The notes under the pieces are model-generated. The model worked only from the letters and a program-made list of their open reading frames with translations, searched no databases and had not been told where the DNA came from. A program made the translations under genes and the position numbers. This document shows, in pieces, positions 1 through 64,000 of a stretch of DNA of 64,000 bases (positions are counted from its first letter, which is position 1; each line of letters begins with the position of its first letter). The stretch comes from Bedellia somnulentella. Lineage: Eukaryota > Arthropoda > Insecta > Lepidoptera > Bedelliidae. The stretch covers positions 3,918,501 to 3,982,500 of the forward strand of contig OY755197.1 in assembly GCA_963576735.1 (NCBI GenBank), given 5' to 3'.

Positions 1-217
1 CGAAAAGGAGAAACTTGAGCTTTAGAGTCGTAAAACTAAGGAGAGTTGGTGATAAGTGATCAGTCACATCGCTTAAGACTACCCACGAAATGTGCACTCG
101 TTCGCAGGTGCTGGCAAGTCACGTTAATAACTCCTAATCGCCTCATTTAACTACGTAGTAGTAGTAGTAGTAGTAGGCTAGTATTCGTGTGAATATGGAC
201 CTTAGTTATTTTGAAAT
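1..217. other. no gene seen; short GTA microsatellite
   Basis: Nothing recognisable apart from a run of GTA repeats at about 155-174. Confidence 0.5.
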
Positions 218-320
218 AACATACATACATATACGCACGCCGTTAGTTCCCATTTGGTTATGCAGAGACAATCGATCGCAATTTTGTACTTTCCTGGCAA
301 AACTCTCCAGCTTCTCTAGC
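218..320 (-). mobile_element. LINE-A 3' end fragment
   Basis: It starts with the complement of the (TATG)n tail and runs through the complement of the last codons of LINE-A (cgccgttagttcccattt...agacaatcgatcgc). It is diverged and 5'-truncated. Confidence 0.7.
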
Positions 321-720
321 TAATTTGAAATAAAAAAAAATCATAATGCATCGGAAAGATCCCATTACCCCATATCTTTACATAGGAACCAAACGATAGG
401 GGGCGATGTGACTCACTACTCATATATTACATAAAACTGGTTAGTTTTTGGTTCGGAAACTCGAACATTCCCTATTAGGCATTATAGCCGTGAGTACAAG
501 AACGAAGGCAGTCAAAGTATAATATATCTCATTACAGAGGTAAATCGTATTAGAGAGCTATTGTCATCTCCAACCAATACATCAATCACCCATTCACTTC
601 TCATCAATCACTTGTCAGTTTAGCTATGACTTCTTGTTTAATTTAGAATCGAGCAGTCTTTATATCATGTTAATATGGTGACGATGTAGATTTTTTTAAT
701 CTAGGCATAACATTATATAT
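321..720. other. no feature seen
   Basis: AT-rich sequence without a recognisable gene or repeat. Confidence 0.4.
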
Positions 721-906
721 TGCTGTGTAGTGCCGGCTTAGAATAATTGCTATTCTACCCCGTTTCTGCCTGTGGGTAATTTTAAGAGGCGACTGAGGAT
801 TTTAAGGCTTTTTAAGTGATTTTTGGGCGTTGCGGTTGAAGGTTGCGCGTCACCGAGAACCCTTAATTTACTTCTTTCTTTTCCTCACTCAACTTTCAAA
901 ATTATT
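721..906 (+). mobile_element. SINE-A family copy, 3'-truncated
   Basis: It has the family head TGCTGTGTAGTGCCGGCTTAGA, the GGCGACT block and a degenerate TTTGGGCGTTGCGGTTG block. It is cut off just where the next copy begins, so two copies sit head to tail. Confidence 0.75.
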
Positions 907-1152
907 TGCTGTGTAGTGCCGGCTTAGAATAGCACTACCCCATTTCTTCAGGTAGGTGTATGTAAGAGGCGACTAACGGTATTGGGGCTTTTAAGTGATA
1001 TTTGGGCGATGCGGCTGGAGATCCATCACCAACAACCTTTATTTCACCATCTTTTCTCCACGTAACTTCCAAAAGTGGCTGAGGAAATTTTAAGTTCCTA
1101 GCTCTGGCTACCCCTTCAAGGGATTTATAGCCGTGAGTATATTTATGTATGT
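907..1152 (+). mobile_element. SINE-A copy, near full length
   Basis: This is the family described in most detail under 23590-23843. All blocks are present from the GTAGTGCCGGCTTAGA head to the GCCGTGAGTATATTTATG tail. Confidence 0.85.
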
Positions 1153-1228
1153 AACTTCCAAAAGTGGCTGAAGACTTATTATTTTTCAGCTCTGGCAACC
1201 CCTTTTGGGATTTGTGGCAGTATATGTA
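1153..1228 (+). mobile_element. SINE-A 3' fragment in tandem
   Basis: A second tail-proximal part (AACTTCCAAAAGTGGCTGA ... CTCTGGCAACCCCTTTTGGG) directly follows the tail of the copy at 907-1152. Confidence 0.7.
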
Positions 1229-1493
1229 CATAACTATGGCCAAGATATTTTCTGTCCTTCACCTGTTAAGCCGTCGGTACCGGCTACTATAACGGTAGAA
1301 TTTATTTATTACTGCCATCCCGCATTAATCCCGCCCTGATCCTTAAGTATGGACGTTACATACAATTGTTATTTACTATGAAAGGACTTTGGAACTGAGG
1401 TTTGCCGTGAGAAATTTCTTGGGAACAATTTAATCACCACTTATGTCCTCGGCAAAGGGTTCGAGCCAATCCTAGGAACCTAGCCCGCTCTTT

Positions 1494-2243
1494 TAAGGGT
1501 TCCGTAGCCAAGTGGCAAAAACGGGACCCTTATAGATTCGTCATGTCTGTCTGTCTGTCCGTCCGTCCGTCCGTATGTCACAGCCAGTTTATTCCGAAAC
1601 TATAAGAACTACATTATTGAAAATTGGTGCGTAGATGTATTCTGTAAACCGTATTAAGATTTTAAAATAAAATCTGAAAAAAAAACCAAAGTTTTTAGGG
1701 TTCCCCATACATAGAACTGAAACTCAAAATTTTTTTTTTCATCTAACCTATATGTGTGGGGTATCTATCAAAAGGTATTTGAAAATGATGTTGAGGTTTC
1801 TTATAACATTTTTTTCAAAACTGAATAGTTTGCGCGAGAGACTTTTCCAAAGTGGTAAAATGTGTGTGTCCCCCCCGTAACTTCTAAAATATGGGCATGA
1901 TAAAACTGAAAAAAATATATGATGTGTATTACTATACAAACTACTAACGAAAATTGGTTTGAATGAGATCTAGCTAGTAGTTCTATTTTTAAACGTCATA
2001 AATCAAATTACTTACCTAATTTATTAATTTCACTGAAATATATAACAATAATTTTACGATCACAGGCCTTACGCATAAAACGTGAACCATTGTTTTTTTA
2101 TAGTAAATCAGTGATAAGTAAATAACATTTTAAACTAAACATTTTAAACTTGTATATTACTATGTTACCTACCTGCTGCTAGTGCTGCTACGGAACCCTT
2201 CATTAGCGAGTCCATCTCGCTCTTGGCCGCTTTTTTTCATAGT
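1494..2243 (+). mobile_element. non-autonomous repeat with AAGGGTTCCGTAGC inverted ends
   Basis: The left part reads AAGGGTTCCGTAGCC followed by a CTGT/CCGT microsatellite (1548-1575). The right part carries the exact complement GCTACGGAACCCTT (2187-2200), then a short hairpin GCGAG-TCCAT-CTCGC and CTCTTGGCCGC. I recognise this layout (AGGGTTCCGTAG ... GTCTGTCTGTCCGTCCG ... CGGAACCCT ... CTCTTGGCCG) from many lepidopteran genomes, but I cannot name its class. No coding sequence is visible. Confidence 0.7.
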
Positions 2244-2472
2244 GTGTTCGGCGGTAAGAGTGATACAGATGTATATGATACTTAGAATCTGCACATGATG
2301 CATTATGATGTCAGAACTTAAGAATTAGAAATTCTATAAAATCAAGTAAAAATAAAGTATAGATAAAATTTCGAGCGTGCTAGTTCTTCTGGGGTGATTA
2401 GGGACTATATTGTTTATGTGAGGGAAGATATATTTTAACGACTACCACAGTTGATAATATCTGAGATCGATG

Positions 2473-2662
2473 GCTTAAGAGCTAATTCCATTTGTCTGAA
2501 TGAAGACGTCTGAGAGCCACAGAATCTGAATTCAGACTAGTGGAATAACGTTCAGAACGCTAAGCTTCTGAAAAGTAGACAAATTTGTGTAGTGGAATAA
2601 CAAGCGTCTGCAGCAGGAACTTCAAACACAGACAAAGTGTAATGGAATAAGCTCTTTAATGC
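2473..2662. mobile_element. possible MITE with imperfect inverted ends
   Basis: The left end (TTAAGAGCTAATTCCATT...GTCTGAAT) and the complement of the right end (TTAAAGAGCTTATTCCATT...GTCTGTG) match imperfectly. The interior is rich in GTCTGA and GTGGAATAAC repeats. The target duplication is not clear. Confidence 0.5.
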
Positions 2663-3040
2663 TCCCTCAAAAGTCAGAACAAAAACTAAATACCTTAACA
2701 CAAAATGGCGAGGGCAAATATTTGTACCGATGATTCACGTTAGTACTCCGTTACGTATGATATTGCTAAGAGGTAAATTATATGCAACTTGTTTTGTATG
2801 AGATCATCTTTGGAATAATTGATATGAACGATTGAAATCATTACAACACTAACACAAAACAGTCAAGTCGTATTCACTCGTGAATTCGTGATTGAGTTTA
2901 GTCTAGGTATATTCTTTAACGTTGACCATCATATTGATCACGTTTAATTTAATTAAACCTTATGTATGTAAAGTAGTAGATTTAAATAATATCAAAGATA
3001 ATAATTCCAATATACATGTAAGATAGATATTCTACACTAA
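2663..3040. other. no feature seen
   Basis: AT-rich sequence with nothing recognisable. Confidence 0.4.
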
Positions 3041-3125
3041 ACTTCCGATGAGGCTGAGAAATTTCTTATTCTGAAGCTTTGGCTACCCCTTCTAGGGGTA
3101 TAGCCGTGAGTATATGTATACGTAT
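3041..3125 (+). mobile_element. SINE-A family 3' fragment
   Basis: Only the tail part is present: ACTTCCGATGAGGCTGAG, CTTTGGCTACCCCTTCTAGG and GCCGTGAGTATATGTATACG. Confidence 0.7.
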
Positions 3126-3395
3126 GAATGTACACGTATGTGTAACTCATTTATTCAGTTGTCATTGGCACAAACGATATATAACACGAAAACAACGATA
3201 GATTCAAATAAAATAAATATATCTTAGTATCGCCACAGCTATTGTGTTATTTTTTTATATCTTAGATTACTTCTATCACTGCTTACCCGTTATGGAATAA
3301 GCGTGATGATTAGGCCTTCTTTCTTATTACTATAATAGGATTTATCGAAAAAATTATTTAAAAATGGTTTAGGTTTAAAAGCCTATTCATTACAT

Positions 3396-3421
3396 GGGTG
3401 TTTCTCCAGAAACTTGTCCAC
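3396..3421 (+). repeat. left terminal inverted repeat, transposon copy 1
   Basis: 26 bp beginning GGGTGTTTCTCC. It pairs with 7301-7326 at 23 of 26 positions and is flanked outside by ACAT. Confidence 0.88.
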
Positions 3422-3577
3422 TCGCTGTCTCAGAGCAATATTTTCATAATAGGTATAGATTATGTAATAAGTTGTAGTAAATCTAAAAGATAATGCCCTG
3501 ATTTATCTCTGCTGGCAGTAAATCATTATTAAAACAATTTTTAATGTATATTTAAAAATTTTAAAGCACTCAAAAAC

Positions 3578-3587
3578 CAGTCCCCTG
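3578..3587 (+). repeat. CAGTCCCCTG motif, left end
   Basis: An exact 10-mer 182 bp in from the left end. A degenerate partner, CATTCCCCTG, lies at 3776-3785. In copy 2 the same pair lies 183 and 381 bp in. Possible transposase or host-factor binding site (inference). Confidence 0.7.
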
Positions 3588-3834
3588 GGGTGTCTCCAAA
3601 ACAGAAAAGTCACTTAAATGAAAAGTAGTTATGACAATATCTGTAAAAAACAAATAACTTATTAAATTATTCAAACAACATTAAGCAATCGTTCAGGAGA
3701 GATGCTTACTTTTTTACAAACATTATTTGGAATCATTAAAAAATAACATTAAAATGTGTCTCCGTATTTCGTGAACATTCCCCTGTGCATATTTTAAATT
3801 ACGCGCCTCTTTTTCCAAAAGGTTAAAATATGTT

Positions 3835-3974
3835 CTACTTGAGCGTAACGAAACGCAACCGATCTGAAGTTTGCTCAGATGCCGCCATTAGCTTTCGGGC
3901 GACATTTTATTTAGTGCCGTACACGCGTCCATCTGCGAAGCACGCGCCATAACCTCAAATCCAACAGTCCTCTG
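3835..3974 (+). promoter_or_regulatory. likely promoter and non-coding first exon of transposase
   Basis: The block GAAACGCAA..GATCTGAAGTT and a TTTAGTGCC site are conserved in copy 2 (about 24708-24790). Both copies then reach a splice donor: TCCTCTG|GTAAGG here, with the last exon base at 3974, and TCCACTG|GTAAGT in copy 2. The exact transcription start is not determined. Confidence 0.55.
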
Positions 3975-4216
3975 GTAAGGATATTTTATCACTTATTTTT
4001 ATTCGATTTAATGATACCTTATGTAGTTAATATTGTTTTAAAATATAGATGATTTCCAAGTAAAGTGAAATAACGTGACTGAATTACTTTTTACACTACC
4101 TCTGAATAAAACATAAAAAAACAGTCCCCTGGCGACAGTCCCCTGCCCTACCACACGACAGGGGACTGTTTATTCTTCCAAGGGACTGTTATGTATTATG
4201 TTTTTCTTTGTTGTAG
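3975..4216 (+). other. 5' UTR intron of transposase gene
   Basis: The donor GTAAGG at 3975 and the acceptor TTTGTTGTAG ending at 4216 bound a 242-bp intron. Copy 2 has a matching 238-bp intron (24840-25077). It contains four copies of the CAGTCCCCTG motif, two direct (4122, 4136) and two inverted (4159, 4179). Confidence 0.65.
4122..4188. repeat. palindromic CAGTCCCCTG cluster
   Basis: CAGTCCCCTG at 4122-4131 and 4136-4145 is followed by the complement CAGGGGACTG at 4159-4168 and the one-mismatch form CAAGGGACTG at 4179-4188. Starts relative to the left end are 726, 740, 763 and 783 bp, the same four numbers as in copy 2. The group could fold as a hairpin in RNA or bind a dimeric protein in DNA. 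Confidence 0.8.
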
Positions 4217-4245
4217 GTATTTTTCGTGTGTTTTGGGTGTACGGT

Positions 4246-6807
4246 ATGGCGCCGAGGAAGATAAAGCTTTCTAGGGAAGAGATTTTGCAAAGAAAAAGAG
4301 AAGCTGAGCGAAAAAGATATGAGTGTATGAAAAACGATCCGCAAAAACGGGAAGCACTTAAAGAGAAGGAACGTCTTAAATACCTTAAGAAAAAAGAAAA
4401 GGGAACTAGGAAGCTTGTTGACAATATGACACCTCGTGAACACCGCGAAGCAAAAAAGAAGTGGAGAGAGCATTGCAGCAACTACCGTAATAAGAAAAAA
4501 CAATTGAAAAACATTGCTACAGCATTCATGAGGGAAAATACTCCAGAGACTGATGTACCAGATTCATTGCGAATGCCAACACCTGGACGCGATGTTGCTG
4601 ACAAGATTCAAAAAAGAAAGAACAGAAACAAAGCACTGAGATACCGCATAAATAAGAAAAAAGATGATGAAATTAATAAACTAAAGAAAAAACTATTTAA
4701 ATATAAGAAACGTTTAACAAGATTGACGGAGAGAACAAAACCAAAACCTAAAGATACTCCTAACACTAAGTTACAGAAAATGACAGATAATCCAGAAACC
4801 AGAAGAGAAGTGGTAAAAAAGGCGCTTTTTGGTGAAGTATTAAAAGAGCAATTACGAGAAAATTTGTCTAATTTGAATACTGTAAGAGAAAAGAGAATGC
4901 TAGCAAAAGTAGTTTCAGGATCGATGGTTGATAAATGTAAACTATGGCGAATGGATAACAATGCTGTGATAACCCTCAGACGAATAAAAAAGTCAAAAGT
5001 TACTGGAAGACTGGCAGGAAAATCGAAAGTATCCGATGAAGTTGTAAAAGCAGTTGCAAATTTCTTCGAAGATGATTCTAACAGTAGACTAGGAGCAGGA
5101 AAGAAAGAGTTTATCACTAGAAAGGGGACCCGGAAACAAAAGAGATACATGCTTGATTCGTTAGTCGGCCTATACAGCAAATATCAGAAACAGAAGAGCC
5201 AATTCAAACTAAGTTATCAAACCTTTTGCAGACTCAGACCATTTTGGATTGTGAAGCCCAAAGTAGATCAGCGTGATACTTGTTTGTGCATTACACATGC
5301 AAATATAGACCTAAAATTAACAGCTCTACATAATGGCAAAATACTGAATTATAATAGCTATCAAAAACTGCTCCAGGAACTGTGTTGTGACCGATACAAT
5401 GAGCAGTGTATTTCCAGAGAATGTCAGAAATGTCTTAACAAGACTCCTTCTTACAAGGAATTCAACGAGAAGAAGTCAATCATTTATAAAAAATGGATAG
5501 CTGAAAAAGCAGAATTCATTGACCCGAAATTCAAAAACACTCGCCGAGTAACCAAACACATTAAGAAGTCTCTTGATGTAAATCCTCGCTACCTGATCAC
5601 AGAATTACATGAAGATCTAGAGACATTATTTCGCCACGAAAGAAATATTTTACACCAGTTCAATTCAATAAAGCAACTTAAAAACTCACTGACAGAAGAA
5701 GATGTACTAATTCATGTAGATTTCTCAGAAAATTATGTAACAAAATACGCCCAAGAAGTTCAGGCTTTCCATTTCGGCGGGTCACGTACACAGATTAGTC
5801 TACACACGGTTGTAGTATACCTGAAAGATAAAATAAAAAGTTACTGCACAATCTCTACAAATGTATCTCACTCTCCCGCTGCGATTTGGGCTCATCTGAT
5901 GCCAATTTTTGATGATTTGCCACCCGAAATCAAAACCCTACATTTTTTGAGTGATGGTCCTGTAACCCAATACACGAATAAAACGATGTTTTACATTATG
6001 GCTAATAAAATCCCCGAGCGATTTCCACATGTGCAAAAGTTCACCTGGAATTATACGGAGAGCGGTCACGGCAAAGGCGCACCGGATGGTGTAGGAGCTG
6101 CCTGCAAGAGGACTGCAGATGCCGTGGTTGCTGCTGGAGGTGATGTCGAAAATCTAGAGAAGTTTGTGGATGCCATTAAACCGAGATGTCCGGCCATTAA
6201 TTTAAGTATTATACAAGTTGACACGATTCAAGAAATGAGTGCTAAAATCGAACAGGAAGGATCCAAGATAAAGAATTTTGTCGGCACCCTCAAAGTGCAT
6301 CAAGTCACTGGAAAATTCTATAATTCTTCGGGTATAAAACTAAATTCCATTGAAATTGTGATGAGACATCTCAGCTGCTTTTGTGAAAATGATTCTTGTC
6401 TACATTTCAAGATAGGAAAAATATTGTATGAAGATATGCAAAAACTACGTGTGGAAGATGTGTTCACTGACTCAGAAACAGAGAATGACGCTGGACCTAG
6501 TTGTATTACTACAGGAAATGCTTTCAACACTGGTGATTACATCCTTGTCAAATTACCTGCCAAACATATGGAATATAGATATGTGAGCGTTATTGACATC
6601 ATTGATGAAGAAGAGGATGAACTGCGTGTCACCTTTCTAAAACTGTGTGATAAAAAAGGTCAAACATTTAGGATTTATCAAATGGATGTGGCGGATGTCG
6701 CAATGAACCAAGTCATAGAAAAACTGCCTAATCCTAATTTGCTTATGAAAGGTAACCGAATTTTTTACAAATTTGATTCATGTGTAAATGTCTTTGAACA
6801 AAAATAA
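4246..6807 (+). CDS. putative transposase, unassigned DDE family (853 aa)
   Basis: This is the only long ORF of the transposon at 3396-7326. An upstream in-frame ATG at 4198 would give 869 aa, but it lies before the splice acceptor at 4216, and copy 2 starts at the MAP(R)K site, so I choose 4246. Numbering below is for the 869-aa frame. Residues 17-200 are very basic, with a repeated ERKRYE..KNDPQKRE-like pattern (likely DNA binding). A Cys/His-rich part follows: CxCxxHxN at 362-369 and Cys at 396, 397, 404, 409 and 412. A candidate RNase H-like core has D508 (HVDFSENY), D586 (FLSDGP..QY.NK) and E621 just before GHGKGAPDG; D586 and E621 are separated by 34 residues. Residues 779-869 form a beta-rich GDYILV...RYVSV domain that may be chromo- or Tudor-like. 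The transposase role is inferred from its place between inverted ends and from these motifs. No stop or frameshift is present. Confidence 0.8.
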   Translation: MAPRKIKLSREEILQRKREAERKRYECMKNDPQKREALKEKERLKYLKKKEKGTRKLVDNMTPREHREAKKKWREHCSNYRNKKKQLKNIATAFMRENTPETDVPDSLRMPTPGRDVADKIQKRKNRNKALRYRINKKKDDEINKLKKKLFKYKKRLTRLTERTKPKPKDTPNTKLQKMTDNPETRREVVKKALFGEVLKEQLRENLSNLNTVREKRMLAKVVSGSMVDKCKLWRMDNNAVITLRRIKKSKVTGRLAGKSKVSDEVVKAVANFFEDDSNSRLGAGKKEFITRKGTRKQKRYMLDSLVGLYSKYQKQKSQFKLSYQTFCRLRPFWIVKPKVDQRDTCLCITHANIDLKLTALHNGKILNYNSYQKLLQELCCDRYNEQCISRECQKCLNKTPSYKEFNEKKSIIYKKWIAEKAEFIDPKFKNTRRVTKHIKKSLDVNPRYLITELHEDLETLFRHERNILHQFNSIKQLKNSLTEEDVLIHVDFSENYVTKYAQEVQAFHFGGSRTQISLHTVVVYLKDKIKSYCTISTNVSHSPAAIWAHLMPIFDDLPPEIKTLHFLSDGPVTQYTNKTMFYIMANKIPERFPHVQKFTWNYTESGHGKGAPDGVGAACKRTADAVVAAGGDVENLEKFVDAIKPRCPAINLSIIQVDTIQEMSAKIEQEGSKIKNFVGTLKVHQVTGKFYNSSGIKLNSIEIVMRHLSCFCENDSCLHFKIGKILYEDMQKLRVEDVFTDSETENDAGPSCITTGNAFNTGDYILVKLPAKHMEYRYVSVIDIIDEEEDELRVTFLKLCDKKGQTFRIYQMDVADVAMNQVIEKLPNPNLLMKGNRIFYKFDSCVNVFEQK

Positions 6808-7064
6808 CAGTTGAATCTAATATAAAAAAATCTAAATATGTTCATTACAGATGATTGATATGATAAGACTGATTAGTATTCAGAGAAAGACTTTTATGTT
6901 TTAGTCACTTAATAATTTTAATTTTGTGATATTAAGTGATACTCAAGTTGATTTGTTGTAAGAGTAAAACTATTAATAAGACTGTTAAAAACAAAGACTA
7001 TAGTTAATATTGTTGATTTAATGTTTAATAGCCTAATACCTAAGGTTTGTTTTAATATTCTAAT

Positions 7065-7070
7065 AATAAA
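7065..7070 (+). terminator. likely polyadenylation signal of transposase
   Basis: AATAAA about 260 bp after the stop codon and upstream of the right-end motif pair. Confidence 0.45.
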
Positions 7071-7114
7071 AAGACTTACATTTTGTATTAAAATGGTATT
7101 TTTATTTCAAAAGT

Positions 7115-7144
7115 CAATCCCCTGTTATAGGCAACAGTCCCCTG
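7115..7144 (+). repeat. CAGTCCCCTG motif pair, right end
   Basis: CAATCCCCTG (7115-7124, one mismatch) and CAGTCCCCTG (7135-7144) end 202 and 182 bp from the right end. The same two distances are found in copy 2. Confidence 0.75.
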
Positions 7145-7300
7145 TGTCATTTTTTCAGAAAAAGCTCAATAAATCCTAAAATAAAGGAAATACGTTCGGT
7201 TAAATTACTTCTTTTTATTGACCAGGTAGATGCCTATTACGATACTAGGGTTATTTTAAGATATAAGCAAGCAACTGTATGAGACAGATTTTGCATGAAA

Positions 7301-7326
7301 GTGGACCTGTTTCTTGAGAAACACCC
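7301..7326 (-). repeat. right terminal inverted repeat, transposon copy 1
   Basis: 26 bp ending GAGAAACACCC, complementary to 3396-3421 at 23 of 26 positions. The target duplication ACAT follows at 7327-7330. Confidence 0.88.
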
Positions 7327-7494
7327 ACATACATAAAAACTAGGCTCTAACTCAGTGTCTGTTATTGTTTATGAGATGTCATGTACAATACACTATAATA
7401 TTTATAATCATGATATTTTATAAATAGAGATACATAAGGTCAAAGAGGATGGTAATGCCAATAGAGGACAACTCTAGTAAGAAAGAACAACTTA

Positions 7495-7743
7495 CTTTGC
7501 GGTGTAGTGTCGGCTTAGAATAGCACTACCCCTTTTCTTCCGGTGGGTGTACGTAAGAGGCGACTAACGGTATTGGGGCTTTTTAAGGGATTTTTGGAGA
7601 CCCATCACCAACAACCTTTATTCTACCATCTTTTCCCCACGCAACTTCCAAAAGTGGCTGAGGAATTTCTAATTCCTTAGCTCTGGCTATCCCTTCTAGG
7701 GATTTATAGCCGTGAGTATATGTATGTATGTATGTATGTATGT
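7495..7743 (+). mobile_element. SINE-A copy, full length, with target duplication
   Basis: Subfamily A. AACAACTTA lies at 7486-7494 and again at 7744-7752, directly after the (TATG)n tail. Confidence 0.88.
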
Positions 7744-7766
7744 AACAACTTAGGATACATTTAGTT

Positions 7767-7945
7767 CAATTAGAGGAAGTACTAAGAAATCCAGGCGTCC
7801 GTAGTGTGAAGAATAAAATCTATATAGAAAGATTGATGAAATATGTATCTGAAGCTCGAGAGGCCTCCCAGGATCATACAAAGTGGCGATCGATAGTCTC
7901 TGCCTACTCCAAAGGGAACTAATAGCGTGTGTACATGTAATGTAT
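7767..7945 (+). mobile_element. LINE-A 3' end fragment
   Basis: It contains the end of the LINE-A coding region (AGGATCATACAAAGTGGCGATC, ...CTCTGCCTACTCC) and the tail beginning after GGGAACTAATAGCGTG. It is diverged, and the reading frame is not intact. Confidence 0.7.
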
Positions 7946-8104
7946 AAATACTTAACAACAGTCAGACTAGATATTATAATAATATGTTTACAGTTTTGAA
8001 GAGGGTTGAATGATTACTGTTCTGCGAATCAATTTGTGTTCAAATCAACGTCTAATGAACTGTTCACTCAATTTGCTAATTAGAAATCTGGGTTCCAAGA
8101 ATAA

Positions 8105-8242
8105 CGCCCGATTTCTGAATTGAGTATTCAAGCTGAGAACGGCTTAAGTATCGTTTTGTCTCATTCAGTTGTTAAGATTTCAATGCGACAGAACGATACT
8201 TAAGTTGTTCTTAGCTGGAATACTCAATTCAGAAATCGGGCG
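8105..8242. mobile_element. MITE, PIF/Harbinger-like, TAA duplication
   Basis: About 58-bp inverted arms start CGCCCGATTTCTGAATTGAG and end in the complement CGGGCG. TAA lies on both sides (8102-8104 and 8243-8245), the usual 3-bp target of PIF/Harbinger elements. The total length is 138 bp and it has no coding capacity. Confidence 0.75.
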
Positions 8243-8288
8243 TAACCCTATTAGAGACGTTACTATTGGATTAGACGTTACATACGTT

Positions 8289-8496
8289 TGCTGTGTAGTG
8301 TCGGCTTAGAATAGCACTATCCCATTTCTTCCGGGTGAACGTAAGAGGCGACTAACGGTATTGGGCCTTTTAAGGGATTTTTGGGCGATGAGGTTGGAGA
8401 CCCATCACCAACAACCTTTATTTTACCATCTTTTAACTTTCCAAGCTCTGGCTACCCCATCTAAGGATTTGTAGCCGTGAGTATATATGTATGTAC
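8289..8496 (+). mobile_element. SINE-A copy with small internal loss
   Basis: Subfamily A. The head and tail are present. About 40 bp around the ACTTCCAAAAGTGGCTGAGG block are missing. Confidence 0.82.
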
Positions 8497-8629
8497 TATT
8501 CTAAATATATTGATAAAATCACGTCACTTCAGTCTATCTAGGTATACCTTAACAAATCGCAAGAGGTAAACCAGTTTTGTTGAAAACTGGAACAGTAACT
8601 ATTTAGTTTTACATAAACATAATAATAAC

Positions 8630-8945
8630 ACAAACATTCACGCCAAATATCCCCGAAGGGGTTGGCTGAGGTACTAATACTTCTAAACATCACGTGACTT
8701 TGTTCAGAGTACCTACGTTTTGTATGGACAGTGTACTCATGTGATAGGGGGCAGGCCTATCACCGTTTTGTACGAATACACTGTCACATGACTAAGTACA
8801 ACTCAGCCATGTGGGTTTCTTCACGATGTTTTCCCTCACTGTTACCAACATTGATAAATTAACCACACATATAATCTTTAGAAAAGACAAATTAGTGTGG
8901 GCCCGACCCGGGATTTGAACACTAGTCGTTTGCACGATAACCGGT
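8630..8945 (-). mobile_element. tRNA-derived SINE (family 1)
   Basis: Reading the minus strand, a tRNA-like head (AGAACACCGGTTATCGTGC, B-box-like GTTCAAATCCCGGGTC) precedes a body with GAAACCCACATGGCTGAG and a tail AACCCCTTCGGGGATATT..CGTGAATG. The full layout is clearest at 61868-62222. Confidence 0.75.
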
Positions 8946-8954
8946 GTTCTACCA

Positions 8955-9206
8955 TACATACATACATACATACACTCAAGGCTATAAATCCCTAGAAGGG
9001 GTAGCCAGAGCTAACGAATTAGAAATTCCTCAGCCACTTTTGGAAGTTGCGTGGGAAAAAGATGGTAAAATAAAGGTTTTTGGTGATGGGTCTCCAACCG
9101 CATCGCCCAAAAATCCCTTAAAAAGCCCCAATACCGTTAGTCGCCTCTTACGTACACCCACCGGAAGAAAAGGGGTAGTGCTATTCTAAGCCGACACTTC
9201 ACAGAA
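8955..9206 (-). mobile_element. SINE-A copy, full length
   Basis: Subfamily A, complement orientation, from CATACATACATACACTCAAGG to GCCGACACTTCACAGA. It abuts the tRNA-derived SINE on its left. The strand opposite to the SINE carries an open frame of about 80 codons that I treat as non-genic. Confidence 0.85.
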
Positions 9207-9544
9207 AATTTTATTTTATTTTTACAAAATACTAGTGACTCTGACTACCCAACAGTCGTGATAATACACATGCAGCATCCAAACAGTGGTCCCTCTCATA
9301 AAAGCACATACGGTTTTATTTCACGTATTAACCTTGCATGGAATGTATGAGTGAGTAACGAAGCGGGGCAGTTTAATAATACCCATCTTTAGTCGAGACG
9401 TGTTATGAATTGATCGGCGAATTCAATTATGGTGGGGGGCTACCGTTTTTCATTTCAAACTTTAATTGTGCTAGACTGGATAAGGTAAACTAGAGTGAGA
9501 GCTGTAAAAACAGCCAATGTAGCAGGTAATTTAGCAACCGTGAT
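9207..9544. other. no feature seen
   Basis: No recognisable gene or repeat. Confidence 0.4.
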
Positions 9545-9885
9545 AGGTCAGTGTGGGTAGAACACCGCTTATCGTGCAAAAGATTAGGGTTCAAATCGCG
9601 GGTCGGGCCTACACCAATTTGTCTCTTCTAAAGTCATATGTGTGGTTAATTTATCATGGTTGTTTACGGTGAGGAAAAAAATATTGAGGAAACCCACAAG
9701 ACTAACTAGTGTAACTAGTGTACTTTGTACAATACGGCGATAGGCCTGCCCCCTGTCACGTGTGTACACTGTCCACGCAAAACTTCCGTATTCTGTACAT
9801 CAGGTGGCAGTGACACGTGATTTTCAGAAGTATTAGTACCTCTGCCAACCCCTTCGGGGATATACGGCGTGAACGTTTGAGTAGG
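9545..9885 (+). mobile_element. tRNA-derived SINE (family 1)
   Basis: It has a tRNA-like head with the B-box-like GGTTCAAATCGCGGGTC, the body GTGAGGAAAAAAATATTGAGG...GGCCTGCCCCCTGTCACGTG and the tail CCCCTTCGGGGATATACGGCGTGAACG. Confidence 0.78.
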
Positions 9886-10258
9886 TGTGTATTGTGGGAT
9901 TTAAGTGTTATAGGTTTAGAGTAGATATAAAGTTGGGTGTTAAATAGCAGCGAATAAATGTTTTTCTTCTTCTTCTTCTTCTTCTAAAAAACCCTAAGCC
10001 GACCACAAACCGGAGATCCCAACATGAATACTGAAACAAGACGTCACAATTCCGACTAGAATGTTTAACATTCTAAAATATTAATAAGTTCAACAATGAG
10101 TCATAGCGATTGACTCAACAATCCAATGTTTACATAACCTCCTCGGCGAGTCATCGTTTGATGATGAGCCTCACTAGAAAATGTGACATACTTATTGCGT
10201 ATCGGATATTGGAGGTCGTTCAGTAATCAAAATCCCACTCTCATTTCCTTGTATCTGG
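9886..10258. other. no gene seen; CTT microsatellite
   Basis: A (CTT)n run lies at about 9966-9985, followed by unrecognised sequence. Confidence 0.45.
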
Positions 10259-10345
10259 GCTTTAAGAGTGATTTTTGGGCGATGCGGTTGGAGACCCATC
10301 ACCAAAAACATTTATTTGACTGTCTTTTCCCTAAATAACTCCCAA
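10259..10345 (+). mobile_element. SINE-A internal fragment
   Basis: Only the middle of the element is present: GTGATTTTTGGGCGATGCGG, TTGGAGACCCATCACC and TTTATT, ending in a poly-T run. Confidence 0.7.
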
Positions 10346-10936
10346 AATTTTTTTTTTTATTGATCTACAAAACCAAGTACAAAATTAGGAAAGTAACAAT
10401 ACAACAATATTGACGACATGTTTTTCTTTTGCACTCTACTTGATGTAGATACTGCGTGCTCGTTAAAACATAAATAAATATTTTATCTTAGACCTATGAT
10501 TGTAAACACATGAATAAAAAAAAATACATTAAAAATTAAACACTAAAAAATTTAATAATTTTAATAAAAATCAGACAACAAGGCATGAAAAAGAAGATAA
10601 AAAAACTCAAAAAAAATAACTCAAAAAATAATAATAATTATGGAGCACTATAATAAATTGATAATGAGTGTTTCACGGCTGCCAAGCTATCATTAAATAT
10701 ATCTAAAAGAGATCGAACTGAGTTTGTCGACGAACACATGCGATAAATAGGGGAGTGAGTTCCTAGATTGGTTCTTACTGACTGGAGACGAAAGATTGAA
10801 AAATTTAATGATTCTAATAGTTCAGGAGAATCTATTTGGCCGTTTATTGTTTTGTAGATAAAAAGAATATCTGATATGGTCTTGCGACTTTTAAGTGTTT
10901 GTAGTTTATAATGACATAGTTATAAAATAAAATTGT
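10346..10936. other. AT-rich stretch, nothing recognised
   Basis: Poly-T and poly-A rich sequence. No gene or repeat family is identified. Confidence 0.4.
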
Positions 10937-10990
10937 TTGATTCTAAAGCTCTGGCTACCCCTTTTAGGGATTTATATTCGTGAGTAGATG
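10937..10990 (+). mobile_element. SINE-A family 3' fragment
   Basis: AAGCTCTGGCTACCCCTTTT followed by AGGGATTTATATTCGTGAG. It directly precedes a separate 5' fragment of the same family. Confidence 0.65.
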
Positions 10991-11080
10991 TTACCGTGTA
11001 TTGTCGGCTTAGAGAATAACACTACCCCATTTCTACCCGTGGGTGATCGTAAGTGGCGACTAAGGGTATAGGGGCTTCTG
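10991..11080 (+). mobile_element. SINE-A family 5' fragment (subfamily C)
   Basis: The head TACCGTGTATTGTCGGCTTAG is followed by ACACTACCCCATTTCTACCC, GTGATCGTAAGTGGCGACT and the start of the GGGGCTT block. The rest is missing. Confidence 0.7.
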
Positions 11081-11634
11081 AAGTGATTTGATGTACGAAA
11101 TGAAATAGTCTTTTGCACTCCTTTGCATATATAGTAACAATAAGAAAAATCGTATGCTCCTCTGTTTGCACTCGTTCGTGATTGTTGTATTAGATGGGTG
11201 TAATGGACAGTTATGTTTTAACGGACGTTAGAGCAACCTTGTTGTTTTTCTAAGGAATTTAACATTTTACTGGAATATTAACTTGACTTTCCTATTATTA
11301 CATTGGATGAGATATTAAAACTAGATTATGAACAATATCCGACTTCCTTTTTGATATGACTAGGGAACAACTTGGTTTTGTATGTTTTTTTAACTAAATT
11401 TAACTTTGTGAGATCATCAAATAATACTAAAATAGATTTATAAAAATGCCTAGGACTACTTATTGGTTTAAAGATGTAATATTCATCTTTAAAGAAACTT
11501 ACTCTGTACCTTTTCACACAGCTTTGAACCCAAAAAAGCTTTTATTATGTTAAGATTTGAGAAAAAGGGATTTTGGAACAAAGTTATCGTAGAAGCATCG
11601 GTGTTAAATTTTCATCAAGTATATTAACATATGT
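11081..11634. other. no feature seen
   Basis: No convincing gene or repeat. A short open frame at 11326-11517 on the minus strand has no recognisable content. Confidence 0.4.
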
Positions 11635-11886
11635 ACATACATGTAGGTACATGTACTCGCGGCCTTAAATCCCAATAAAGAGTAGCCAGAGCTTCAGAGC
11701 TATAAACTCTTCAGCCACATTTGGAAGTTGATAGGGGACAAGATGGTAGAAATAAAGTATCGTTGGATATGGGTCTCGAACAGCATCGCCGGAAAATCAC
11801 TCACAAAAGCCCCACACCTTTAGTCACCTCTTACGACATCCGTGGGCAGAAAGGGGCAGTAACATTCTAAGCCGGCACTACACGGG
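11635..11886 (-). mobile_element. SINE-A family copy, subfamily B
   Basis: Full length in complement, with subfamily B marks: AGCTTCAGAGCT, CCACATTTGGAAGTTGATAG, AATAAAGTATCGTTG and the end CTAAGCCGGCACTACACGG. Confidence 0.82.
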
Positions 11887-11930
11887 ATGTAACGTATTTT
11901 AAGTGCCACAATAGTTTGAAATGACTCTTA

Positions 11931-12181
11931 GGGCCGGCGCTGACTGCCGGCATGGCATGGCAAAGGATTTCGGTAAGATATAGCCATTTGTAATCTTATT
12001 ACCATGAGTATAGAATTCATTTTATACAACGATGCCGACGTTCTGTCCTACCGCGGCCTCCCTCGGCATCGTTGTGTCAAAATAAAGTAAAATGAATTCT
12101 ATACTCATGGCAATAAGATTAAAAATGGCTATATCTTACCGAAATCCTTTGCCATGCCATGCCGGCAGTCAGCGCCGGCCC
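11931..12181. mobile_element. fold-back MITE, PIF/Harbinger-like, TTA duplication
   Basis: Inverted arms of about 110 bp start GGGCCGGCGCTGACTGCCGG and surround a short loop (about 12030-12065). TTA occurs on both sides (11928-11930 and 12182-12184). The 251-bp length, long arms and 3-bp TTA target fit a PIF/Harbinger-type MITE. The arms are nearly identical, which suggests a recent origin. Confidence 0.82.
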
Positions 12182-12184
12182 TTA

Positions 12185-12782
12185 TGGTTCAATATTTCCA
12201 TGTCCAGCCACTAACAATGATGAAGATACGATATAAAAAACAAAATAGGTCAATACCAATCACATGCCAACGTGAAACATTCAAATACATTATTATAATT
12301 GAAAGAATGCCTGCGACTTTTTGTGAGGCCCGTGTGAATCCCAACGGTTATCACAACACCTTTATTGTATCAAACATAAGAGTGAGATTCGTGTGAATTC
12401 ACATGTTGTTTGTGCTATAAAATTCCCATGGTCTCTTTCTCACCACAGTTTTGATGAGAAGAGTCAAGTTCGTGACCTTAGACCCGTATTGATAGACTTA
12501 TATCATACTACACCTGTTTCGCCGTTGTACTTTAATTGTAAGAGAAATTTCCGAACAATATAGTTACTATATAACTGAGTGAGCTGATGGGCAATGCTTG
12601 TTTAGAATAACACTGTTCCATTTCTTCCTTTAGTTCATCAAAGTTAGTGAGCAAAATCGTCCTAAGAAACCCGTATAAATAGAAAAAAGGTACGGCTAAC
12701 TTATACTTAGCTATTTGACAGTACATGCAGTTATACATGCAATAATTTCTTTAGACGTAGTGTTGATTTATATAATAAGGAA
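12185..12782. other. no feature seen
   Basis: No gene or repeat family recognised. Confidence 0.4.
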
Positions 12783-13110
12783 TTTTCATCTCAAATTGAT
12801 TTGTTTGAAAACAGTCGAAGCTCATTTCTAAGATGCCTTAAAAAACTATTCTTGGATTTGTAATATTACTTTTATTGTTATTGTTATTTTTATTACTTTT
12901 GTTATTTTTATTGTATCTCACTTGAGAACCTATTGTAACTTGTAAAATGTATTATTTAAACATACATCTAGCTAGAATCAAACTACGCTAATTTCAATTG
13001 TTTCTATATATTTAGGGAACTATAGGTTTATGATATGTCCTTGTAAACTTTATACATATTTGTTAAAACGACTGTTTGTTTCCTCAATAAAATAAAATAA
13101 AAATAAATAA
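12783..13110 (+). mobile_element. LINE 3' end fragment (Jockey-like, tentative)
   Basis: A short stretch (near 12812-12860) reads like the C terminus of a non-LTR reverse transcriptase (SRSSFLRCLKKLFLDL, then stop). An AT-rich 3' UTR and an A-rich end, AATAAAATAAAATAAAAATA, follow. Confidence 0.5.
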
Positions 13111-13119
13111 AAATTGTAC

Positions 13120-13190
13120 AAAAGGTCTATCACATGAATACACTGTCCAAACAAAATATACGGCATGAACGTTGGGAGTTTGAGTTATGA
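13120..13190 (+). mobile_element. tRNA-derived SINE (family 1) 3' fragment
   Basis: Short diverged piece: TATCACATGAATACACTGTCC ... ATACGGCATGAACG. Confidence 0.5.
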
Positions 13191-13319
13191 GATGTAATTT
13201 GTTCGAATACGTAGCAAGATAAATACTAGTTTAAAAGTAAACAAAACGGAATGCGACAAGCAATAACTTTATGCTTAGTAGATATTTGTGGCTCCATAGA
13301 CATAGCTATATCATTGTAC

Positions 13320-13586
13320 ATACCTACTCATACATATACACACGGCCATAAATCCCAAAAAGTGGCAACTAGCGCTTCAGAGCTAGAAACTCCTCAGGAT
13401 TTTCCTCAGACAGATTCCATATTTGGAATTGATAGGGTACAAGATGGTAGAAAGAAAGAATCGCTGGTGATGGGTATCCAACCGCATGGCCCAAAAACCA
13501 CTTAAAAAGCCCCATACCCTAAGTCGCCTCTTATGACACCCGTGGGTAGAATGAGGTAGTGACATTCTAAGCCGGCACTACACGGC
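13320..13586 (-). mobile_element. SINE-A family copy, subfamily B
   Basis: Full length in complement, with a small internal duplication around CCTCAG..TTTCCTCAGACAG. It ends CTAAGCCGGCACTACACGGC. Confidence 0.82.
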
Positions 13587-13587
13587 A

Positions 13588-14993
13588 CTATTTCATTGTG
13601 TCGATCAGAATAGCAGTATGCGGGTAATGACGCCTTTCTATAGTACTTGTGTTATCTGACTGAGTTGTTAGGTCATGAATCATTTGCCTTCCTTGTGGGG
13701 CTAATGGAAAACAAGATTTCATGTCTCTGTTTACATTTATGCCCTCAGGACTCTGTTCTTGACAATCAGTTTTCTGGGCAATCTAGACAATTCGATTGCT
13801 CGGTTTGTGATATTGTTGGTATGATAGCTCATTTACGTTATAATCTTTTATCTCTCCTACTTATTCAAAAATGAGCAAAATGATCTCTCTACTTCATTTT
13901 AAGGCGATCGAGACGAACTAAGGACACAATTTCTTCAATTGACGCATAATTTTGTTTCTTATTGTTTTTTTATTTCTTATAACATTAGATTACTTTAAAT
14001 TAAAAGTCAACGTGGACAAAGTGGCTGAAAGAAACTAGTTTATAATAAATAGCACATAAGCCACTTGTGTGATACGGTTAAATATGCAGAACGACCTTCT
14101 ATCAATTACCCATTTAACCGACTCGTGTAATTTCCTATGCAATTTTTCACAATGGTGGGTGGATGTAATGAAATTGTTTATCATATAGCATAGTTTGTAC
14201 ATATATATGCTACTCGGCAGTCGTTGTTTTGCCACATAAATTATTTCGAGGTTAGGTAATTTCTAGTCTATAAAATATAAATAAAATGTTAGGGCTGGTC
14301 AAAAAATTGTTATAAACCTATTCTCAAACCTACCGAATACATATGTACGCAAAATTTTATTGAAATTGGTGCAGCCGTTTCAGATGATTTTAGTAACAAA
14401 CAAGAATTTTATATTTTAATAAGTCGCATGCTATACTCGGAAATGTAAAGCAGACCACTGTTAATTTATTCATAAAAAAAACCTTAAACGGAACGATACT
14501 CATAGGGCTTCTATTAAATCCCTTCCATAACTCAAAATGGCCTCCCCATATGGCCGATATCAGAATACGGTGACCAATGGAATGGAAGATAAATTATTAA
14601 AAGGTTTCAAGTTATCACATCAAGTATAGGATTATATCGTCTACGGTGAAACGTTTAAATCGTTTTACGGGTTTCAACTTTGTACAATAAAAGAACTGTC
14701 TAGCGGTAGATGACCATTCGACATCTTTCCGATATCTTTTAGTATTGGAAAATAAAATATTAATTTCTTCGAATTCTGTTAGCCATATTCTTAAACAGAG
14801 ATTATTCATTAACATATTATATCTGATTCTTAGTAACCAGTAAAAGCTGAGTAATGGTAAAATCTAAAAGGAATAATGAGGTTTGAAATAGCCTTAATTT
14901 CCTCCGGCATATATAATATTGACACAATTATACGTTAACCATTCATATCCATTTTTCGACGTTTTTATTTCAATCGAAATGTTTTTATGTAGA
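13588..14993. other. no gene recognised
   Basis: Several short open frames without recognisable domains. Near 14280-14400 the text ATTGAAATTGGTGCAGCCGTTTC is of the kind found in dispersed arthropod repeats. Confidence 0.4.
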
Positions 14994-15135
14994 ATATACA
15001 TACATACAGATACTCACGCTATTATTTCCCATTGGGATAGGCAGAAACTATCGATCGATTTCAACGATACGGGCAAAACTCTCTTGCTTCGTTTACATCC
15101 ATCAATCTTTTAATACATGCTCTTTTATTCTTCTT
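14994..15135 (-). mobile_element. LINE-A 3' end fragment
   Basis: Complement of the LINE-A tail and last codons (ACTCACGCTATTATTTCCC, ATTGGGATAGGCAGAAACTATCG) up to ATACATGCTCTTTTATTCTTC. Confidence 0.75.
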
Positions 15136-15867
15136 TACATGAAATGTTTATCTATAATTCCGGCTGTTAATGTCATTAAAAGTAGCCAGAGCTTTGTGAT
15201 TTGCAATTTCGTCATCACTATTACCAATCTAATTTACACTTCCGAAGGTGAACAATCCATTGTGTAATTTTAATATAGGTGGTTAAGAAAGCTGCTACTC
15301 TGTATAATAAACTGTTCTTACTCTATAAGTTCTTACCATTCCTCCCCTTAGATGTGTAGTAAAAGGTTTGACAAAACTCACAATCAGCACCGCGTACCAC
15401 AACCAAAACCACCACGATCCTAAGGTCGTCGATCCACTAATCACGTGATCACGTCACAATTCGATAGGGTCACAGACCTCTCCGGCAACCGAAAAAAGAC
15501 AGCCACACATTCGATCCGATGATGGATAGGACGTGCCATAATTCGAATAACTTTCAGTGTGTATGTCGGCTTTATGTTTTGGTTTAATTTATGGTATTGT
15601 AGAAAAGTTCAAGTTGCTTTGATAGTTGGTGCCTATTTTGCTAAAACTGTTAAACTAGGACTTCAATGCAAATTGCGATTGAGATGAATTGAGCTGAGCG
15701 CTTAGATTACTTAAGCTTTAAGCCGCGTTCTAAATAAGAAACTATTTCCTTATTTCTATTGACTTCAAGGAAAATTGCTTTTCGGTGATTATACCCCAAT
15801 GGTCTACTTGATCCCTGTGCCGAATTTGGTTGTAATCGGTTGAGCCGTTCCAGAGGAGTTCAGAGGA
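15136..15867. other. no gene seen
   Basis: Unrecognised sequence. At about 15810-15865 the phrase GTTGTAATCGGTTGAGCCGTTCC belongs to a dispersed arthropod repeat. Confidence 0.4.
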
Positions 15868-16131
15868 GTAAAATAAAGGGCCTCCAGCCTCATCGCCCAA
15901 CAAACACTTAAAACCAACAATAGCCGCAATATATAAATAAGTGATATGAAATCATTCGTAATTGTTGTAAAATAATCGCTTTTTTGTCTTATGATCTTCT
16001 TTCATAATCAGTGAATTTGTTGTTATAATCATTGTTTTTAGTAGCTTTTAAACACTTAAGACGCTTTTTGATTAACTCTTCAAAGTATCGAGTAGTTATC
16101 TCATAGAGCTCTGTGAAGGAAAATCGAAGTG
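15868..16131 (+). repeat. 264-bp direct repeat, copy 1
   Basis: AGTAAAATAAAG..CCTCCAGCC through CTGTGAAGGAAAATCGAAGT. It is about 95% identical by eye to 18181-18444. The first 50 bp look like SINE-A family sequence (CCTCATCGCCCAACAA..ACTTAAAA) and the rest is unique to these two copies. Confidence 0.85.
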
Positions 16132-16459
16132 GCCTACCCGCGTATAAGAGCAATAATAATCTCTAAGACTTACTAGAACAACGAACTCTTCAATACTAAC
16201 ACCATTTACATCATGGAGTAAGTAACGAGTGTGGTTAAAACTCAACTCAATAGAAAGTGCAGTAAAGATGACACTTAGCCTGCGGTTTCACAGCTTAGTC
16301 GGTAAACCACTCGAGAATTACTCACTCGTAAAGGCTTTAAATAAATCATACTTCACAAGTCATAATAGGATTTTAAGGGGAAAAGTAATGTCAGTTTTGA
16401 CGATTATCTAACATTATCTTTTACCTTAAGAAATTTTTTTTGTATAAAAAAAACTCAAA
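16132..16459. other. no feature seen
   Basis: Nothing recognised. Confidence 0.4.
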
Positions 16460-16565
16460 CTCAGACTCACCTCAACGTTCACGCCGTATGTCGGCGAAGG
16501 TACAAATACTTCTGAACATCACGTGACATTGTCACCTGGTGTTCAGAGTACCCACGTCTTTAATC
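16460..16565 (-). mobile_element. tRNA-derived SINE (family 1) 3' fragment
   Basis: In complement: ACGTTCACGCCGTATGTC, AATACTTCTGAACATCACGTG and CCTGGTGTTCAGAGTACCCACG. Confidence 0.65.
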
Positions 16566-16994
16566 TATCGTGTAAAAAAATGCACTCTAGGTGCATAGAA
16601 CGTGTGTACGTATGAGGAGTATTTTGCTTAGCTTAATCCTCTATATATAATGAATGACGTACAAAAATTACCGATCCCTGATAAAAAATATATTTGATAA
16701 ACTTTTTCATTCGTATAAAATGTTAAATCATCATAATCGAATCAATTTACCAAAACCCAATCACCTGAGTCACGTTACAGTTTCATAATCACAAGAAGAT
16801 TAATCATTATCACGATATAGTTTGACTCTTATCGATATTTAATGACATCATTTTGATGATGGCCGTTATAAAATATAAAATGATAAGATACTTTAAAAAG
16901 ATAAAACACATTCACATTTTGCAACGCTTCTGCAAATGTAATTGACCGAATGACAGATACCTACAATTAAATAAAATATTATAAAAGAGCTAAA
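16566..16994. other. no feature seen
   Basis: AT-rich and unrecognised. Confidence 0.4.
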
Positions 16995-17096
16995 ATTTTA
17001 CCATCTTTACCCCTATCAACTTCCAAATGTCGCTGAAGAGTTTCTAGCTCTGAAGCTCTAGCTACCCCTTTTGGAATCCATGGCCGTGAGTAGATA
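16995..17096 (+). mobile_element. SINE-A family 3' half, subfamily B
   Basis: CCATCTTTACCCCTATCAAC, TTCCAAATGTCGCTGAAGAG, CTGAAGCTCTAGCTACCCC and GGCCGTGAGTAGAT. Confidence 0.75.
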
Positions 17097-17445
17097 TTAT
17101 GTACCATTAATATATATTTGTAACTTTTAGTTGCTTAAGGATAACTATTTTGAATTCCGAAGATTCAGAATAATTGGTGGAAATTTAAAGGACGTACGTA
17201 GGACGTATTGTAATGTCAATTGCAATTGCTGCTTAATAAATAATAATATTTTAATTAAGTCGACGTAGCGCTATATTTGTTCTCATTTATGGTTCATTAT
17301 AGCTTATTCGCGCGGCGTGATTCTTCAACAGGTGGAGAAGAAAGCAAGGGGGTCAAATTTCAATTTTAATAAACGAAATACTTATCTAGCAAAATTATTT
17401 TCTTATTTATTTTTAATAACTAGGCATTTTCATGAAATTCTCATT

Positions 17446-17550
17446 AGCCGTGTAGTGCCAGCTTAGAATGTCTTAAAAATCTTTCTCCCACGGGTGTCAT
17501 GAGAGGTGGTTTTCGGGCGATGCCGTGAGTATATGCATGTATATTTCAAG
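17446..17550 (+). mobile_element. SINE-A family copy with large internal deletion
   Basis: The head GCCGTGTAGTGCCAGCTTAG and the tail GCCGTGAGTATATGCATG are joined after GGTTTTCGGGCGATG. The middle of the element is missing. Confidence 0.7.
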
Positions 17551-17960
17551 AAATATTAAAACAAAATATGTTTTTGCGTATGCGCATAACACTATTTATA
17601 GTTTATTTATAAAGACACTTTAAACGTCTCAACCTAAATACCTTGCAAGAATCAAAATTCCAATACCAACCTAAATATCCCCAAACGTTACCTCCGCTAC
17701 ATCATGCATTTTTGTGCAACACACGTCCCACGCGAGTTCACGTTTTCTTGACCGGATTTCAATACTGCAACGCTAGCGTTTACGTAATCCAACCAAACTG
17801 GTCATACTTACTCGCCTTGCAAACCCTGAGTCATGAATACTTGCTACATCTATAGACTACATGCAAGTTTTTTTATGAAGGTGGGTGAAAATTCAAGCTA
17901 CTTATTAGTAGTCCTAAATACTAAAGTTTAGATGACTCTTACCTATCCAAACTCACAATT
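17551..17960. other. no feature seen
   Basis: A 70-codon open frame at 17643-17855 has no recognisable content. Nothing else is identified. Confidence 0.4.
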
Positions 17961-18080
17961 TTAATAATAAATAAAGAATAAATAAAGGAAAGAAAAATTT
18001 CGACACAGGCGGGGAATTTTTCTTTCCTTTATTTATTCTTTATTTATTAGTAATAATCCCCACATGAGGTTTTCATGAAC
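17961..18080. repeat. short hairpin repeat, copy 1
   Basis: TAATAAATAAAGAATAAATA...GAAAGAAAAATTT pairs with its complement about 20 bp later, followed by TAATAATCCCCACATGAGG. A related sequence in the other orientation lies at 60616-60720. Confidence 0.6.
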
Positions 18081-18114
18081 AAAAAGATTTAAATCACAAT
18101 TTTAATCCCAAAAA

Positions 18115-18180
18115 GGGCTAGTCAGAATTTCAGATTTAGAAATTCCTTAGTCACTTTCGGAAGTTAAATGGGAAAAATAT
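18115..18180 (-). mobile_element. SINE-A family fragment beside the direct repeat
   Basis: Diverged complement of the family (AAAAAGGGCTAGTCAGAATTTC, TTAGTCACTTTCGGAAGTTA), immediately left of the second direct-repeat copy. Confidence 0.55.
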
Positions 18181-18444
18181 AGTAAAATAAAAGCCTCCAG
18201 CCTCATCGCCCAACAACCACTTAAAACCAACAATAGCCGCAATATATAAAGAAGTGATATGAAATCATTCGTAATTGTAGTAAAATAATCGCTTTTTGTC
18301 TTATGATCTTCTTTCATAATCAGTGAATTTGTTGTTATAATCATTATATTTTAGTAGCTTTTAAACACTTAAGACGCTTCTTGATTAACTCTTCAAAGTC
18401 TCGAGTAGTTATCTCATAGAGCTCTGTGAAGGAAAATCGAAGTA
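18181..18444 (+). repeat. 264-bp direct repeat, copy 2
   Basis: About 95% identical by eye to 15868-16131, in the same orientation 2.3 kb away. Here the SINE part continues further to the left. Confidence 0.85.
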
Positions 18445-21340
18445 AGAGATTATAGCTCCGTAAAGGTATTAAAAGCCAAGCGCCAAGTAATATAACATAG
18501 CTAAAAATAACACTTCATTTCATTTAATCAGCATCAGGCATACTCAACAGTGAAACAAAACGGAAACGGATGATAGATAGCAAAGTAAAAATACTCGGAA
18601 TTGATATGTTAAGTAAATTTAGCAGTGAACGAACGCATTAGATACTTTCCTTATTTATTTTTCGGGTTATACATATATTTCAAAACTGCCCCTAAAATTG
18701 ATCCTTGTGAAACCCGGGTTTCGAATCTAATAGGTTATTCCAAATATTGTTACTGTAACTGTCAAAGGCTGAGTTGATAGCGTGAAAGATTGAAAATTCG
18801 TAGAAACTGAACGTGATCAATGATAAATGCAAAGAAAGTTTTTTGTCAGATGTCATCATTGTCTAATGCCTCAGCCATACAGATTAGAACCAATTAGTGA
18901 ACGCGTGCTCGTGCCCACTGAGAAGAAAATGTCACGCCTGAGCGACTACCCAATTGGTCAACATTTGGCTTGTAAGAAAGTCCGCCTTTAACACCTTATT
19001 TATACGTTAATTGAGATATACAATTTAATTCAAAGATTTCATTAGTCGGGCTGGTGGACGAGCAATGCAAGTATTCGGATGTAATTGCAAATCTCGCAAC
19101 TTGATCACAGCGGGACAACTGAGTTGACTTAGAGAGAAAACATCTTAATGGAAATCACAACAGGGCAGAGTGCCAGCATTATTGTTATACAAAACTAGCT
19201 TTATCTTAGAACTAGTATTAAAAAAAAGTTCAAAAACAATTTTAAACATTGGATGTTTTAATACTTCATTTAAAAGAAGCGAAGTTCACCATATTCTACG
19301 TAAGTGATAATAAATAATATTTTCGTGGTGAGCCCTGTTTGTTTTTGAATAACAGTTTTTTAGTCCAAAACCAAGGGAGTATATTTTACTAAAAAATAGT
19401 AATATCTATCACTATCGCCGCTACCTATTGAATCAATGACAAATGAAAATGGAATTTACATAATATGACCAATGTTATTACTTAATAGTTTTATTCTTTA
19501 TTCCATTATATTAATCGAAGTGTTTAATAAAATGGATACACCAAGACCGGAAAAGAGTGCTGAATCAAGCAAAATATTTGCGGTTAAAATTAAACGATCG
19601 TTTCTATGCATTTACCGTGAAACAACATCACAGAATATTAAGTAACTACTATAGATAAAGCCGCGTAGGTTATTATAATAATGAAACATCATGTTTGAAT
19701 AAACAACAATCTTGAATATAATATCAAGAAATTCCACACAAATCTATCGTGTTGTAAAAGATAATGATTTCGATTGTGGTTTCGTGTATGCGGCACAATT
19801 AAAATATTTTAAAGAGTGAAATTGATATAAGAGACATCAAATTTTACGATCACGACAAAATAGCTAAGTTATAATATGGCGTCAAATGAAAAAAAAACTA
19901 CATTGTTTTTAAAATGTTGAATAGGTTCTTATAGAAACCGAAAACTATTGATGTTGCGTCACCACTTGTAAACCGGTTTCACAAGCGCACGTGCCTTGGC
20001 TTAGGACCTGGGGGATTTCTAAATTTAGTCGCACTCGTAGAGGGAGAAACTCAGAAGGGGTAAAAAAATCGATGCGAACATAGAACAGGTTCTGTGACTC
20101 AAATTCAACACAATAACATTAACATCTGTGCAAATTTGATTAACATATTCATAAATGTTCTTATCGTCAACATTTAAAACGATCGCTTTATGGAAATGGC
20201 AGTTGTTATCGATAGAAGTACATTTGACATCAAAGGTCGTAATAAACATGAACACATATTGACGGACCGAAAATTCTATGAAGAATGCTTTTTACTTTCT
20301 TTACTTTTGAGTTACTTAGTACATCATACGCTTAATAAACATAAATGGTTGCAGAAACTCAAAATACAAATTTTATTTATTTATATCCATTAGGAACACA
20401 TAAAGTTTGCCCTTACAACTAACAAAAAATGCCCAAAGCAAACTTTCTAACAAAATTCTAATCCTTAATCTAAGCTTAAGAGTGTTAGAAGTACTAGGCT
20501 GGCATAAGATACAAAGACATTATCTTAGGCACGCACACATGAACAGCCACCGCTGGTACAAGGATATCAGCGGACGCACACAAGTGTAGAGCGGCGTGCC
20601 GCAGTTTTGTTCATTTTGGTTTAGGTCAACAGACTACTCGGTGAGTCATTCCACGAAGGTATGAAGCGAAGGAGTTTGTGTCCAATTATGCAGGTATTTT
20701 AAAAAAATATATGAATGAGACATCTCTAAGAGATTTTACAATAAGGGACGAAATTTGCTATATCAAATATTTTAATTTAATTTATGTGAGTTGTCTTGCA
20801 ATGTGTTACGAATGTATGGAAGTAGAAAAACAATTGGTTAGAATGAACAGTGGACGGACTGAGTTTTATGTTTCTTCGGAGCAAAGGATGATAGCACTAT
20901 GTGTAGGCGAGTAACAAGTGTTTATAATATAATAGATACTCGTATGATGATGAGACCACTTCTAATCGCCTAATAAAATATAATAATCGACAGTCCTAAT
21001 AAAATAATGGTCATTAAGTATGACACTGAATAACACAAATTTTACCTCATATTTAAGTTTAGAAGTACTTTAGCTGTAAACAAGGAAACGTGTTAACAAT
21101 ATTTACATTGCACACACAAAATAAAACAAACATAGCTTTACTCCACATATTCCAAAAGGATGTAGCAAAGATACCCTAAGTTAACTTAGAAGGTTTATAA
21201 GTCACGTGTCATCGCGTAACCTTTACCATACTTTTTGTATGTTATGCTAAACGTAAGAACCTCGAATACGCGATTGCGGTCTTGGCATTTTAAAAGACCG
21301 TAAAATAAGAGTAGTTTTTTTACACAACTTTACTTTATAA
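18445..21340. other. 2.9 kb without recognisable features
   Basis: I see no gene, SINE, LINE or inverted-end element. Short open frames (for example 20190-20393 + and 20678-20914 +) have no known motif and no visible splice context. Confidence 0.4.
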
Positions 21341-21460
21341 TTAAAAAGAGCATGTATGAAAAGATTGATGGATTTAAACGAAGCTAGAGAGGTTTGCCAG
21401 GATCGTACAAAGTGGCGATCGATAGTCTCTGCTTACCCCAACGGGAACTAACGGCGGTGA
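21341..21460 (+). mobile_element. LINE-A 3' end fragment
   Basis: It encodes the LINE-A terminal peptide (CMKRLMDLNEAREVCQDRTK...SAYPNGN) without a stop, then GGGAACTAACGGCGGTG. Confidence 0.78.
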
Positions 21461-21649
21461 AATAAAAGCCCACTGAGGTTTTTACCAGCATAACCCAACA
21501 ATATCAAAAAATCCCTTTGACGAACTCTAAAGAAAAGAAGTATTTGTATTGTTACACGGCACGACTTAACTCCGACTGTATTTTCTCACGGAAATGTTGT
21601 CTGGTAGAGACGAGTATTCTCTACGACTGACTGCACTACTTCTTTCAAT

Positions 21650-21868
21650 ACATACAAAGTCACGGCCGTAATTTCCAAAAAGGGGTAGCCAGAGCTTCAG
21701 AGCTAGAAACTCCTCAGCCGCATTTCGAATTGATAGGGGACAAGATGGTAGAAATAAAGTATCTTTGGTGATAGGTCTCCAACCGCATTGCCCAATAACC
21801 ACTTAAAAAAGCCCCATTCATTCAGGTAAATAGAAAGGGGTAGTGACATTCTATGCTGGCACTACACT
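21650..21868 (-). mobile_element. SINE-A family copy, subfamily B
   Basis: Complement orientation. The block near GGGTGTCGTAAGAGGCGAC is partly deleted and the end CTGGCACTACAC is present. Confidence 0.8.
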
Positions 21869-22299
21869 AAAACTACTTCTTTCCGAGCCAACTATAAACG
21901 AGTCGATAATTTTCAAACCAACAATCGCATTACATAGTTACTAATCGCCACAACAAACCATCGATACAATTACGGAGACCATTAGTATTCGACCTTCATA
22001 GAATTAGGTTACAATTTCGTCATAGATAAGTTCTAGTACTATGCACAGCCAAGTCATATTGAAGATGATTCGATAATGGTTCTTAATGCATTATGCTTAA
22101 AATTGATAATCGTCTGATAGAGAAGACAAGAAAGCGGATAGAAGTTATTTAAAAAGGTAATCAAAATCCATTGGTACTCGTACTTGGTACGATCAATGAT
22201 ACGACGCGACGAACCACGGAAGCATTATTCACAACGATCGACTTACTCGGAAGAATCATTTACATTTATTTTCTCTGTTTAGGCAGGCATGGGGCAAGG

Positions 22300-22404
22300 C
22301 AAAATGATAAAAGGGCATGTATGAAAAGATTGATGAATTTAAATGAAGCCCGGGAGTTTTGCCAGGATCGTACAAGTGGCGATCGATAGTCTAGAGAACT
22401 ACAT
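22300..22404 (+). mobile_element. LINE-A 3' end, split by a SINE
   Basis: LINE-A coding end (AAAGGGCATGTATGAAAAG ... GTGGCGATCGATAGTCTAG), broken at GAGAACT by the SINE at 22405-22655. The tail resumes at about 22656 with GAGAACTAATGGCGTGAG. Confidence 0.75.
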
Positions 22405-22655
22405 ACATACACATACATACATATACTCACGGCTATAATTCCCTAGAAGGGGTAGCCAGAGCTATGGAATCATAAATTCCTCAGCCACTTTTGGAAGTTG
22501 AGTGGGGAAAAGATGGTGAAATAAAGGATTTTGGTGATGGGTCTCCAACCACATAGCCCATAAATCTCTTAAAAGCCCCAATACCCTTAGTCGCCTCATA
22601 CGAAACCCGTGGGTAGAAAGGGGTAACGACATTCTAAGCTGGCACTACACGGCAA
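22405..22655 (-). mobile_element. SINE-A copy nested in LINE-A
   Basis: Full length, complement orientation, ending GCTGGCACTACACGGC. GAGAACT occurs on both sides (about 22394-22400 and 22668-22674), consistent with insertion into the LINE-A 3' end. Confidence 0.82.
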
Positions 22656-22772
22656 ACTAATGAGAACTAATGGCGTGAGTATTGGTATGTGTGTATATAT
22701 TATAAATAAATTTGGTGGTATATTCTCTGTTCTGTTCCCAGTCATAGGATTATAGTTTTGATTTCGTCTTAA

Positions 22773-22878
22773 CCCTTTATAAGGCTCTGATCATTTTGGA
22801 CAACCTAATAACCTTACCCACCTTCAAATATAAGTGAAATACAATGATTTTTTTATCATACCTCTGTCTTATAAAGGG
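22773..22878 (+). mobile_element. 106-bp MITE with TTAA flanks (piggyBac-like)
   Basis: The ends are CCCTTTATAAGGC and its complement-like CTTATAAAGGG, with TTAA directly outside both (22769-22772 and 22879-22882). A second copy in the other orientation lies at 31120-31228. TTAA targets and CCC-starting ends are typical of piggyBac. Confidence 0.75.
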
Positions 22879-22882
22879 TTAA

Positions 22883-23391
22883 AGTTATGTAAGTAAATTC
22901 GCCACGCTTGCCACTATCATTTATATAAATCGCTCACTAGTGAACAGTTTCATGGTAGTGACACAAATGACATCATTTACACGACTGCAAAAACATAAGC
23001 CATAAAAAATGTAATGGATACCGCCTACGTAGCACTACTGCTTACTGCTTATCTCAAATCCGTTGCTTAAAAGGAATTACATTTAACTTCTTATACCCAT
23101 ACCTAACGGTTGTAAGAAAAAGCATCTGAGTGGACAGCTTTACAAGACTTATATCACAAAAGAACTGTTTTGTCTGCCAGCCCGCATGGGGGCAGCCTGA
23201 TGGACTATGCCCAAATCAACCTACTTGTTTAGTTATAGGGCACAACATAGCTTCATAATAGAGTAGAGAAAGAACATAAATTAAATGATGGGTCTCCTCC
23301 AGACACATCGCCATAAAATAACTGAAAAAGCCCTTAAAACCCTTGAAGACGAATCTAAAGATATCTGCCGGAATAAATGCTTTCCTAAATA
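22883..23391. other. no gene seen; possible repeat remnants
   Basis: Near 23178-23260 CAGCCCGCATGGGGGCAGCC resembles a tRNA-SINE body, and 23285-23360 has a weak SINE-A-like part (GATGGGTCTCCTCCAGACAC). Confidence 0.4.
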
Positions 23392-23545
23392 GCCATTACA
23401 CAGTAGGCCTAGCACGAACGTTATTTTATCGTCACGAAATAGGTTGGAATGAGATGACAGTATACGATACCAAGTAAGGGCGAAAGAGATGGCTGTTTTA
23501 TTCCACGTGATATCTAGTTAAAAGATAGCTCGTAGTAATTATGCA
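23392..23545 (-). repeat. about 140-bp unclassified repeat, copy 1
   Basis: Its complement matches 29372-29510. Shared parts include CAGCCATCTCTTTC, TTAGTATCGTATACTGTC-like and CGTGCTAGGCCT. Class unknown. Confidence 0.6.
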
Positions 23546-23589
23546 GATTATGGTAAAACAAAGATTGTACATATCTGCTCTAGAATAAG

Positions 23590-23843
23590 AAAGCTGTGTA
23601 GTGTCGGCTTAGAATAGCACTACCCCATTCTTCCGGTGGGTGTACGTAAGAGACGACTAACAGTATTGGGGCTTTTTAAGGGATATTTGGGCGATGCTGT
23701 TGGAGACCCATCACCAACAACCTTTATTCTACCATCTTTTCCCCACTCAACTTCCAAAAGTGGCTGAGAAATTTCAAATTTCTCAGCTCTGGCTACCCCT
23801 TTTAGGGATTTATAGCCGTGAGTATATGTATGTCTGTATGTAT
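23590..23843 (+). mobile_element. SINE-A copy, reference for the family (254 bp)
   Basis: The clearest full-length copy. GCTCTAGAATAAG (13 bp) lies at 23577-23589 and again at 23844-23856, so this is a retroposed unit and not a piece of a larger element. Order of blocks: head GCTGTGTAGTGTCGGCTTAG; GTAAGAGRCGACT; GGGGCTTTTTAAGGG; TTGGGCGATGCNGTTGGAGA (loosely B-box-like); CCCATCACCAACAACCTTTA; AACTTCCAAAAGTGGCTGAG; CTCTGGCTACCCC; GCCGTGAGTATATGTATG tail. Three subfamilies are seen in the window. A has AACAACCTTTATT and AAAGTGGCTGAGGAATTTC. B has AACGATACTTTATT and AAATGTGGCTGAGGAGTTTC. C has ATCGTAAGAGGCGACTAAGG with GTGATTTTTGGGCGATGTGG. No good tRNA, 5S or 7SL head is visible. Confidence 0.9.
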
Positions 23844-23995
23844 GCTCTAGAATAAGTCACGTATGATTTTTCGACTGCGCTAGAACAACGAGCTGTCAGA
23901 CTTACTCGAATACAAGGTAACGTTATACTCGTATATTCTCAATTTTTTGGACCTCGACCGGTCAACGCCATGCAATGGGATGGTTGTAGTATTTA

Positions 23996-24254
23996 CATAC
24001 ATACAAACATATACTCACGGCTATAAATCCCTAGAAGGGGTAGCCAGAGCTAACGAATTAGAAAATCCTTAGCCACTTTTGGAAGTTGCGTGGGGAAAAT
24101 CTGGTAAAATAAAGGTTGTTGGTGATGGGTCTCCAACCGCATCGCCCAAAAATCCCTTAAAAAGCCCCAATACCGTTAGTCGCCTCTTACGTACACCCAC
24201 CGGAAGAAAAGGGGTAGTGCTATTCTAAGCCGACACTACACAGCATATGTATAT
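23996..24254 (-). mobile_element. SINE-A copy interrupted at its end by transposon copy 2
   Basis: Full length in complement, ending ACACTACACAGCATATG. Its target duplication GTAGTATTTA lies at 23986-23995 on the left and at 28503-28512 on the far side of the DNA transposon, so the transposon arrived later, right at the SINE boundary. Confidence 0.88.
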
Positions 24255-24258
24255 ATGT

Positions 24259-24284
24259 GGGTGATTCTCCGTAAACTGGGCAAC
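24259..24284 (+). repeat. left terminal inverted repeat, transposon copy 2
   Basis: 26 bp starting GGGTGATTCTCC, complementary to 28475-28500 at 24 of 26 positions. Confidence 0.88.
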
Positions 24285-24441
24285 TCATGGTCACCAAGCA
24301 ATAAAAAATAAAGTAGTTAATTAATTAAATATTTGAGAATGAAAAGTGTTTAATGAAAACGTCATCTAGTTGTCACAATAAAAACAAAATAGTACAATTA
24401 CCTATTTCCATTTTAAAAAACCTGTTTTTAGGCCCGAAAAA

Positions 24442-24451
24442 CAGTCCCCTG
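24442..24451 (+). repeat. CAGTCCCCTG motif, left end of copy 2
   Basis: An exact 10-mer, with a second exact copy at 24640-24649. The 198-bp spacing equals that in copy 1 (3578 to 3776). Confidence 0.75.
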
Positions 24452-24839
24452 GGTGGTCACAAAATCAAATTCTATGTTATTAGGTAACTTATTTTCAATA
24501 TTACTTTGCTAAATCAATAGTGGTGTTCCATGTTATATTACTAAAAAGTCAATATTTATAAAAAATATTTCAGGAAATTAAATAAAAGATATTTTTTTAA
24601 TAATACCCTATTTCAAAGTTTGTCCCCAGGTTTTGTGAACAGTCCCCTGTCTAATATTTTAAACGTTATTAAAGTTTCATTCAAAGTTTGATTTTGGGAT
24701 TAAGCAGTAGAAACGAAACGCAAATGATCTGAAGTTAGCAACGATTCCGCCAAAAGCACACCCACACCATTATGTTTAGTGCCAGGCGAGTTCTCGTCAC
24801 CTAGACACGAGCTGGAACGCTACGCCCGTCAGTCCACTG

Positions 24840-25077
24840 GTAAGTAATATTTCCGGCAATTTTAAAATTTATGTAATAATATTTATATGTGTTGTGTATT
24901 TTTGCAGTTAATTGTGTTTTTTGGTTTTAATTTGAATGTAAACTCCATATTTTCTATGCAAGTTTGTATTTACATCCAAATAGACAGTCCCCTGGCAACA
25001 GTCCCCTGCTATTTATTAGATCAGGGGACTGTTTCTCGTTCCAGGGGACTGTTTTATATTCTTTACACTTATTTCAG
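24840..25077 (+). other. 5' UTR intron of transposase, copy 2
   Basis: Donor CACTG|GTAAGT at 24840 and acceptor TTATTTCAG ending 25077. It holds the palindromic motif cluster and matches the 242-bp intron of copy 1. Confidence 0.65.
24985..25051. repeat. palindromic CAGTCCCCTG cluster, copy 2
   Basis: Direct motifs at 24985 and 24999, inverted motifs CAGGGGACTG at 25022 and 25042, all four exact. Offsets from the left end are 726, 740, 763 and 783 bp, identical to copy 1. Confidence 0.85.
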
Positions 25078-25098
25078 GTTCGTCTATCGACTTGAAAT

Positions 25099-26773
25099 AT
25101 GGCACCAAGGAAGAAAAAACTTACAAGAGAAGAAACATTACAAAGAAAAAGAGATAATGAGCGTAAACGGTATGAATTTATGAAAAATGATCCACAGAAA
25201 AGGGAAGAACTGAGAGGAAGAACGCCTCAAGTACTTGAAAAAAAGGAAAAGGGTTCTAAAAGGGAAAAACTTGTCAAAGATATGACTCCGAGATAACATA
25301 GAGAAACAAAGAAGTGGAAAGAGCACTGCACGCAGTATCGAAAAAAGAATAAGGCGTTACGAGACATCACGCAAATGTTTGTGAAGGAAAACACTCCTGA
25401 TTCCATTGCATCTGAGACCCAGTCATCTGCTCCTGCTCCTCAAATAATGCCCAAGAAGAAAAATGATAAAGCGAGAAAAATGCGGTATATGATGATGAAA
25501 AATAAAAATGACCAAATTATGAGGTTGAAGAAAAAGCTATCGAAATATAAGAAACGCTTATCAAGACTAGAAAAGAAGAAGCAAGATGAAAATTCTCAGA
25601 ATGAAACTCCAAATACCAAACTGCAAAAGAAGCTTGATATACCAGAATCCAGAAAAGAATTAGTTAAGAAAGCTTTGTTCGGCGAAGTCTTGAAGGAGCA
25701 ATTGGAAGAAAACTTATCTCAATTTAAAACTGTGACCGAGAAACGTTTGATTACCAAAATAGTGTCAGGAAAGTTGGTGAATAAATATAAGCTATGGAGA
25801 ATTAAAGACGCTGGAGTTTTAAACTATAAAAGAATAATGAAAGCTAAACTATCTGTAACAAGAAAACGTTAACTTTCAAGAAAAGTGATTGCTGAGGTCA
25901 CAAATTTCTACCAAGATGACTCAAATAGCAGACTGGGAGCAGGGAAGAAGGAGTTCATAACGAGAAAAAGTTGCGGAAACAAAAAAGATATTTGCTCGAT
26001 TCGCTACTTGGTTTGTATAAAAAGTTCAAGCAGACTTCACGTGTCAAGATCTCTTATCAGACCTTCTGTAAACTACGCCCATTTTGGGTGGTTGTTCCTA
26101 AACTTGGAGAACGCGATACTTGCCTGTGGGTCACACATGCAAATGTGGACTTAAAATTGACAGCACTTCATTCTCGTAAAATTTTGAGTTATAACAGCCA
26201 CCCAAAGCTTCTTGAGGAGCTGTGTTGTAACCGATTTGATGAGCAGTGTTTGTCTAGAGAATACGAAAATTGTTTTAACAGGACTCCTCACCAAGTAACA
26301 GGTTTAATAAGTGATTTCGTATTAGTGATGAAGAGTTTAAGCTACTTCTGTGGTGAAGAAAGTTACGCCCATTTCAACATCGGAAAAATGGGTTATGAAT
26401 TATTGCCGAGACTGAACGTGGATGACGTTTATACAGATTCAGAACCAGAATTACACCCTGAAGCTGGACAAGCAACACAGATAAAACTGATTTTAAACAC
26501 GGTGATTATGTGCTGGTTAGAGTGCCTGGCAAGAATATGAAATATAGATATGTAAGTGTTATTCGTGATATAGATGATGAAGAAGGTGAAATTACTGTTA
26601 CTTTTCAGAAACTACATCATGAAAAAGGTCAAACATTTAAATTTAATGAAGAGGATGTAGCGGATGTAACATTGGATCAAGTGGTGGAGAAGTTGCCTAG
26701 CCCAAATATTTTATTAAAAGGCAATAGAGTATTTTATAAGTTTGATTTACCTGTCAATGTCTTTGAAAAATAA
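25099..26773 (+). pseudogene. transposase pseudogene, catalytic core deleted
   Basis: It aligns with the 853-aa protein of copy 1 from MAPRKKKL to the end ...NVFEK. The basic N terminus, CxCxxHxN-like part (here DTCLWVTHANVDL, with one Cys changed to Trp) and the C-terminal GDYVLV domain are present. Breaks: a stop at 25294-25296 (a Glu codon in copy 1), a stop at about 25870-25872, a 1-bp loss near 25965, and a frameshift near 26480-26510. After NRTP (about 26288) the sequence jumps in frame to HQVTG, removing the equivalent of residues 418-700 of copy 1 with all three candidate catalytic acids. It cannot encode an active enzyme. Confidence 0.85.
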
Positions 26774-27009
26774 TACCAATTTATGTTGTTGCGGTTTTGC
26801 CTTTAAAATTATAATTTAAAAAAATGCTTTTAAAAGTATATGAAGGCTGAAGTGAATTTTATATATTTTTTAAATGTTTATTAAGTATAAGTTGCTTGTG
26901 ATAATTAAAAAATAGGACTGAACAGAAGCACAAAGTTCCTTCTAAGAATTTAAGCTACTGATAATAATGTACCTACCTATAAGTTAATCCGAATAAAACG
27001 CAAATAATT

Positions 27010-28150
27010 ATAGTTGGTAGCTCACGAATTGTTTCCAGGATTGACTATAAATCATTACCGCCTGTTTTATTTGATGGCACATCCATTCCTTTCAGCGCTG
27101 CTGTAAAAAACCTTGGTGTGATGATAGATAGCACCTTATCTTGGGTACCGCAACTGGAATTAGTATGCCGGAGGCTGTTTGCGTCAGCAGGGTCCCTCAG
27201 GAGGCTACGTAACTTTCTCCCTACTGCTACCAAAACTGCGTTAGCCCAATCTCTTCTACTACCTATTCTTGATTATGCTGACACCTGCTATCTCGATCTA
27301 ACTGAAGATCAACTGAACAAACTTGAGCGCTTACAAAACTTATGTATTAGATTTATTTTCGGACTGCGTAAATATGACCATGTCTCTGCGTATCGCAATA
27401 AACTTCAGTGGCTTCCAATTCGTCTCCGCCGGAATGCACATACTCTGTCTCTCCTGTACTCTATCTTGTTTAATCCTGCCACCCCCTCCTACCTTAAAGA
27501 GCGTTTCCAATTCCTTCACTCTTCACATGACCTCAATCTGCGGTCTTACCACAATCTTTTGTTGAGTACCCCTTCCCATTCCACCAATTTTTACAGTTCC
27601 TCCTTTACCGTCCAGGCTGTACAACTATGGAACGGTCTTCCTGTAGAGGTGCGATTAGCCAAGTCTCTCCCTATTTTCAAGAAAATGGTAAAAAAACACT
27701 TCCTCTCCGAAACATGATAATATTATTTGTGTTGCATACAAAAGTTTATATATTCTATTATATATTATGTCGTAAAATGTATATATGTATTTTATTTAAA
27801 AATCTTTATATATATTGCATATGTATTGTATTTATTGAATATTATTTATTTTATGGAATACTATCTGTATCTGTAAGTGTATTAGAACTTAATAAATATT
27901 TAGTAATACTTAAAATAGATAGATAATAGTTTGATGAATAATTTTAGTTTTTAAGCAAATCAGTTTAATTTATTGGACATCTACCGAACATGTTTTTAAT
28001 CCAGCAAATCTTTCCATTAATGGGTTGTCTGGAAGAGATCGCTCTTAGTGATAAGACCGCCAGTTGTACTTTGGCTTTTATACCGATCTTTTTTGTAATT
28101 GTTGTTTTTATTTTGTAATGTGCAATAAAGAGTTTTATTATTATTATTAT
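27010..28150 (+). mobile_element. 5'-truncated CR1/Jockey-type LINE inside transposon copy 2
   Basis: An open frame covering 27118-27717 reads as the C-terminal part of a non-LTR reverse transcriptase (NLGVMIDSTLSW, LLLPILDYADTCY, NLCIRFIFGLRKYDH, TVQAVQLWNGLP). A 3' UTR with TTGTCTGGAAGAGATCGC and TTAGTGATAAGACCGCC ends in GCAATAAAGAGTTTTATTATTATTATTA. It interrupts the 3' UTR of the DNA transposon. The coding part has no stop until the natural end, so it may be fairly young. The exact left boundary is approximate. Confidence 0.82.
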
Positions 28151-28288
28151 AAGGTGAGATCTCATAGCTAATTTTAAGATTTCTTTAAGAGGTTGTCAAA
28201 ATATAAGATGTATAACATAAGTACTCAAGAAAAGATAAATAAATATGTAGATTTTGTGATTAAACAGTGCATATTATTTATAATAAGT

Positions 28289-28318
28289 CAGTCCCCTGTA
28301 GTAGGCAACAGTCCCCTG
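28289..28318 (+). repeat. CAGTCCCCTG motif pair, right end of copy 2
   Basis: Two exact 10-mers ending 202 and 182 bp from the right end, as in copy 1. Confidence 0.82.
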
Positions 28319-28474
28319 TGTCAGTTTTTTCGAAAAAGTTCAATATTTCCTAAAATAAGTAGAACTTCAAGCGTTCTGTTAATGCATAGTATTATATACA
28401 TAATAAACTATTATATTGAGTAGATAGGTCTTTAAAATTAAATAAAAATTGGCTGGGACACTTTTCGCCCAAAA

Positions 28475-28500
28475 GTTGCCCACTTTACGGAGAAACACCC
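28475..28500 (-). repeat. right terminal inverted repeat, transposon copy 2
   Basis: 26 bp ending GGAGAAACACCC, followed by the ATGT duplication. Confidence 0.88.
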
Positions 28501-28527
28501 ATGTAGTATTTAAAACTATTTATTTCC

Positions 28528-28757
28528 AACTGTGTAGTGTCGGCTTTGAACACTACCCCATCTTCCGGTGGGTGTAGGTAAGAGGCGACTAACGGTATTG
28601 GGGTATTTAAAGAAGTTGTTGGGCGATGCGGTTGGAGACTCATCACCAAGGTTTTTTTTGCCATCTTGCCCCCTCGCAACTTTCAAATGTGGCTGGGCAG
28701 TTTCTAGCTCTGAAGCTCTGGCTACCCAGTTTTGGGATTAATGGCCGTGATTAGTTC
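28528..28757 (+). mobile_element. SINE-A family copy, mixed A/B features
   Basis: Head CTGTGTAGTGTCGGCTTTG, then GGTGGGTGTAGGTAAGAGGC (A-like) and TTCAAATGTGGCTGGGCAGT (B-like). The tail GGCCGTGATTAG is diverged. Confidence 0.78.
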
Positions 28758-28799
28758 CTACGACTTGCTCTTAACTGATTTTATCTAGCTCTGTATTGC

Positions 28800-28990
28800 T
28801 TAACTGCCTGTGTGGTCTAATGGTAAGTGTTTGGTTCACGATCTTGAGGACTCGGTTTATACTTCCGTTCGGCAAACTTTTAATTGAGTTTCTGATACTG
28901 AAACAAGTTTTGATAGCAAGCTATAGACTGGATAACCTAAATAATGACCGTAAAATCGTTGGTCCTTGCTTACGGTATAAGTAATACTAG
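28800..28990 (+). mobile_element. tRNA-like SINE remnant
   Basis: GTGTGGTCTAATGGTAAG looks like an A box and CTCGGTTTATACTTCC like a B box, followed by CCTTGCTTACGGTATAAG. It is diverged and not assigned to the two SINE families named here. Confidence 0.45.
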
Positions 28991-29371
28991 TATAGTATAG
29001 TAATAGTACGGTAGTAGTAAGTTTGCCAACCTGCATTAGCCTTGTGTGGTTGACTATGGCCCAATCATTATCAGAGTACTCAATAGCCTCTCAGTGGTGA
29101 TATAATGAACAACGGCTTCGAATAAAATTAAAAAATGTCTCCCAAAAAGTGAATAAGATAATATATAAATTTTAAAAGCATTTTTATCTTTGGCTTGAAG
29201 TTGTACTTACAAGAGAAGTAAATTCAAGCTAGACTACGATGAAGGTCATAAACCGAAGAAAACCTAACACTTTGTATTACATGCTGAGTTTTTATGGAAA
29301 CAATAAAAAACGAGTTCAAAACAAACAATAGTCAAGTAAAGCCAAAAAAATCGTATACGGTTACCAGCTTA
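28991..29371. other. no feature seen
   Basis: TAGTA microsatellite near 28982-29018. Otherwise unrecognised. Confidence 0.4.
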
Positions 29372-29510
29372 GCTAGTACGAGCGACCTTCTAACTAGATA
29401 ACGCTTGGTATAAAGCAGCCATCTCTTTCCCACTTACTTAGTATCGTATACTGTCGTCTCATTCTAACCGATATCGTGACGATATAGCTCTCGTGCTAGG
29501 CCTGCTGAAG
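29372..29510 (+). repeat. about 140-bp unclassified repeat, copy 2
   Basis: Complementary to 23392-23545. Conserved words include AACTAGATA, CAGCCATCTCTTTC, GTATCGTATACTGTC and TCGTGCTAGGCCT. Confidence 0.6.
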
Positions 29511-30055
29511 CTTGAGGCCCTCATATGACGCATTATCGTCACAAAAGCATACGTGAAGGTTTTCCTCCTGACTACCTTGGTTTACAACAATGTAATCTCA
29601 CGTTTACCCTTTTAAGCGATCGATGATTTTGATACTGTCAATGTCTTGTCCTGTTAGGTGGTAATGCAGATTTGGGACCACCTTTAATGATATGCAAAAT
29701 CTTCCGAAATTGGCACGGCTTGAGATGATTATAAAAATAAATTGAAGGTTTTAAGTCGTTTGGAGATATTTGATTTAGTGTATTGTCTGTTTATAACAAA
29801 GCTAACGCAACTCTGTCCGTGGATATGAATGAGGATGTTGATCCGAGGATTGGTGAGGTTGGAAACCCTTCATCAACAGTCATTAAAGATAAACATCATT
29901 TTCTAGATATCAACTAACAAGGACGCCACATATCTTGTCGCGACATTCGTTTCTTAGTTTCGTATTAAACATAAAAAACACGGTATCGACGATGCAAGAC
30001 ATCACAACTACTAAAAGTCGCATCCTATTCCGATACCTATTTTGTGTGGAATTCA
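29511..30055. other. no feature seen
   Basis: Nothing recognised. Confidence 0.4.
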
Positions 30056-30276
30056 CATACATACATATACTCACGGCCATAAATCCCAAAAAGGGGTAGC
30101 CAAAGCTTCAGAGCCCGAGACTCCTCAGCCACATTGTGGGTCATGATGGGTCTGTTAACCGCAACTACCAAAAATCACTTTTAAAACGCCCCATACCCTT
30201 AGTTGCCTCTTACGACACCCGTGGGTATAAAGGGGTTGTATCTTTCTAAGCCAGTATTACACGGCACGGCTTGGCT
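30056..30276 (-). mobile_element. SINE-A family copy, subfamily B
   Basis: Complement orientation. About 50 bp are lost around the CCACATTTGGAAGTTGATAG block. Confidence 0.8.
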
Positions 30277-30331
30277 CGGTGTGGAATATAAAATTGCATT
30301 ACTTCAATTTTAACCTACACTTACAATATAC

Positions 30332-30566
30332 ATACATACACGGCTGAAAATCCCTTGAAGGGGTAGCCAGAACTAAGGAATGAGAAATTCCTCAGCCACT
30401 TTTGGAAGTCGCATGGGGAAAAGATGGTGAAATAAAGGTTGTTGGTGGTGTGTCTCCAACCGCATCGCCCAAAAATCCCTTAAAAGCCCCAACACCGTTA
30501 GTCGCCTCTTACGTACACCCATCCGAAGCAATGGGGTAGTGCTATTCTAAGCCGACACAACACAGC
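30332..30566 (-). mobile_element. SINE-A copy, subfamily A
   Basis: Near full length in complement, from CATACATACACGGCTG to GCCGACACAACACAGCA. Confidence 0.83.
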
Positions 30567-31119
30567 AATCAAAACATTAATGTAATTTGTTGACAGAGAT
30601 AATAAAATATAGTATTAATTGAATGTTAGTGTTTATATTGAAAGGCTATCACTAAGAGAAGGCCAGGCTGGCTATTAAGGTCAATCGAAGTGCTTTATAC
30701 ATTTTATTTTATTATCTTTAAAAACGAAACTTTTACGGCTCACCTTTTTAAATACATATTATAGCGACGTTATTTTCTATAAGGGTATTCAGTTGGAGAT
30801 ATTTTAAATTTATTCGTAGCTATGAAGCATAAAAAGTAAACTAGGATGGCCATAGTAGCCAACCAATTTTCTTTAATACCTCTTTTTTCGAATGGATTGG
30901 TTGCTGCTGGCCCTGTGGCCTGTGCTGCCTCACCATTACTTTATGAGTGCCTGGCAGCTGAGGATCCTGGCGGGGCAAAGGAGTGTACCTAAACTAAATC
31001 GGATAGAGATCTTTAATACCCCCTGGGAGTAGCAGTGTTTATTTGGTATCGTAAATAATACATATGTTTTTCAGTTCATTGACAGGTCAACTTATGCCTG
31101 GGATAAAATGATAATTTAA
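30567..31119. other. no feature seen
   Basis: Nothing recognised. A GC-richer patch lies at about 30893-30990. Confidence 0.4.
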
Positions 31120-31228
31120 CCCTTTAGAAGGCAGAGGTATAATCAAAAATTCATTGTATTTCACTTCTATTTGAAGGTAGGTAAGGTTGAAATTATGGAA
31201 ATATGACCAGACAGAGCCTAATAAAGGG
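31120..31228 (-). mobile_element. 109-bp MITE with TTAA flanks (piggyBac-like), copy 2
   Basis: Same element as 22773-22878 in the opposite orientation. TTAA lies at 31116-31119 and 31229-31232, with ends CCCTTTAGAAGGC and AATAAAGGG. Confidence 0.75.
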
Positions 31229-31232
31229 TTAA

Positions 31233-31954
31233 GTAGCTTATAAGTCAGAAAGATCTCCGTGAATGCGCTCAGGCTGCAATCAAACAAGTCTTAATGGATG
31301 GCCAGTGCATTTTGTTTATTGAATATAAAGTCCGTAAGGTATTTAGAATCTGAACAAAGGGTCAAAGGAACAAAGCTAGGACAGGTTTAAAAATATACGA
31401 CAATAACAAATTTAACAAAGAAATGGCGGATGGTGCAACGTTTATTAATATTCGTTTCCGCATTCCTGGTGTGAAGTAACAAAGGAGGTTGTATACTTCA
31501 TTGGACTGATAACTGATGCAAGGGTTGTCACAAGCTTAAAAAAGTATTAGTTTATTGTTAGGTAGGTTTGTAAACTATTGTATCATATATGGTTGTGAAT
31601 CGTTATGACTTTGACAACTGCATTTTTTACATAACAGATAGCAATAAAATACATTCCTCTCTATTTTCTATGTTGACATTTTAATAGCTTAATTGAGTAA
31701 AATCCCTATCCCCTATTACTAAAGAACCTCTTTTTTTCTCAACCCACGAGAATTAGTAGTCAGGTATATCCAAGGAAGTGAAAGAAATACATTACAAGGC
31801 AACCCTACCGATAACACAATGAGCCATTATAATTTAAACTTGTCACTATTTATAATACCTAACAGATATTACCCTCAACTTTACTGTTAACTGTTGAAAC
31901 AATGTCAGTGGAACCGCTTTACTAAAATATATATAAATAGCGTATCCTGGCTTT
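31233..31954. other. no feature seen
   Basis: Nothing recognised. Confidence 0.4.
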
Positions 31955-32126
31955 GTCTACTTGTGTGTCGTAAGAGGAGACTAAGGGTATGGGGCTTTTT
32001 TAAGTGGTTTTTGGACGATGCGGTTAAAGACCCATCACCAACACGATACTTTATTTCCACCACCTTTCCCATATCAACTTCCAAATAAGGATGAGGAATT
32101 TCTTATTCGGATTTATAGTGAGTATC
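31955..32126 (+). mobile_element. SINE-A family copy, degraded
   Basis: It has GTGTGTCGTAAGAGGAGACT, GGACGATGCGGTTAAAGACC, CATCACCAACACGATACTTT and a shortened tail GGATTTATAGTGAGTAT. Confidence 0.72.
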
Positions 32127-32239
32127 TACACAACAAGGTGCGAAGAGTGTTGTTACAAGTGAACGGGTAGTGTGATAAGCGAACTTAGACTAAATTTGCT
32201 CATGACGCTACTTATTTACTAGCTACCATACTCTTTATT

Positions 32240-32486
32240 ACATACATACATATACTCACGGCTATAAATCCCTTAACGGGGTAGCCAGAGTTGGAATGAG
32301 AAATTCCTCAGCCACTTTTGGAAGTTGATTGGGGAAAAGATGGTAATAATAAATGTTTTGGGTGATGAGTCTCCAACCACATCGCCCAAAAATCACTTAA
32401 AAAGTTCCTATACCCTTAGTCGCCTCTTACGATCACCCAAGGGTAGAAATGGGGTAGTGTTATTCTAAGCCGACACTACGCGGCAA
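32240..32486 (-). mobile_element. SINE-A family copy, subfamily C
   Basis: Full length in complement, with subfamily C marks TTACGATCACCCAAGGGTAG and AACCACATCGCCCAAAAATC. Confidence 0.83.
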
Positions 32487-33199
32487 TTTTCTTTATTCCA
32501 TGTCGTGTAATAACCGCTTTACTTTGATATCAAGCCGTAACCCCAAACGAAATACCAACCTTAATTTTCCATATCGATTGCTTACAAAGTATGACACAAA
32601 ACCCTTGCGATGTCATTGCCATATATAATACTCAAGAACATACATAAATTACAATCGAGTGCTCATAGTACGGCGCGCCCTACTATGCTAAAATCTATTA
32701 ACATTCCGTCTCTATGTATGGTAGGGTTATTACACTAGCATGAAGTTAAAGAATTTGTACTTATTATGCGATGGAGAATTGCAATTACGTAAAAAAGTAT
32801 TTACATTAAGTTGCGGCTGTCATTCTAAAAAGGGGTATGCATAGAGGTTATAATTTACTGATATTTTTACCCGATTACTTCAAAAAGAGGGAAAAACCCA
32901 CAAACAAATTTATAAGTATTAATAATGAGAAACATCTTACTATCTCAAATACATAGTTTTAAGGAAGTACATCCTCAAAGAAGTGGTGGAGCTATAAGTT
33001 CAGTAGAAATACTGAAATGACGTGTTTGAATTCTGTGTCTTTCCTAGAGTCATGTATGTGTTTTGTTAACTATGATCATAATAAAGAGTACATCAGATAT
33101 TTATATCTTCAAGTCATATGCCAGTTATTATTTGTACAAAATGGTGATAAGGAACATTTCTAAACTTTAAAAATTTAAATTAAACTGTTTCTTTCCGTT
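32487..33199. other. no feature seen
   Basis: Nothing recognised. Confidence 0.4.
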
Positions 33200-33366
33200 A
33201 CTAACTCTGTTCAGACAATATTGAAATAAACAATATAAAATATACAGCCATATTATTCACAGACTAAGTTAGCCCCATTACGTAAAGGTTGCTCTCAGCA
33301 GGGATCGAACCCGCAACCTTCAGACCGATAAGTTAGTCACCTATCCACTCGGCCATGGATGTTGCA
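33200..33366 (-). mobile_element. tRNA-derived SINE (family 2)
   Basis: In complement, TGGCCGAGTGGATAGGTGAC (A box region) and GGTTGCGGGTTCGATCCC (B box) precede TGCTGAGAGCAACC. The tRNA-like head is well kept. The body is AT-rich and diverged. Confidence 0.75.
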
Positions 33367-33683
33367 CATCAAAGAAAGAAAGATTATCATCACCTACTGA
33401 TCCATGACATCAATTTACATTGAGTCACACAGAATACCTGACAGGAATAAGATAATCCACTTTTCCCTCATTAGTATTCAAAGTAAGTATCTTTGCGTCT
33501 TGGCACAGTCATACAATTGCCAAATGTATTAATTCATTGTGCAAATACAGATGTTATAGCAATTCTTTATGTAAATTATGAGTCATTTATTTCAGTTCCA
33601 GATTGTGTTTATACTCACTGGTGAAGTTGGAGTAATTTTGTAAAAAAACTTTGGTTAAAACTTAATATCTGCCTGTAATTTGT

Positions 33684-33898
33684 CATGTACACTGGTTTAG
33701 AATGTCACTATCCCTTTCTACTCATCGGTATGGGTATGGGGCTTTTTTAAAGCAGTTTTGAGGCAAGATGGAGATCTATTGAAAAAGATAGTTTATTTCT
33801 ACCATCTTCAACTTTCAAATGTGGCTGAGGAGTTTCTAACTCTGAAGCTCTGGCTAACCCTTTTAGGGATTTATGGCCTTGAGTATATATGTATGCTA
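33684..33898 (+). mobile_element. SINE-A family copy, subfamily B
   Basis: TGTACACTGGTTTAGAATGTC to GGCCTTGAGTATATATGTATG, with several small deletions. Confidence 0.78.
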
Positions 33899-34199
33899 AA
33901 TTCTGCTATTAAGTACAAACTGGTTTTGAGGTATTTAAGCATTATTTGTGGAATGTAGTTGGCATAATAAATGTAACTTATCAGGTCAGTGCATTTGATA
34001 TGTGATGAGAAAATCATAGTGAAATGGGCAAATGAAGCAGAATCAAATAAAAATTTTAACTTAAAGGAAATTAAGAAGTAAATCCAAAATAATTAATTAG
34101 GTTATATGATGAACCATGAAACTCCTTAAACAAAGTATTAAGCTGCATATTTCATTCTTATATAATAACAAACATCAGAAGCAGATTTTTTTTAGAAAA

Positions 34200-34336
34200 T
34201 TTCATTAGTTAAGTGGAGAAATAAATGTTTTTGGTGATTGGTCTCCACACTCAAAAAGCCCCAATATCATTAGTGGCCTCTTACAATCACCCATGGCAAG
34301 AAATGTGATTATGCTTTTGTAAGCCCACACTACACA
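34200..34336 (-). mobile_element. SINE-A family fragment, subfamily C
   Basis: Degraded complement: GTTTTTGGTGATTGGTCTCC ... TTACAATCACCCATGGC ... CCACACTACACAC. Confidence 0.65.
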
Positions 34337-34479
34337 CAAAATTCTGGATAAAAGTTTATATCTCAATAACTAGAGAATATTCATGTAACTTGAAAATGGG
34401 CAATTCTTGTATTCATTATTGTTACATCTACATAATATTTTTATTTGTCATTGTTCTATATTTAATAATTTAAAAAGAG

Positions 34480-34873
34480 TTATTAGATTGTGTGACCGAG
34501 TGAGAAATAGCGTTATTCGTGAAAAGTGTGGTGTGAAAGATGATATTGTAAGAAAGATAGAAAAAGGAATGTTGAGATGGTTTGGGCACATAGAGAGGAT
34601 GGATGATAGAAAATTGGTAAAAGGGATCTATAGAGCTAGTGTGGATGGTAATGTTAGTAGAGGACGACCACGGAGAACACACTTGGACCAAATTGAGAGT
34701 GTGCTCAAAAAGGCTGGCGTCCGAAGTATGAAGAATAAAAGAGCATGTATGAAAAGATTGATGGATGTAAACGAAGCTAGAGAGGTTTGTCAGGATCGTA
34801 CGAAGTGGCGATCGATAGTCTCTGCCTACCCCAATGGGAAATTAATGGCGTGAGTATATGTATGTATATGTAT
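34480..34873 (+). mobile_element. LINE-A 3' fragment with open coding end
   Basis: It encodes about 120 residues of the LINE-A C terminus without interruption: RLCDRVRNSVIREK, KIEKGMLRWFGHIERMDD, RGRPRRTHLDQIE and the final CMKRLMDVNEAREVCQDRTK. This region lies downstream of the reverse transcriptase in RTE-like or related insect non-LTR elements (the clade is not certain). The stop TGA is followed by GTATATGTATGTATATGTATG. It is 5'-truncated. Confidence 0.8.
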
Positions 34874-34882
34874 GTTATTCTT

Positions 34883-34987
34883 TTCCCCACTCAACTTCCA
34901 AAAGTGGCTGAGGAATTTCTAATTCCTTAGCTCTGGCTACCCCTTCTAGGGATTTATAGCCATGAGAATATGTATGTATGTATGTAT
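34883..34987 (+). mobile_element. 5'-truncated SINE-A with target duplication
   Basis: It contains only the last 105 bp of the element (TTCCCCACTCAACTTCC to the TATG tail). GTTATTCTT occurs at 34874-34882 and 34988-34996. It landed directly after the LINE-A tail. Confidence 0.85.
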
Positions 34988-34996
34988 GTTATTCTT

Positions 34997-35969
34997 AATT
35001 TCCTCGCAATTGATATTTTTTTTATTATGAGAGCTAAATATGGCATAAAGACAAACCAGTTTTGTACAACGTAAAAACATGTATCATGATTTTCAATTGA
35101 AATGCAAAGAAAGATAGAAAAGTTTTGGATTGTATGTTGTCTGTTATAAGTAATAATTGTTCTTCATCTGGATTCATCTTCCGAGGAATACTGTATTTTA
35201 TTATAGAGTATGTTGCTTTAAAGCTTTCCAAAGGAACCTATATCTTGTGAAATAACAATACTACTAAATAGATGTTGTTACAGCTTATGTCAGAAAAAAG
35301 TAGTCTAAGCCTAAGAAAAAAAAAAACAGCAGTAGAAAAAGATCAAGAGATAAAATAAAGGATTGATAGTGGCCATGATGAGGTGACAATAAATGCATGA
35401 AAAACTTATTAGCTCATATTTTTCTCATAGCGTGTTTAATCTCACAAATCCTAAAGTTGCAATATCAAGCACATTTTGAATGTCTTGTAGTATTTACATG
35501 TGTGATATTGACTCTTGTAGTTTAAAAAGGTGCTTTGTTATTTGCCTTGGTGAGATTTAAAAGGTTTATCATGGAATTGAATAAATAATATAGAATATTG
35601 ATAAAAAATACAATAAGCAGACCACATCAGGGTAATTGGACTTATTATATGAATTCAGTCTATGTTTTTCAGCAGTTGCCAACAAGATACCAGTAATTTT
35701 ATATCAATATAATCGACTAATTTCAAGTGATTGTAGAACCTAAATACTCTGGCATAAGTTGATTACTCTACGAAGATAAGATAAATGTGAATGAATACGT
35801 CTTTTAAAATATATTCATGTAATATGCGAAGGCGATAACTAGATTTTTCAATAATTCATAATCCAATTACGAAATGCTGAAGGTTAGATTTAGCGATAAC
35901 ATTTCGGAACCCAGCTTGAAAGATTTTACCGAAATTTACTAAAATACAAGACAAATACGTTTTAAATAC
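34997..35969. other. no gene recognised; probable intron of the gene at 36.0 kb
   Basis: AT-rich. If the exon at 35970-36032 is real, this stretch would belong to its first intron. A 65-codon open frame at 35034-35231 (-) has no recognised content. Confidence 0.35.
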
Positions 35970-36032
35970 CTGTGAGAATTGTTCCCGGATCTCAAATCGT
36001 TCTTCGTCGGTTAGTTTTGTATTATCAGCCAT
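35970..36032 (-). CDS. first coding exon of unidentified host gene (partial)
   Basis: ATG at 36032 reads MADNTKLTDEERFEIREQ... for exactly 21 codons and then meets a consensus splice donor CACAG|GTATTT in phase 0. The codons look like ordinary host protein rather than a transposon, and the sequence upstream resembles a 5' UTR. The LT-x-EE-x-x-EIR-x-x-F pattern recalls the first helix of EF-hand proteins, but that is a weak resemblance and I do not name the gene. Later exons would lie to the left on the same strand, and I could not identify them within the window. Confidence 0.5.
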
Positions 36033-36542
36033 TGTAAATCGAGTAAATACACAAAAACAAGAATCACAACATGCACTTTTTGCGGTATGAAAATACGGGA
36101 TTCGCTTGTTGCCACTTCACCACTTCAGCAAAATATTACACTTTATACACTATAAATTCCAATAGAAAATAATTGTATAAAATCACAGCACAGTAAACCG
36201 TCTTAATTCTACGTTTGTAGGAAAAAAACACCGATTTTAATCAAATTTTATCAAAGTCCGTACAACATGATCACTGATTTCCAACAGAATCGACACAAAG
36301 TGCGAAGCGATGAAATTTCAACTAAAATTTATCGAATCAACTCACTCACAGAGCAACTCATTCGTCAAAGGAATCATAGAGTAGCAGTGATGTCAACTCA
36401 GTATGTCTTTTTTTTCCATAAAATTACTATAATTAAAATAATTATTCATTTATTTACACAAAAAAAACACAGTTATAAATTACAAGCTTATGTTTAATAG
36501 CATAATGTATTTTTGCGCGCATCTTACATTTAAACTACTTTC

Positions 36543-36555
36543 TAGTTCACTTTTA
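36543..36555 (+). repeat. target duplication of the LINE-A at 36556
   Basis: TAGTTCACTTTTA here and again at 37303-37315. Confidence 0.85.
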
Positions 36556-37302
36556 TGGATAAAACCAAAACCATGGTTTTCGAGAGAGAGGAGAATATGA
36601 CTGAATGCGTGATTGAGATCAGTGGTAAAAAAGTGGAACAAGTGAAAGAGTTCGTATATCTGGGAAGTTTGTTTACTAGGGATGGAAAGTGTGATGAAGA
36701 CGACATTGAAAGAAGAGTAAAAAAGGGTAATGCGGTAAATGGAGCACTGGATAGTCTCATGTCTAGTCAATTGGTGTCCGAAAAGGCCCGAATGGCTGTG
36801 CATGATGCTGTCCTCGTTCCTACGCTTATCAGGGCAGTGAACGTTGGGTGTGGCAGAAGAAGCATGAAAGCAGAGTAAATGCAGTAGAAATGAGATCCCT
36901 CAGAAAAGTTTGTAATGTAAGGTTATGTGATCGTGTGAGGAATGATGTGATTTGTGAAAGGTGTGGTGTAAAAGATGATATTGTAAGAAAGATAGAAAAA
37001 GGAATGTTCAGATGGTTTGGGCACATAGAGAGGATGGATGACAGTAAAGTGGTGAAAGAGATATATAGAGCCAATGTGGAAGGTAATGTTAGTAGAGGAC
37101 GACCTCGGATGACACATTTAGATCAAATAGAAAATGTGCTCAAAAAGGCAGGTGTCCAAAGTACGAAGAATAAAAGAGCATGTATGAAAAGATTGATGGA
37201 TGTGAATGAAGCTAGAGAGGTTTGCCAGGATCGTACAAAGTGGCGATCGATAGTCTCTGCCTACCCCAATGGGAACTAACGGCGTGAGAATATGTATGTA
37301 TG
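36556..37302 (+). mobile_element. LINE-A, 5'-truncated, with target duplication
   Basis: The longest LINE-A copy in the window. The first frame starts at the reverse transcriptase thumb region (DKTKTMVFEREENMTECVIE, EFVYLGSLFTRDGK, then VKKGNAVNGAL). A shift near 36835-36850 moves to a second frame (WQKKHESRVNAVEMRSLRKV ... RWFGHIERMDD ... RGRPRMTHLDQIENVLKKAG ... EVCQDRTKWRSIVSAYPNGN, stop at about 37279). The 3' end is GGGAACTAACGGCGTGAGAA plus TATG repeats. The KTK motif and YLGS pattern are typical of RTE/Jockey-like enzymes. A 13-bp target duplication flanks it. Confidence 0.85.
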
Positions 37303-37483
37303 TAGTTCACTTTTACTATATTCTGTCTTTATTTTACGTATTAAATTTTTATAAAATTGATAAAGTTTCATTGATATTTATTAGGATCTTAAACAGTGCA
37401 GTTTTTAAATTATGTAGTAGTAATGAGCTGCTAAAATATACTTGATTAATGAAAATTCAAAAGTTTGTTTCATAACACCTAAA

Positions 37484-37795
37484 AAACCGTACATAAATAC
37501 ACATAGTCACGCTATTAGTTCCCCTTGGGGTAGGCAAGGCATAAGCAAAAACTATCAAACTCCACTTTGTACAATTCTGGCAAATCTCTCTAGCATTATC
37601 ATCGTCCATCAATATCAATATACATGCCCTTTTATTCTTTATACTTCGCAAGTACACTTTTTTTGAATACATTCTCTATTTATATCCAAAATGGCCATCG
37701 TGATCGTCCTTTACTGGCATCTCCATCCACTTTGGCTTTTTATACGTCTTTTACCAATTCACTATCACTTATATCCTCTTTATGCGCCCAAGCCA
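37484..37795 (-). mobile_element. LINE-A, 3' part, split by LINE-B
   Basis: Complement of the LINE-A tail (CACGCTATTAGTTCCCC) and coding end, degraded. It continues on the other side of LINE-B at 38427-38595. Confidence 0.7.
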
Positions 37796-38426
37796 ACTTC
37801 TTCTTCTTCTTCCAGTACCTCTCCACTACTGGAGGTTGGCAGTCAGCTCCGAGTACCCCCTATGGTATTGGGGTAGAAGAAACAGGTCTTCGACGCCGGC
37901 AATGTTGGTCTATTTCCTGATGTTCGAGACCCACGATGCCCTTATTCTTTCGATGCTCCCTTTCATTTCGACATTTCCCATATCCCACCACTTGAATCAG
38001 TTGGTATCGATCGTGGCGCAGCACATGTCCCAAATACGCAACCTTGCTTATTTTGATAGTGGTCATGAGTTCTTGGGATTTCCGGCTCATCTCAGAACCT
38101 CCACATTTGTGACCCTTTGGATGCAGCTAATCCTCAACATTCGCCGGTAGCACCACATTTTTAATGCCTCTAGTCCTTTGTAGGTCACTTCCTTTACAGT
38201 AGCACTGAAGCAATGCTATGCGCAGTTTCAGATCCAGCTGCGTGGTACAGAGCACTTTATTGAAGGATGCACGGGCTATTTCAATACGGGTCTTGATTTC
38301 CTGATCAGAACCCGAGTTTTTATTAACCCATGTGCCAAGGTTCTTGTACTTCTGGACTCTTTCTATATGTGCCCCGGCTACCGTGACTGAGAGGTTTAAT
38401 GTCCTGTCTTTAGAAACCAACTTAAT
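37796..38426 (-). mobile_element. LINE-B 3' part, nested in LINE-A
   Basis: The minus strand encodes pieces of another non-LTR element: SKDRTLNLSVTVAGAHIERV, YKNLGTWVNKNSGSDQEIKT and RASFNKV (38127-38420), then SRKSQELMTTIKISKVAYLG and HVLRHDRYQLIQ (37860-38090). It ends in GAAGAAGAAGAAGAA at 37797-37812. Frames are broken. It is a different family from LINE-A and sits inside it. Confidence 0.7.
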
Positions 38427-38595
38427 ATTCCTTTTTCTATCATTTTTACTAAATCATCTCTCACACCACATCTTTACCGATTCAAACTATGTTTCACTCG
38501 ACCACACAAACTTTGCTGACATTACATTTTTGTCTGAGGGATCTCATCTCTGCTGCATTTACTCATGCTTTTTCTGCCACACCTGTGATCTTCAA
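38427..38595 (-). mobile_element. LINE-A, 5' part, split by LINE-B
   Basis: Complement of the LINE-A section with GTGGCAGAAAAAGCATGAG, GAGATGAGATCCCTCAGA and AGATAGAAAAAGGAATA-like text, matching the part just upstream of 37484-37795. Confidence 0.7.
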
Positions 38596-38682
38596 GACCA
38601 CCGTTGGTACTTAGTTAAAGCGGACCACGTTTTTTGAGTTTTGTTACGTGTTTGATCAGGTTAGCATCAAATTAAGTACACA

Positions 38683-38822
38683 TAAGGACGTTTGTCTGGA
38701 AGTGATTGCTTTAGTGATAAGACTGCCAATTCATATAGCCTTCATATAAAAACTGTATTATTTTTGTAGGTATTTCATATCCTGGTTTGCAGAAGTAAAG
38801 AGTTATTCTTTTCTATTCGAAA
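38683..38822 (+). mobile_element. LINE 3' UTR fragment (same family as 27010-28150)
   Basis: TTGTCTGGAAGTGATTGC, TTTAGTGATAAGACTGCC and AGTAAAGAGTTATTCTTTTC match the 3' UTR of that CR1/Jockey-type LINE. Confidence 0.65.
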
Positions 38823-39296
38823 AACATCATTTTTCCATATCTATTTGTCCATCCATTCCATTCCATTTTTATTGGTTATTATTTATAGTAGTATAGTAAC
38901 TTAATTGAGACAAAACCTAATGTGGCATTCCTCTTCATGAGAAGTTTTAAAAGATCTTTTCCTATCATTGGTATCAATTGTATATTATTTATTAAATGGG
39001 CAGCTTCAATTTATTCATTCATAAATTAAGGCGATAAACCTCTAGGCTGGCAACATTCACCTGAGAGTTTTTTGTTTTTGTTTCAAGGCCCTGGTTTCTA
39101 GAACTTTTCAGCCACCAATGAACAGACAGAGCCTAATAGTAATAGAATAACATCATACCAACTTAAAAGATAAATACCAGGCAATGTTTCGCAGGTATAT
39201 TGTAAACTTAGAAGGAAGTATCTTATATTCTTTCCAAATTTACACTTTACTAAGTCACCTCTTCACTCTACTCTCATGCTTATTCTGCCACATACA
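38823..39296. other. no feature seen
   Basis: Nothing recognised. Confidence 0.4.
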
Positions 39297-39530
39297 AACA
39301 TATGTATATGAGGCTATGAATCCCTATAAAGGGTAGTCAGAACTTCAGATTAAGATTTGTTTAGCCATTTTTGAAAGTTGAGTAAAGAAAAGTTTGTAAA
39401 ATAAAGGTTGTTGGTGACGGGCCCCCACCACATCGCCCAGAAATCCCTTTAAGAGTCCCAATACCCTTAGACGGCTCTTACAAACACCCACGAGAAGAAA
39501 TGGGGTAGTGCTTATAGTGAATAACCAGCT
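39297..39530 (-). mobile_element. SINE-A family copy, old
   Basis: Diverged complement of the family, ending GAAGAAATGGGGTAGTGCTT. Many substitutions. Confidence 0.72.
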
Positions 39531-39956
39531 TAGCTTCTTAGAAATGAGCTGCTCTGACTAGCTTACTCAAATGAGTCACATATCATAAAAGTTTACTTAG
39601 ATCTATCGGAAAACAGGAAAGGTTAATTTTGTTTGAATATTTATATCCGTCAGCTTGCAGTAAGTTGCAGATAGCAGGAATAATCCTTCAAGAAGACATT
39701 TTGATTTGGTTAAAAATTCGATTTTCTTATTGCACCGAATTTAGCCATGTAAAATCACTTATTCCAAATTTTAGCTTTTTGTTTTTTTACTTACTAGCTG
39801 ACCCGACAAACTTCTTCTTCAACAAATTTGCTTTTGACAAAGCTTAGGGCGTTTTTTCCGGTAGTCTTAGTTCAATCAGGCGTAAATATTTTATTGGTAA
39901 AAAAATCCGGTATAAAAAGTATCCTATGTTATAATTTGGGTCATTACTTATACTTA

Positions 39957-40220
39957 CTTACTTACTTATACTCACGCCCATGATTCCCATTGGGGTAGGC
40001 AGAGACTATCGATCGCCACTTAGTAAGATCTTGACAAACCTCTCTTGCTTCCCTTACATTCATTATCCTTCTCATACATGCTCTTTTATTCTTCTCACTT
40101 CGGACCCCCGCCTTTATAAGAACGTTTTCTATCTGGTCAAGAAACGTTTTACGAGGCCGTCCTCTACTAACATTCCCATCCACATTGGCTCTATATATCT
40201 CTTTCGCTACTTTATTTTCA
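39957..40220 (-). mobile_element. LINE-A 3' segment of a copy with 5' inversion
   Basis: The complement encodes ERMDENKVAKEIYRANVDGN, RGRPRKTFLDQIENVL, RSEKNKRACMRRIMN and CQDLTKWRSIVSAYPNGN. The adjoining upstream part of the same LINE is present in the opposite orientation at 40215-40895. Confidence 0.82.
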
Positions 40221-40347
40221 TCCATCCTCTCTCTCTAAAATGTGAGGAAGATATTGAAAGGAGAGTTAAAAAGGGAAACGCTTTTCATCCATCCTCTATC
40301 TCTAAAATGTGAGGAAGATATTGAAAGGAGAGTTAAAAAGGGAAACG
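40215..40347 (+). repeat. 67-bp tandem duplication at the inversion junction
   Basis: TTTTCATCCATCCTCTCTCT ... AAAAAGGGAAACGC occurs twice in a row (40215-40281 and 40282-40347) and spans the switch from minus to plus LINE-A sequence. Confidence 0.85.
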
Positions 40348-40610
40348 CGGTGAATGGAGCCATAAACAGTCTGATGTTGAGCCAGTCGTTGTCAGAAAAG
40401 GCTCGAATGGCTGTGCATAATGCTGTTCTGGTTCCCACGCTGATGTATGGTAGTGAATGTTGGGCATGGCAGAAGAAGCATGAAAGTAGAGTTAATGCAG
40501 TGGAAATGAGATCCCTCAGAAGTATATGTAATGTAAGGCTGTGTGATAGAGTGAGCAATACTGTGATTCGTGAACGAGTAGGTTTGAAAGATGACGTAGT
40601 ATGCAAGATA
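40215..40610 (+). mobile_element. LINE-A 5' segment, inverted
   Basis: It encodes CEEDIERRVKKGNAVNGAIN, LMYGSECWAWQKKHESRVNA, VEMRSLRSICNVRLCDRVSN and RERVGLKDDVV in the plus orientation, then is interrupted by a SINE at 40611 and ends at about 40895 in IEKGKLRWFG. The minus segment resumes two residues later in the element (ERMDENKV), so the two pieces are one copy with its 5' part inverted. Confidence 0.8.
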
Positions 40611-40857
40611 CATACATACATATACTCACGGCTATAAATCCCATGCAGCGAGGGGTAGCCAGAGCTGAAGAATTAGAAATTCCTCAGCCACTTTTGGAAA
40701 TTTGAGTGGGGAAAAGATAGTAAAAATAAAGGTTGTTGGTGATGGGTCTCCAACCGCATCGACCAAAAATCCCTTAATAGCCCCATACCGTTAGTCGCCT
40801 CTTACGTACACCTACCGGAAGAAATGGGGTAGTGCTATTCTAAACCGACACTACACG
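40611..40857 (-). mobile_element. SINE-A copy nested in LINE-A, with target duplication
   Basis: Subfamily A, full length in complement. GCAAGATA lies at 40603-40610 and 40858-40865, where the LINE-A sequence resumes. Confidence 0.88.
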
Positions 40858-41306
40858 GCAAGATAGAAAAAGGAAAGTTGAGATGGTTTGGGTTATTACC
40901 TAGCATAGTATAGTATTATATTATCTGTGCTAGCATTCATATACATTATGTACTTGAGGGGCCTTTTTGCCTCAAACACACAAACATCCAAACTTTCACA
41001 TTTATAATATTAATAGGATTTCTCGGACATCTTACCGGTTTACTTCCTATTTAGCAGTTATAGGTAGGTCTCGTTTGTAATGGTATTGTCTTTGAAATAT
41101 GACCAAAATTAACCATATAAATACTGGTCGGTTTTCCTACGCCTCATTTTAACCACGAAATGTTAGACAGAGTCACAAACCCGATTAATATCTAAATGGC
41201 TTTATAAAAATATGTAGGTATACACATTCATTTTGCACGTCATAAGTTTCCGTTGAAGTACTATAAATGCCAACAATTAAGCAGTACAAGCCCTAAGAAG
41301 TATTTA

Positions 41307-41445
41307 CATACATACGTACATATACTCACGCCATTATTTCCCATTGGGATAGGCAGAGACTATCGATCGCCACTTTGTGCGATCCTGGCAAACCTCTCTT
41401 CGTTCATCCATCAATCTTTTCATACATGCTCTTTTATTCTTTAGT
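41307..41445 (-). mobile_element. LINE-A 3' end with target duplication
   Basis: The last 139 bp of LINE-A in complement (ACTCACGCCATTATTTCCC ... ATACATGCTCTTTTATTCTT). AGTATTTA lies at 41299-41306 and 41446-41453. Confidence 0.82.
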
Positions 41446-41571
41446 AGTATTTATTGGGTATTCGGTTTATCCAGAGATGAGTACCACTGTGCATCCTGAT
41501 TAGCCTGAACTGAACAATGTACCGCGGTAATATAGATACCATGGTATATACATCTGGGAGGGTTATAACAA

Positions 41572-41765
41572 CCGAGATAGCTGAATGGGTAAAACACTCA
41601 TCCTTCATGCAGACAGGCGTGAGTTCAAATCACGTATAAGGTTTACACCAATATTTCATTTCTAAATTCATATGTGTGGTTTATTTATCATATTTGTTAA
41701 CGATGAGGGAAAATATCGTGAGGAAACTCACATGGCTAACTTGTACTTATTCATGTGGCTGTGTA
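41572..41765 (+). mobile_element. tRNA-derived SINE (family 1), 5' part
   Basis: GATAGCTGAATGGGTAAAAC and the B-box-like GAGTTCAAATCACG, then TTTACACCAATATTTCATTT and GAGGAAACTCACATGGCTAA. The 3' third is lost. Confidence 0.72.
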
Positions 41766-41891
41766 TTTTTTCAAGGCATATGAATATAAGTGTATTAGGA
41801 ACTTAACCATTGCCCGTTACAATAAATAAGTAATTTCTCTAAACTTCAGTACAGTAGTAATTGATAACAAAAGAAGGTTATTGTATAGGTA

Positions 41892-43480
41892 CTTTGACTA
41901 TGAACACTATAGACAGAGCGCTGTTACGTCATCCATTTTAAAAAGAGAAGCCCTTATTTAAGTTCTTATATTTTAAAAAGAGACATAAATCTTTATTGTC
42001 ATCTCTATTGCGTAACCCGTTTTGTTGATGTCACACTTCTAAATTGTGACAAACAAAGCGTCGACTTGTGAGCGATTTTGGTTTTCTTTTGATTTTGAGA
42101 AAGATTTTATTCATTTGTATATTGTTATTGTGACAAAAGAGACTCCTTTAGTTAAGTTATTATTTAGTGAGGTATGGTTGGGTGTAGCGTGCTTGGCTGC
42201 GGCGAAAAACATATCGAAGGATTGACTTTCCACAAGTGAGTGAGTTTTTTAATGTTTTTCTACAGATAAATACATAATAAATACATTGCGCGATCAGAAA
42301 AAAAGTGATTCAAATGTTAATTACGTTGAACTAGATTACTAGCATTTTCTTTAGTTATTTTGGGCAACCTAAAAATATGCAGTATCTCAGTGTTGCCATA
42401 ATTCACGTTTTCATCGTACCCTGTCGTTAGGGTAAAATTTTCAAATTAGTAAACTGATGTTAATGAGTGAGTATATTACGAGTATGTATTTCGTCGCGCT
42501 ATAGCGACGCTGAATGATTTCCAATTGTTATCTACGGAATTGTAAGTAATAAATTTGTTATATTTATTTAATTTCTTCGTATTCATTACAGTTTTCCTAA
42601 AGACCCGAATCTACGAGAAAAGTGGATTGCGGCCACTGGAAGATGCAATTGGAAATCAACCAAAATTTTGAGGCATACTATAAAATTGAAAGGCATCTCG
42701 TTTTTGTCCAAAGACTAAGCTTTGGCTCAAATGGTCGCAGTTGTTTTGAAAAAGAATTTAGGTAAAAAAATATTTCCGACATTAAACGACCACATCAGAG
42801 AGCAAAATCCGTTCGAAAACCACCTTGTGCTGTTAATAAAGGCTATAGCTTTAAAATACTTAGATGTACGAATACATCATCTTTTGAAAAATGTGACTGA
42901 AATAGACGAATGAATTCGAAATTTTCACACGAAACTGATTTTGTTTAAAGGTCAATAGTAAATAATGCAATAAAACTCATGTACAAAATAGTGCTGTCTT
43001 TTATTTTTCAAAATACAAACATAGACCCCACTATACCCATGACCCGTATGATATTTACGTAACTTGCACTTATGGAACAGCTGTTTTTTTTGTCCAGTAA
43101 CAAGGTTAGTCCTGTACAAAAATTTATTCGTAATCATGGGAAGATTCATCCCTCATAGTTAGTACAATGCTTTAGATTTCACGGTGTATTAAACATCAGT
43201 ATAAATGGTAAAATTAAACAAAAAAGATTGTATAATACTAGGAGCAAGTATGTATAATTATATGATTGCAGGAAATAATATAGTAAACAGTAAACCTTTA
43301 ATTAAACAATAAATTGACGTAATCAATTTTAAATTAAAAAGTAGCTTTTAGAATGGTGATTATATCATTTTGGGGTAATTGTTTTCTAGTGATCGCAACA
43401 TTACAGGGAAAAATATTGGTATCTAAAAGAGGTACTCTCCCGTTGCATTATGACTTTGTCTATAGTGTTCATAGTCAAAG
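41892..43480 (+). mobile_element. P-superfamily THAP transposon, internally deleted (1589 bp)
   Basis: The ends CTTTGACTATGAACACTATA...(41892-41918) and the complement of 43454-43480 match at 26 of 27 positions. TATAGGTA (8 bp) lies directly outside both ends (41884-41891 and 43481-43488). An 8-bp duplication is the rule for P elements. The interior encodes a THAP-like N terminus and a P-transposase-like C terminus with the middle missing. The element ends about 230 bp before the start codon of the small heat shock gene at 43713. Confidence 0.88.
42174..42913 (+). pseudogene. THAP/P-type transposase remnant (two exons)
   Basis: Exon 1 (42174-42235) reads MVGCSVLGCGEKHIEGLTFH, a THAP start with the C-x4-C pair. 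A donor AA|GTGAGT and an acceptor ATTACAG ending 42591 lead to exon 2, which reads NFPKDPNLREKWIAATGRCN, the standard THAP FP..P.....W motif. The expected second zinc pair (C..H) is absent. The frame runs into TAA at 42716-42718 and continues, in the same frame, as MVAVVLKKNLGKKIFP ... FENHLVLLIKAIALKYLDVR, which resembles the C terminus of P-like transposases. The catalytic middle is missing, so this is a deletion derivative that could at most make a short THAP fragment. Confidence 0.75.
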
Positions 43481-43622
43481 TATAGGTACTACCTAGAATC
43501 TTGATATGCCACCTATTTCAGTCATTAACCTTTTTGTTTATTCTTGCTGGCCGTAACCGATTATTTATATTTCCGAAAAAAATATTTTCACAGAATGCTC
43601 TCGATCCGAAATTGTCATTCAT

Positions 43623-43630
43623 TTCTAGAA
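43623..43630 (+). promoter_or_regulatory. possible heat shock element (two units)
   Basis: TTCTAGAA, a TTCnnGAA pair 83 bp before the heat shock start codon. It lies between the gene and the P-like insertion at 43488. No third unit is perfect, so this is weaker than the site at 60036-60048. Confidence 0.45.
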
Positions 43631-43712
43631 ATTCGAGGGAGAGTAGCTGCAATTATTGTTGCTACAATTTCTGCGCTGAAATAATTTGTGAAGAGACTTA
43701 TTAGTAATAAAA

Positions 43713-44240
43713 ATGTCCTTGCTGCCTCTTCTCATTGATTACGAGCTGGAACGTCCACGCCGTTTATTGGACCAACATTTCGGGTTGGCGTTGACTCCAG
43801 AAGATTTGCTTTCAATCTCTGGACCTATTGCTAGCCGAGAATACTACCGTCCTTGGCGCCATCTTGCCGCAGCAGCACGTGATGTTGGCTCAAGTATCAA
43901 AACCGACCGGGACAAGTTCCAAATAAACTTGGACGTCCAACACTTCGCGCCTGATGAATTGACTGTGAAGACTGCTGATGGGTACATCGTGGTTGAAGGA
44001 AAGCACGAGGAACGTAAGGATCAACATGGGTTCGTGTCTCGCCAGTTTTCTAGACGCTACGCATTGCCTGAAGGGTGTGACCCTCAGACCGTAGAGTCTC
44101 GTTTGTCTTCTGACGGCGTCCTGACGGTTGTGGCACCAAGAAGCGTCCCGCCGGAAGCAATGGGCCAGCGTCAAGTGCCCATAGCCCAAACTGGCCCGGT
44201 CCGAAAAGAAATGAAGGACCATGCCAACGGTGACAAGTAA
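43713..44240 (+). CDS. small heat shock protein, l(2)efl-like (175 aa)
   Basis: An ATP-independent chaperone of the alpha-crystallin/Hsp20 family that would hold unfolding proteins in large oligomers in the cytoplasm. The single-exon frame starts MSLLPLLIDYE, like the paralogue at 59338-59886. The N-terminal arm contains YYRPWRHLAAAARD. The alpha-crystallin domain spans about residues 67-143 (DKFQINLDVQHFAPDELTVK ... VVEGKHEE ... RRYALPEGC ... SSDGVLTVVAPR). The tail has the short VPI motif (155-157) and GPVRKEMKD. AATAAA lies 43 bp after the stop (44283-44288). A P-like transposon sits just upstream and a weak heat shock element remains between them. Length and motifs are normal and the gene looks intact. 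Confidence 0.93.
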   Translation: MSLLPLLIDYELERPRRLLDQHFGLALTPEDLLSISGPIASREYYRPWRHLAAAARDVGSSIKTDRDKFQINLDVQHFAPDELTVKTADGYIVVEGKHEERKDQHGFVSRQFSRRYALPEGCDPQTVESRLSSDGVLTVVAPRSVPPEAMGQRQVPIAQTGPVRKEMKDHANGDK

Positions 44241-44282
44241 AAATTTGTTTTTTCATTGATTTAAGATTTTAAAGATTGTTCT

Positions 44283-44288
44283 AATAAA
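44283..44288 (+). terminator. polyadenylation signal of the small heat shock gene
   Basis: AATAAA shortly after the stop codon at 44238-44240. Confidence 0.6.
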
Positions 44289-44774
44289 TATATTAATATT
44301 TATTGATTTTATTTTTTTATTTCTTTTTTCCTGGGGAATGTATAAATTACTTTTATTGGTACAAACCCTGCATCGAATAATATTGGCTTCAGGGCCTACT
44401 CACCGAATGGCCATTACGGACCCACCGTACCACCAGCCGTACACCTGGTGGTATGGTGGGACTTGACCATACCACCGTAGGGATGTAGGAATTAATAATA
44501 TCAGTTTTATTTATAGTTCCTATACTATAAATAAACTGATACAAATCATAGATAAATTTATTAATTATTTCAAGTGTCGTTTCTATTGCTTACAAAAAAT
44601 GCACTCTCCTATATTTGTGATAACAACTTCTTGCATTTTACTAGGTAGTTAAACTTCTTGCGCAATATCAATATTTAAATGAATTCTCTTTTTATTAAAA
44701 TATTTCTCGTTTGTCATTTTTTGTTGGTCTGAGTTGTCATAATAAACTGAAGTTTATATTTGGGATTAAATAAA

Positions 44775-46320
44775 ATGAAAATGGCATCAAACGAAATCAA
44801 ATATATTAGAATTAATGGTGGAACGGCTCTTTTGTGTGATAAATATCGATACCATCGCCACAAAACCTACAAAAATGGTTCTACTATATGGAGATGTACG
44901 AGTAGCTCATACTTGAGTAGCAAATGTTGTGGAACTATAACTGTTGAACGGGTAAGTTATTTCCAACTCTTTTTACCTAAATTATTTTTAACTGATTTTA
45001 CCTAGCCATCTATACAAATATTATAAATCTGAAAGTGTGTGTGGCTGTTTGCATGTTTGTCCGTCTTTCACGGCAAAACGGGGTGACGTATTGAAAAAAT
45101 GTGCATCATTTTTAACAAAAAGTCATCCTCTAACCTTGGTTTGTAATTTTAGGATAATACTATAACAGGAAGGAAAGATCATAATTGCACAGTAGATGAA
45201 CACAAGAATGAAATACGTGAAGCAAATATGTGATTTACGAGAAACTGTGATATCTTCTGACGAACCCATTCAAAGGTTATATGATATTAAAAACAGTGAC
45301 TTTACTGACAAGGGACTTAATATGGCGATGGGGTCTTTGCCACCGTACGAGAGTGTTAAGCATTTTTTACAAAATGCAAGAAATAAGTCTGCGCAAGTGT
45401 CAAAGACCGTGTTTAAAAATTTTGGTCACGTTGAAGTGCCAGTTCGTTACAAAGATTTCCTTATGGCCGATTACTATAACGAAGAAGGTGCGGAACAAAT
45501 CCGTATTTTAGTATTTTGCACCAAACAGGCCCGGGAGGAAATCCCAAGAATAACAGAGTATTTCCTGGATGGCACCTTTTCTAGTTGTCCTAAACCTTTT
45601 GCCCAAATATATAATATTCCTGGCGATAAAAGCAGTACCACAGGAACCACTGATGCCATGCCACTAATTTTTGCTTTAATGACGGACCCTAAAGAAAAGA
45701 GCTACTCAATTTTGTTTAACTTGATTTTGTCACAAATAAAGAATTGGAACCCATTAAAAATACACTGTGACTATGAAAAAGCGGCTTTGAATGCTATTTG
45801 TAAATTATTTCCAAATAGCATTATAAAGGGATGCTATTATCATTGGACACGCAATATATGGAAAAACGCCAAGTCGCCAAAGTTCAAAGTAACACAAACA
45901 AAACCAGAAAAGAGAATCGTGGGACTGACCGCTGCGTTACCGCTTCTGCCTGCTGATCAAATATTACAAGGACTCGAATATATTAAATCAGAAAGTCAGA
46001 GCTTGAAGCGGATGGACAAATTTATTAATTATATAGAAAGTTTTTGGTTTAAAGTACATACTCCCAAAGTATTCAGCGTTTACGGCGAAAGACATCGGAC
46101 GAATAACATTTTAGAGTCATTTCATTCAAAATTAAACAAGAATACAGTAACACTAATGAGATTGTTAAATGTACTACAAAATATTCATAAGAGAAAAGTC
46201 ACTCCGAAGAAACGTAGAGAAGCACAAATTATTAATGACGATTTTATTATGGAAGTCCAAATGGAACTAGTGCACAATGTTATAACAGTAGGACATGCAT
46301 TGGACAAATTAAGAACATAG
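44775..46320 (+). pseudogene. MULE transposase with FLYWCH-like zinc finger, one frameshift
   Basis: Exon 1 (44775-44951) encodes MKMASNEIKYIRINGGTALL, DKYRYHRHKTYKNGSTIWRC and KCCGTITVER, a FLYWCH-type zinc finger. A donor CGG|GTAAGT and an acceptor TTTTAG ending 45152 join it in phase 0 to DNTITGRKDHNCTVDEHKNE, the expected His/Cys end of the finger. That frame stops at about 45229-45231. The rest (45196-46320) is open one frame over, so a small indel near 45216-45235 breaks the gene. The second part is a MULE core: FLDGTF (D125 of the downstream frame), CDYEKA (D192), CYYHW (213-217), and NNILESFH, likely the third acidic residue at about 310. The protein would otherwise be about full length, so this is a young pseudogene. 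The intron holds part of a dispersed repeat (TTTCACGGCAAAACGG). Confidence 0.82.
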
Positions 46321-46329
46321 TTTCATCAT

Positions 46330-46500
46330 AATATGTGTGATCAATTTATAATGTTTGTTAACGGTGAGGGAAAACATCGTGAGGAAACCCACATAGCCGA
46401 GTTGTACTTAGCCATGTGACAGTGTATTCGTACGGTGGCGCTGTCACGTGATGTAAAGAATAACCTCTGCCAACTCCTTCGGGGATATACGGCGTGATCA
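46330..46500 (+). mobile_element. tRNA-derived SINE (family 1), 3' part
   Basis: GTTAACGGTGAGGGAAAACA, GAGGAAACCCACATAGCCGA and CTTCGGGGATATACGGCGTGA. It lies within the MULE element. Confidence 0.72.
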
Positions 46501-46736
46501 TTTAAGTTTAAGTTTTAAAATAGTAAAGTATTACTAATTAGTGAAAACTGCAAAATAGTATATTTTTGTATATAAAACCAGTTTAGCTTCTTTATTTTGT
46601 TAAAGCTGCATTTATATTTATGCTACCCTGGTACTTAAAGTGTAAAAAATAGCAAAAATTTATTAAAAATTCTAAGTTATTTTAACTCTTGATGTTTTTG
46701 TACCGACGAAAATTTTACAAGTACAAACCCATTTAT

Positions 46737-47686
46737 ATATATGTCGTAGGATGATTTGATGTTTAGGTTTTTTGCAAAAAACCTAGGGATTTTGCAAAAA
46801 TCCGGATAATTAGACAACGGTTATAACATTTTCTAATCTTACTAGGTTTTTTGCAAAAAAAACTAGTTGGTTTAGTAAGATTGTACTTCTTTAATGCTGA
46901 TTGGCTGATTTCTGATTGCTCGCCTACACTTATTCTGATTGGTTCGTCATTGTGGTATTGAGATATTATAGCTAGAGTTATAAAGGGTAAGAAATGACAA
47001 TACTTATTTGATACTAGGAATTAAATATTTTTCTTTACTCTTTTGTTGGAGTAAAATTACAATCACGTTCGGAAATATTATACACAGATCAAGTTACCCC
47101 AAACTAAGTAGGTAACACTTGTAGTATGGGATACTAACTCAGCGATATATTTAATATAATATAATACACATATGCTCATCACATAAATGTTGCTCTCAGC
47201 GGGGATCAAACCCGCAACCTCCAGACCGAAAAGCTGGTCACCTATCCACTAGGCCACGAACGTCTTCAATATAGGTAGGAAAAATAAAGTAAGAACGTTT
47301 TAAATTGTAGTATTGAGTTGAGGTATTATAGTTAGAGTTATAAAGGGAAATGACAATACTATTTTTATACTTAAGAACTTTTTGTTACTAAAATAAAAAT
47401 AACAATCAAATTAAATGTAGGAAGGAACAATGAAGTAAGTACGTCTTTATTAACAACCAATCAGAGATGACGTGTTTATGGGGCACTGCATTCGACCAAT
47501 CAGTGTACAGTATTCATAAAAACTGACATTTCGTTTCGGAGTCATACTCAACCAACTAGTTTTTTTGCAAAAAACCTAGTAAGATTAGAAAATATTATAA
47601 CCGTTGTCTAATTATCCGGATTTTTGCAAAATCCCTAGGTTTTTTGCAAAAAACCTAAACATCAAATCATCCTACGACATATATAT
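46737..47686. mobile_element. fold-back element, about 136-bp arms
   Basis: The left arm (46737-46872) and right arm (47550-47686) are near-perfect complements, beginning ATATATATGTCGTAGG. Each arm carries the 18-bp perfect palindrome GGTTTTTTGCAAAAAACC plus related ATTTTTGCAAAAAT-like copies. Between the arms are two diverged direct subrepeats (GTTATAAAGGG..AAATGACAATACT) and a tRNA-derived SINE. No protein coding is seen. It lies inside the right part of the MULE. Confidence 0.8.
47085..47266 (-). mobile_element. tRNA-derived SINE (family 2)
   Basis: In complement, TGGCCTAGTGGATAGGTGAC and GGTTGCGGGTTTGATCCC form the tRNA-like head; the body resembles 56085-56320. It is nested in the fold-back element. 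Confidence 0.75.
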
Positions 47687-47966
47687 TATATAGATAAAAA
47701 TAGTTGGTCGCTCGGGAATACTTCCCTTAATGGTATTAATATTTTTCATTTCCATCACTAATACGGTGGTATGGCTAAGTCCCACCATACCACCAGTGGT
47801 ATAGCTGGTGGTACGGTGGGTCCGTAATGTGAATATGCATGCATAATTTGGTTAAAATCGGTAAAGCCGTTTCGGAGGAGTACGGAAATATATTCGTCAC
47901 GCAAATAACGTGAAGAGGTAAAAGGACTTAGAAATATTTTCACAAAATGTTAATTAAGGTCTAGTA

Positions 47967-48226
47967 GGTTACTGCAGGCATGGCTTAGAATGTCACAACC
48001 CCTTTCTACCTATTTTCTATATTCTTACGACACCGGTGACTATGTGGGGCTTTTTAAGTGGTTTTTGGGCGATGTGGTTGGATTGGAGACTTATCTATCA
48101 CCAAAGATACTTTATTTCTACCACCAGGTCCCCTATCAACTTCCAAATGTGGCTGAGGAGTTTTTGGCTCCAAAGCTCTGCCTACCCCTTTTTGGGATTT
48201 ATGGCCGTGAGTATTATGAGTGTATG
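47967..48226 (+). mobile_element. SINE-A family copy, subfamily B
   Basis: Near full length, from GCAGGCATGGCTTAGAATGTC to GGCCGTGAGTATTATGAG, with a duplicated TTGGA in the GGTTGGAGAC block. Confidence 0.82.
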
Positions 48227-48373
48227 TAGGGAGTATAATGTATGAATATTTCATCTAGGTATCCTTTTGATGTGCCCAAATCATCTCACCATTAATTTTT
48301 TTATCATCTATACTTATAATAAATCTGTAGAGAGGTCAATTCTGTACATGAAATATATTTTCAAAATAACTAT

Positions 48374-49419
48374 TATTATTATATTAGATGGGCGGTAAGC
48401 GCCACGGGTTTCCGCACTGAGCCCGGCATGGCAAGCCATTGTACGTGGACCAAGTGGTCATTTAATTCTCCCAACCTAATTCCGTCCAGAAGGCGAGTAG
48501 CTTATCCAGGTCAGCTGCCGCCTCTGGGAGCGACTTTATGGATCCTATCGTGTTATAGCGGATATCGGCTACCCCCGTGCATTCCTGGAGCACGTGAGCA
48601 ACCGTTTCGTCAGCTTCCATGCACGCTCGGCACTTGGGGCTGTCGGTAATGCCTATAGTGTATAAGTGTTTATTTAGTGTGGTATGTCCTGTGAGTACTC
48701 CAGTCACTGTCCGCAGATCTTTTCTGCTTAGTCGCAGGGCGCGCCCGGTCAGCTTCCTGTCAAGGGTTGGCATGATTTCCTTCGACTGTCTGCAACCGGG
48801 CTCCTCCTGCCAGTGTATCTTGGAGAGGGAGTGAGTGCGTTCTTTTAGCCATGCGCGAAGCTGACCATAGGGTAGGGGTATGATCGGTTCAGGACCATAT
48901 AGATCCCTTGCCGAACCCCCCCTAGCCAATTCGTCAGCAGCGTCGTTACCCAAGGAGCCGCTGTGGCCCCTTATCCATTGTAGGGTTATAGTGTTATTCC
49001 GAGCTGCTTCCTCAAGAGCTCTGTGGCACTCCAGGACTAACACTGAGGTGAATTCACAGCGATCCAGAGCCTGCAGCACAGATGCACTGTCCGAGATGAT
49101 TCTGATATGCATATCGGACACATCTCGGGCTTTGATTGCCATGGCCGCCTCGGTTATTCCAAGACACTCCGCTTGGAATACCGTGTTGTGTCGACCTAGG
49201 GTTTTGGAAGTTTTAATATTGAGGTCTTGTGAATATACCCCGGCTCCAGTCCCTTGTTTGGTCTTGGAGCCGTCTGTGTATACACGCACCTCTTTAATAT
49301 TGGAGTAGTCATGCTGTTCCTCTTCGAGTATAACAGTATAGTTGTGTTTGGTAATTATAGTTTTAGTTATCCTATCACAGGGCGCAGCAAGTAAGGGCTG
49401 ATATTGGATCGCCATTGTT
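48374..49419 (-). mobile_element. 5'-truncated LINE with RNase H, target duplication present
   Basis: TCAAAATAACTAT (13 bp) lies at 48361-48373 and 49420-49432. The minus-strand 3' end is a short TAATATAATAATA tail. The insert is only about 1 kb and contains a single open frame that begins next to the 5' break, so it is a recent, 5'-truncated non-LTR element of a clade that carries RNase H (I, R1 or LOA type). Confidence 0.88.
48462..49415 (-). CDS. RNase H domain and C terminus of a non-LTR retrotransposon (partial)
   Basis: The 317-residue open frame starts within 5 bp of the 5' break, so the ATG is fortuitous. RNase H removes the RNA strand of RNA-DNA hybrids during retrotransposition. 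The motifs are clear: VRVYTDGSK (first Asp), FQAECLGI (Glu), RIISDSASVLQAL (second Asp), WIRGHSGSLGNDAADELA (last Asp). The C-terminal part holds a CRACMEADETVAHVLQEC zinc-knuckle-like segment, typical of these elements. No stop or shift is seen. The reverse transcriptase is missing through truncation. Confidence 0.85.
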   Translation of the reverse strand: MAIQYQPLLAAPCDRITKTIITKHNYTVILEEEQHDYSNIKEVRVYTDGSKTKQGTGAGVYSQDLNIKTSKTLGRHNTVFQAECLGITEAAMAIKARDVSDMHIRIISDSASVLQALDRCEFTSVLVLECHRALEEAARNNTITLQWIRGHSGSLGNDAADELARGGSARDLYGPEPIIPLPYGQLRAWLKERTHSLSKIHWQEEPGCRQSKEIMPTLDRKLTGRALRLSRKDLRTVTGVLTGHTTLNKHLYTIGITDSPKCRACMEADETVAHVLQECTGVADIRYNTIGSIKSLPEAAADLDKLLAFWTELGWEN

Positions 49420-49432
49420 TCAAAATAACTAT

Positions 49433-49601
49433 CAGGGGGTGATTAGTGATCGATACTGATGCCAAAAATGCATTCAGTAAAATTTTTGTCTGTCTGTCGG
49501 TTTGTATGTTCCTTATGGAAACAAAAACTACTCGACAGATTTTTACGAAACTTGGCACATTTATTTTTTATACTCCTGGGCAGGTTATAGTATACTTTTC
49601 A
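49433..49601. other. no gene seen
   Basis: Contains TTTTTGTCTGTCTGTCGG..ATGTTCCTTATGG..CGACAGATTTTTACG, wording typical of dispersed lepidopteran repeats. Confidence 0.4.
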
Positions 49602-50892
49602 ATGAAATGAAATGAAATAGTTTATTTGCATGAAACATGGTAATTAAAAGATGTTACAGTATTGTAGGGAACCACATGTCTCGTCAAGTTTCTTGACATA
49701 CAAATACATAATTTAAAACTAAAATGATTAATAAAAATAATAATAAAACATAACTTCATTAAAAACCATCATAAAACTTATTACAAATTATAATATTCCA
49801 AACCATTATCTAAATTCAAATCCAAGCCAATTAATTAAGTAAAAATAAAAAAAGCACTAAGATATGAACATAAATATCAAAATAATAATAAAACATAACT
49901 TAATTAAAAACCATTACAAATTATAATATTTCGAACAATCATCTTAATTAGAATCATAACCAAACAATCAATAAAAAAACAGAAGAAGTATAACAATGTG
50001 AGCATAAATGTCAATAAGTAATAATAACAATGAATTAATTATACAATAAAATGTCATAAACAAATTTATATTTTTTTTAAATTAAAATAATCATTTAGCT
50101 TGTAAAAACACATTTCGTATAGCCATTTCCTTAATTTTCTATTAAATAAGTTATTTGGTAATGATTTTAAATCTTTTGGCAGATGATTATAAATATGAAC
50201 GCACATGGAATAACAATTTTTTTGGCATAAAGTAGTCCTCATAAAAGGAGTGACTAGTTTCTGCTTGTCTCTAACATTGAAATTACATACTTCACAAGCC
50301 TTTACAAATTCCTCGGGGTATTTTCTTACAAAGGAACAAGTTTCGTATATATATATACTAGTAAGTGTAAGAATATTGAGCTTTTTAAACAACGGTCTAC
50401 AAGAGTCATAGGGCTTTTTCCCATAAATTGCTCTCAGACATTTTTTCTGTGCTATGAATGCGTTATTAAAATGTGTGGAGTTACCCCATATTATAATTCC
50501 ATATCTTAAAATACTTCCAACGTAGCCGTGATACGCGGTAATTGCTGTAGTTTGGCCTAGTATTTTCCCAAGGCGATACAGGGGATAAACAAATTTATTT
50601 ACTCTTTTACAGAGGGAATCAACTTGTGATTTCCAATTACAATTTTTGTCAATATAAATCCCAAGAAATTTAAAAACTGTTGACTCATTAATTTTTTGAT
50701 CACGGCACGAAATATTAAGTGAGAGAGGCGTGTTACCATAGTTCTGAAATTGCATGTATGTGGTTTTAGTTAAATTTACCTTCAGATTATTTCCTTCTAG
50801 CCAATTTACTACATTTTTAACAGTATTATTTATTTCAGTTTCAATATTAGTTTTTTCTGTTATTACTATGGATATGTCATCGGCAAATAATA
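49602..50892 (-). mobile_element. Jockey/CR1-like LINE 'D', 3' half
   Basis: The minus strand encodes about 280 residues of a reverse transcriptase from the catalytic ILFADDISIVI box (just below 50892) through VFKFLGIYIDKNCNW, GSILRYGIIIWGNS and the C terminus YKLNDYFNLKKI (stop at about 50066). The 3' UTR is AT-rich and ends near ACTATTTCATTTCATTTC. The frame is open. The upstream part is cut off where LINE 'C' begins. Confidence 0.82.
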
Positions 50893-52690
50893 TAAAAAAA
50901 AAAAAAAAAAAAAAAAACTTTATTGCAACAATTACAATACAGTTTACAGAAATACGCAATACAATTCATTACATTACATTACAAATACATAAAGACAATA
51001 CCTGGCACATATTGTTAGCAATAAGAGCATACTCAGCTGATGCTTCGGAGTAGTACACCAATGCACATAAGGCAACAAATGCACCACTCCTAGGCGCTGG
51101 TTTTCAGTATGCCCTTCTGAATAACTTAAAACTAAATTTACAAAATAAAAATAAAAAACCTTATAACATAAAAGAAATTAAAAACTGAAAACACACATCA
51201 ATAAATAAAAATTCTTGTAACAAAAGCATTAAAACAGTACATTATTCAATTAAAAAACTACATTACTATTTCACAAAAACACGCATTTAGATTTGAAATT
51301 TAAAAGTATACATATACACTTACAAACATATATATAAACAACCACATACATATACACACACACATCTACATAATACACACAAATATAATAAATATGGACA
51401 AACACAGATATATGTAGTGATATAATTTAAACCTTAACATAATAACGACCCTTGAATATAGGCTATTTGGCATTGAAGAAAAAAAAAGAGGAAAATAAAA
51501 TAAAATAAAAGAAGAAATACATTATTTTGGTAGTTTTTGTCTATCTAAAAGAATGATTTTAAGATTATTTTTCAGAGTACGCGTATTTTGAATCGTTCGG
51601 AGAGGTGGTGGAAGATCGTTCCAAATTTTAGCCGCTGCATATCTGAAACTACCCTTAACCCCTGATCTGCTGTGTTTCGGTATGGCCAGAGTATTTTCTC
51701 TTGCACCTCTGGTATCCTTGTTGTGAATGTCCTTGAACCAATGTAATTTCTGATACAGATATTCAGGAGATTTTGTGTGAACTATTTTAGAGACCATTGT
51801 GATCAGATGTGATTCACGTCTAGAATTCATACTGAGAATCCCCTCCCTATTCAAAATTGGTGTTATGTGTTCCCGTCGGCGTATATTATAGCAGAAACGA
51901 ACGCATGCATTCTGCACTCTTTGAATAGCACAAGCAGTTTTTTGTAATAACCGTGGACCATAAACCGTATCACAATAATTAAACAAAGACAAAACCAAGG
52001 CGTCTACTAGTATTTTCCGGCAATCTTCACTCAAAAACGTTCTGAGCCTGTATAATGATTTGAGTCTGTAGAAGGCTGTCCGGATTTTTCCATTTATGTG
52101 CTGTTCATATCGCAACTCCTCGTCTATTAAAAGACCCAAATTTTTTACAACCTTAGACTGTTCTATTTGTATACCTTTCATCATTATACAGGGTTTAAAC
52201 TGAGATATTTTCCTACATTGCGTTCTACTTCCCAGCACAATATATTAAGTTTTCGTAGGGTTTAGGACTAAATAGTTTTTTTCTGACCATTGTGCGACCA
52301 TGTCAATATCAGTGTTAATTTTCCTTACGCCTTCGTTGGTGTCCTTTGGATTGAATGACAGATATAGTTGAGTGTCGTCGGCGTAAAGATGTATTTTGCA
52401 ATATTTTACAATATTTTACTATGATACTTGGTGATATTGGGGAGATTATTGATGTAAAGAAGGAAAAGTAAAGGACCCAATATACTGCCTTGAGGAACTC
52501 CGGATTTATTTACTCTCGAGCTTGATTTATGAGATACAAGTTCTTTGAGAGCATTAAGTCTATCTATAGCTACACTTTGTTGCCTGTCTTGAAGATAGGA
52601 TTTTAGCCAGTTTAGTGCTGGACCTCTTATCCCGTATCTTTCACATATAATTAATAATATTTCATTCAGCAGAGTAAAGAAGGGGAATTT
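50893..52690 (-). mobile_element. CR1/Jockey-like LINE 'C', 3' two-thirds
   Basis: On the minus strand the reverse transcriptase is recognisable from WLKSYLQDRQQSVAIDR and SGVPQGSILGPLLFLLYINN (about 52620-52430), with the YADDTQLY box near 52380, to a 238-residue open part ending LLDRQKLPK (51522-52238). The frame is broken near 52245 and 52400, where a short CAATATTTTA duplication lies. The 3' end is GTTGCAATAAAG followed by about 22 T, next to the FADD box of LINE 'D'. Confidence 0.78.
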
Positions 52691-53034
52691 TGGGAAATTT
52701 TGGGAAAACTGGAGAAGTTACTCAATTTTTTAAGCTTCCGTCGCGTGTGCAGCCTTAATGGTTAAACTTACATAGAAATCATGTATGACGGAAAAATTCT
52801 TCATAAAATTGTCTAAAAAATTTCCCGTAACAGTATATGTCTATCTTTTATGGTTGACTCACAATAACACATGTAACTTCTGATAGCTTAGCAGTTCAGA
52901 GCATTCTGATTATATTTGTTTACTCTTACGTTTATAATACTCTCATTCATCCCTAATTTAAAAAAGGTAACATTATTACATATTCAATAAAAAAATAGAA
53001 ATCGGTAGAGAAACATTGAAATTATACATGAAAC
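52691..53034. other. no feature seen
   Basis: Nothing recognised. Confidence 0.4.
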
Positions 53035-53433
53035 TAGCTGACCCCACAGACTTCGTACTGTCAAAAGTATAGACTTTCACGTCGTCAATCTGAAATATTT
53101 AACTGAACCGTTGAGGGTCTCTGTCATGCGATGAGAAAAAGGTCTTTTTCAAAGTGTCCTCACAATTTTTTCACTTTATAAATTTTAAGTTTATAAGTAT
53201 AGTGATTTCGGCTGAGCATTGATTCTTAGTCAGTTTGGCCATTGTTTAGGAAAATTTATTAATCTCTTAATTTTTCTGGGATAATAAGTGTCCTATTGTG
53301 TTAATTGTGATCATTATCTAGCTTCCTGTAACTTTTATTTTAAACACGTTCTATGAGTTAGTCTTTATTTAGCTACAAACACACAAACATCCAAATATCT
53401 AAACTTTCACATTTATAATATAAATAGGATAAG
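53035..53433 (+). mobile_element. 'CTAGCTGACCCC' dispersed repeat
   Basis: It starts ACTAGCTGACCCCACAGACTTC and ends AACATCCAAATATCTAAAC..TTTATAATATAAATAGGATA, the same type as 39794-41026. Class not assigned. Confidence 0.55.
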
Positions 53434-53598
53434 GCTTAAACATAAGCTTCTCGCGCAGGTGACCTCGCTCGCCGGCCAGCGCAGCGTCTTGTCTTGCGCT
53501 TCATGCACGCGTGCAAATTTTGTTACGGAGTAATTTTAAAATTGTATTATCTTCTAAGTTGTTTATTTAAATTAGGTGATGTCAAGGACAATTTTGTT

Positions 53599-53846
53599 AC
53601 ATACATACATACATATACTCACGGCTGTAAATACTTAAACGGGGTAGCCAGAGCTTTCGAATGACAAATTCCTCAGCCACTTTTGGAAGTTGATTGGGGA
53701 AAAGATTTTTGGGAAAAGTTTTTGGTGACGGGTCTCCAAGCACATCGCCCAAAAATCACTTAAATAGCCCCTATACCCTTAGTCGCCTCTTACGATCACC
53801 CTCGGGTAGAAATGGGGTAGCGTTATTTTAAGCCGACACTACACGG
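53599..53846 (-). mobile_element. SINE-A family copy, subfamily C, with target duplication
   Basis: CAATTTTGTT at 53589-53598 and 53847-53856 flanks a full-length complement-oriented copy. Confidence 0.87.
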
Positions 53847-53856
53847 CAATTTTGTT

Positions 53857-55074
53857 CTCAGTTAAATACTCTTAATCAACAACATATTTATTTGGATAAG
53901 GATTAATATTATGTTGATAAAACATTATGGCAATAATGCATTAAATTCGACCAAATTTGTTTATCATAAAAATGGTTATAGTAATTGAATCTTAAAAGTT
54001 AGACATATACTGTCGCGGACATTTTTTTAGATCATTTAAAGAGAAACAATTGCTTAATATTTTTTTTGGGTAACTTAAACCGTTTACGCAGCGCACACAA
54101 CGGAAGCGTTAAAGTATGAATAATTATCCCCGTTTTTGCAACATTATTTGCCGATAGTTTGCTCCTGTTGGTCGCAGTTGGTGATGATATATAGCCTAAA
54201 ACCTTCCTCAATAAATGGACTATCCAACACAAAAAGAATTTTTCAATTTGATTGGGTAGTTCCTGAGATCCTAGCGTTCAAACAAACAAACTCTTCAGCT
54301 TTATAATATTAGTATAGATAAGCCATCGCGCCCGTGACCAAAACAAAATCGTTACTAATTTACATATTACATACTAGATGGCGCCAGTAATTGCATCCTA
54401 CATCAGGTGATGATTTCTTTTTTTAGATTGTTATAAATACTTCATAGCGTTTTATTCAAAAAATTGCTAGTAAACGGAAATACTGAACCGTTCATAAAAG
54501 CGCATTCAAAATCACCAAACTACACTGTTCAGGGAGTGCTATAAATTTAATAAATTGAAAACATTGCGCTAATTTTCAAATTGCTTGAGCAGTGACTGAA
54601 GAAAGAAACCTAAGATATTTAAAAAACAACGCTACCCGCGCGAAGCTGGGCCGATCCACTAGTTTCTAGAATAGATTATTTAAAGATTAAATTGATCGAA
54701 AGTCATATTTTTATCTTTTTCGCCGTGGAGACGGTTCGGATGCGCGTACATTTTTTAAGAAAATAACTCCGCGCTTCGTTGAAACTAGCAGGGATCCTAT
54801 CCTAGGGCTGGTACATATTTTGGTCAAAGAGTGAGCATTGCTGTACAGAGGGGAAATGCAACCAGCCTTTGGGGTATCCTACCCCCCGGGCGGAGGTGAT
54901 TATGAAGATGTTTTTTATATTATATAATTTTGTATTTGATGTTCTATTAATAAGTGGTAAATTGTATATGTTAATCATGAATATATTAATAATTTCTATC
55001 TACGATTTTTTAGCAATAATAAAAGGAGAAGATAGTTACAGAAAAAAATGTATTCCAAAAATATATGTAACTTA
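53857..55074. other. no gene; remnants of dispersed repeats
   Basis: About 54235-54320 ends CTTTATAATATTAGTATAGATA and 54630-54668 reads ACGCTACCCGCGCGAAGCTG..CCACTAGT, both typical pieces of widespread arthropod repeats. The rest is unrecognised. Confidence 0.45.
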
Positions 55075-55154
55075 ATTCCATATACAGGCTTGTTAGTATG
55101 CCACCGTGTTAGAAGTAGTACCAATACTTTGGAATATCCGAATTATTTCGTGTA

Positions 55155-55423
55155 TCACTTCGGTTTTGCCGGATTTAAGTAATTCTGACAGAAGGTATTA
55201 TCGCAACCCACAGCTGGAGACACCATGTGATCTTCGTTCTTTCCATCAGGCCCTGAATAATTTATCGGCACCAACTTCCCTGACGAGGGTGTTATAGATA
55301 TTGGCTTCACTCTTGGACCAGAGATAGTAAGTATGCCGTCTTGAGAAATTTTAGATTCGAGTTTGCTTATATCGCAATGAGCGGGCAATTTGAATTTCTT
55401 GACAAACTGCCGAACTATGTAGC
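55155..55423 (-). CDS. small heat shock protein, l(2)efl-like, exon 2
   Basis: Second exon of the gene whose first exon is 56411-56618. An acceptor ATTTCAG lies just above 55423. The codon split by the intron is Gly (G + GC), and the joined text continues the alpha-crystallin domain: YIVRQFVKKFKLPAHC, KLESKISQDGILTISGPR, then a tail with KLVPINYSGPDGK. The stop is TGA at 55155-55157. The two exons total 477 bp, that is 158 codons plus stop, a normal small heat shock size. Two-exon structure is unlike the intronless paralogues at 43713 and 59338. Confidence 0.85.
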
Positions 55424-55447
55424 CTGAAATTAATGAGATAATAAGAT

Positions 55448-55700
55448 TAATTTATTTGCCGTGAAGTGCCGGTTTAAAATATCACTACAATTTTTTACCC
55501 ACAGGTGACGTAAGAGGCGACAAAGGGTATGGGGCTTTTTAAGTGGTTTTTGGGCGATGCGGTTGGAGACCCATCACCAACGATACTTATTTCCAACATC
55601 TTTTCCCCTATCAACATCCAAACGTAGCTGAGTATTTCCAGCTCTAAAGCTATGGCTACCCATTTTTGGGATTTATGGCCGTGAGTATATGTATTTGTGT
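55448..55700 (+). mobile_element. SINE-A family copy, subfamily B, in a heat shock gene intron
   Basis: AATAAGAT at 55440-55447 and 55701-55708 flanks a full-length copy, antisense to the host gene. Confidence 0.85.
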
Positions 55701-55825
55701 AATAAGATCTATGCACTTTTCTTTGAAATTTTTCTTTCTTTTGTATATTTTGATGTTGTGGATATCGTGGACAGTTCATTATATTTTTAAGATTACTTTA
55801 ATGTATAAATTATTACAATAACTCA

Positions 55826-55985
55826 ATACACGCCGCCTATCCCCGATGGAGTTGGAGAAGTACTTACTTATATATCTGACCATCATTTGACATTTTGGTC
55901 AGCAGGTGTTCAGAGTACCCACGATTAGGTATGACAGTGCATTCCATGTGCATTCACATGATAGGGGCAAGGGCACTGACTAATT
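55826..55985 (-). mobile_element. tRNA-derived SINE (family 1), 3' part
   Basis: Complement of the family tail and body: ACGCCGCCTATCCCCGATGG, AGGTGTTCAGAGTACCCACG and TCACATGATAGGGGCAAG. Confidence 0.68.
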
Positions 55986-56084
55986 AGTGTGTTAAACTTA
56001 AAAAATATATGGTATGGATGCTACACGTTGCTATATATGTGTTATACAAAACGTATAAACAAATAAATAAATATACATAGGGAC

Positions 56085-56320
56085 ATATTATGTCCAGATT
56101 AATTTAGCCCCTCACTAAGTAAAACTTGTATTATGGGATACTTAATATATTACTCAACGTTAAATTATTATGTGATAATAATACACATAAAAATAACATA
56201 CAAGTTTAAGAAACAATCATTTAAGCTCATCACATAAATGTTGCTCTCACCGGGGATCGAACCCGCAACCTCCAGATCCAGAAGCTAGTCACTTATCCAC
56301 TCGGCCACGGATGTCGTAAA
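56085..56320 (-). mobile_element. tRNA-derived SINE (family 2)
   Basis: In complement, GTGGCCGAGTGGATAAGTGA and GGTTGCGGGTTCGATCCCC precede TGAGAGCAACATTTATGTGA and an AT-rich body. Confidence 0.78.
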
Positions 56321-56410
56321 AAATAATGATATATTAGTAAGGAGAGGCAGGTATATTATATTTTCTATTGTGCGTATTTTCTTCAGAGCGTTATAAAAAG
56401 TTACCTTAAC

Positions 56411-56618
56411 CTTGCTTTATTTTCCGTTCTTGTTTTCCTTCAATGCAAACGACATCCTGAGAAGCCTTCACTTTGATTTCTTCTTTCGTGAACTTACTCA
56501 CGTCCAACTTTAGCTCAAATTTCTCTTTGCTTATCTGCATGGATGTTCGCAGTGTTCTTATCAGCCTGCCTACCCATTGCTGCGGGTGTAGGAGTGAGGA
56601 TATTCTTTGGGGAAACAT
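56411..56618 (-). CDS. small heat shock protein, l(2)efl-like, exon 1
   Basis: ATG at 56618 with an in-frame TAA directly before it. It encodes a short N-terminal arm (MFPQRISSLLHPQQW...) and the first half of the alpha-crystallin domain (KEKFELKLDVSKFTKEEIKV, VVCIEGKQERKIKQ), ending one base into a Gly codon at the donor CAAG|GTTAAG. The family usually has a longer N-terminal arm that starts MSL or MA. This gene either truly has a short arm or has lost an upstream part. No heat shock element is evident upstream, which would suit a constitutive or developmental member. Confidence 0.85.
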
Positions 56619-56819
56619 TTAGGAAAAATCCCTAAATGCTTAGAAAATATGGAATTAAGAAAATTGTGTAAATGTAAAGACGTTTTTTTTGTGTTTTGGT
56701 ACTTTGATGTCATTTTTGACTTTTCACGTAAAATTTTATTTGAAAGATAAATAACTGTCTTAGTTTTGCCAGAGTTGGGTCAGGACAAAGTATATTATGT
56801 AGTTATTCATTATTATAAT

Positions 56820-56970
56820 AAGGGCAATAAATCCCAAGGAAGGGGTGGTGATGGGTCTCCAACCGCATCATCCAAAAATCACTTCAAAAAGCCCTATACC
56901 CTTAGTCGCCTCTTACAACACCTCATGGGAAGAAAGGGGTAGTGACATTCTAACCCGGCACTACATGGCA
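56820..56970 (-). mobile_element. SINE-A family copy with internal deletion
   Basis: The tail block AATAAATCCCAAGGAAGGGG is joined directly to GTGATGGGTCTCCAACCGC, then runs to the end GGCACTACATGGC. Confidence 0.75.
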
Positions 56971-58516
56971 ACATATGTATCATGGTTGGATAATTACGTA
57001 CTCTACATTTACTAACTCCATTAGATCACGTTAGTGTTGTTAGAAACTCTCGAACGCCATTTGGGAAACAACTGAAAATCAGTGTTTGGCGTAAAGCAAA
57101 TTTCAACGCTGAGTTGGATCCCATTTTCATTGCTGTGAGTCACAAAATTGGTGTTGTAATGTGTATTTCTTTTGTTTTTGTAATGTATGTGATTATGTTG
57201 CTATAATTTGAGTGTCTTGGTTGTGGAAATAAATGTTTTTTCTATCTATCTATTTGGTACGAGTCTAGCTAAGCTATAAGCATCGGTTCGAGTCCGAAAT
57301 AGAGCCTATCTATGTGTTTTTTTTAATAAATTGGTAAATATAGCTGACGATGTGTTAGCTGTCTTTAGCACATTAATTTACTGTCGAGGCAAAAAGGGGG
57401 TTCTTTTCCACATAAGGTAACAATATTCAATATAATACTTGAAATAAATTTACCTCTGGTACTTTTTCGGAGACGTAAGGCGCAATCTAGTGATTGGAGG
57501 TTCATTTTATTTCCCCTTCTTAATTTTATTTGAACACTTTATTGCATACAGAATAGATATATAGGTAATGTATTTTACAAAAGTACAGAACATTAAAACT
57601 TAGTACACAAAGGCGGACTTATCGCCTTAACGCGATTTCTTCCAGTCAACCTTTATGGTGAGGAAAAACAAGTACACAACTCTTAACTAGAAATAAATGA
57701 CAATCAGTATGCAAAACCAAACTTAACTAAACACCACCTATTTACAACCTTAACCTAAATATTAATTTATATATCTAATATGAAAATGAAAAATATTTAT
57801 TTTTACACCAGCAATAACCAAAATAACAACAGTTTGCATTACAAAGGTACCTTTAGGTGATATTTGGTAATTAGGTGACGAAATTTTACAATTGGAGAGG
57901 TCGTTGTCCCCTACACTAGGCATAGCCTGTATCGTGGGGGACATGGTAGGCATGTTACATTAAAGCGTAAACAGGGTTTCGCAGGTGGCGTAGTAAATAA
58001 AAAGAAAATTTTAAATCTAATCTAAAATACAAAATCAACACTGTGTTGATCAATGCTGTGTTGATTTGTTAAAGGCTTAAGCAGAACAAAATAGTTACAA
58101 TCATTCAATCTATTATCTAGGAAAGTGTCAAATATAGTAAAATAGTTGTATAATATATAGCATAATATAATATAGATAATATTTATATATAGTATAATTA
58201 GATACTTACGCAAAAGATAGTTTTGGGTAGAGTAAATAATACATAAATAATAATAATACATAAAATAATAGTAAATAAATAAATAACTATTCTCATATAT
58301 ACGTATATGTACATGTATAATAATTATATCAAATATACTTCTACAGTATCTTAATAACATACATATATACACATATATATAAATAAATTATATATATTCT
58401 TATATAGTATAATAAATACAAATATATACATATACCTATCATTATAAAATCTACCAACCTAAGGTCTTAAGGTCTTAATTTCTTAAGTGACTAAGTAATT
58501 CATATGGTGTAAGTCT
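56971..58516. other. no gene recognised
   Basis: AT-rich, with TA-rich microsatellite-like text at about 58130-58440. Around 57140-57250 a TTTTTGTAATGTATGTGATT..AATAAATGTTTTTTCTATCTATCTA stretch looks like an old retroelement 3' end. Confidence 0.35.
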
Positions 58517-58757
58517 GCCGAGTAGAGCCGGCTTAGAATGTCACAACCCCTTTCTACCCATGGGTATCGTAAGAGGCAACTAAGGGTAAGAGGCTTTTTT
58601 AAGTGGTTTTTGGGCGATGCGGTTGGAAACTCATCACCAACGATACTTTATTTCTACCATCTTGTCCACTATCGACTTCCAAATGTGACTGAGGAGTTTC
58701 CAGCTCTGAAGCTCTGGCTACCCCTTTTGTGGTATTAATCGCCGTGAGTATATGAAT
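58517..58757 (+). mobile_element. SINE-A family copy, subfamily B, with target duplication
   Basis: GTAAGTCT at 58509-58516 and 58758-58765 flanks a full-length copy. Confidence 0.86.
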
Positions 58758-59056
58758 GTAAGTCTTAATTTCGTTAAAAAACAGCAGACATTACAGGGTA
58801 CTTCGCAGTAGAAAATATATCCTTAACGATATTTCATCACTAGAACTGGAAACATCTATTCTGGATTACTCATAAGATCGTCACTAAATAGCATATTAAA
58901 TTACTTGTAGGAGTTTAGGTGATTTAGAAGTTCTAACTACCCTTTTTAGGAAACATACCGTTGAACATAGGATATTCGGTAATAACAACGGTAGATATAG
59001 TTAAACTATTTTAACGTTTAGCAGAACATATGCACCGTAGGGTAGGACATCATACT

Positions 59057-59195
59057 TACATATACTCACGGTAATAAATCTCAAAAATGGGTAGCCAGGG
59101 GTCGCGAACCACATCGCCTATCAATCACTTAATAGCCCCAATACACTAACATGCTTCTGACAATACCCGCGGGAAGTAAAAGGTTAGTGCGTTTT
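59057..59195 (-). mobile_element. SINE-A family fragment
   Basis: Degraded complement with the middle missing: ATATACTCACGGTAATAAAT, AACCACATCGCCTATCAATC and ACCCGCGGGAAGTAAAAGG. Confidence 0.65.
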
Positions 59196-59272
59196 TTAAA
59201 ACTAAGATACTGCTGCACAACTTGTACCGTTGGATCACCACAAATAAAAGACAAAAATAAGTTGTGTGTTTG

Positions 59273-59278
59273 TTTATT
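59273..59278 (-). terminator. polyadenylation signal of the small heat shock gene
   Basis: AATAAA on the minus strand, about 60 bp after the stop codon at 59338. Confidence 0.55.
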
Positions 59279-59337
59279 GTTCTTAAAAAATAAAACTTAA
59301 CAGAAATCAGTCTCACATAATAAATTACACAATAACA

Positions 59338-59886
59338 CTACTTCTTCTCTTCCACTGATTTAGGTGACGAATCATCCTTGATCTCCTTCCTCACTGGACC
59401 AGTATGCTGAATGGGCACTGCTCGTTCACCTTTCACAGACTGAGGAGTCACTCTTGGAGCCGTCACTGTCAGAACACCATCAGAAGACAAACGGGATTCC
59501 ACCATTTCAGTTTTACATCCTTCAGGCAAAGCGTACCTTCTTACAAACTGTCTCGAAATATAACCGTGTTCGTCCTTCTTCTCTTCATGTTTCCCTTCGA
59601 CAATGATAAATCCATCAGCCGTTTTCACCGATATTTCGTCGGGAGCGAAGTGTTGGACGTCCAGGTTAACTTGGAACTTGTCTTTGTCGGCTTTAATACT
59701 GGATCCGAGGTCTCTTGCAGCGGTAGCTAGTTGTCTCCAGGGCCGGTAGTAATCCTGGGAAATCGTTGGCCCAGCAATTGCAGATAGAATATGGTCAGGC
59801 GTTAAAGCTAGACCGAAATCTTGATCGTATAGACGACGAGGTCTGACAGCAGGCCAATCGTTGAAGAAGTATGGTAGTAGAGACAT
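59338..59886 (-). CDS. small heat shock protein, l(2)efl-like (182 aa)
   Basis: Single-exon Hsp20/alpha-crystallin chaperone, a close paralogue of the gene at 43713. The start MSLLPYFFNDWP matches the family. The arm holds DFGLALTPDHIL and YYRPWRQLATAARDL. The alpha-crystallin domain is at about 70-145 (DKFQVNLDVQHFAPDEISVK ... IIVEGKHEE ... VRRYALPEGC ... SSDGVLTVTAPR). The tail has VPI (157-159), HTGPVRKEIKDD and a charged end. Upstream on the minus strand are a three-unit heat shock element (60036-60048), TATAAATA (59991-59998) and an initiator TCAGTT (A at 59972), all well spaced, so this member should be strongly heat-inducible. Confidence 0.95.
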   Translation of the reverse strand: MSLLPYFFNDWPAVRPRRLYDQDFGLALTPDHILSAIAGPTISQDYYRPWRQLATAARDLGSSIKADKDKFQVNLDVQHFAPDEISVKTADGFIIVEGKHEEKKDEHGYISRQFVRRYALPEGCKTEMVESRLSSDGVLTVTAPRVTPQSVKGERAVPIQHTGPVRKEIKDDSSPKSVEEKK

Positions 59887-59968
59887 TTTAATTGTGATTA
59901 GTCACTCTTGAAAACTTTTGTTGCTTTAGAGAGTTTTAGTCGCTTCGAGTTTGCTTTGTATTACTGAT

Positions 59969-59998
59969 AACTGAATCGAGTCAGCGCGTTTATTTATA
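59969..59998 (-). promoter_or_regulatory. core promoter of small heat shock gene (TATA and initiator)
   Basis: On the minus strand TATAAATA (59998-59991) is followed by the arthropod-type initiator TCAGTT (59974-59969). The first T of the TATA box is 26 bp before the proposed start at 59972, giving a leader of about 85 nt. Confidence 0.72.
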
Positions 59999-60035
59999 CG
60001 GAATGTAACAGCGCCATCTAGTGTCGAGTAGTTGA

Positions 60036-60048
60036 TTCTGGAATTTTC
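60036..60048 (-). promoter_or_regulatory. heat shock element, three perfect units
   Basis: TTCTGGAATTTTC, that is TTCnnGAAnnTTC with exact 5-bp spacing, about 64 bp upstream of the proposed transcription start. It is the binding pattern for an HSF trimer. Confidence 0.78.
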
Positions 60049-60059
60049 TCTCATACAAA

Positions 60060-60525
60060 TACAACGCCCATTTTGATTACATTGTAACATGTTCTAGCAA
60101 AATCGAGATTACTCTTATTTATTGTAGACAAATAAGTAAGCAAAATATCTATTTGGTAACATACTAACGTATATATTTCTGTTAATGTTTTTTCCATCGT
60201 ATTTGGTCAAAAATACGTTTACAAAAGAAAAATGGGAATAATAGTAGTAAATTTTTATTTAAATAGTAACTCTCAGAGTTCAAATTCTTTTGTTTAACGG
60301 ATTTTGTCTCAAGTTATGTCTAATTACATTCAGTTAAAATATTATTTGATTAGAACTACCAAATTAATTCGTAACATATTTTGCGTCATATATTTTATTT
60401 TTACGCCTACGCATGGCGCCCCATCTATGGGCTAGTAGACACATTATTCTCCTAAAACCTAGTAAACCTAGAAGTTGACTGTATAAATATTTATTTATAC
60501 AGTTGACATACACTTATATGTTATT
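60060..60525. other. no feature seen
   Basis: Distal upstream sequence of the heat shock gene. Nothing further recognised. Confidence 0.4.
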
Positions 60526-60888
60526 TGCTGTGTAGTGTCGGCTTAGAATAGCACTACCCCTTTTCTTCCGGTGGGTGTACGTAAGAGGCGACTAAGGGTA
60601 TTGGGGCTTTTTATTGGATAATTTAATGTTTTTTGACATGAATTCCTCATGTGGGGATTATTACTCATAAATAAAAGATGTTATTAAAGGAAAGAAAAAA
60701 ATTTCTTTCTTTTAATAACAGCTTTTTATTGGATTTTTGGGCGATGCGGTTGGAGACCCATCACCAAAAACCTTTATTTTTACTATCTTTTCCCCACTCA
60801 ACTTCCAAAAGTGGCTGAGGAATTTCTAATTCGTTAGCTCTGGCTACCCCTTCTAGGGATTTATAGCCGTGAGTATATGTATGTATGT
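60526..60888 (+). mobile_element. SINE-A copy interrupted by a short insertion
   Basis: Subfamily A head (60526 to about 60615) and body (from about 60721) are separated by roughly 105 bp. GCTTTTTATTGGAT lies on both sides of the inserted sequence. Confidence 0.85.
60616..60720. repeat. short hairpin repeat, copy 2, with 14-bp target duplication
   Basis: An insert of about 105 bp inside the SINE: ATTCCTCATGTGGGGATTAT, then TGTTATTAAAGGAAAGAAA and its near complement. Its complement resembles 17961-18080. GCTTTTTATTGGAT is duplicated around it, the size expected for LINE-mediated insertion. Confidence 0.7.
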
Positions 60889-61242
60889 TAACTGTATAAA
60901 ATATTTAAAAATAAATATGAGATGTTGTTGATGGGGATTACCAGCTGAATCTTTTACAAATCACTTAAAAAATAAGCCAACTCGTCGTGTACAATACCCA
61001 CGGTAGTAAATGTTGTAGGGCTACTTTAAGTCGACATGATTTCAGTCCCTTAATTTCTTTAAGGGTAGGCAGAACATCTTAACATAAATGGTACTATTCC
61101 AGGAGAAAATTCACGCCATATTTAATAGACAGATTGGCAAAGGTTTATATGAAATACACCTTGATGGCTCAGTAAAAACACCACAGCTTCTTCTACTAGA
61201 CATGTGAGTTCAAATCATGACCCAGGCCAGACCCAGTAATAT
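60889..61242. other. no gene; weak SINE-like traces
   Basis: 60930-61035 has a faint SINE-A-like pattern (GATTACCAGCTGAATC, ACCCACGGTAGTAAATGTTG). 61060-61230 resembles a worn tRNA-derived SINE. Confidence 0.35.
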
Positions 61243-61420
61243 AAACATATACTCACGGCTATAAATCCCAGAAAGATTGTAAAATAAACATTTTGGCGAT
61301 GGGTCTCCAGCCGCACCGCCCAAAAATCACTAAAAAGGCAATAATACCCTTAATCGCCTCTTACGGTCACCCATGTGAATAAATGGGGTAGTGCTATTCT
61401 AAGCCGACACTACACAGCTG
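61243..61420 (-). mobile_element. SINE-A family copy, subfamily C, shortened
   Basis: Complement orientation. The block between the tail and GTAAAATAAACATTTTGGC is missing. It ends GCCGACACTACACAGC. Confidence 0.78.
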
Positions 61421-61534
61421 ATTACACAATAAATGTGGTTAATTTAAAAGTTGAGTTCGAAATCTGAGTTCATACCACAGATAATATAATACTATACTAC
61501 ATATACTATAATATACTACACTATACTATCATAC

Positions 61535-61781
61535 ATAGATACAAACACTCACGACTTAGAATTCCTAGAAGGGCATGCCAGAGCTTTGAAATAAGAAATT
61601 CCTCAGCCACCTTTGGAAGTTGATTAGGGGAAAAGACTGTAAAGTAAATGTTTTTGGTGATGGGTCTCCAACCACATCACCCGAAAATTACTTAAAAAAG
61701 CTTAATTCCCTTAACGCTCTCTTACGAATACCCACGGGAAGAAATAGGGTAGTGCTATTCTAAGCCGAAACTACACAGCAT
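61535..61781 (-). mobile_element. SINE-A family copy, subfamily C
   Basis: Full length in complement, diverged (AACACTCACGACTTAGAATTC to GCCGAAACTACACAGC). Confidence 0.8.
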
Positions 61782-61867
61782 ATTTGAGTATATCTGAAAA
61801 CATAATCATGCTGAGTACGGATCATACCCCATTCTTCCCTTTTCTCTGGAAGAGAGAATGTAGACGA

Positions 61868-62222
61868 CGTGATCTCAATGGATAGAACACCGGTTAACGT
61901 GCAAGCGACTAGTGTTCAAATCCCGGGTCGGGCCTACACCAATTTGTCTTTTCTAAAGACATATGTGTGGTTAATTTATCATGGTTGTATCATGGTAATG
62001 GTGAGGGAAAACATCGTGAGGAAACCCACATGGCTGAGTTGTACTTAGTCAAGTGACAGTGTATTCGTACAAAACGGCGATAGGCCTGCCCCCTATCACG
62101 TGAGAACACTGTCCATGCAAAAAGTGGGTACCCTGAACAACGGGTGACAAAGTCACGCGATGTTCAGAAGTATTAGTACCTCTGCCAATCCCTTCGGGGA
62201 TATTCGGCGTGAACGTTTATGT
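61868..62222 (+). mobile_element. tRNA-derived SINE (family 1), most complete copy
   Basis: Head: GATCTCAATGGATAGAACAC, then a B-box-like GTTCAAATCCCGGGTC. Body: CTACACCAATTTGTCTTTTC, GTGAGGGAAAACATCGTGAG, GAAACCCACATGGCTGAGTT and GGCCTGCCCCCTATCACGTG. Tail: AATCCCTTCGGGGATATTCGG and GTGAACG, with TTATG repeats. It is a normal tRNA-headed Pol III SINE. Confidence 0.83.
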
Positions 62223-62329
62223 TATGTTATGTTAAGAGAATGTCTTAGTAAACTATGAGGAGTAGAGTATCCTTATATTCTTTGTATGCGTACATATGTA
62301 TGTTTTTCAAATAATGTACTATGGTATAG

Positions 62330-62490
62330 GATACAAACTTAATTTAAATCTATATTATACCCATAAAAATAACATCCAAGGCTAAGAAAACACATTCGTA
62401 TTCATTAATAAATATTGCCCCCAGTGGGATTCAAACTCGTGACCTCCGGGCCCAAAGTCACCTTTCCACTAAGCTACTGATAGGCGAAGG
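62330..62490 (-). mobile_element. tRNA-derived SINE (family 2), diverged
   Basis: In complement, AGTGGAAAGGTGACTTTGGG and GTCACGAGTTTGAATCCCAC, then an AT-rich body. Confidence 0.65.
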
Positions 62491-62526
62491 ATCAGAAAAC
62501 AAAAAAATAATTTAAAAGAAGTACTT

Positions 62527-62771
62527 GCCGCGTCGTGCTGGTTGAGAATGTCACTACCCCTTTCAACCTACGGGTGTCGTAAGGGTATGCGACTAAGGGT
62601 CTGGGGCTTTTTAAGTGGTTTTTGGGTGTTGAGGTTGGATACCCATCACTAACGATACTTTATTTCTACCATCTTGTCCCCTATCAAGTTCCAAATGTGG
62701 CTGAAGAGTTTCTAGCTTCGAAGCTCTTGCTAACCCTTTATTGGATTTCTGGCCGTGAGTATATGTATGTA
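62527..62771 (+). mobile_element. SINE-A family copy, subfamily B
   Basis: Full length, from GCCGCGTCGTGCTGGTTGAG to GGCCGTGAGTATATGTATG. Confidence 0.83.
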
Positions 62772-62956
62772 ATTAAAAAGAAAAAAATGACGAAGTGGAG
62801 CATAGATATACAACTGCGTCCTTTGTCTAGAGTTACAATGGTCAGCTCACGATCCATAGGTCGCAAGCTATATCCTTCGATTAAACCTGATTACTGGAAA
62901 TTGAGATAATTCCGTATTTCGGAGGGCACGCCCAGCCATTGGTCTTACCTACTATC

Positions 62957-63177
62957 ATACATACATACATACATATACTCACGGCTATAAATCCCTAGAA
63001 GGGGTAGCTAGAGCTAAGGAATTACAAATTCCTCAGCCACTTTTGGAAGTTGAGTGGGGAAAAGATGGTAGAATAAAGGTTGATGGTAATGAGTCTCCAA
63101 CCGCATCGCCCAAAAATCCCTGAAAAGCCCAAATATCGTTAGTCGCCTCTTACGTACACCCACCGAAAGAAGTGGGG
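62957..63177 (-). mobile_element. 5'-truncated SINE-A with target duplication
   Basis: ACCTACTATC at 62947-62956 and 63178-63187. The copy lacks the head (last block CACCGAAAGAAGTGGGG), as expected when reverse transcription stops early. Confidence 0.88.
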
Positions 63178-63261
63178 ACCTACTATCAAGATCAACAAAT
63201 AATCCTATTCGGGGTAAGCTCGAGCCTCTCGGTGAGGATTGCGGTGGGCTGTGATGTCAAA

Positions 63262-63402
63262 ATACATACATACATACATAAACTCACGCCATCAGCTCCC
63301 AATAGGGTAGGCAGATATTATTAATCTCCACTTTATACGCTCCTGGCAAACGACAAGCTTTATTTACATCCAACTATATTTTCGTACATGCTCTTTTATT
63401 CT
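63262..63402 (-). mobile_element. LINE-A 3' end fragment
   Basis: Complement of tail and coding end (ACTCACGCCATCAGCTCCC ... GTACATGCTCTTTTATTCTT). Confidence 0.75.
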
Positions 63403-63499
63403 TCATACATAGATGAATACACCAAAGTTACAATAATAAGGTGCTTCTTATAAATGATATTAAAAACTAAGCTATGAACATTCATATTCATAATATTAA

Positions 63500-63580
63500 T
63501 TTTTGTTCTGAGTGAGGATTGAACTCACGCCGTCCGCAACAAGATGCAAGTCTCCTAAGCATCGGACCACCGGCCATATC
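63500..63580 (-). mobile_element. tRNA-like SINE head
   Basis: In complement, GGCCGGTGGTCCGATGCTTA and GGCGTGAGTTCAATCCTCAC are A- and B-box-like. It is an isolated head and unlikely to be a functional tRNA because no clean cloverleaf is evident. Confidence 0.5.
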
Positions 63581-63649
63581 TTTAAAATAATGAAATGTAA
63601 GCTTTGACCTATTATCAGAATAATGCCCATGATTAAAATAATAGATAAA

Positions 63650-63843
63650 TACATATACTCACGGCTATCAATCCCTAAAACGGGTAGCCAGAGGTACAGA
63701 ATAAGTAATTTCTCAGCCACTTTTGGAAGTTGAGTGGCGAATGCATTGTAAAATTAAGGTTGTTAAAGATGGGTCTCGAACCGCATCGCCGAAAAATCAG
63801 TTAAAAAGCCCCTATACCTCATATAATCACCTGCAGGTAGAAA
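63650..63843 (-). mobile_element. SINE-A family copy, subfamily C, degraded
   Basis: Complement orientation. It is missing the GGCGACT part and ends ATAATCACCTGCAGGTAGAAATG. Confidence 0.75.
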
Positions 63844-64000
63844 TGTACAAAGTAAAAATATGCAAGAATATGTAAAAGTATGCAATAAAGTGTTTAAATA
63901 AATAAAATAGAACATATGATGATACCTTATCAAATTCATCAATCAAAATACTTGTGTCTAATTAAAATAGTTTAACGATTCTCTAGTACGTTCAAACAAA

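Follow-up and report, generated by a model that had tools for sequence, protein, structure and literature searches.

A complete-looking, most likely Sola2-like DNA transposon of the moth Bedellia somnulentella carries a nine-site motif array of conserved geometry

The element, its gene and its neighbours

We examined a 64-kb window, meaning the whole stretch of moth DNA analysed here, and all coordinates refer to it. A transposon of 3,931 bp, which begins GGGTGTTTCTCC, lies at 3396-7326 with the following features.

3392..3395: left target duplication, ACAT (4 bp)
3396..3421, plus strand: left terminal inverted repeat (TIR), GGGTG... (26 bp)
3975..4216, plus strand: predicted 5'UTR intron, GT...AG (splice signals), containing array sites 4-7
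4246..6807, plus strand: transposase open frame, 853 aa
5719..5721, plus strand: codon of D492, putative first catalytic Asp, strand 1 of the RNase H fold (alignment, model)
5953..5955, plus strand: codon of D570, putative second catalytic Asp, after strand 4 (alignment, model)
6085..6087, plus strand: codon of D614, proposed third catalytic Asp, GHGKGxxDG motif (alignment, model)
6508..6792, plus strand: predicted C-terminal beta domain, Tudor/BAH-like, residues about 755-849 (structure model)
7301..7326, minus strand: right TIR (26 bp)
7327..7330: right target duplication, ACAT (4 bp)

The first-pass annotation had described 26-bp inverted ends starting from GGGTG and pairing at 23/26 positions, with ACAT duplicated outside, and the same values were obtained on remeasurement. 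When two 26-mers, set the element's own distance apart, were placed randomly within the window, 3 of 100,000 pairs reached 23 matches and none exceeded 23; 1.7 draws were expected to hit the element itself. The open frame, uninterrupted as had been claimed, runs for 853 codons from the ATG at 4246 or 869 from the ATG at 4198 to the stop at 6805-6807, with no internal stops. The shorter form is preferred because the ATG at 4198 falls within the predicted 5'UTR intron, and the conserved Met column of the relatives, which corresponds to residue 1 of the 853-residue form, agrees. The intron itself had been proposed earlier, and its signals (GTAAGG...TTGTAG), read by eye, are matched in the second copy of the window.

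As modelled, the protein is an RNase H-fold DDD transposase, with D492, D570 and D614 as its putative catalytic residues. Across 98 aligned rows D570 and D614 were invariant and D492 was at least 90% conserved, and each of the 7 locus proteins that were checked carries all three. E605, shortly before D614, is likewise conserved; we take D614 rather than E605 to be the third catalytic residue. The core of the predicted structure reached a pLDDT of 92.2. The 50 structural matches listed for it were mostly retroviral integrases (Z up to 10.0, rmsd 3.0 over 141 residues) and also included IstA, Mos1 and TnsB; with Foldseek alone, the sole match at E<=0.001 was a weak one to NurA. A profile search returned no consistent Pfam family for the window protein or its relatives. 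A sequence search of the window protein against solved transposases gave no match.

The closest named proteins came from moths, namely Spodoptera frugiperda P0100 (98% over 35% of the query) and S. litura P0003 (71% identity over its length), and the closest database protein, P0001, differs from the window protein at 14 residues. As a transposon it is of an ordinary, probably already known kind and in good condition. The window element (family A) compared with copy 2 (family B) over 553 codon comparisons gave a pN of 0.237 against a saturated pS of 0.765, and therefore the protein was formerly under purifying selection. In the protein tree, Diabrotica P0031 and Callosobruchus P0017, both from beetles, nest on short branches within moth and butterfly clusters, which suggests transfer between orders or contamination.

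Other features of the window were also recorded. Two HSP20/alpha-crystallin genes lie about 15 kb apart on opposite strands, at 43692-44240 (plus strand; Pfam E 1.6e-27) and 59338-59901 (minus strand; E 7e-28). A 374-codon open stretch at 45196-46320 (plus strand) is a MULE transposase fragment or gene (PF10551, E 5.7e-10), and a LINE-type RNase H was found at 48462-49442 (minus strand; E 5.7e-14) with a zf-RVT match below the curated cut-off.

Copies, target duplications and superfamily

A second copy lies in the same window.

24255..24258: left duplication of copy 2, ATGT (4 bp)
24259..28500, plus strand: copy 2, a family B deletion derivative without the DDD core, with all nine array sites
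24442, 24640, 24830, 24985 and 24999, inverted at 25022 and 25042, then 28289 and 28309: array sites of copy 2
28501..28504: right duplication of copy 2, ATGT (4 bp)

This copy, reported by the first-pass annotation, is real, with ATGT on both sides and TIRs that match at 24/26, but it is not intact: stops are present, and residues about 402-684, including the DDD core, are missing. It is flanked by inverted-repeat arms (24119-24207 and 28561-28649, 90% complementary), a position suggestive of insertion into a palindromic repeat at its loop. Inside it, at 26983-27717 (plus strand), an open stretch resembles by eye the tail of a LINE reverse transcriptase, for which Pfam gave no match.

We searched the host assembly (549 Mb, 486 contigs) and found further copies that share the ends of the element. 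One, on C3, has 99% protein identity and no stops in its open frame, and its two flanking 4-mers differ. The boundaries first drawn were right, and the copies support the reading of the window element as a complete, potentially autonomous transposon of the cut-and-paste type that is real and intact-looking. At least 72 match rows, from 53 scored candidates where an initial pass had given 1,024, encode relatives in the host genome, many with long open frames, and several related families may still be intact. None of the 11 copies of family B that were examined retains D492 or D570, owing to a gap of residues about 402-684 in 10 copies and about 372-612 in L022. Another internal deletion, of residues about 362-680, is common to four host copies of the window element's own family. 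Same-family copies are 96-99% identical in DNA; they and a deletion derivative found in four places, always between perfect duplications, show movement in trans.

Two family A copies, L010 and L011, are interrupted by one common insert of 4.0-4.1 kb, which looks like an LTR retroelement because of its 4-bp border repeat GCTG and a reverse-transcriptase-like frame seen by eye. These copies occupy different sites, with perfect duplications AAAT and ATTT in spite of an altered right terminus TGGCG, and therefore the compound moved as a unit. DNA comparison further identified L041 and L047 as 5'-shortened copies of families D and F, respectively, and L050 as a family G copy, while L056 stood alone. 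Families F and G are still alignable at 69% DNA identity.

Perfect 4-bp duplications were found in 24 of the 28 elements for which both ends were located. Families A and B, whose ends were located without requiring a duplication, contributed 17 of 19. The other families contributed 7 of 9, with L042 and L058 as the exceptions and with the ends of L033 and L050 located by a search that required the duplication. Of the perfect duplications, 22/24 start with A and 21/24 finish with T (15 each among the 17 from A and B). The target is therefore 4 bp of the A..T type and not specific to ACAT, as first supposed, since other copies duplicate AAAT, ATTT, AATT, ATAT, ATAC and ATGT.

Several superfamilies were considered and rejected. 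TTAA, the sequence that Kolobok duplicates, occurs in 0 of 24 perfect duplications, which removes both piggyBac and Kolobok. CMC (Chapaev) elements have CAC-type ends; those found here start GGGTG, GGGCA, GGGTA or GGGTC, and two altered right ends read TGGCG. Ginger has an rve-type integrase domain detectable by Pfam, and Pfam gave no rve match with the window protein at E values of up to 10, or among the families listed for 50 relatives at up to E 0.05. The duplications of hAT, P and MULE elements measure 7 bp or more, and the duplication here is 4 bp in all 24 perfect cases.

The group most likely belongs to the Sola superfamily, with Sola2 as the best fit, to judge from its ends, its size, its DDD core and its AT-rich duplications of 4 bp, set against published descriptions of that superfamily. 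It had earlier been concluded that the ends and protein could not be placed; this no longer holds, given an RNase H-fold DDD core and Sola-like ends, duplication and size. In the excerpts of PMC10741241, Sola elements have DDD transposases, 4-bp duplications, TIRs of 11-1124 bp and lengths mostly of 2-9 kb. The window element has a 26-bp TIR at 3,931 bp and three Asp residues placed in the model as in RNase H-fold transposases. The Sola2-type elements of amoebae are described, in the part of PMC3627910 consulted, with AWWT duplications (ATAT, AAAT, ATTT); those found here are AT-rich, though not all are AWWT. Sola elements have been reported in moths (excerpts of PMC8634313, PMC4735498, PMC6983493), and moth Sola sequences were joined to baculovirus genomes in infected larvae (excerpts of PMC4735498, PMC6983493).

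The group might instead form an unnamed DDD superfamily with GGG ends and 4-bp A..T duplications, outside Sola, which we consider unlikely while giving it real weight. No relative named as a Sola transposase appeared among the protein search matches, and the protein has neither a consistent Pfam family nor a solved-structure match by sequence. Against this stand the fit of the DDD core, 4-bp duplications, TIRs and length to Sola (PMC10741241, in excerpt) and of AWWT duplications to Sola2 (PMC3627910, in excerpt), together with the known presence of Sola in moths according to excerpts of the three reports cited above.

Nine sites with conserved spacing and changing motif

The motif CAGTCCCCTG (at <=1 mismatch) occurs nine times in the window element, with seven sites on the left and two on the right. 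Outside the two copies, only one further match was found in the 64-kb window.

3578..3587, plus strand: site 1, CAGTCCCCTG (all nine rows by motif match)
3776..3785, plus strand: site 2, CATTCCCCTG
3965..3974, plus strand: site 3, CAGTCCTCTG, abutting the predicted splice donor GTAAGG
4122..4131, plus strand: site 4, CAGTCCCCTG
4136..4145, plus strand: site 5, CAGTCCCCTG
4159..4168, minus strand: site 6, inverted
4179..4188, minus strand: site 7, inverted
7115..7124, plus strand: site 8, CAATCCCCTG
7135..7144, plus strand: site 9, CAGTCCCCTG

The offsets are +183, 381, 570, 727 and 741, then 764 and 784 for the inverted sites, and -212 and -192 from the right end; site 9 is as far from the right end as site 1 is from the left. 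The complete set of nine was recovered (<=2 mismatches) in 17 of the 19 family A and B copies. L022 and L023 are one site short each, and the sites of L025 are shifted by an upstream insertion.

The array was detected in 9 of 10 related families examined (34-100% protein identity), weakly in H and I, and six motif variants were found among the array-bearing families. Family C (L032, 56% identity) has the motif and geometry of the window element. The same nine places are occupied by CAGGCCCTAG in family D (L034/L044, 47-50%), by CACTTCCCTG in family E (L039, 47%) and by CATTCCCTCA in families F (L042/L045, 35-36%) and G (L058, 34%). For nine elements of the seven families A-G, mismatches to the own motif totalled 1-8 over the nine sites, compared with a minimum of 22 and a median of 30 in 270 shifted-template controls, and the same seven families again gave 1-8 when no motif was seeded. 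Family H (L033, 49%) carries a degenerate array with 12 mismatches (left part 9/70 against control minima of 15-18). Family I (L051/L052/L053/L055, 41%), whose element start was confirmed by four different flanks, was moderately better than its controls (11/70 against 14-19). A motif scan of the left sites found no array in L041, L047 or L056; in L056 the best result was 14/70 mismatches with an AT-only-like word, against controls of 16-19. When the element start was predicted from site 1 alone in L039 and L042, both showed GGG and a matching right TIR, and the duplication matched in L039 and not in L042.

Start-to-start distances in families A-H are 182-184 bp from the end to site 1, followed by 197-199 and 189-191; they are 22-23 between sites 5 and 6, 18-20 between sites 6 and 7, exactly 20 between sites 8 and 9 in every element, and 190-193 from site 9 to the end. 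In families A-G, sites 3 and 4 are 154-157 bp apart and sites 4 and 5 are 14-15 bp apart. Most intervals are thus held within 1-3 bp between families. The spacers themselves measure 154-157, 187-189, 179-181, 144-147 and 155-158 bp in the seven families A-G, and the spacer from TIR to site 1 (154-157) equals that from site 9 to TIR (155-158).

This conserved nine-site geometry with a changing motif is the surprising part of the element, and no precedent for it was found in the literature searched, a search that lay outside the founding Sola papers. Individual copies do vary. Interval changes of >=3 bp occur in 1 of 8 A copies and 4 of 11 B copies, and the copies with altered spacing are L010, L022-L025 and L050, the last with 6 mismatches in its left sites and a first interval shortened by 9 bp. 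Shifts of roughly one helical turn were confined to the single copies L022, L023 and L050, with none between families; therefore, absolute length seems to count as well as phase.

Reading of the array and comparison with known systems

The motif is near-uniform inside any one element but not the same from family to family; descriptively, closer proteins go with closer motifs. Because one genome holds motifs that change with the element's protein, the most likely reader of the array is the element's own transposase and not a host factor. Its N-terminal basic helices are the candidate reader, since the core would do the catalysis and family I keeps the array, if weakly, with an open frame that lacks the C-terminal domain. 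The near-exact spacing suggests one defined complex.

From these patterns we infer the following course. The RNase H-fold DDD site (D492, D570, D614) would cut at the GGGTG ends, and the cut ends would be joined to AT-rich targets, giving duplications of 4 bp of the A..T type. A family-specific motif of ~10 bp would be recognised by the transposase, probably by the basic helices of its N-terminal region, in nine fixed places: at 183-192 bp from either end, a second time slightly further in on the right, and on the left in an array running through the 5'UTR intron. The constant distances would most likely be those of a single defined nucleoprotein complex bringing both ends together, and the left array would let the transposase restrain its own expression. 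Taken whole, an autonomous Sola2-like transposon whose array is read by its own transposase in one end-pairing complex is the probable reading. A bolder proposal, which we hold tentatively and at somewhat below even confidence, is that the array acts as a kilobase-scale molecular ruler, with nine transposase sites whose distances are held to ~1-3 bp down to about one third protein identity while the motif changes along with the transposase.

The array could alternatively serve only the expression of the transposase gene, through autorepression or splicing via site 3 and the inverted sites 4-7, outside any transposition complex. Seven of the nine sites do lie in the 5' leader and intron, sites 4/5 are inverted relative to 6/7 and could also pair in RNA, and families A, B, C, D and E have a GT donor adjoining site 3 (E: GTACGT). 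However, families F and G keep site 3 in place without a donor there, and sites 8 and 9 are located several hundred bp past the open frame, with site 9 mirroring the distance of site 1. We regard this explanation as unlikely. Less likely again is that nucleosomes or a host DNA-binding protein set the spacing, with sites in linkers and spacers (about 146-188 bp) each taking one nucleosome. The spacers, at 144-189 bp, are on the nucleosome scale, and the predicted Tudor/BAH-like domain resembles chromatin readers. Yet linkers do not require a precision of 1-2 bp in length, a host factor serving every family would be expected to preserve a single motif where one genome holds six variants, and family I does without the C-terminal domain in its open frame; nucleosomes may still contribute alongside the transposase. 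That the shared spacing is leftover ancestry of young families is very improbable: all families share an ancestor, nearer pairs retain residual spacer similarity (z up to 6.7) and F and G still align, but A and B are saturated at synonymous sites, 15 of 15 spacer comparisons of A with E, F and G fall within 2 SD of shuffled values, the stretch between stop codon and site 8 differs in length by over 200 bp (308-549 bp in seven families, longest frame >=765 codons), and 5 of 19 copies already show the interval changes of >=3 bp.

If reading by the transposase holds, the ruler would assemble one fixed transposase-DNA, or perhaps transposase-nucleosome, complex, and the families would form a natural series for the evolution of transposase DNA specificity. 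The usual picture of transposase sites is a loose group close to each end; here nine sites extend over ~800 bp on the left and 200 bp on the right, at near-exact distances despite different motifs. Transposon-end architecture thereby becomes directly testable, matched protein-motif pairs within one genome could help to work out how DNA recognition changes, and the open-frame element with its near-identical second copy is a candidate moth transposon tool.

Among known systems, the cores of retroviral integrase, IstA, Mos1 and TnsB share the RNase H fold with the predicted model, but no sequence similarity to them was found and a shared fold shows no close kinship. The element resembles Sola2 in its predicted DDD transposase, AT-rich 4-bp duplication, TIRs, length within 2-9 kb and occurrence in animals including moths; its fixed nine-site array goes unmentioned in the excerpted Sola descriptions. 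The ends of phage Mu and Tn7-type elements bear several transposase sites in a defined arrangement, as here, and an internal enhancer of Mu doubles as operator. These systems are prokaryotic, however, the moth geometry persists while the motif changes, and the proteins are compared by their shared fold. The P element and Galileo have transposase-binding motifs of ~10 bp located at some distance from the extreme ends, a likeness to the present array, and the P element also has internal inverted sites at a set distance from its ends. Their duplications are longer than the 4 bp found here, and the moth element differs from both in an array that is longer and common to families with different motifs.
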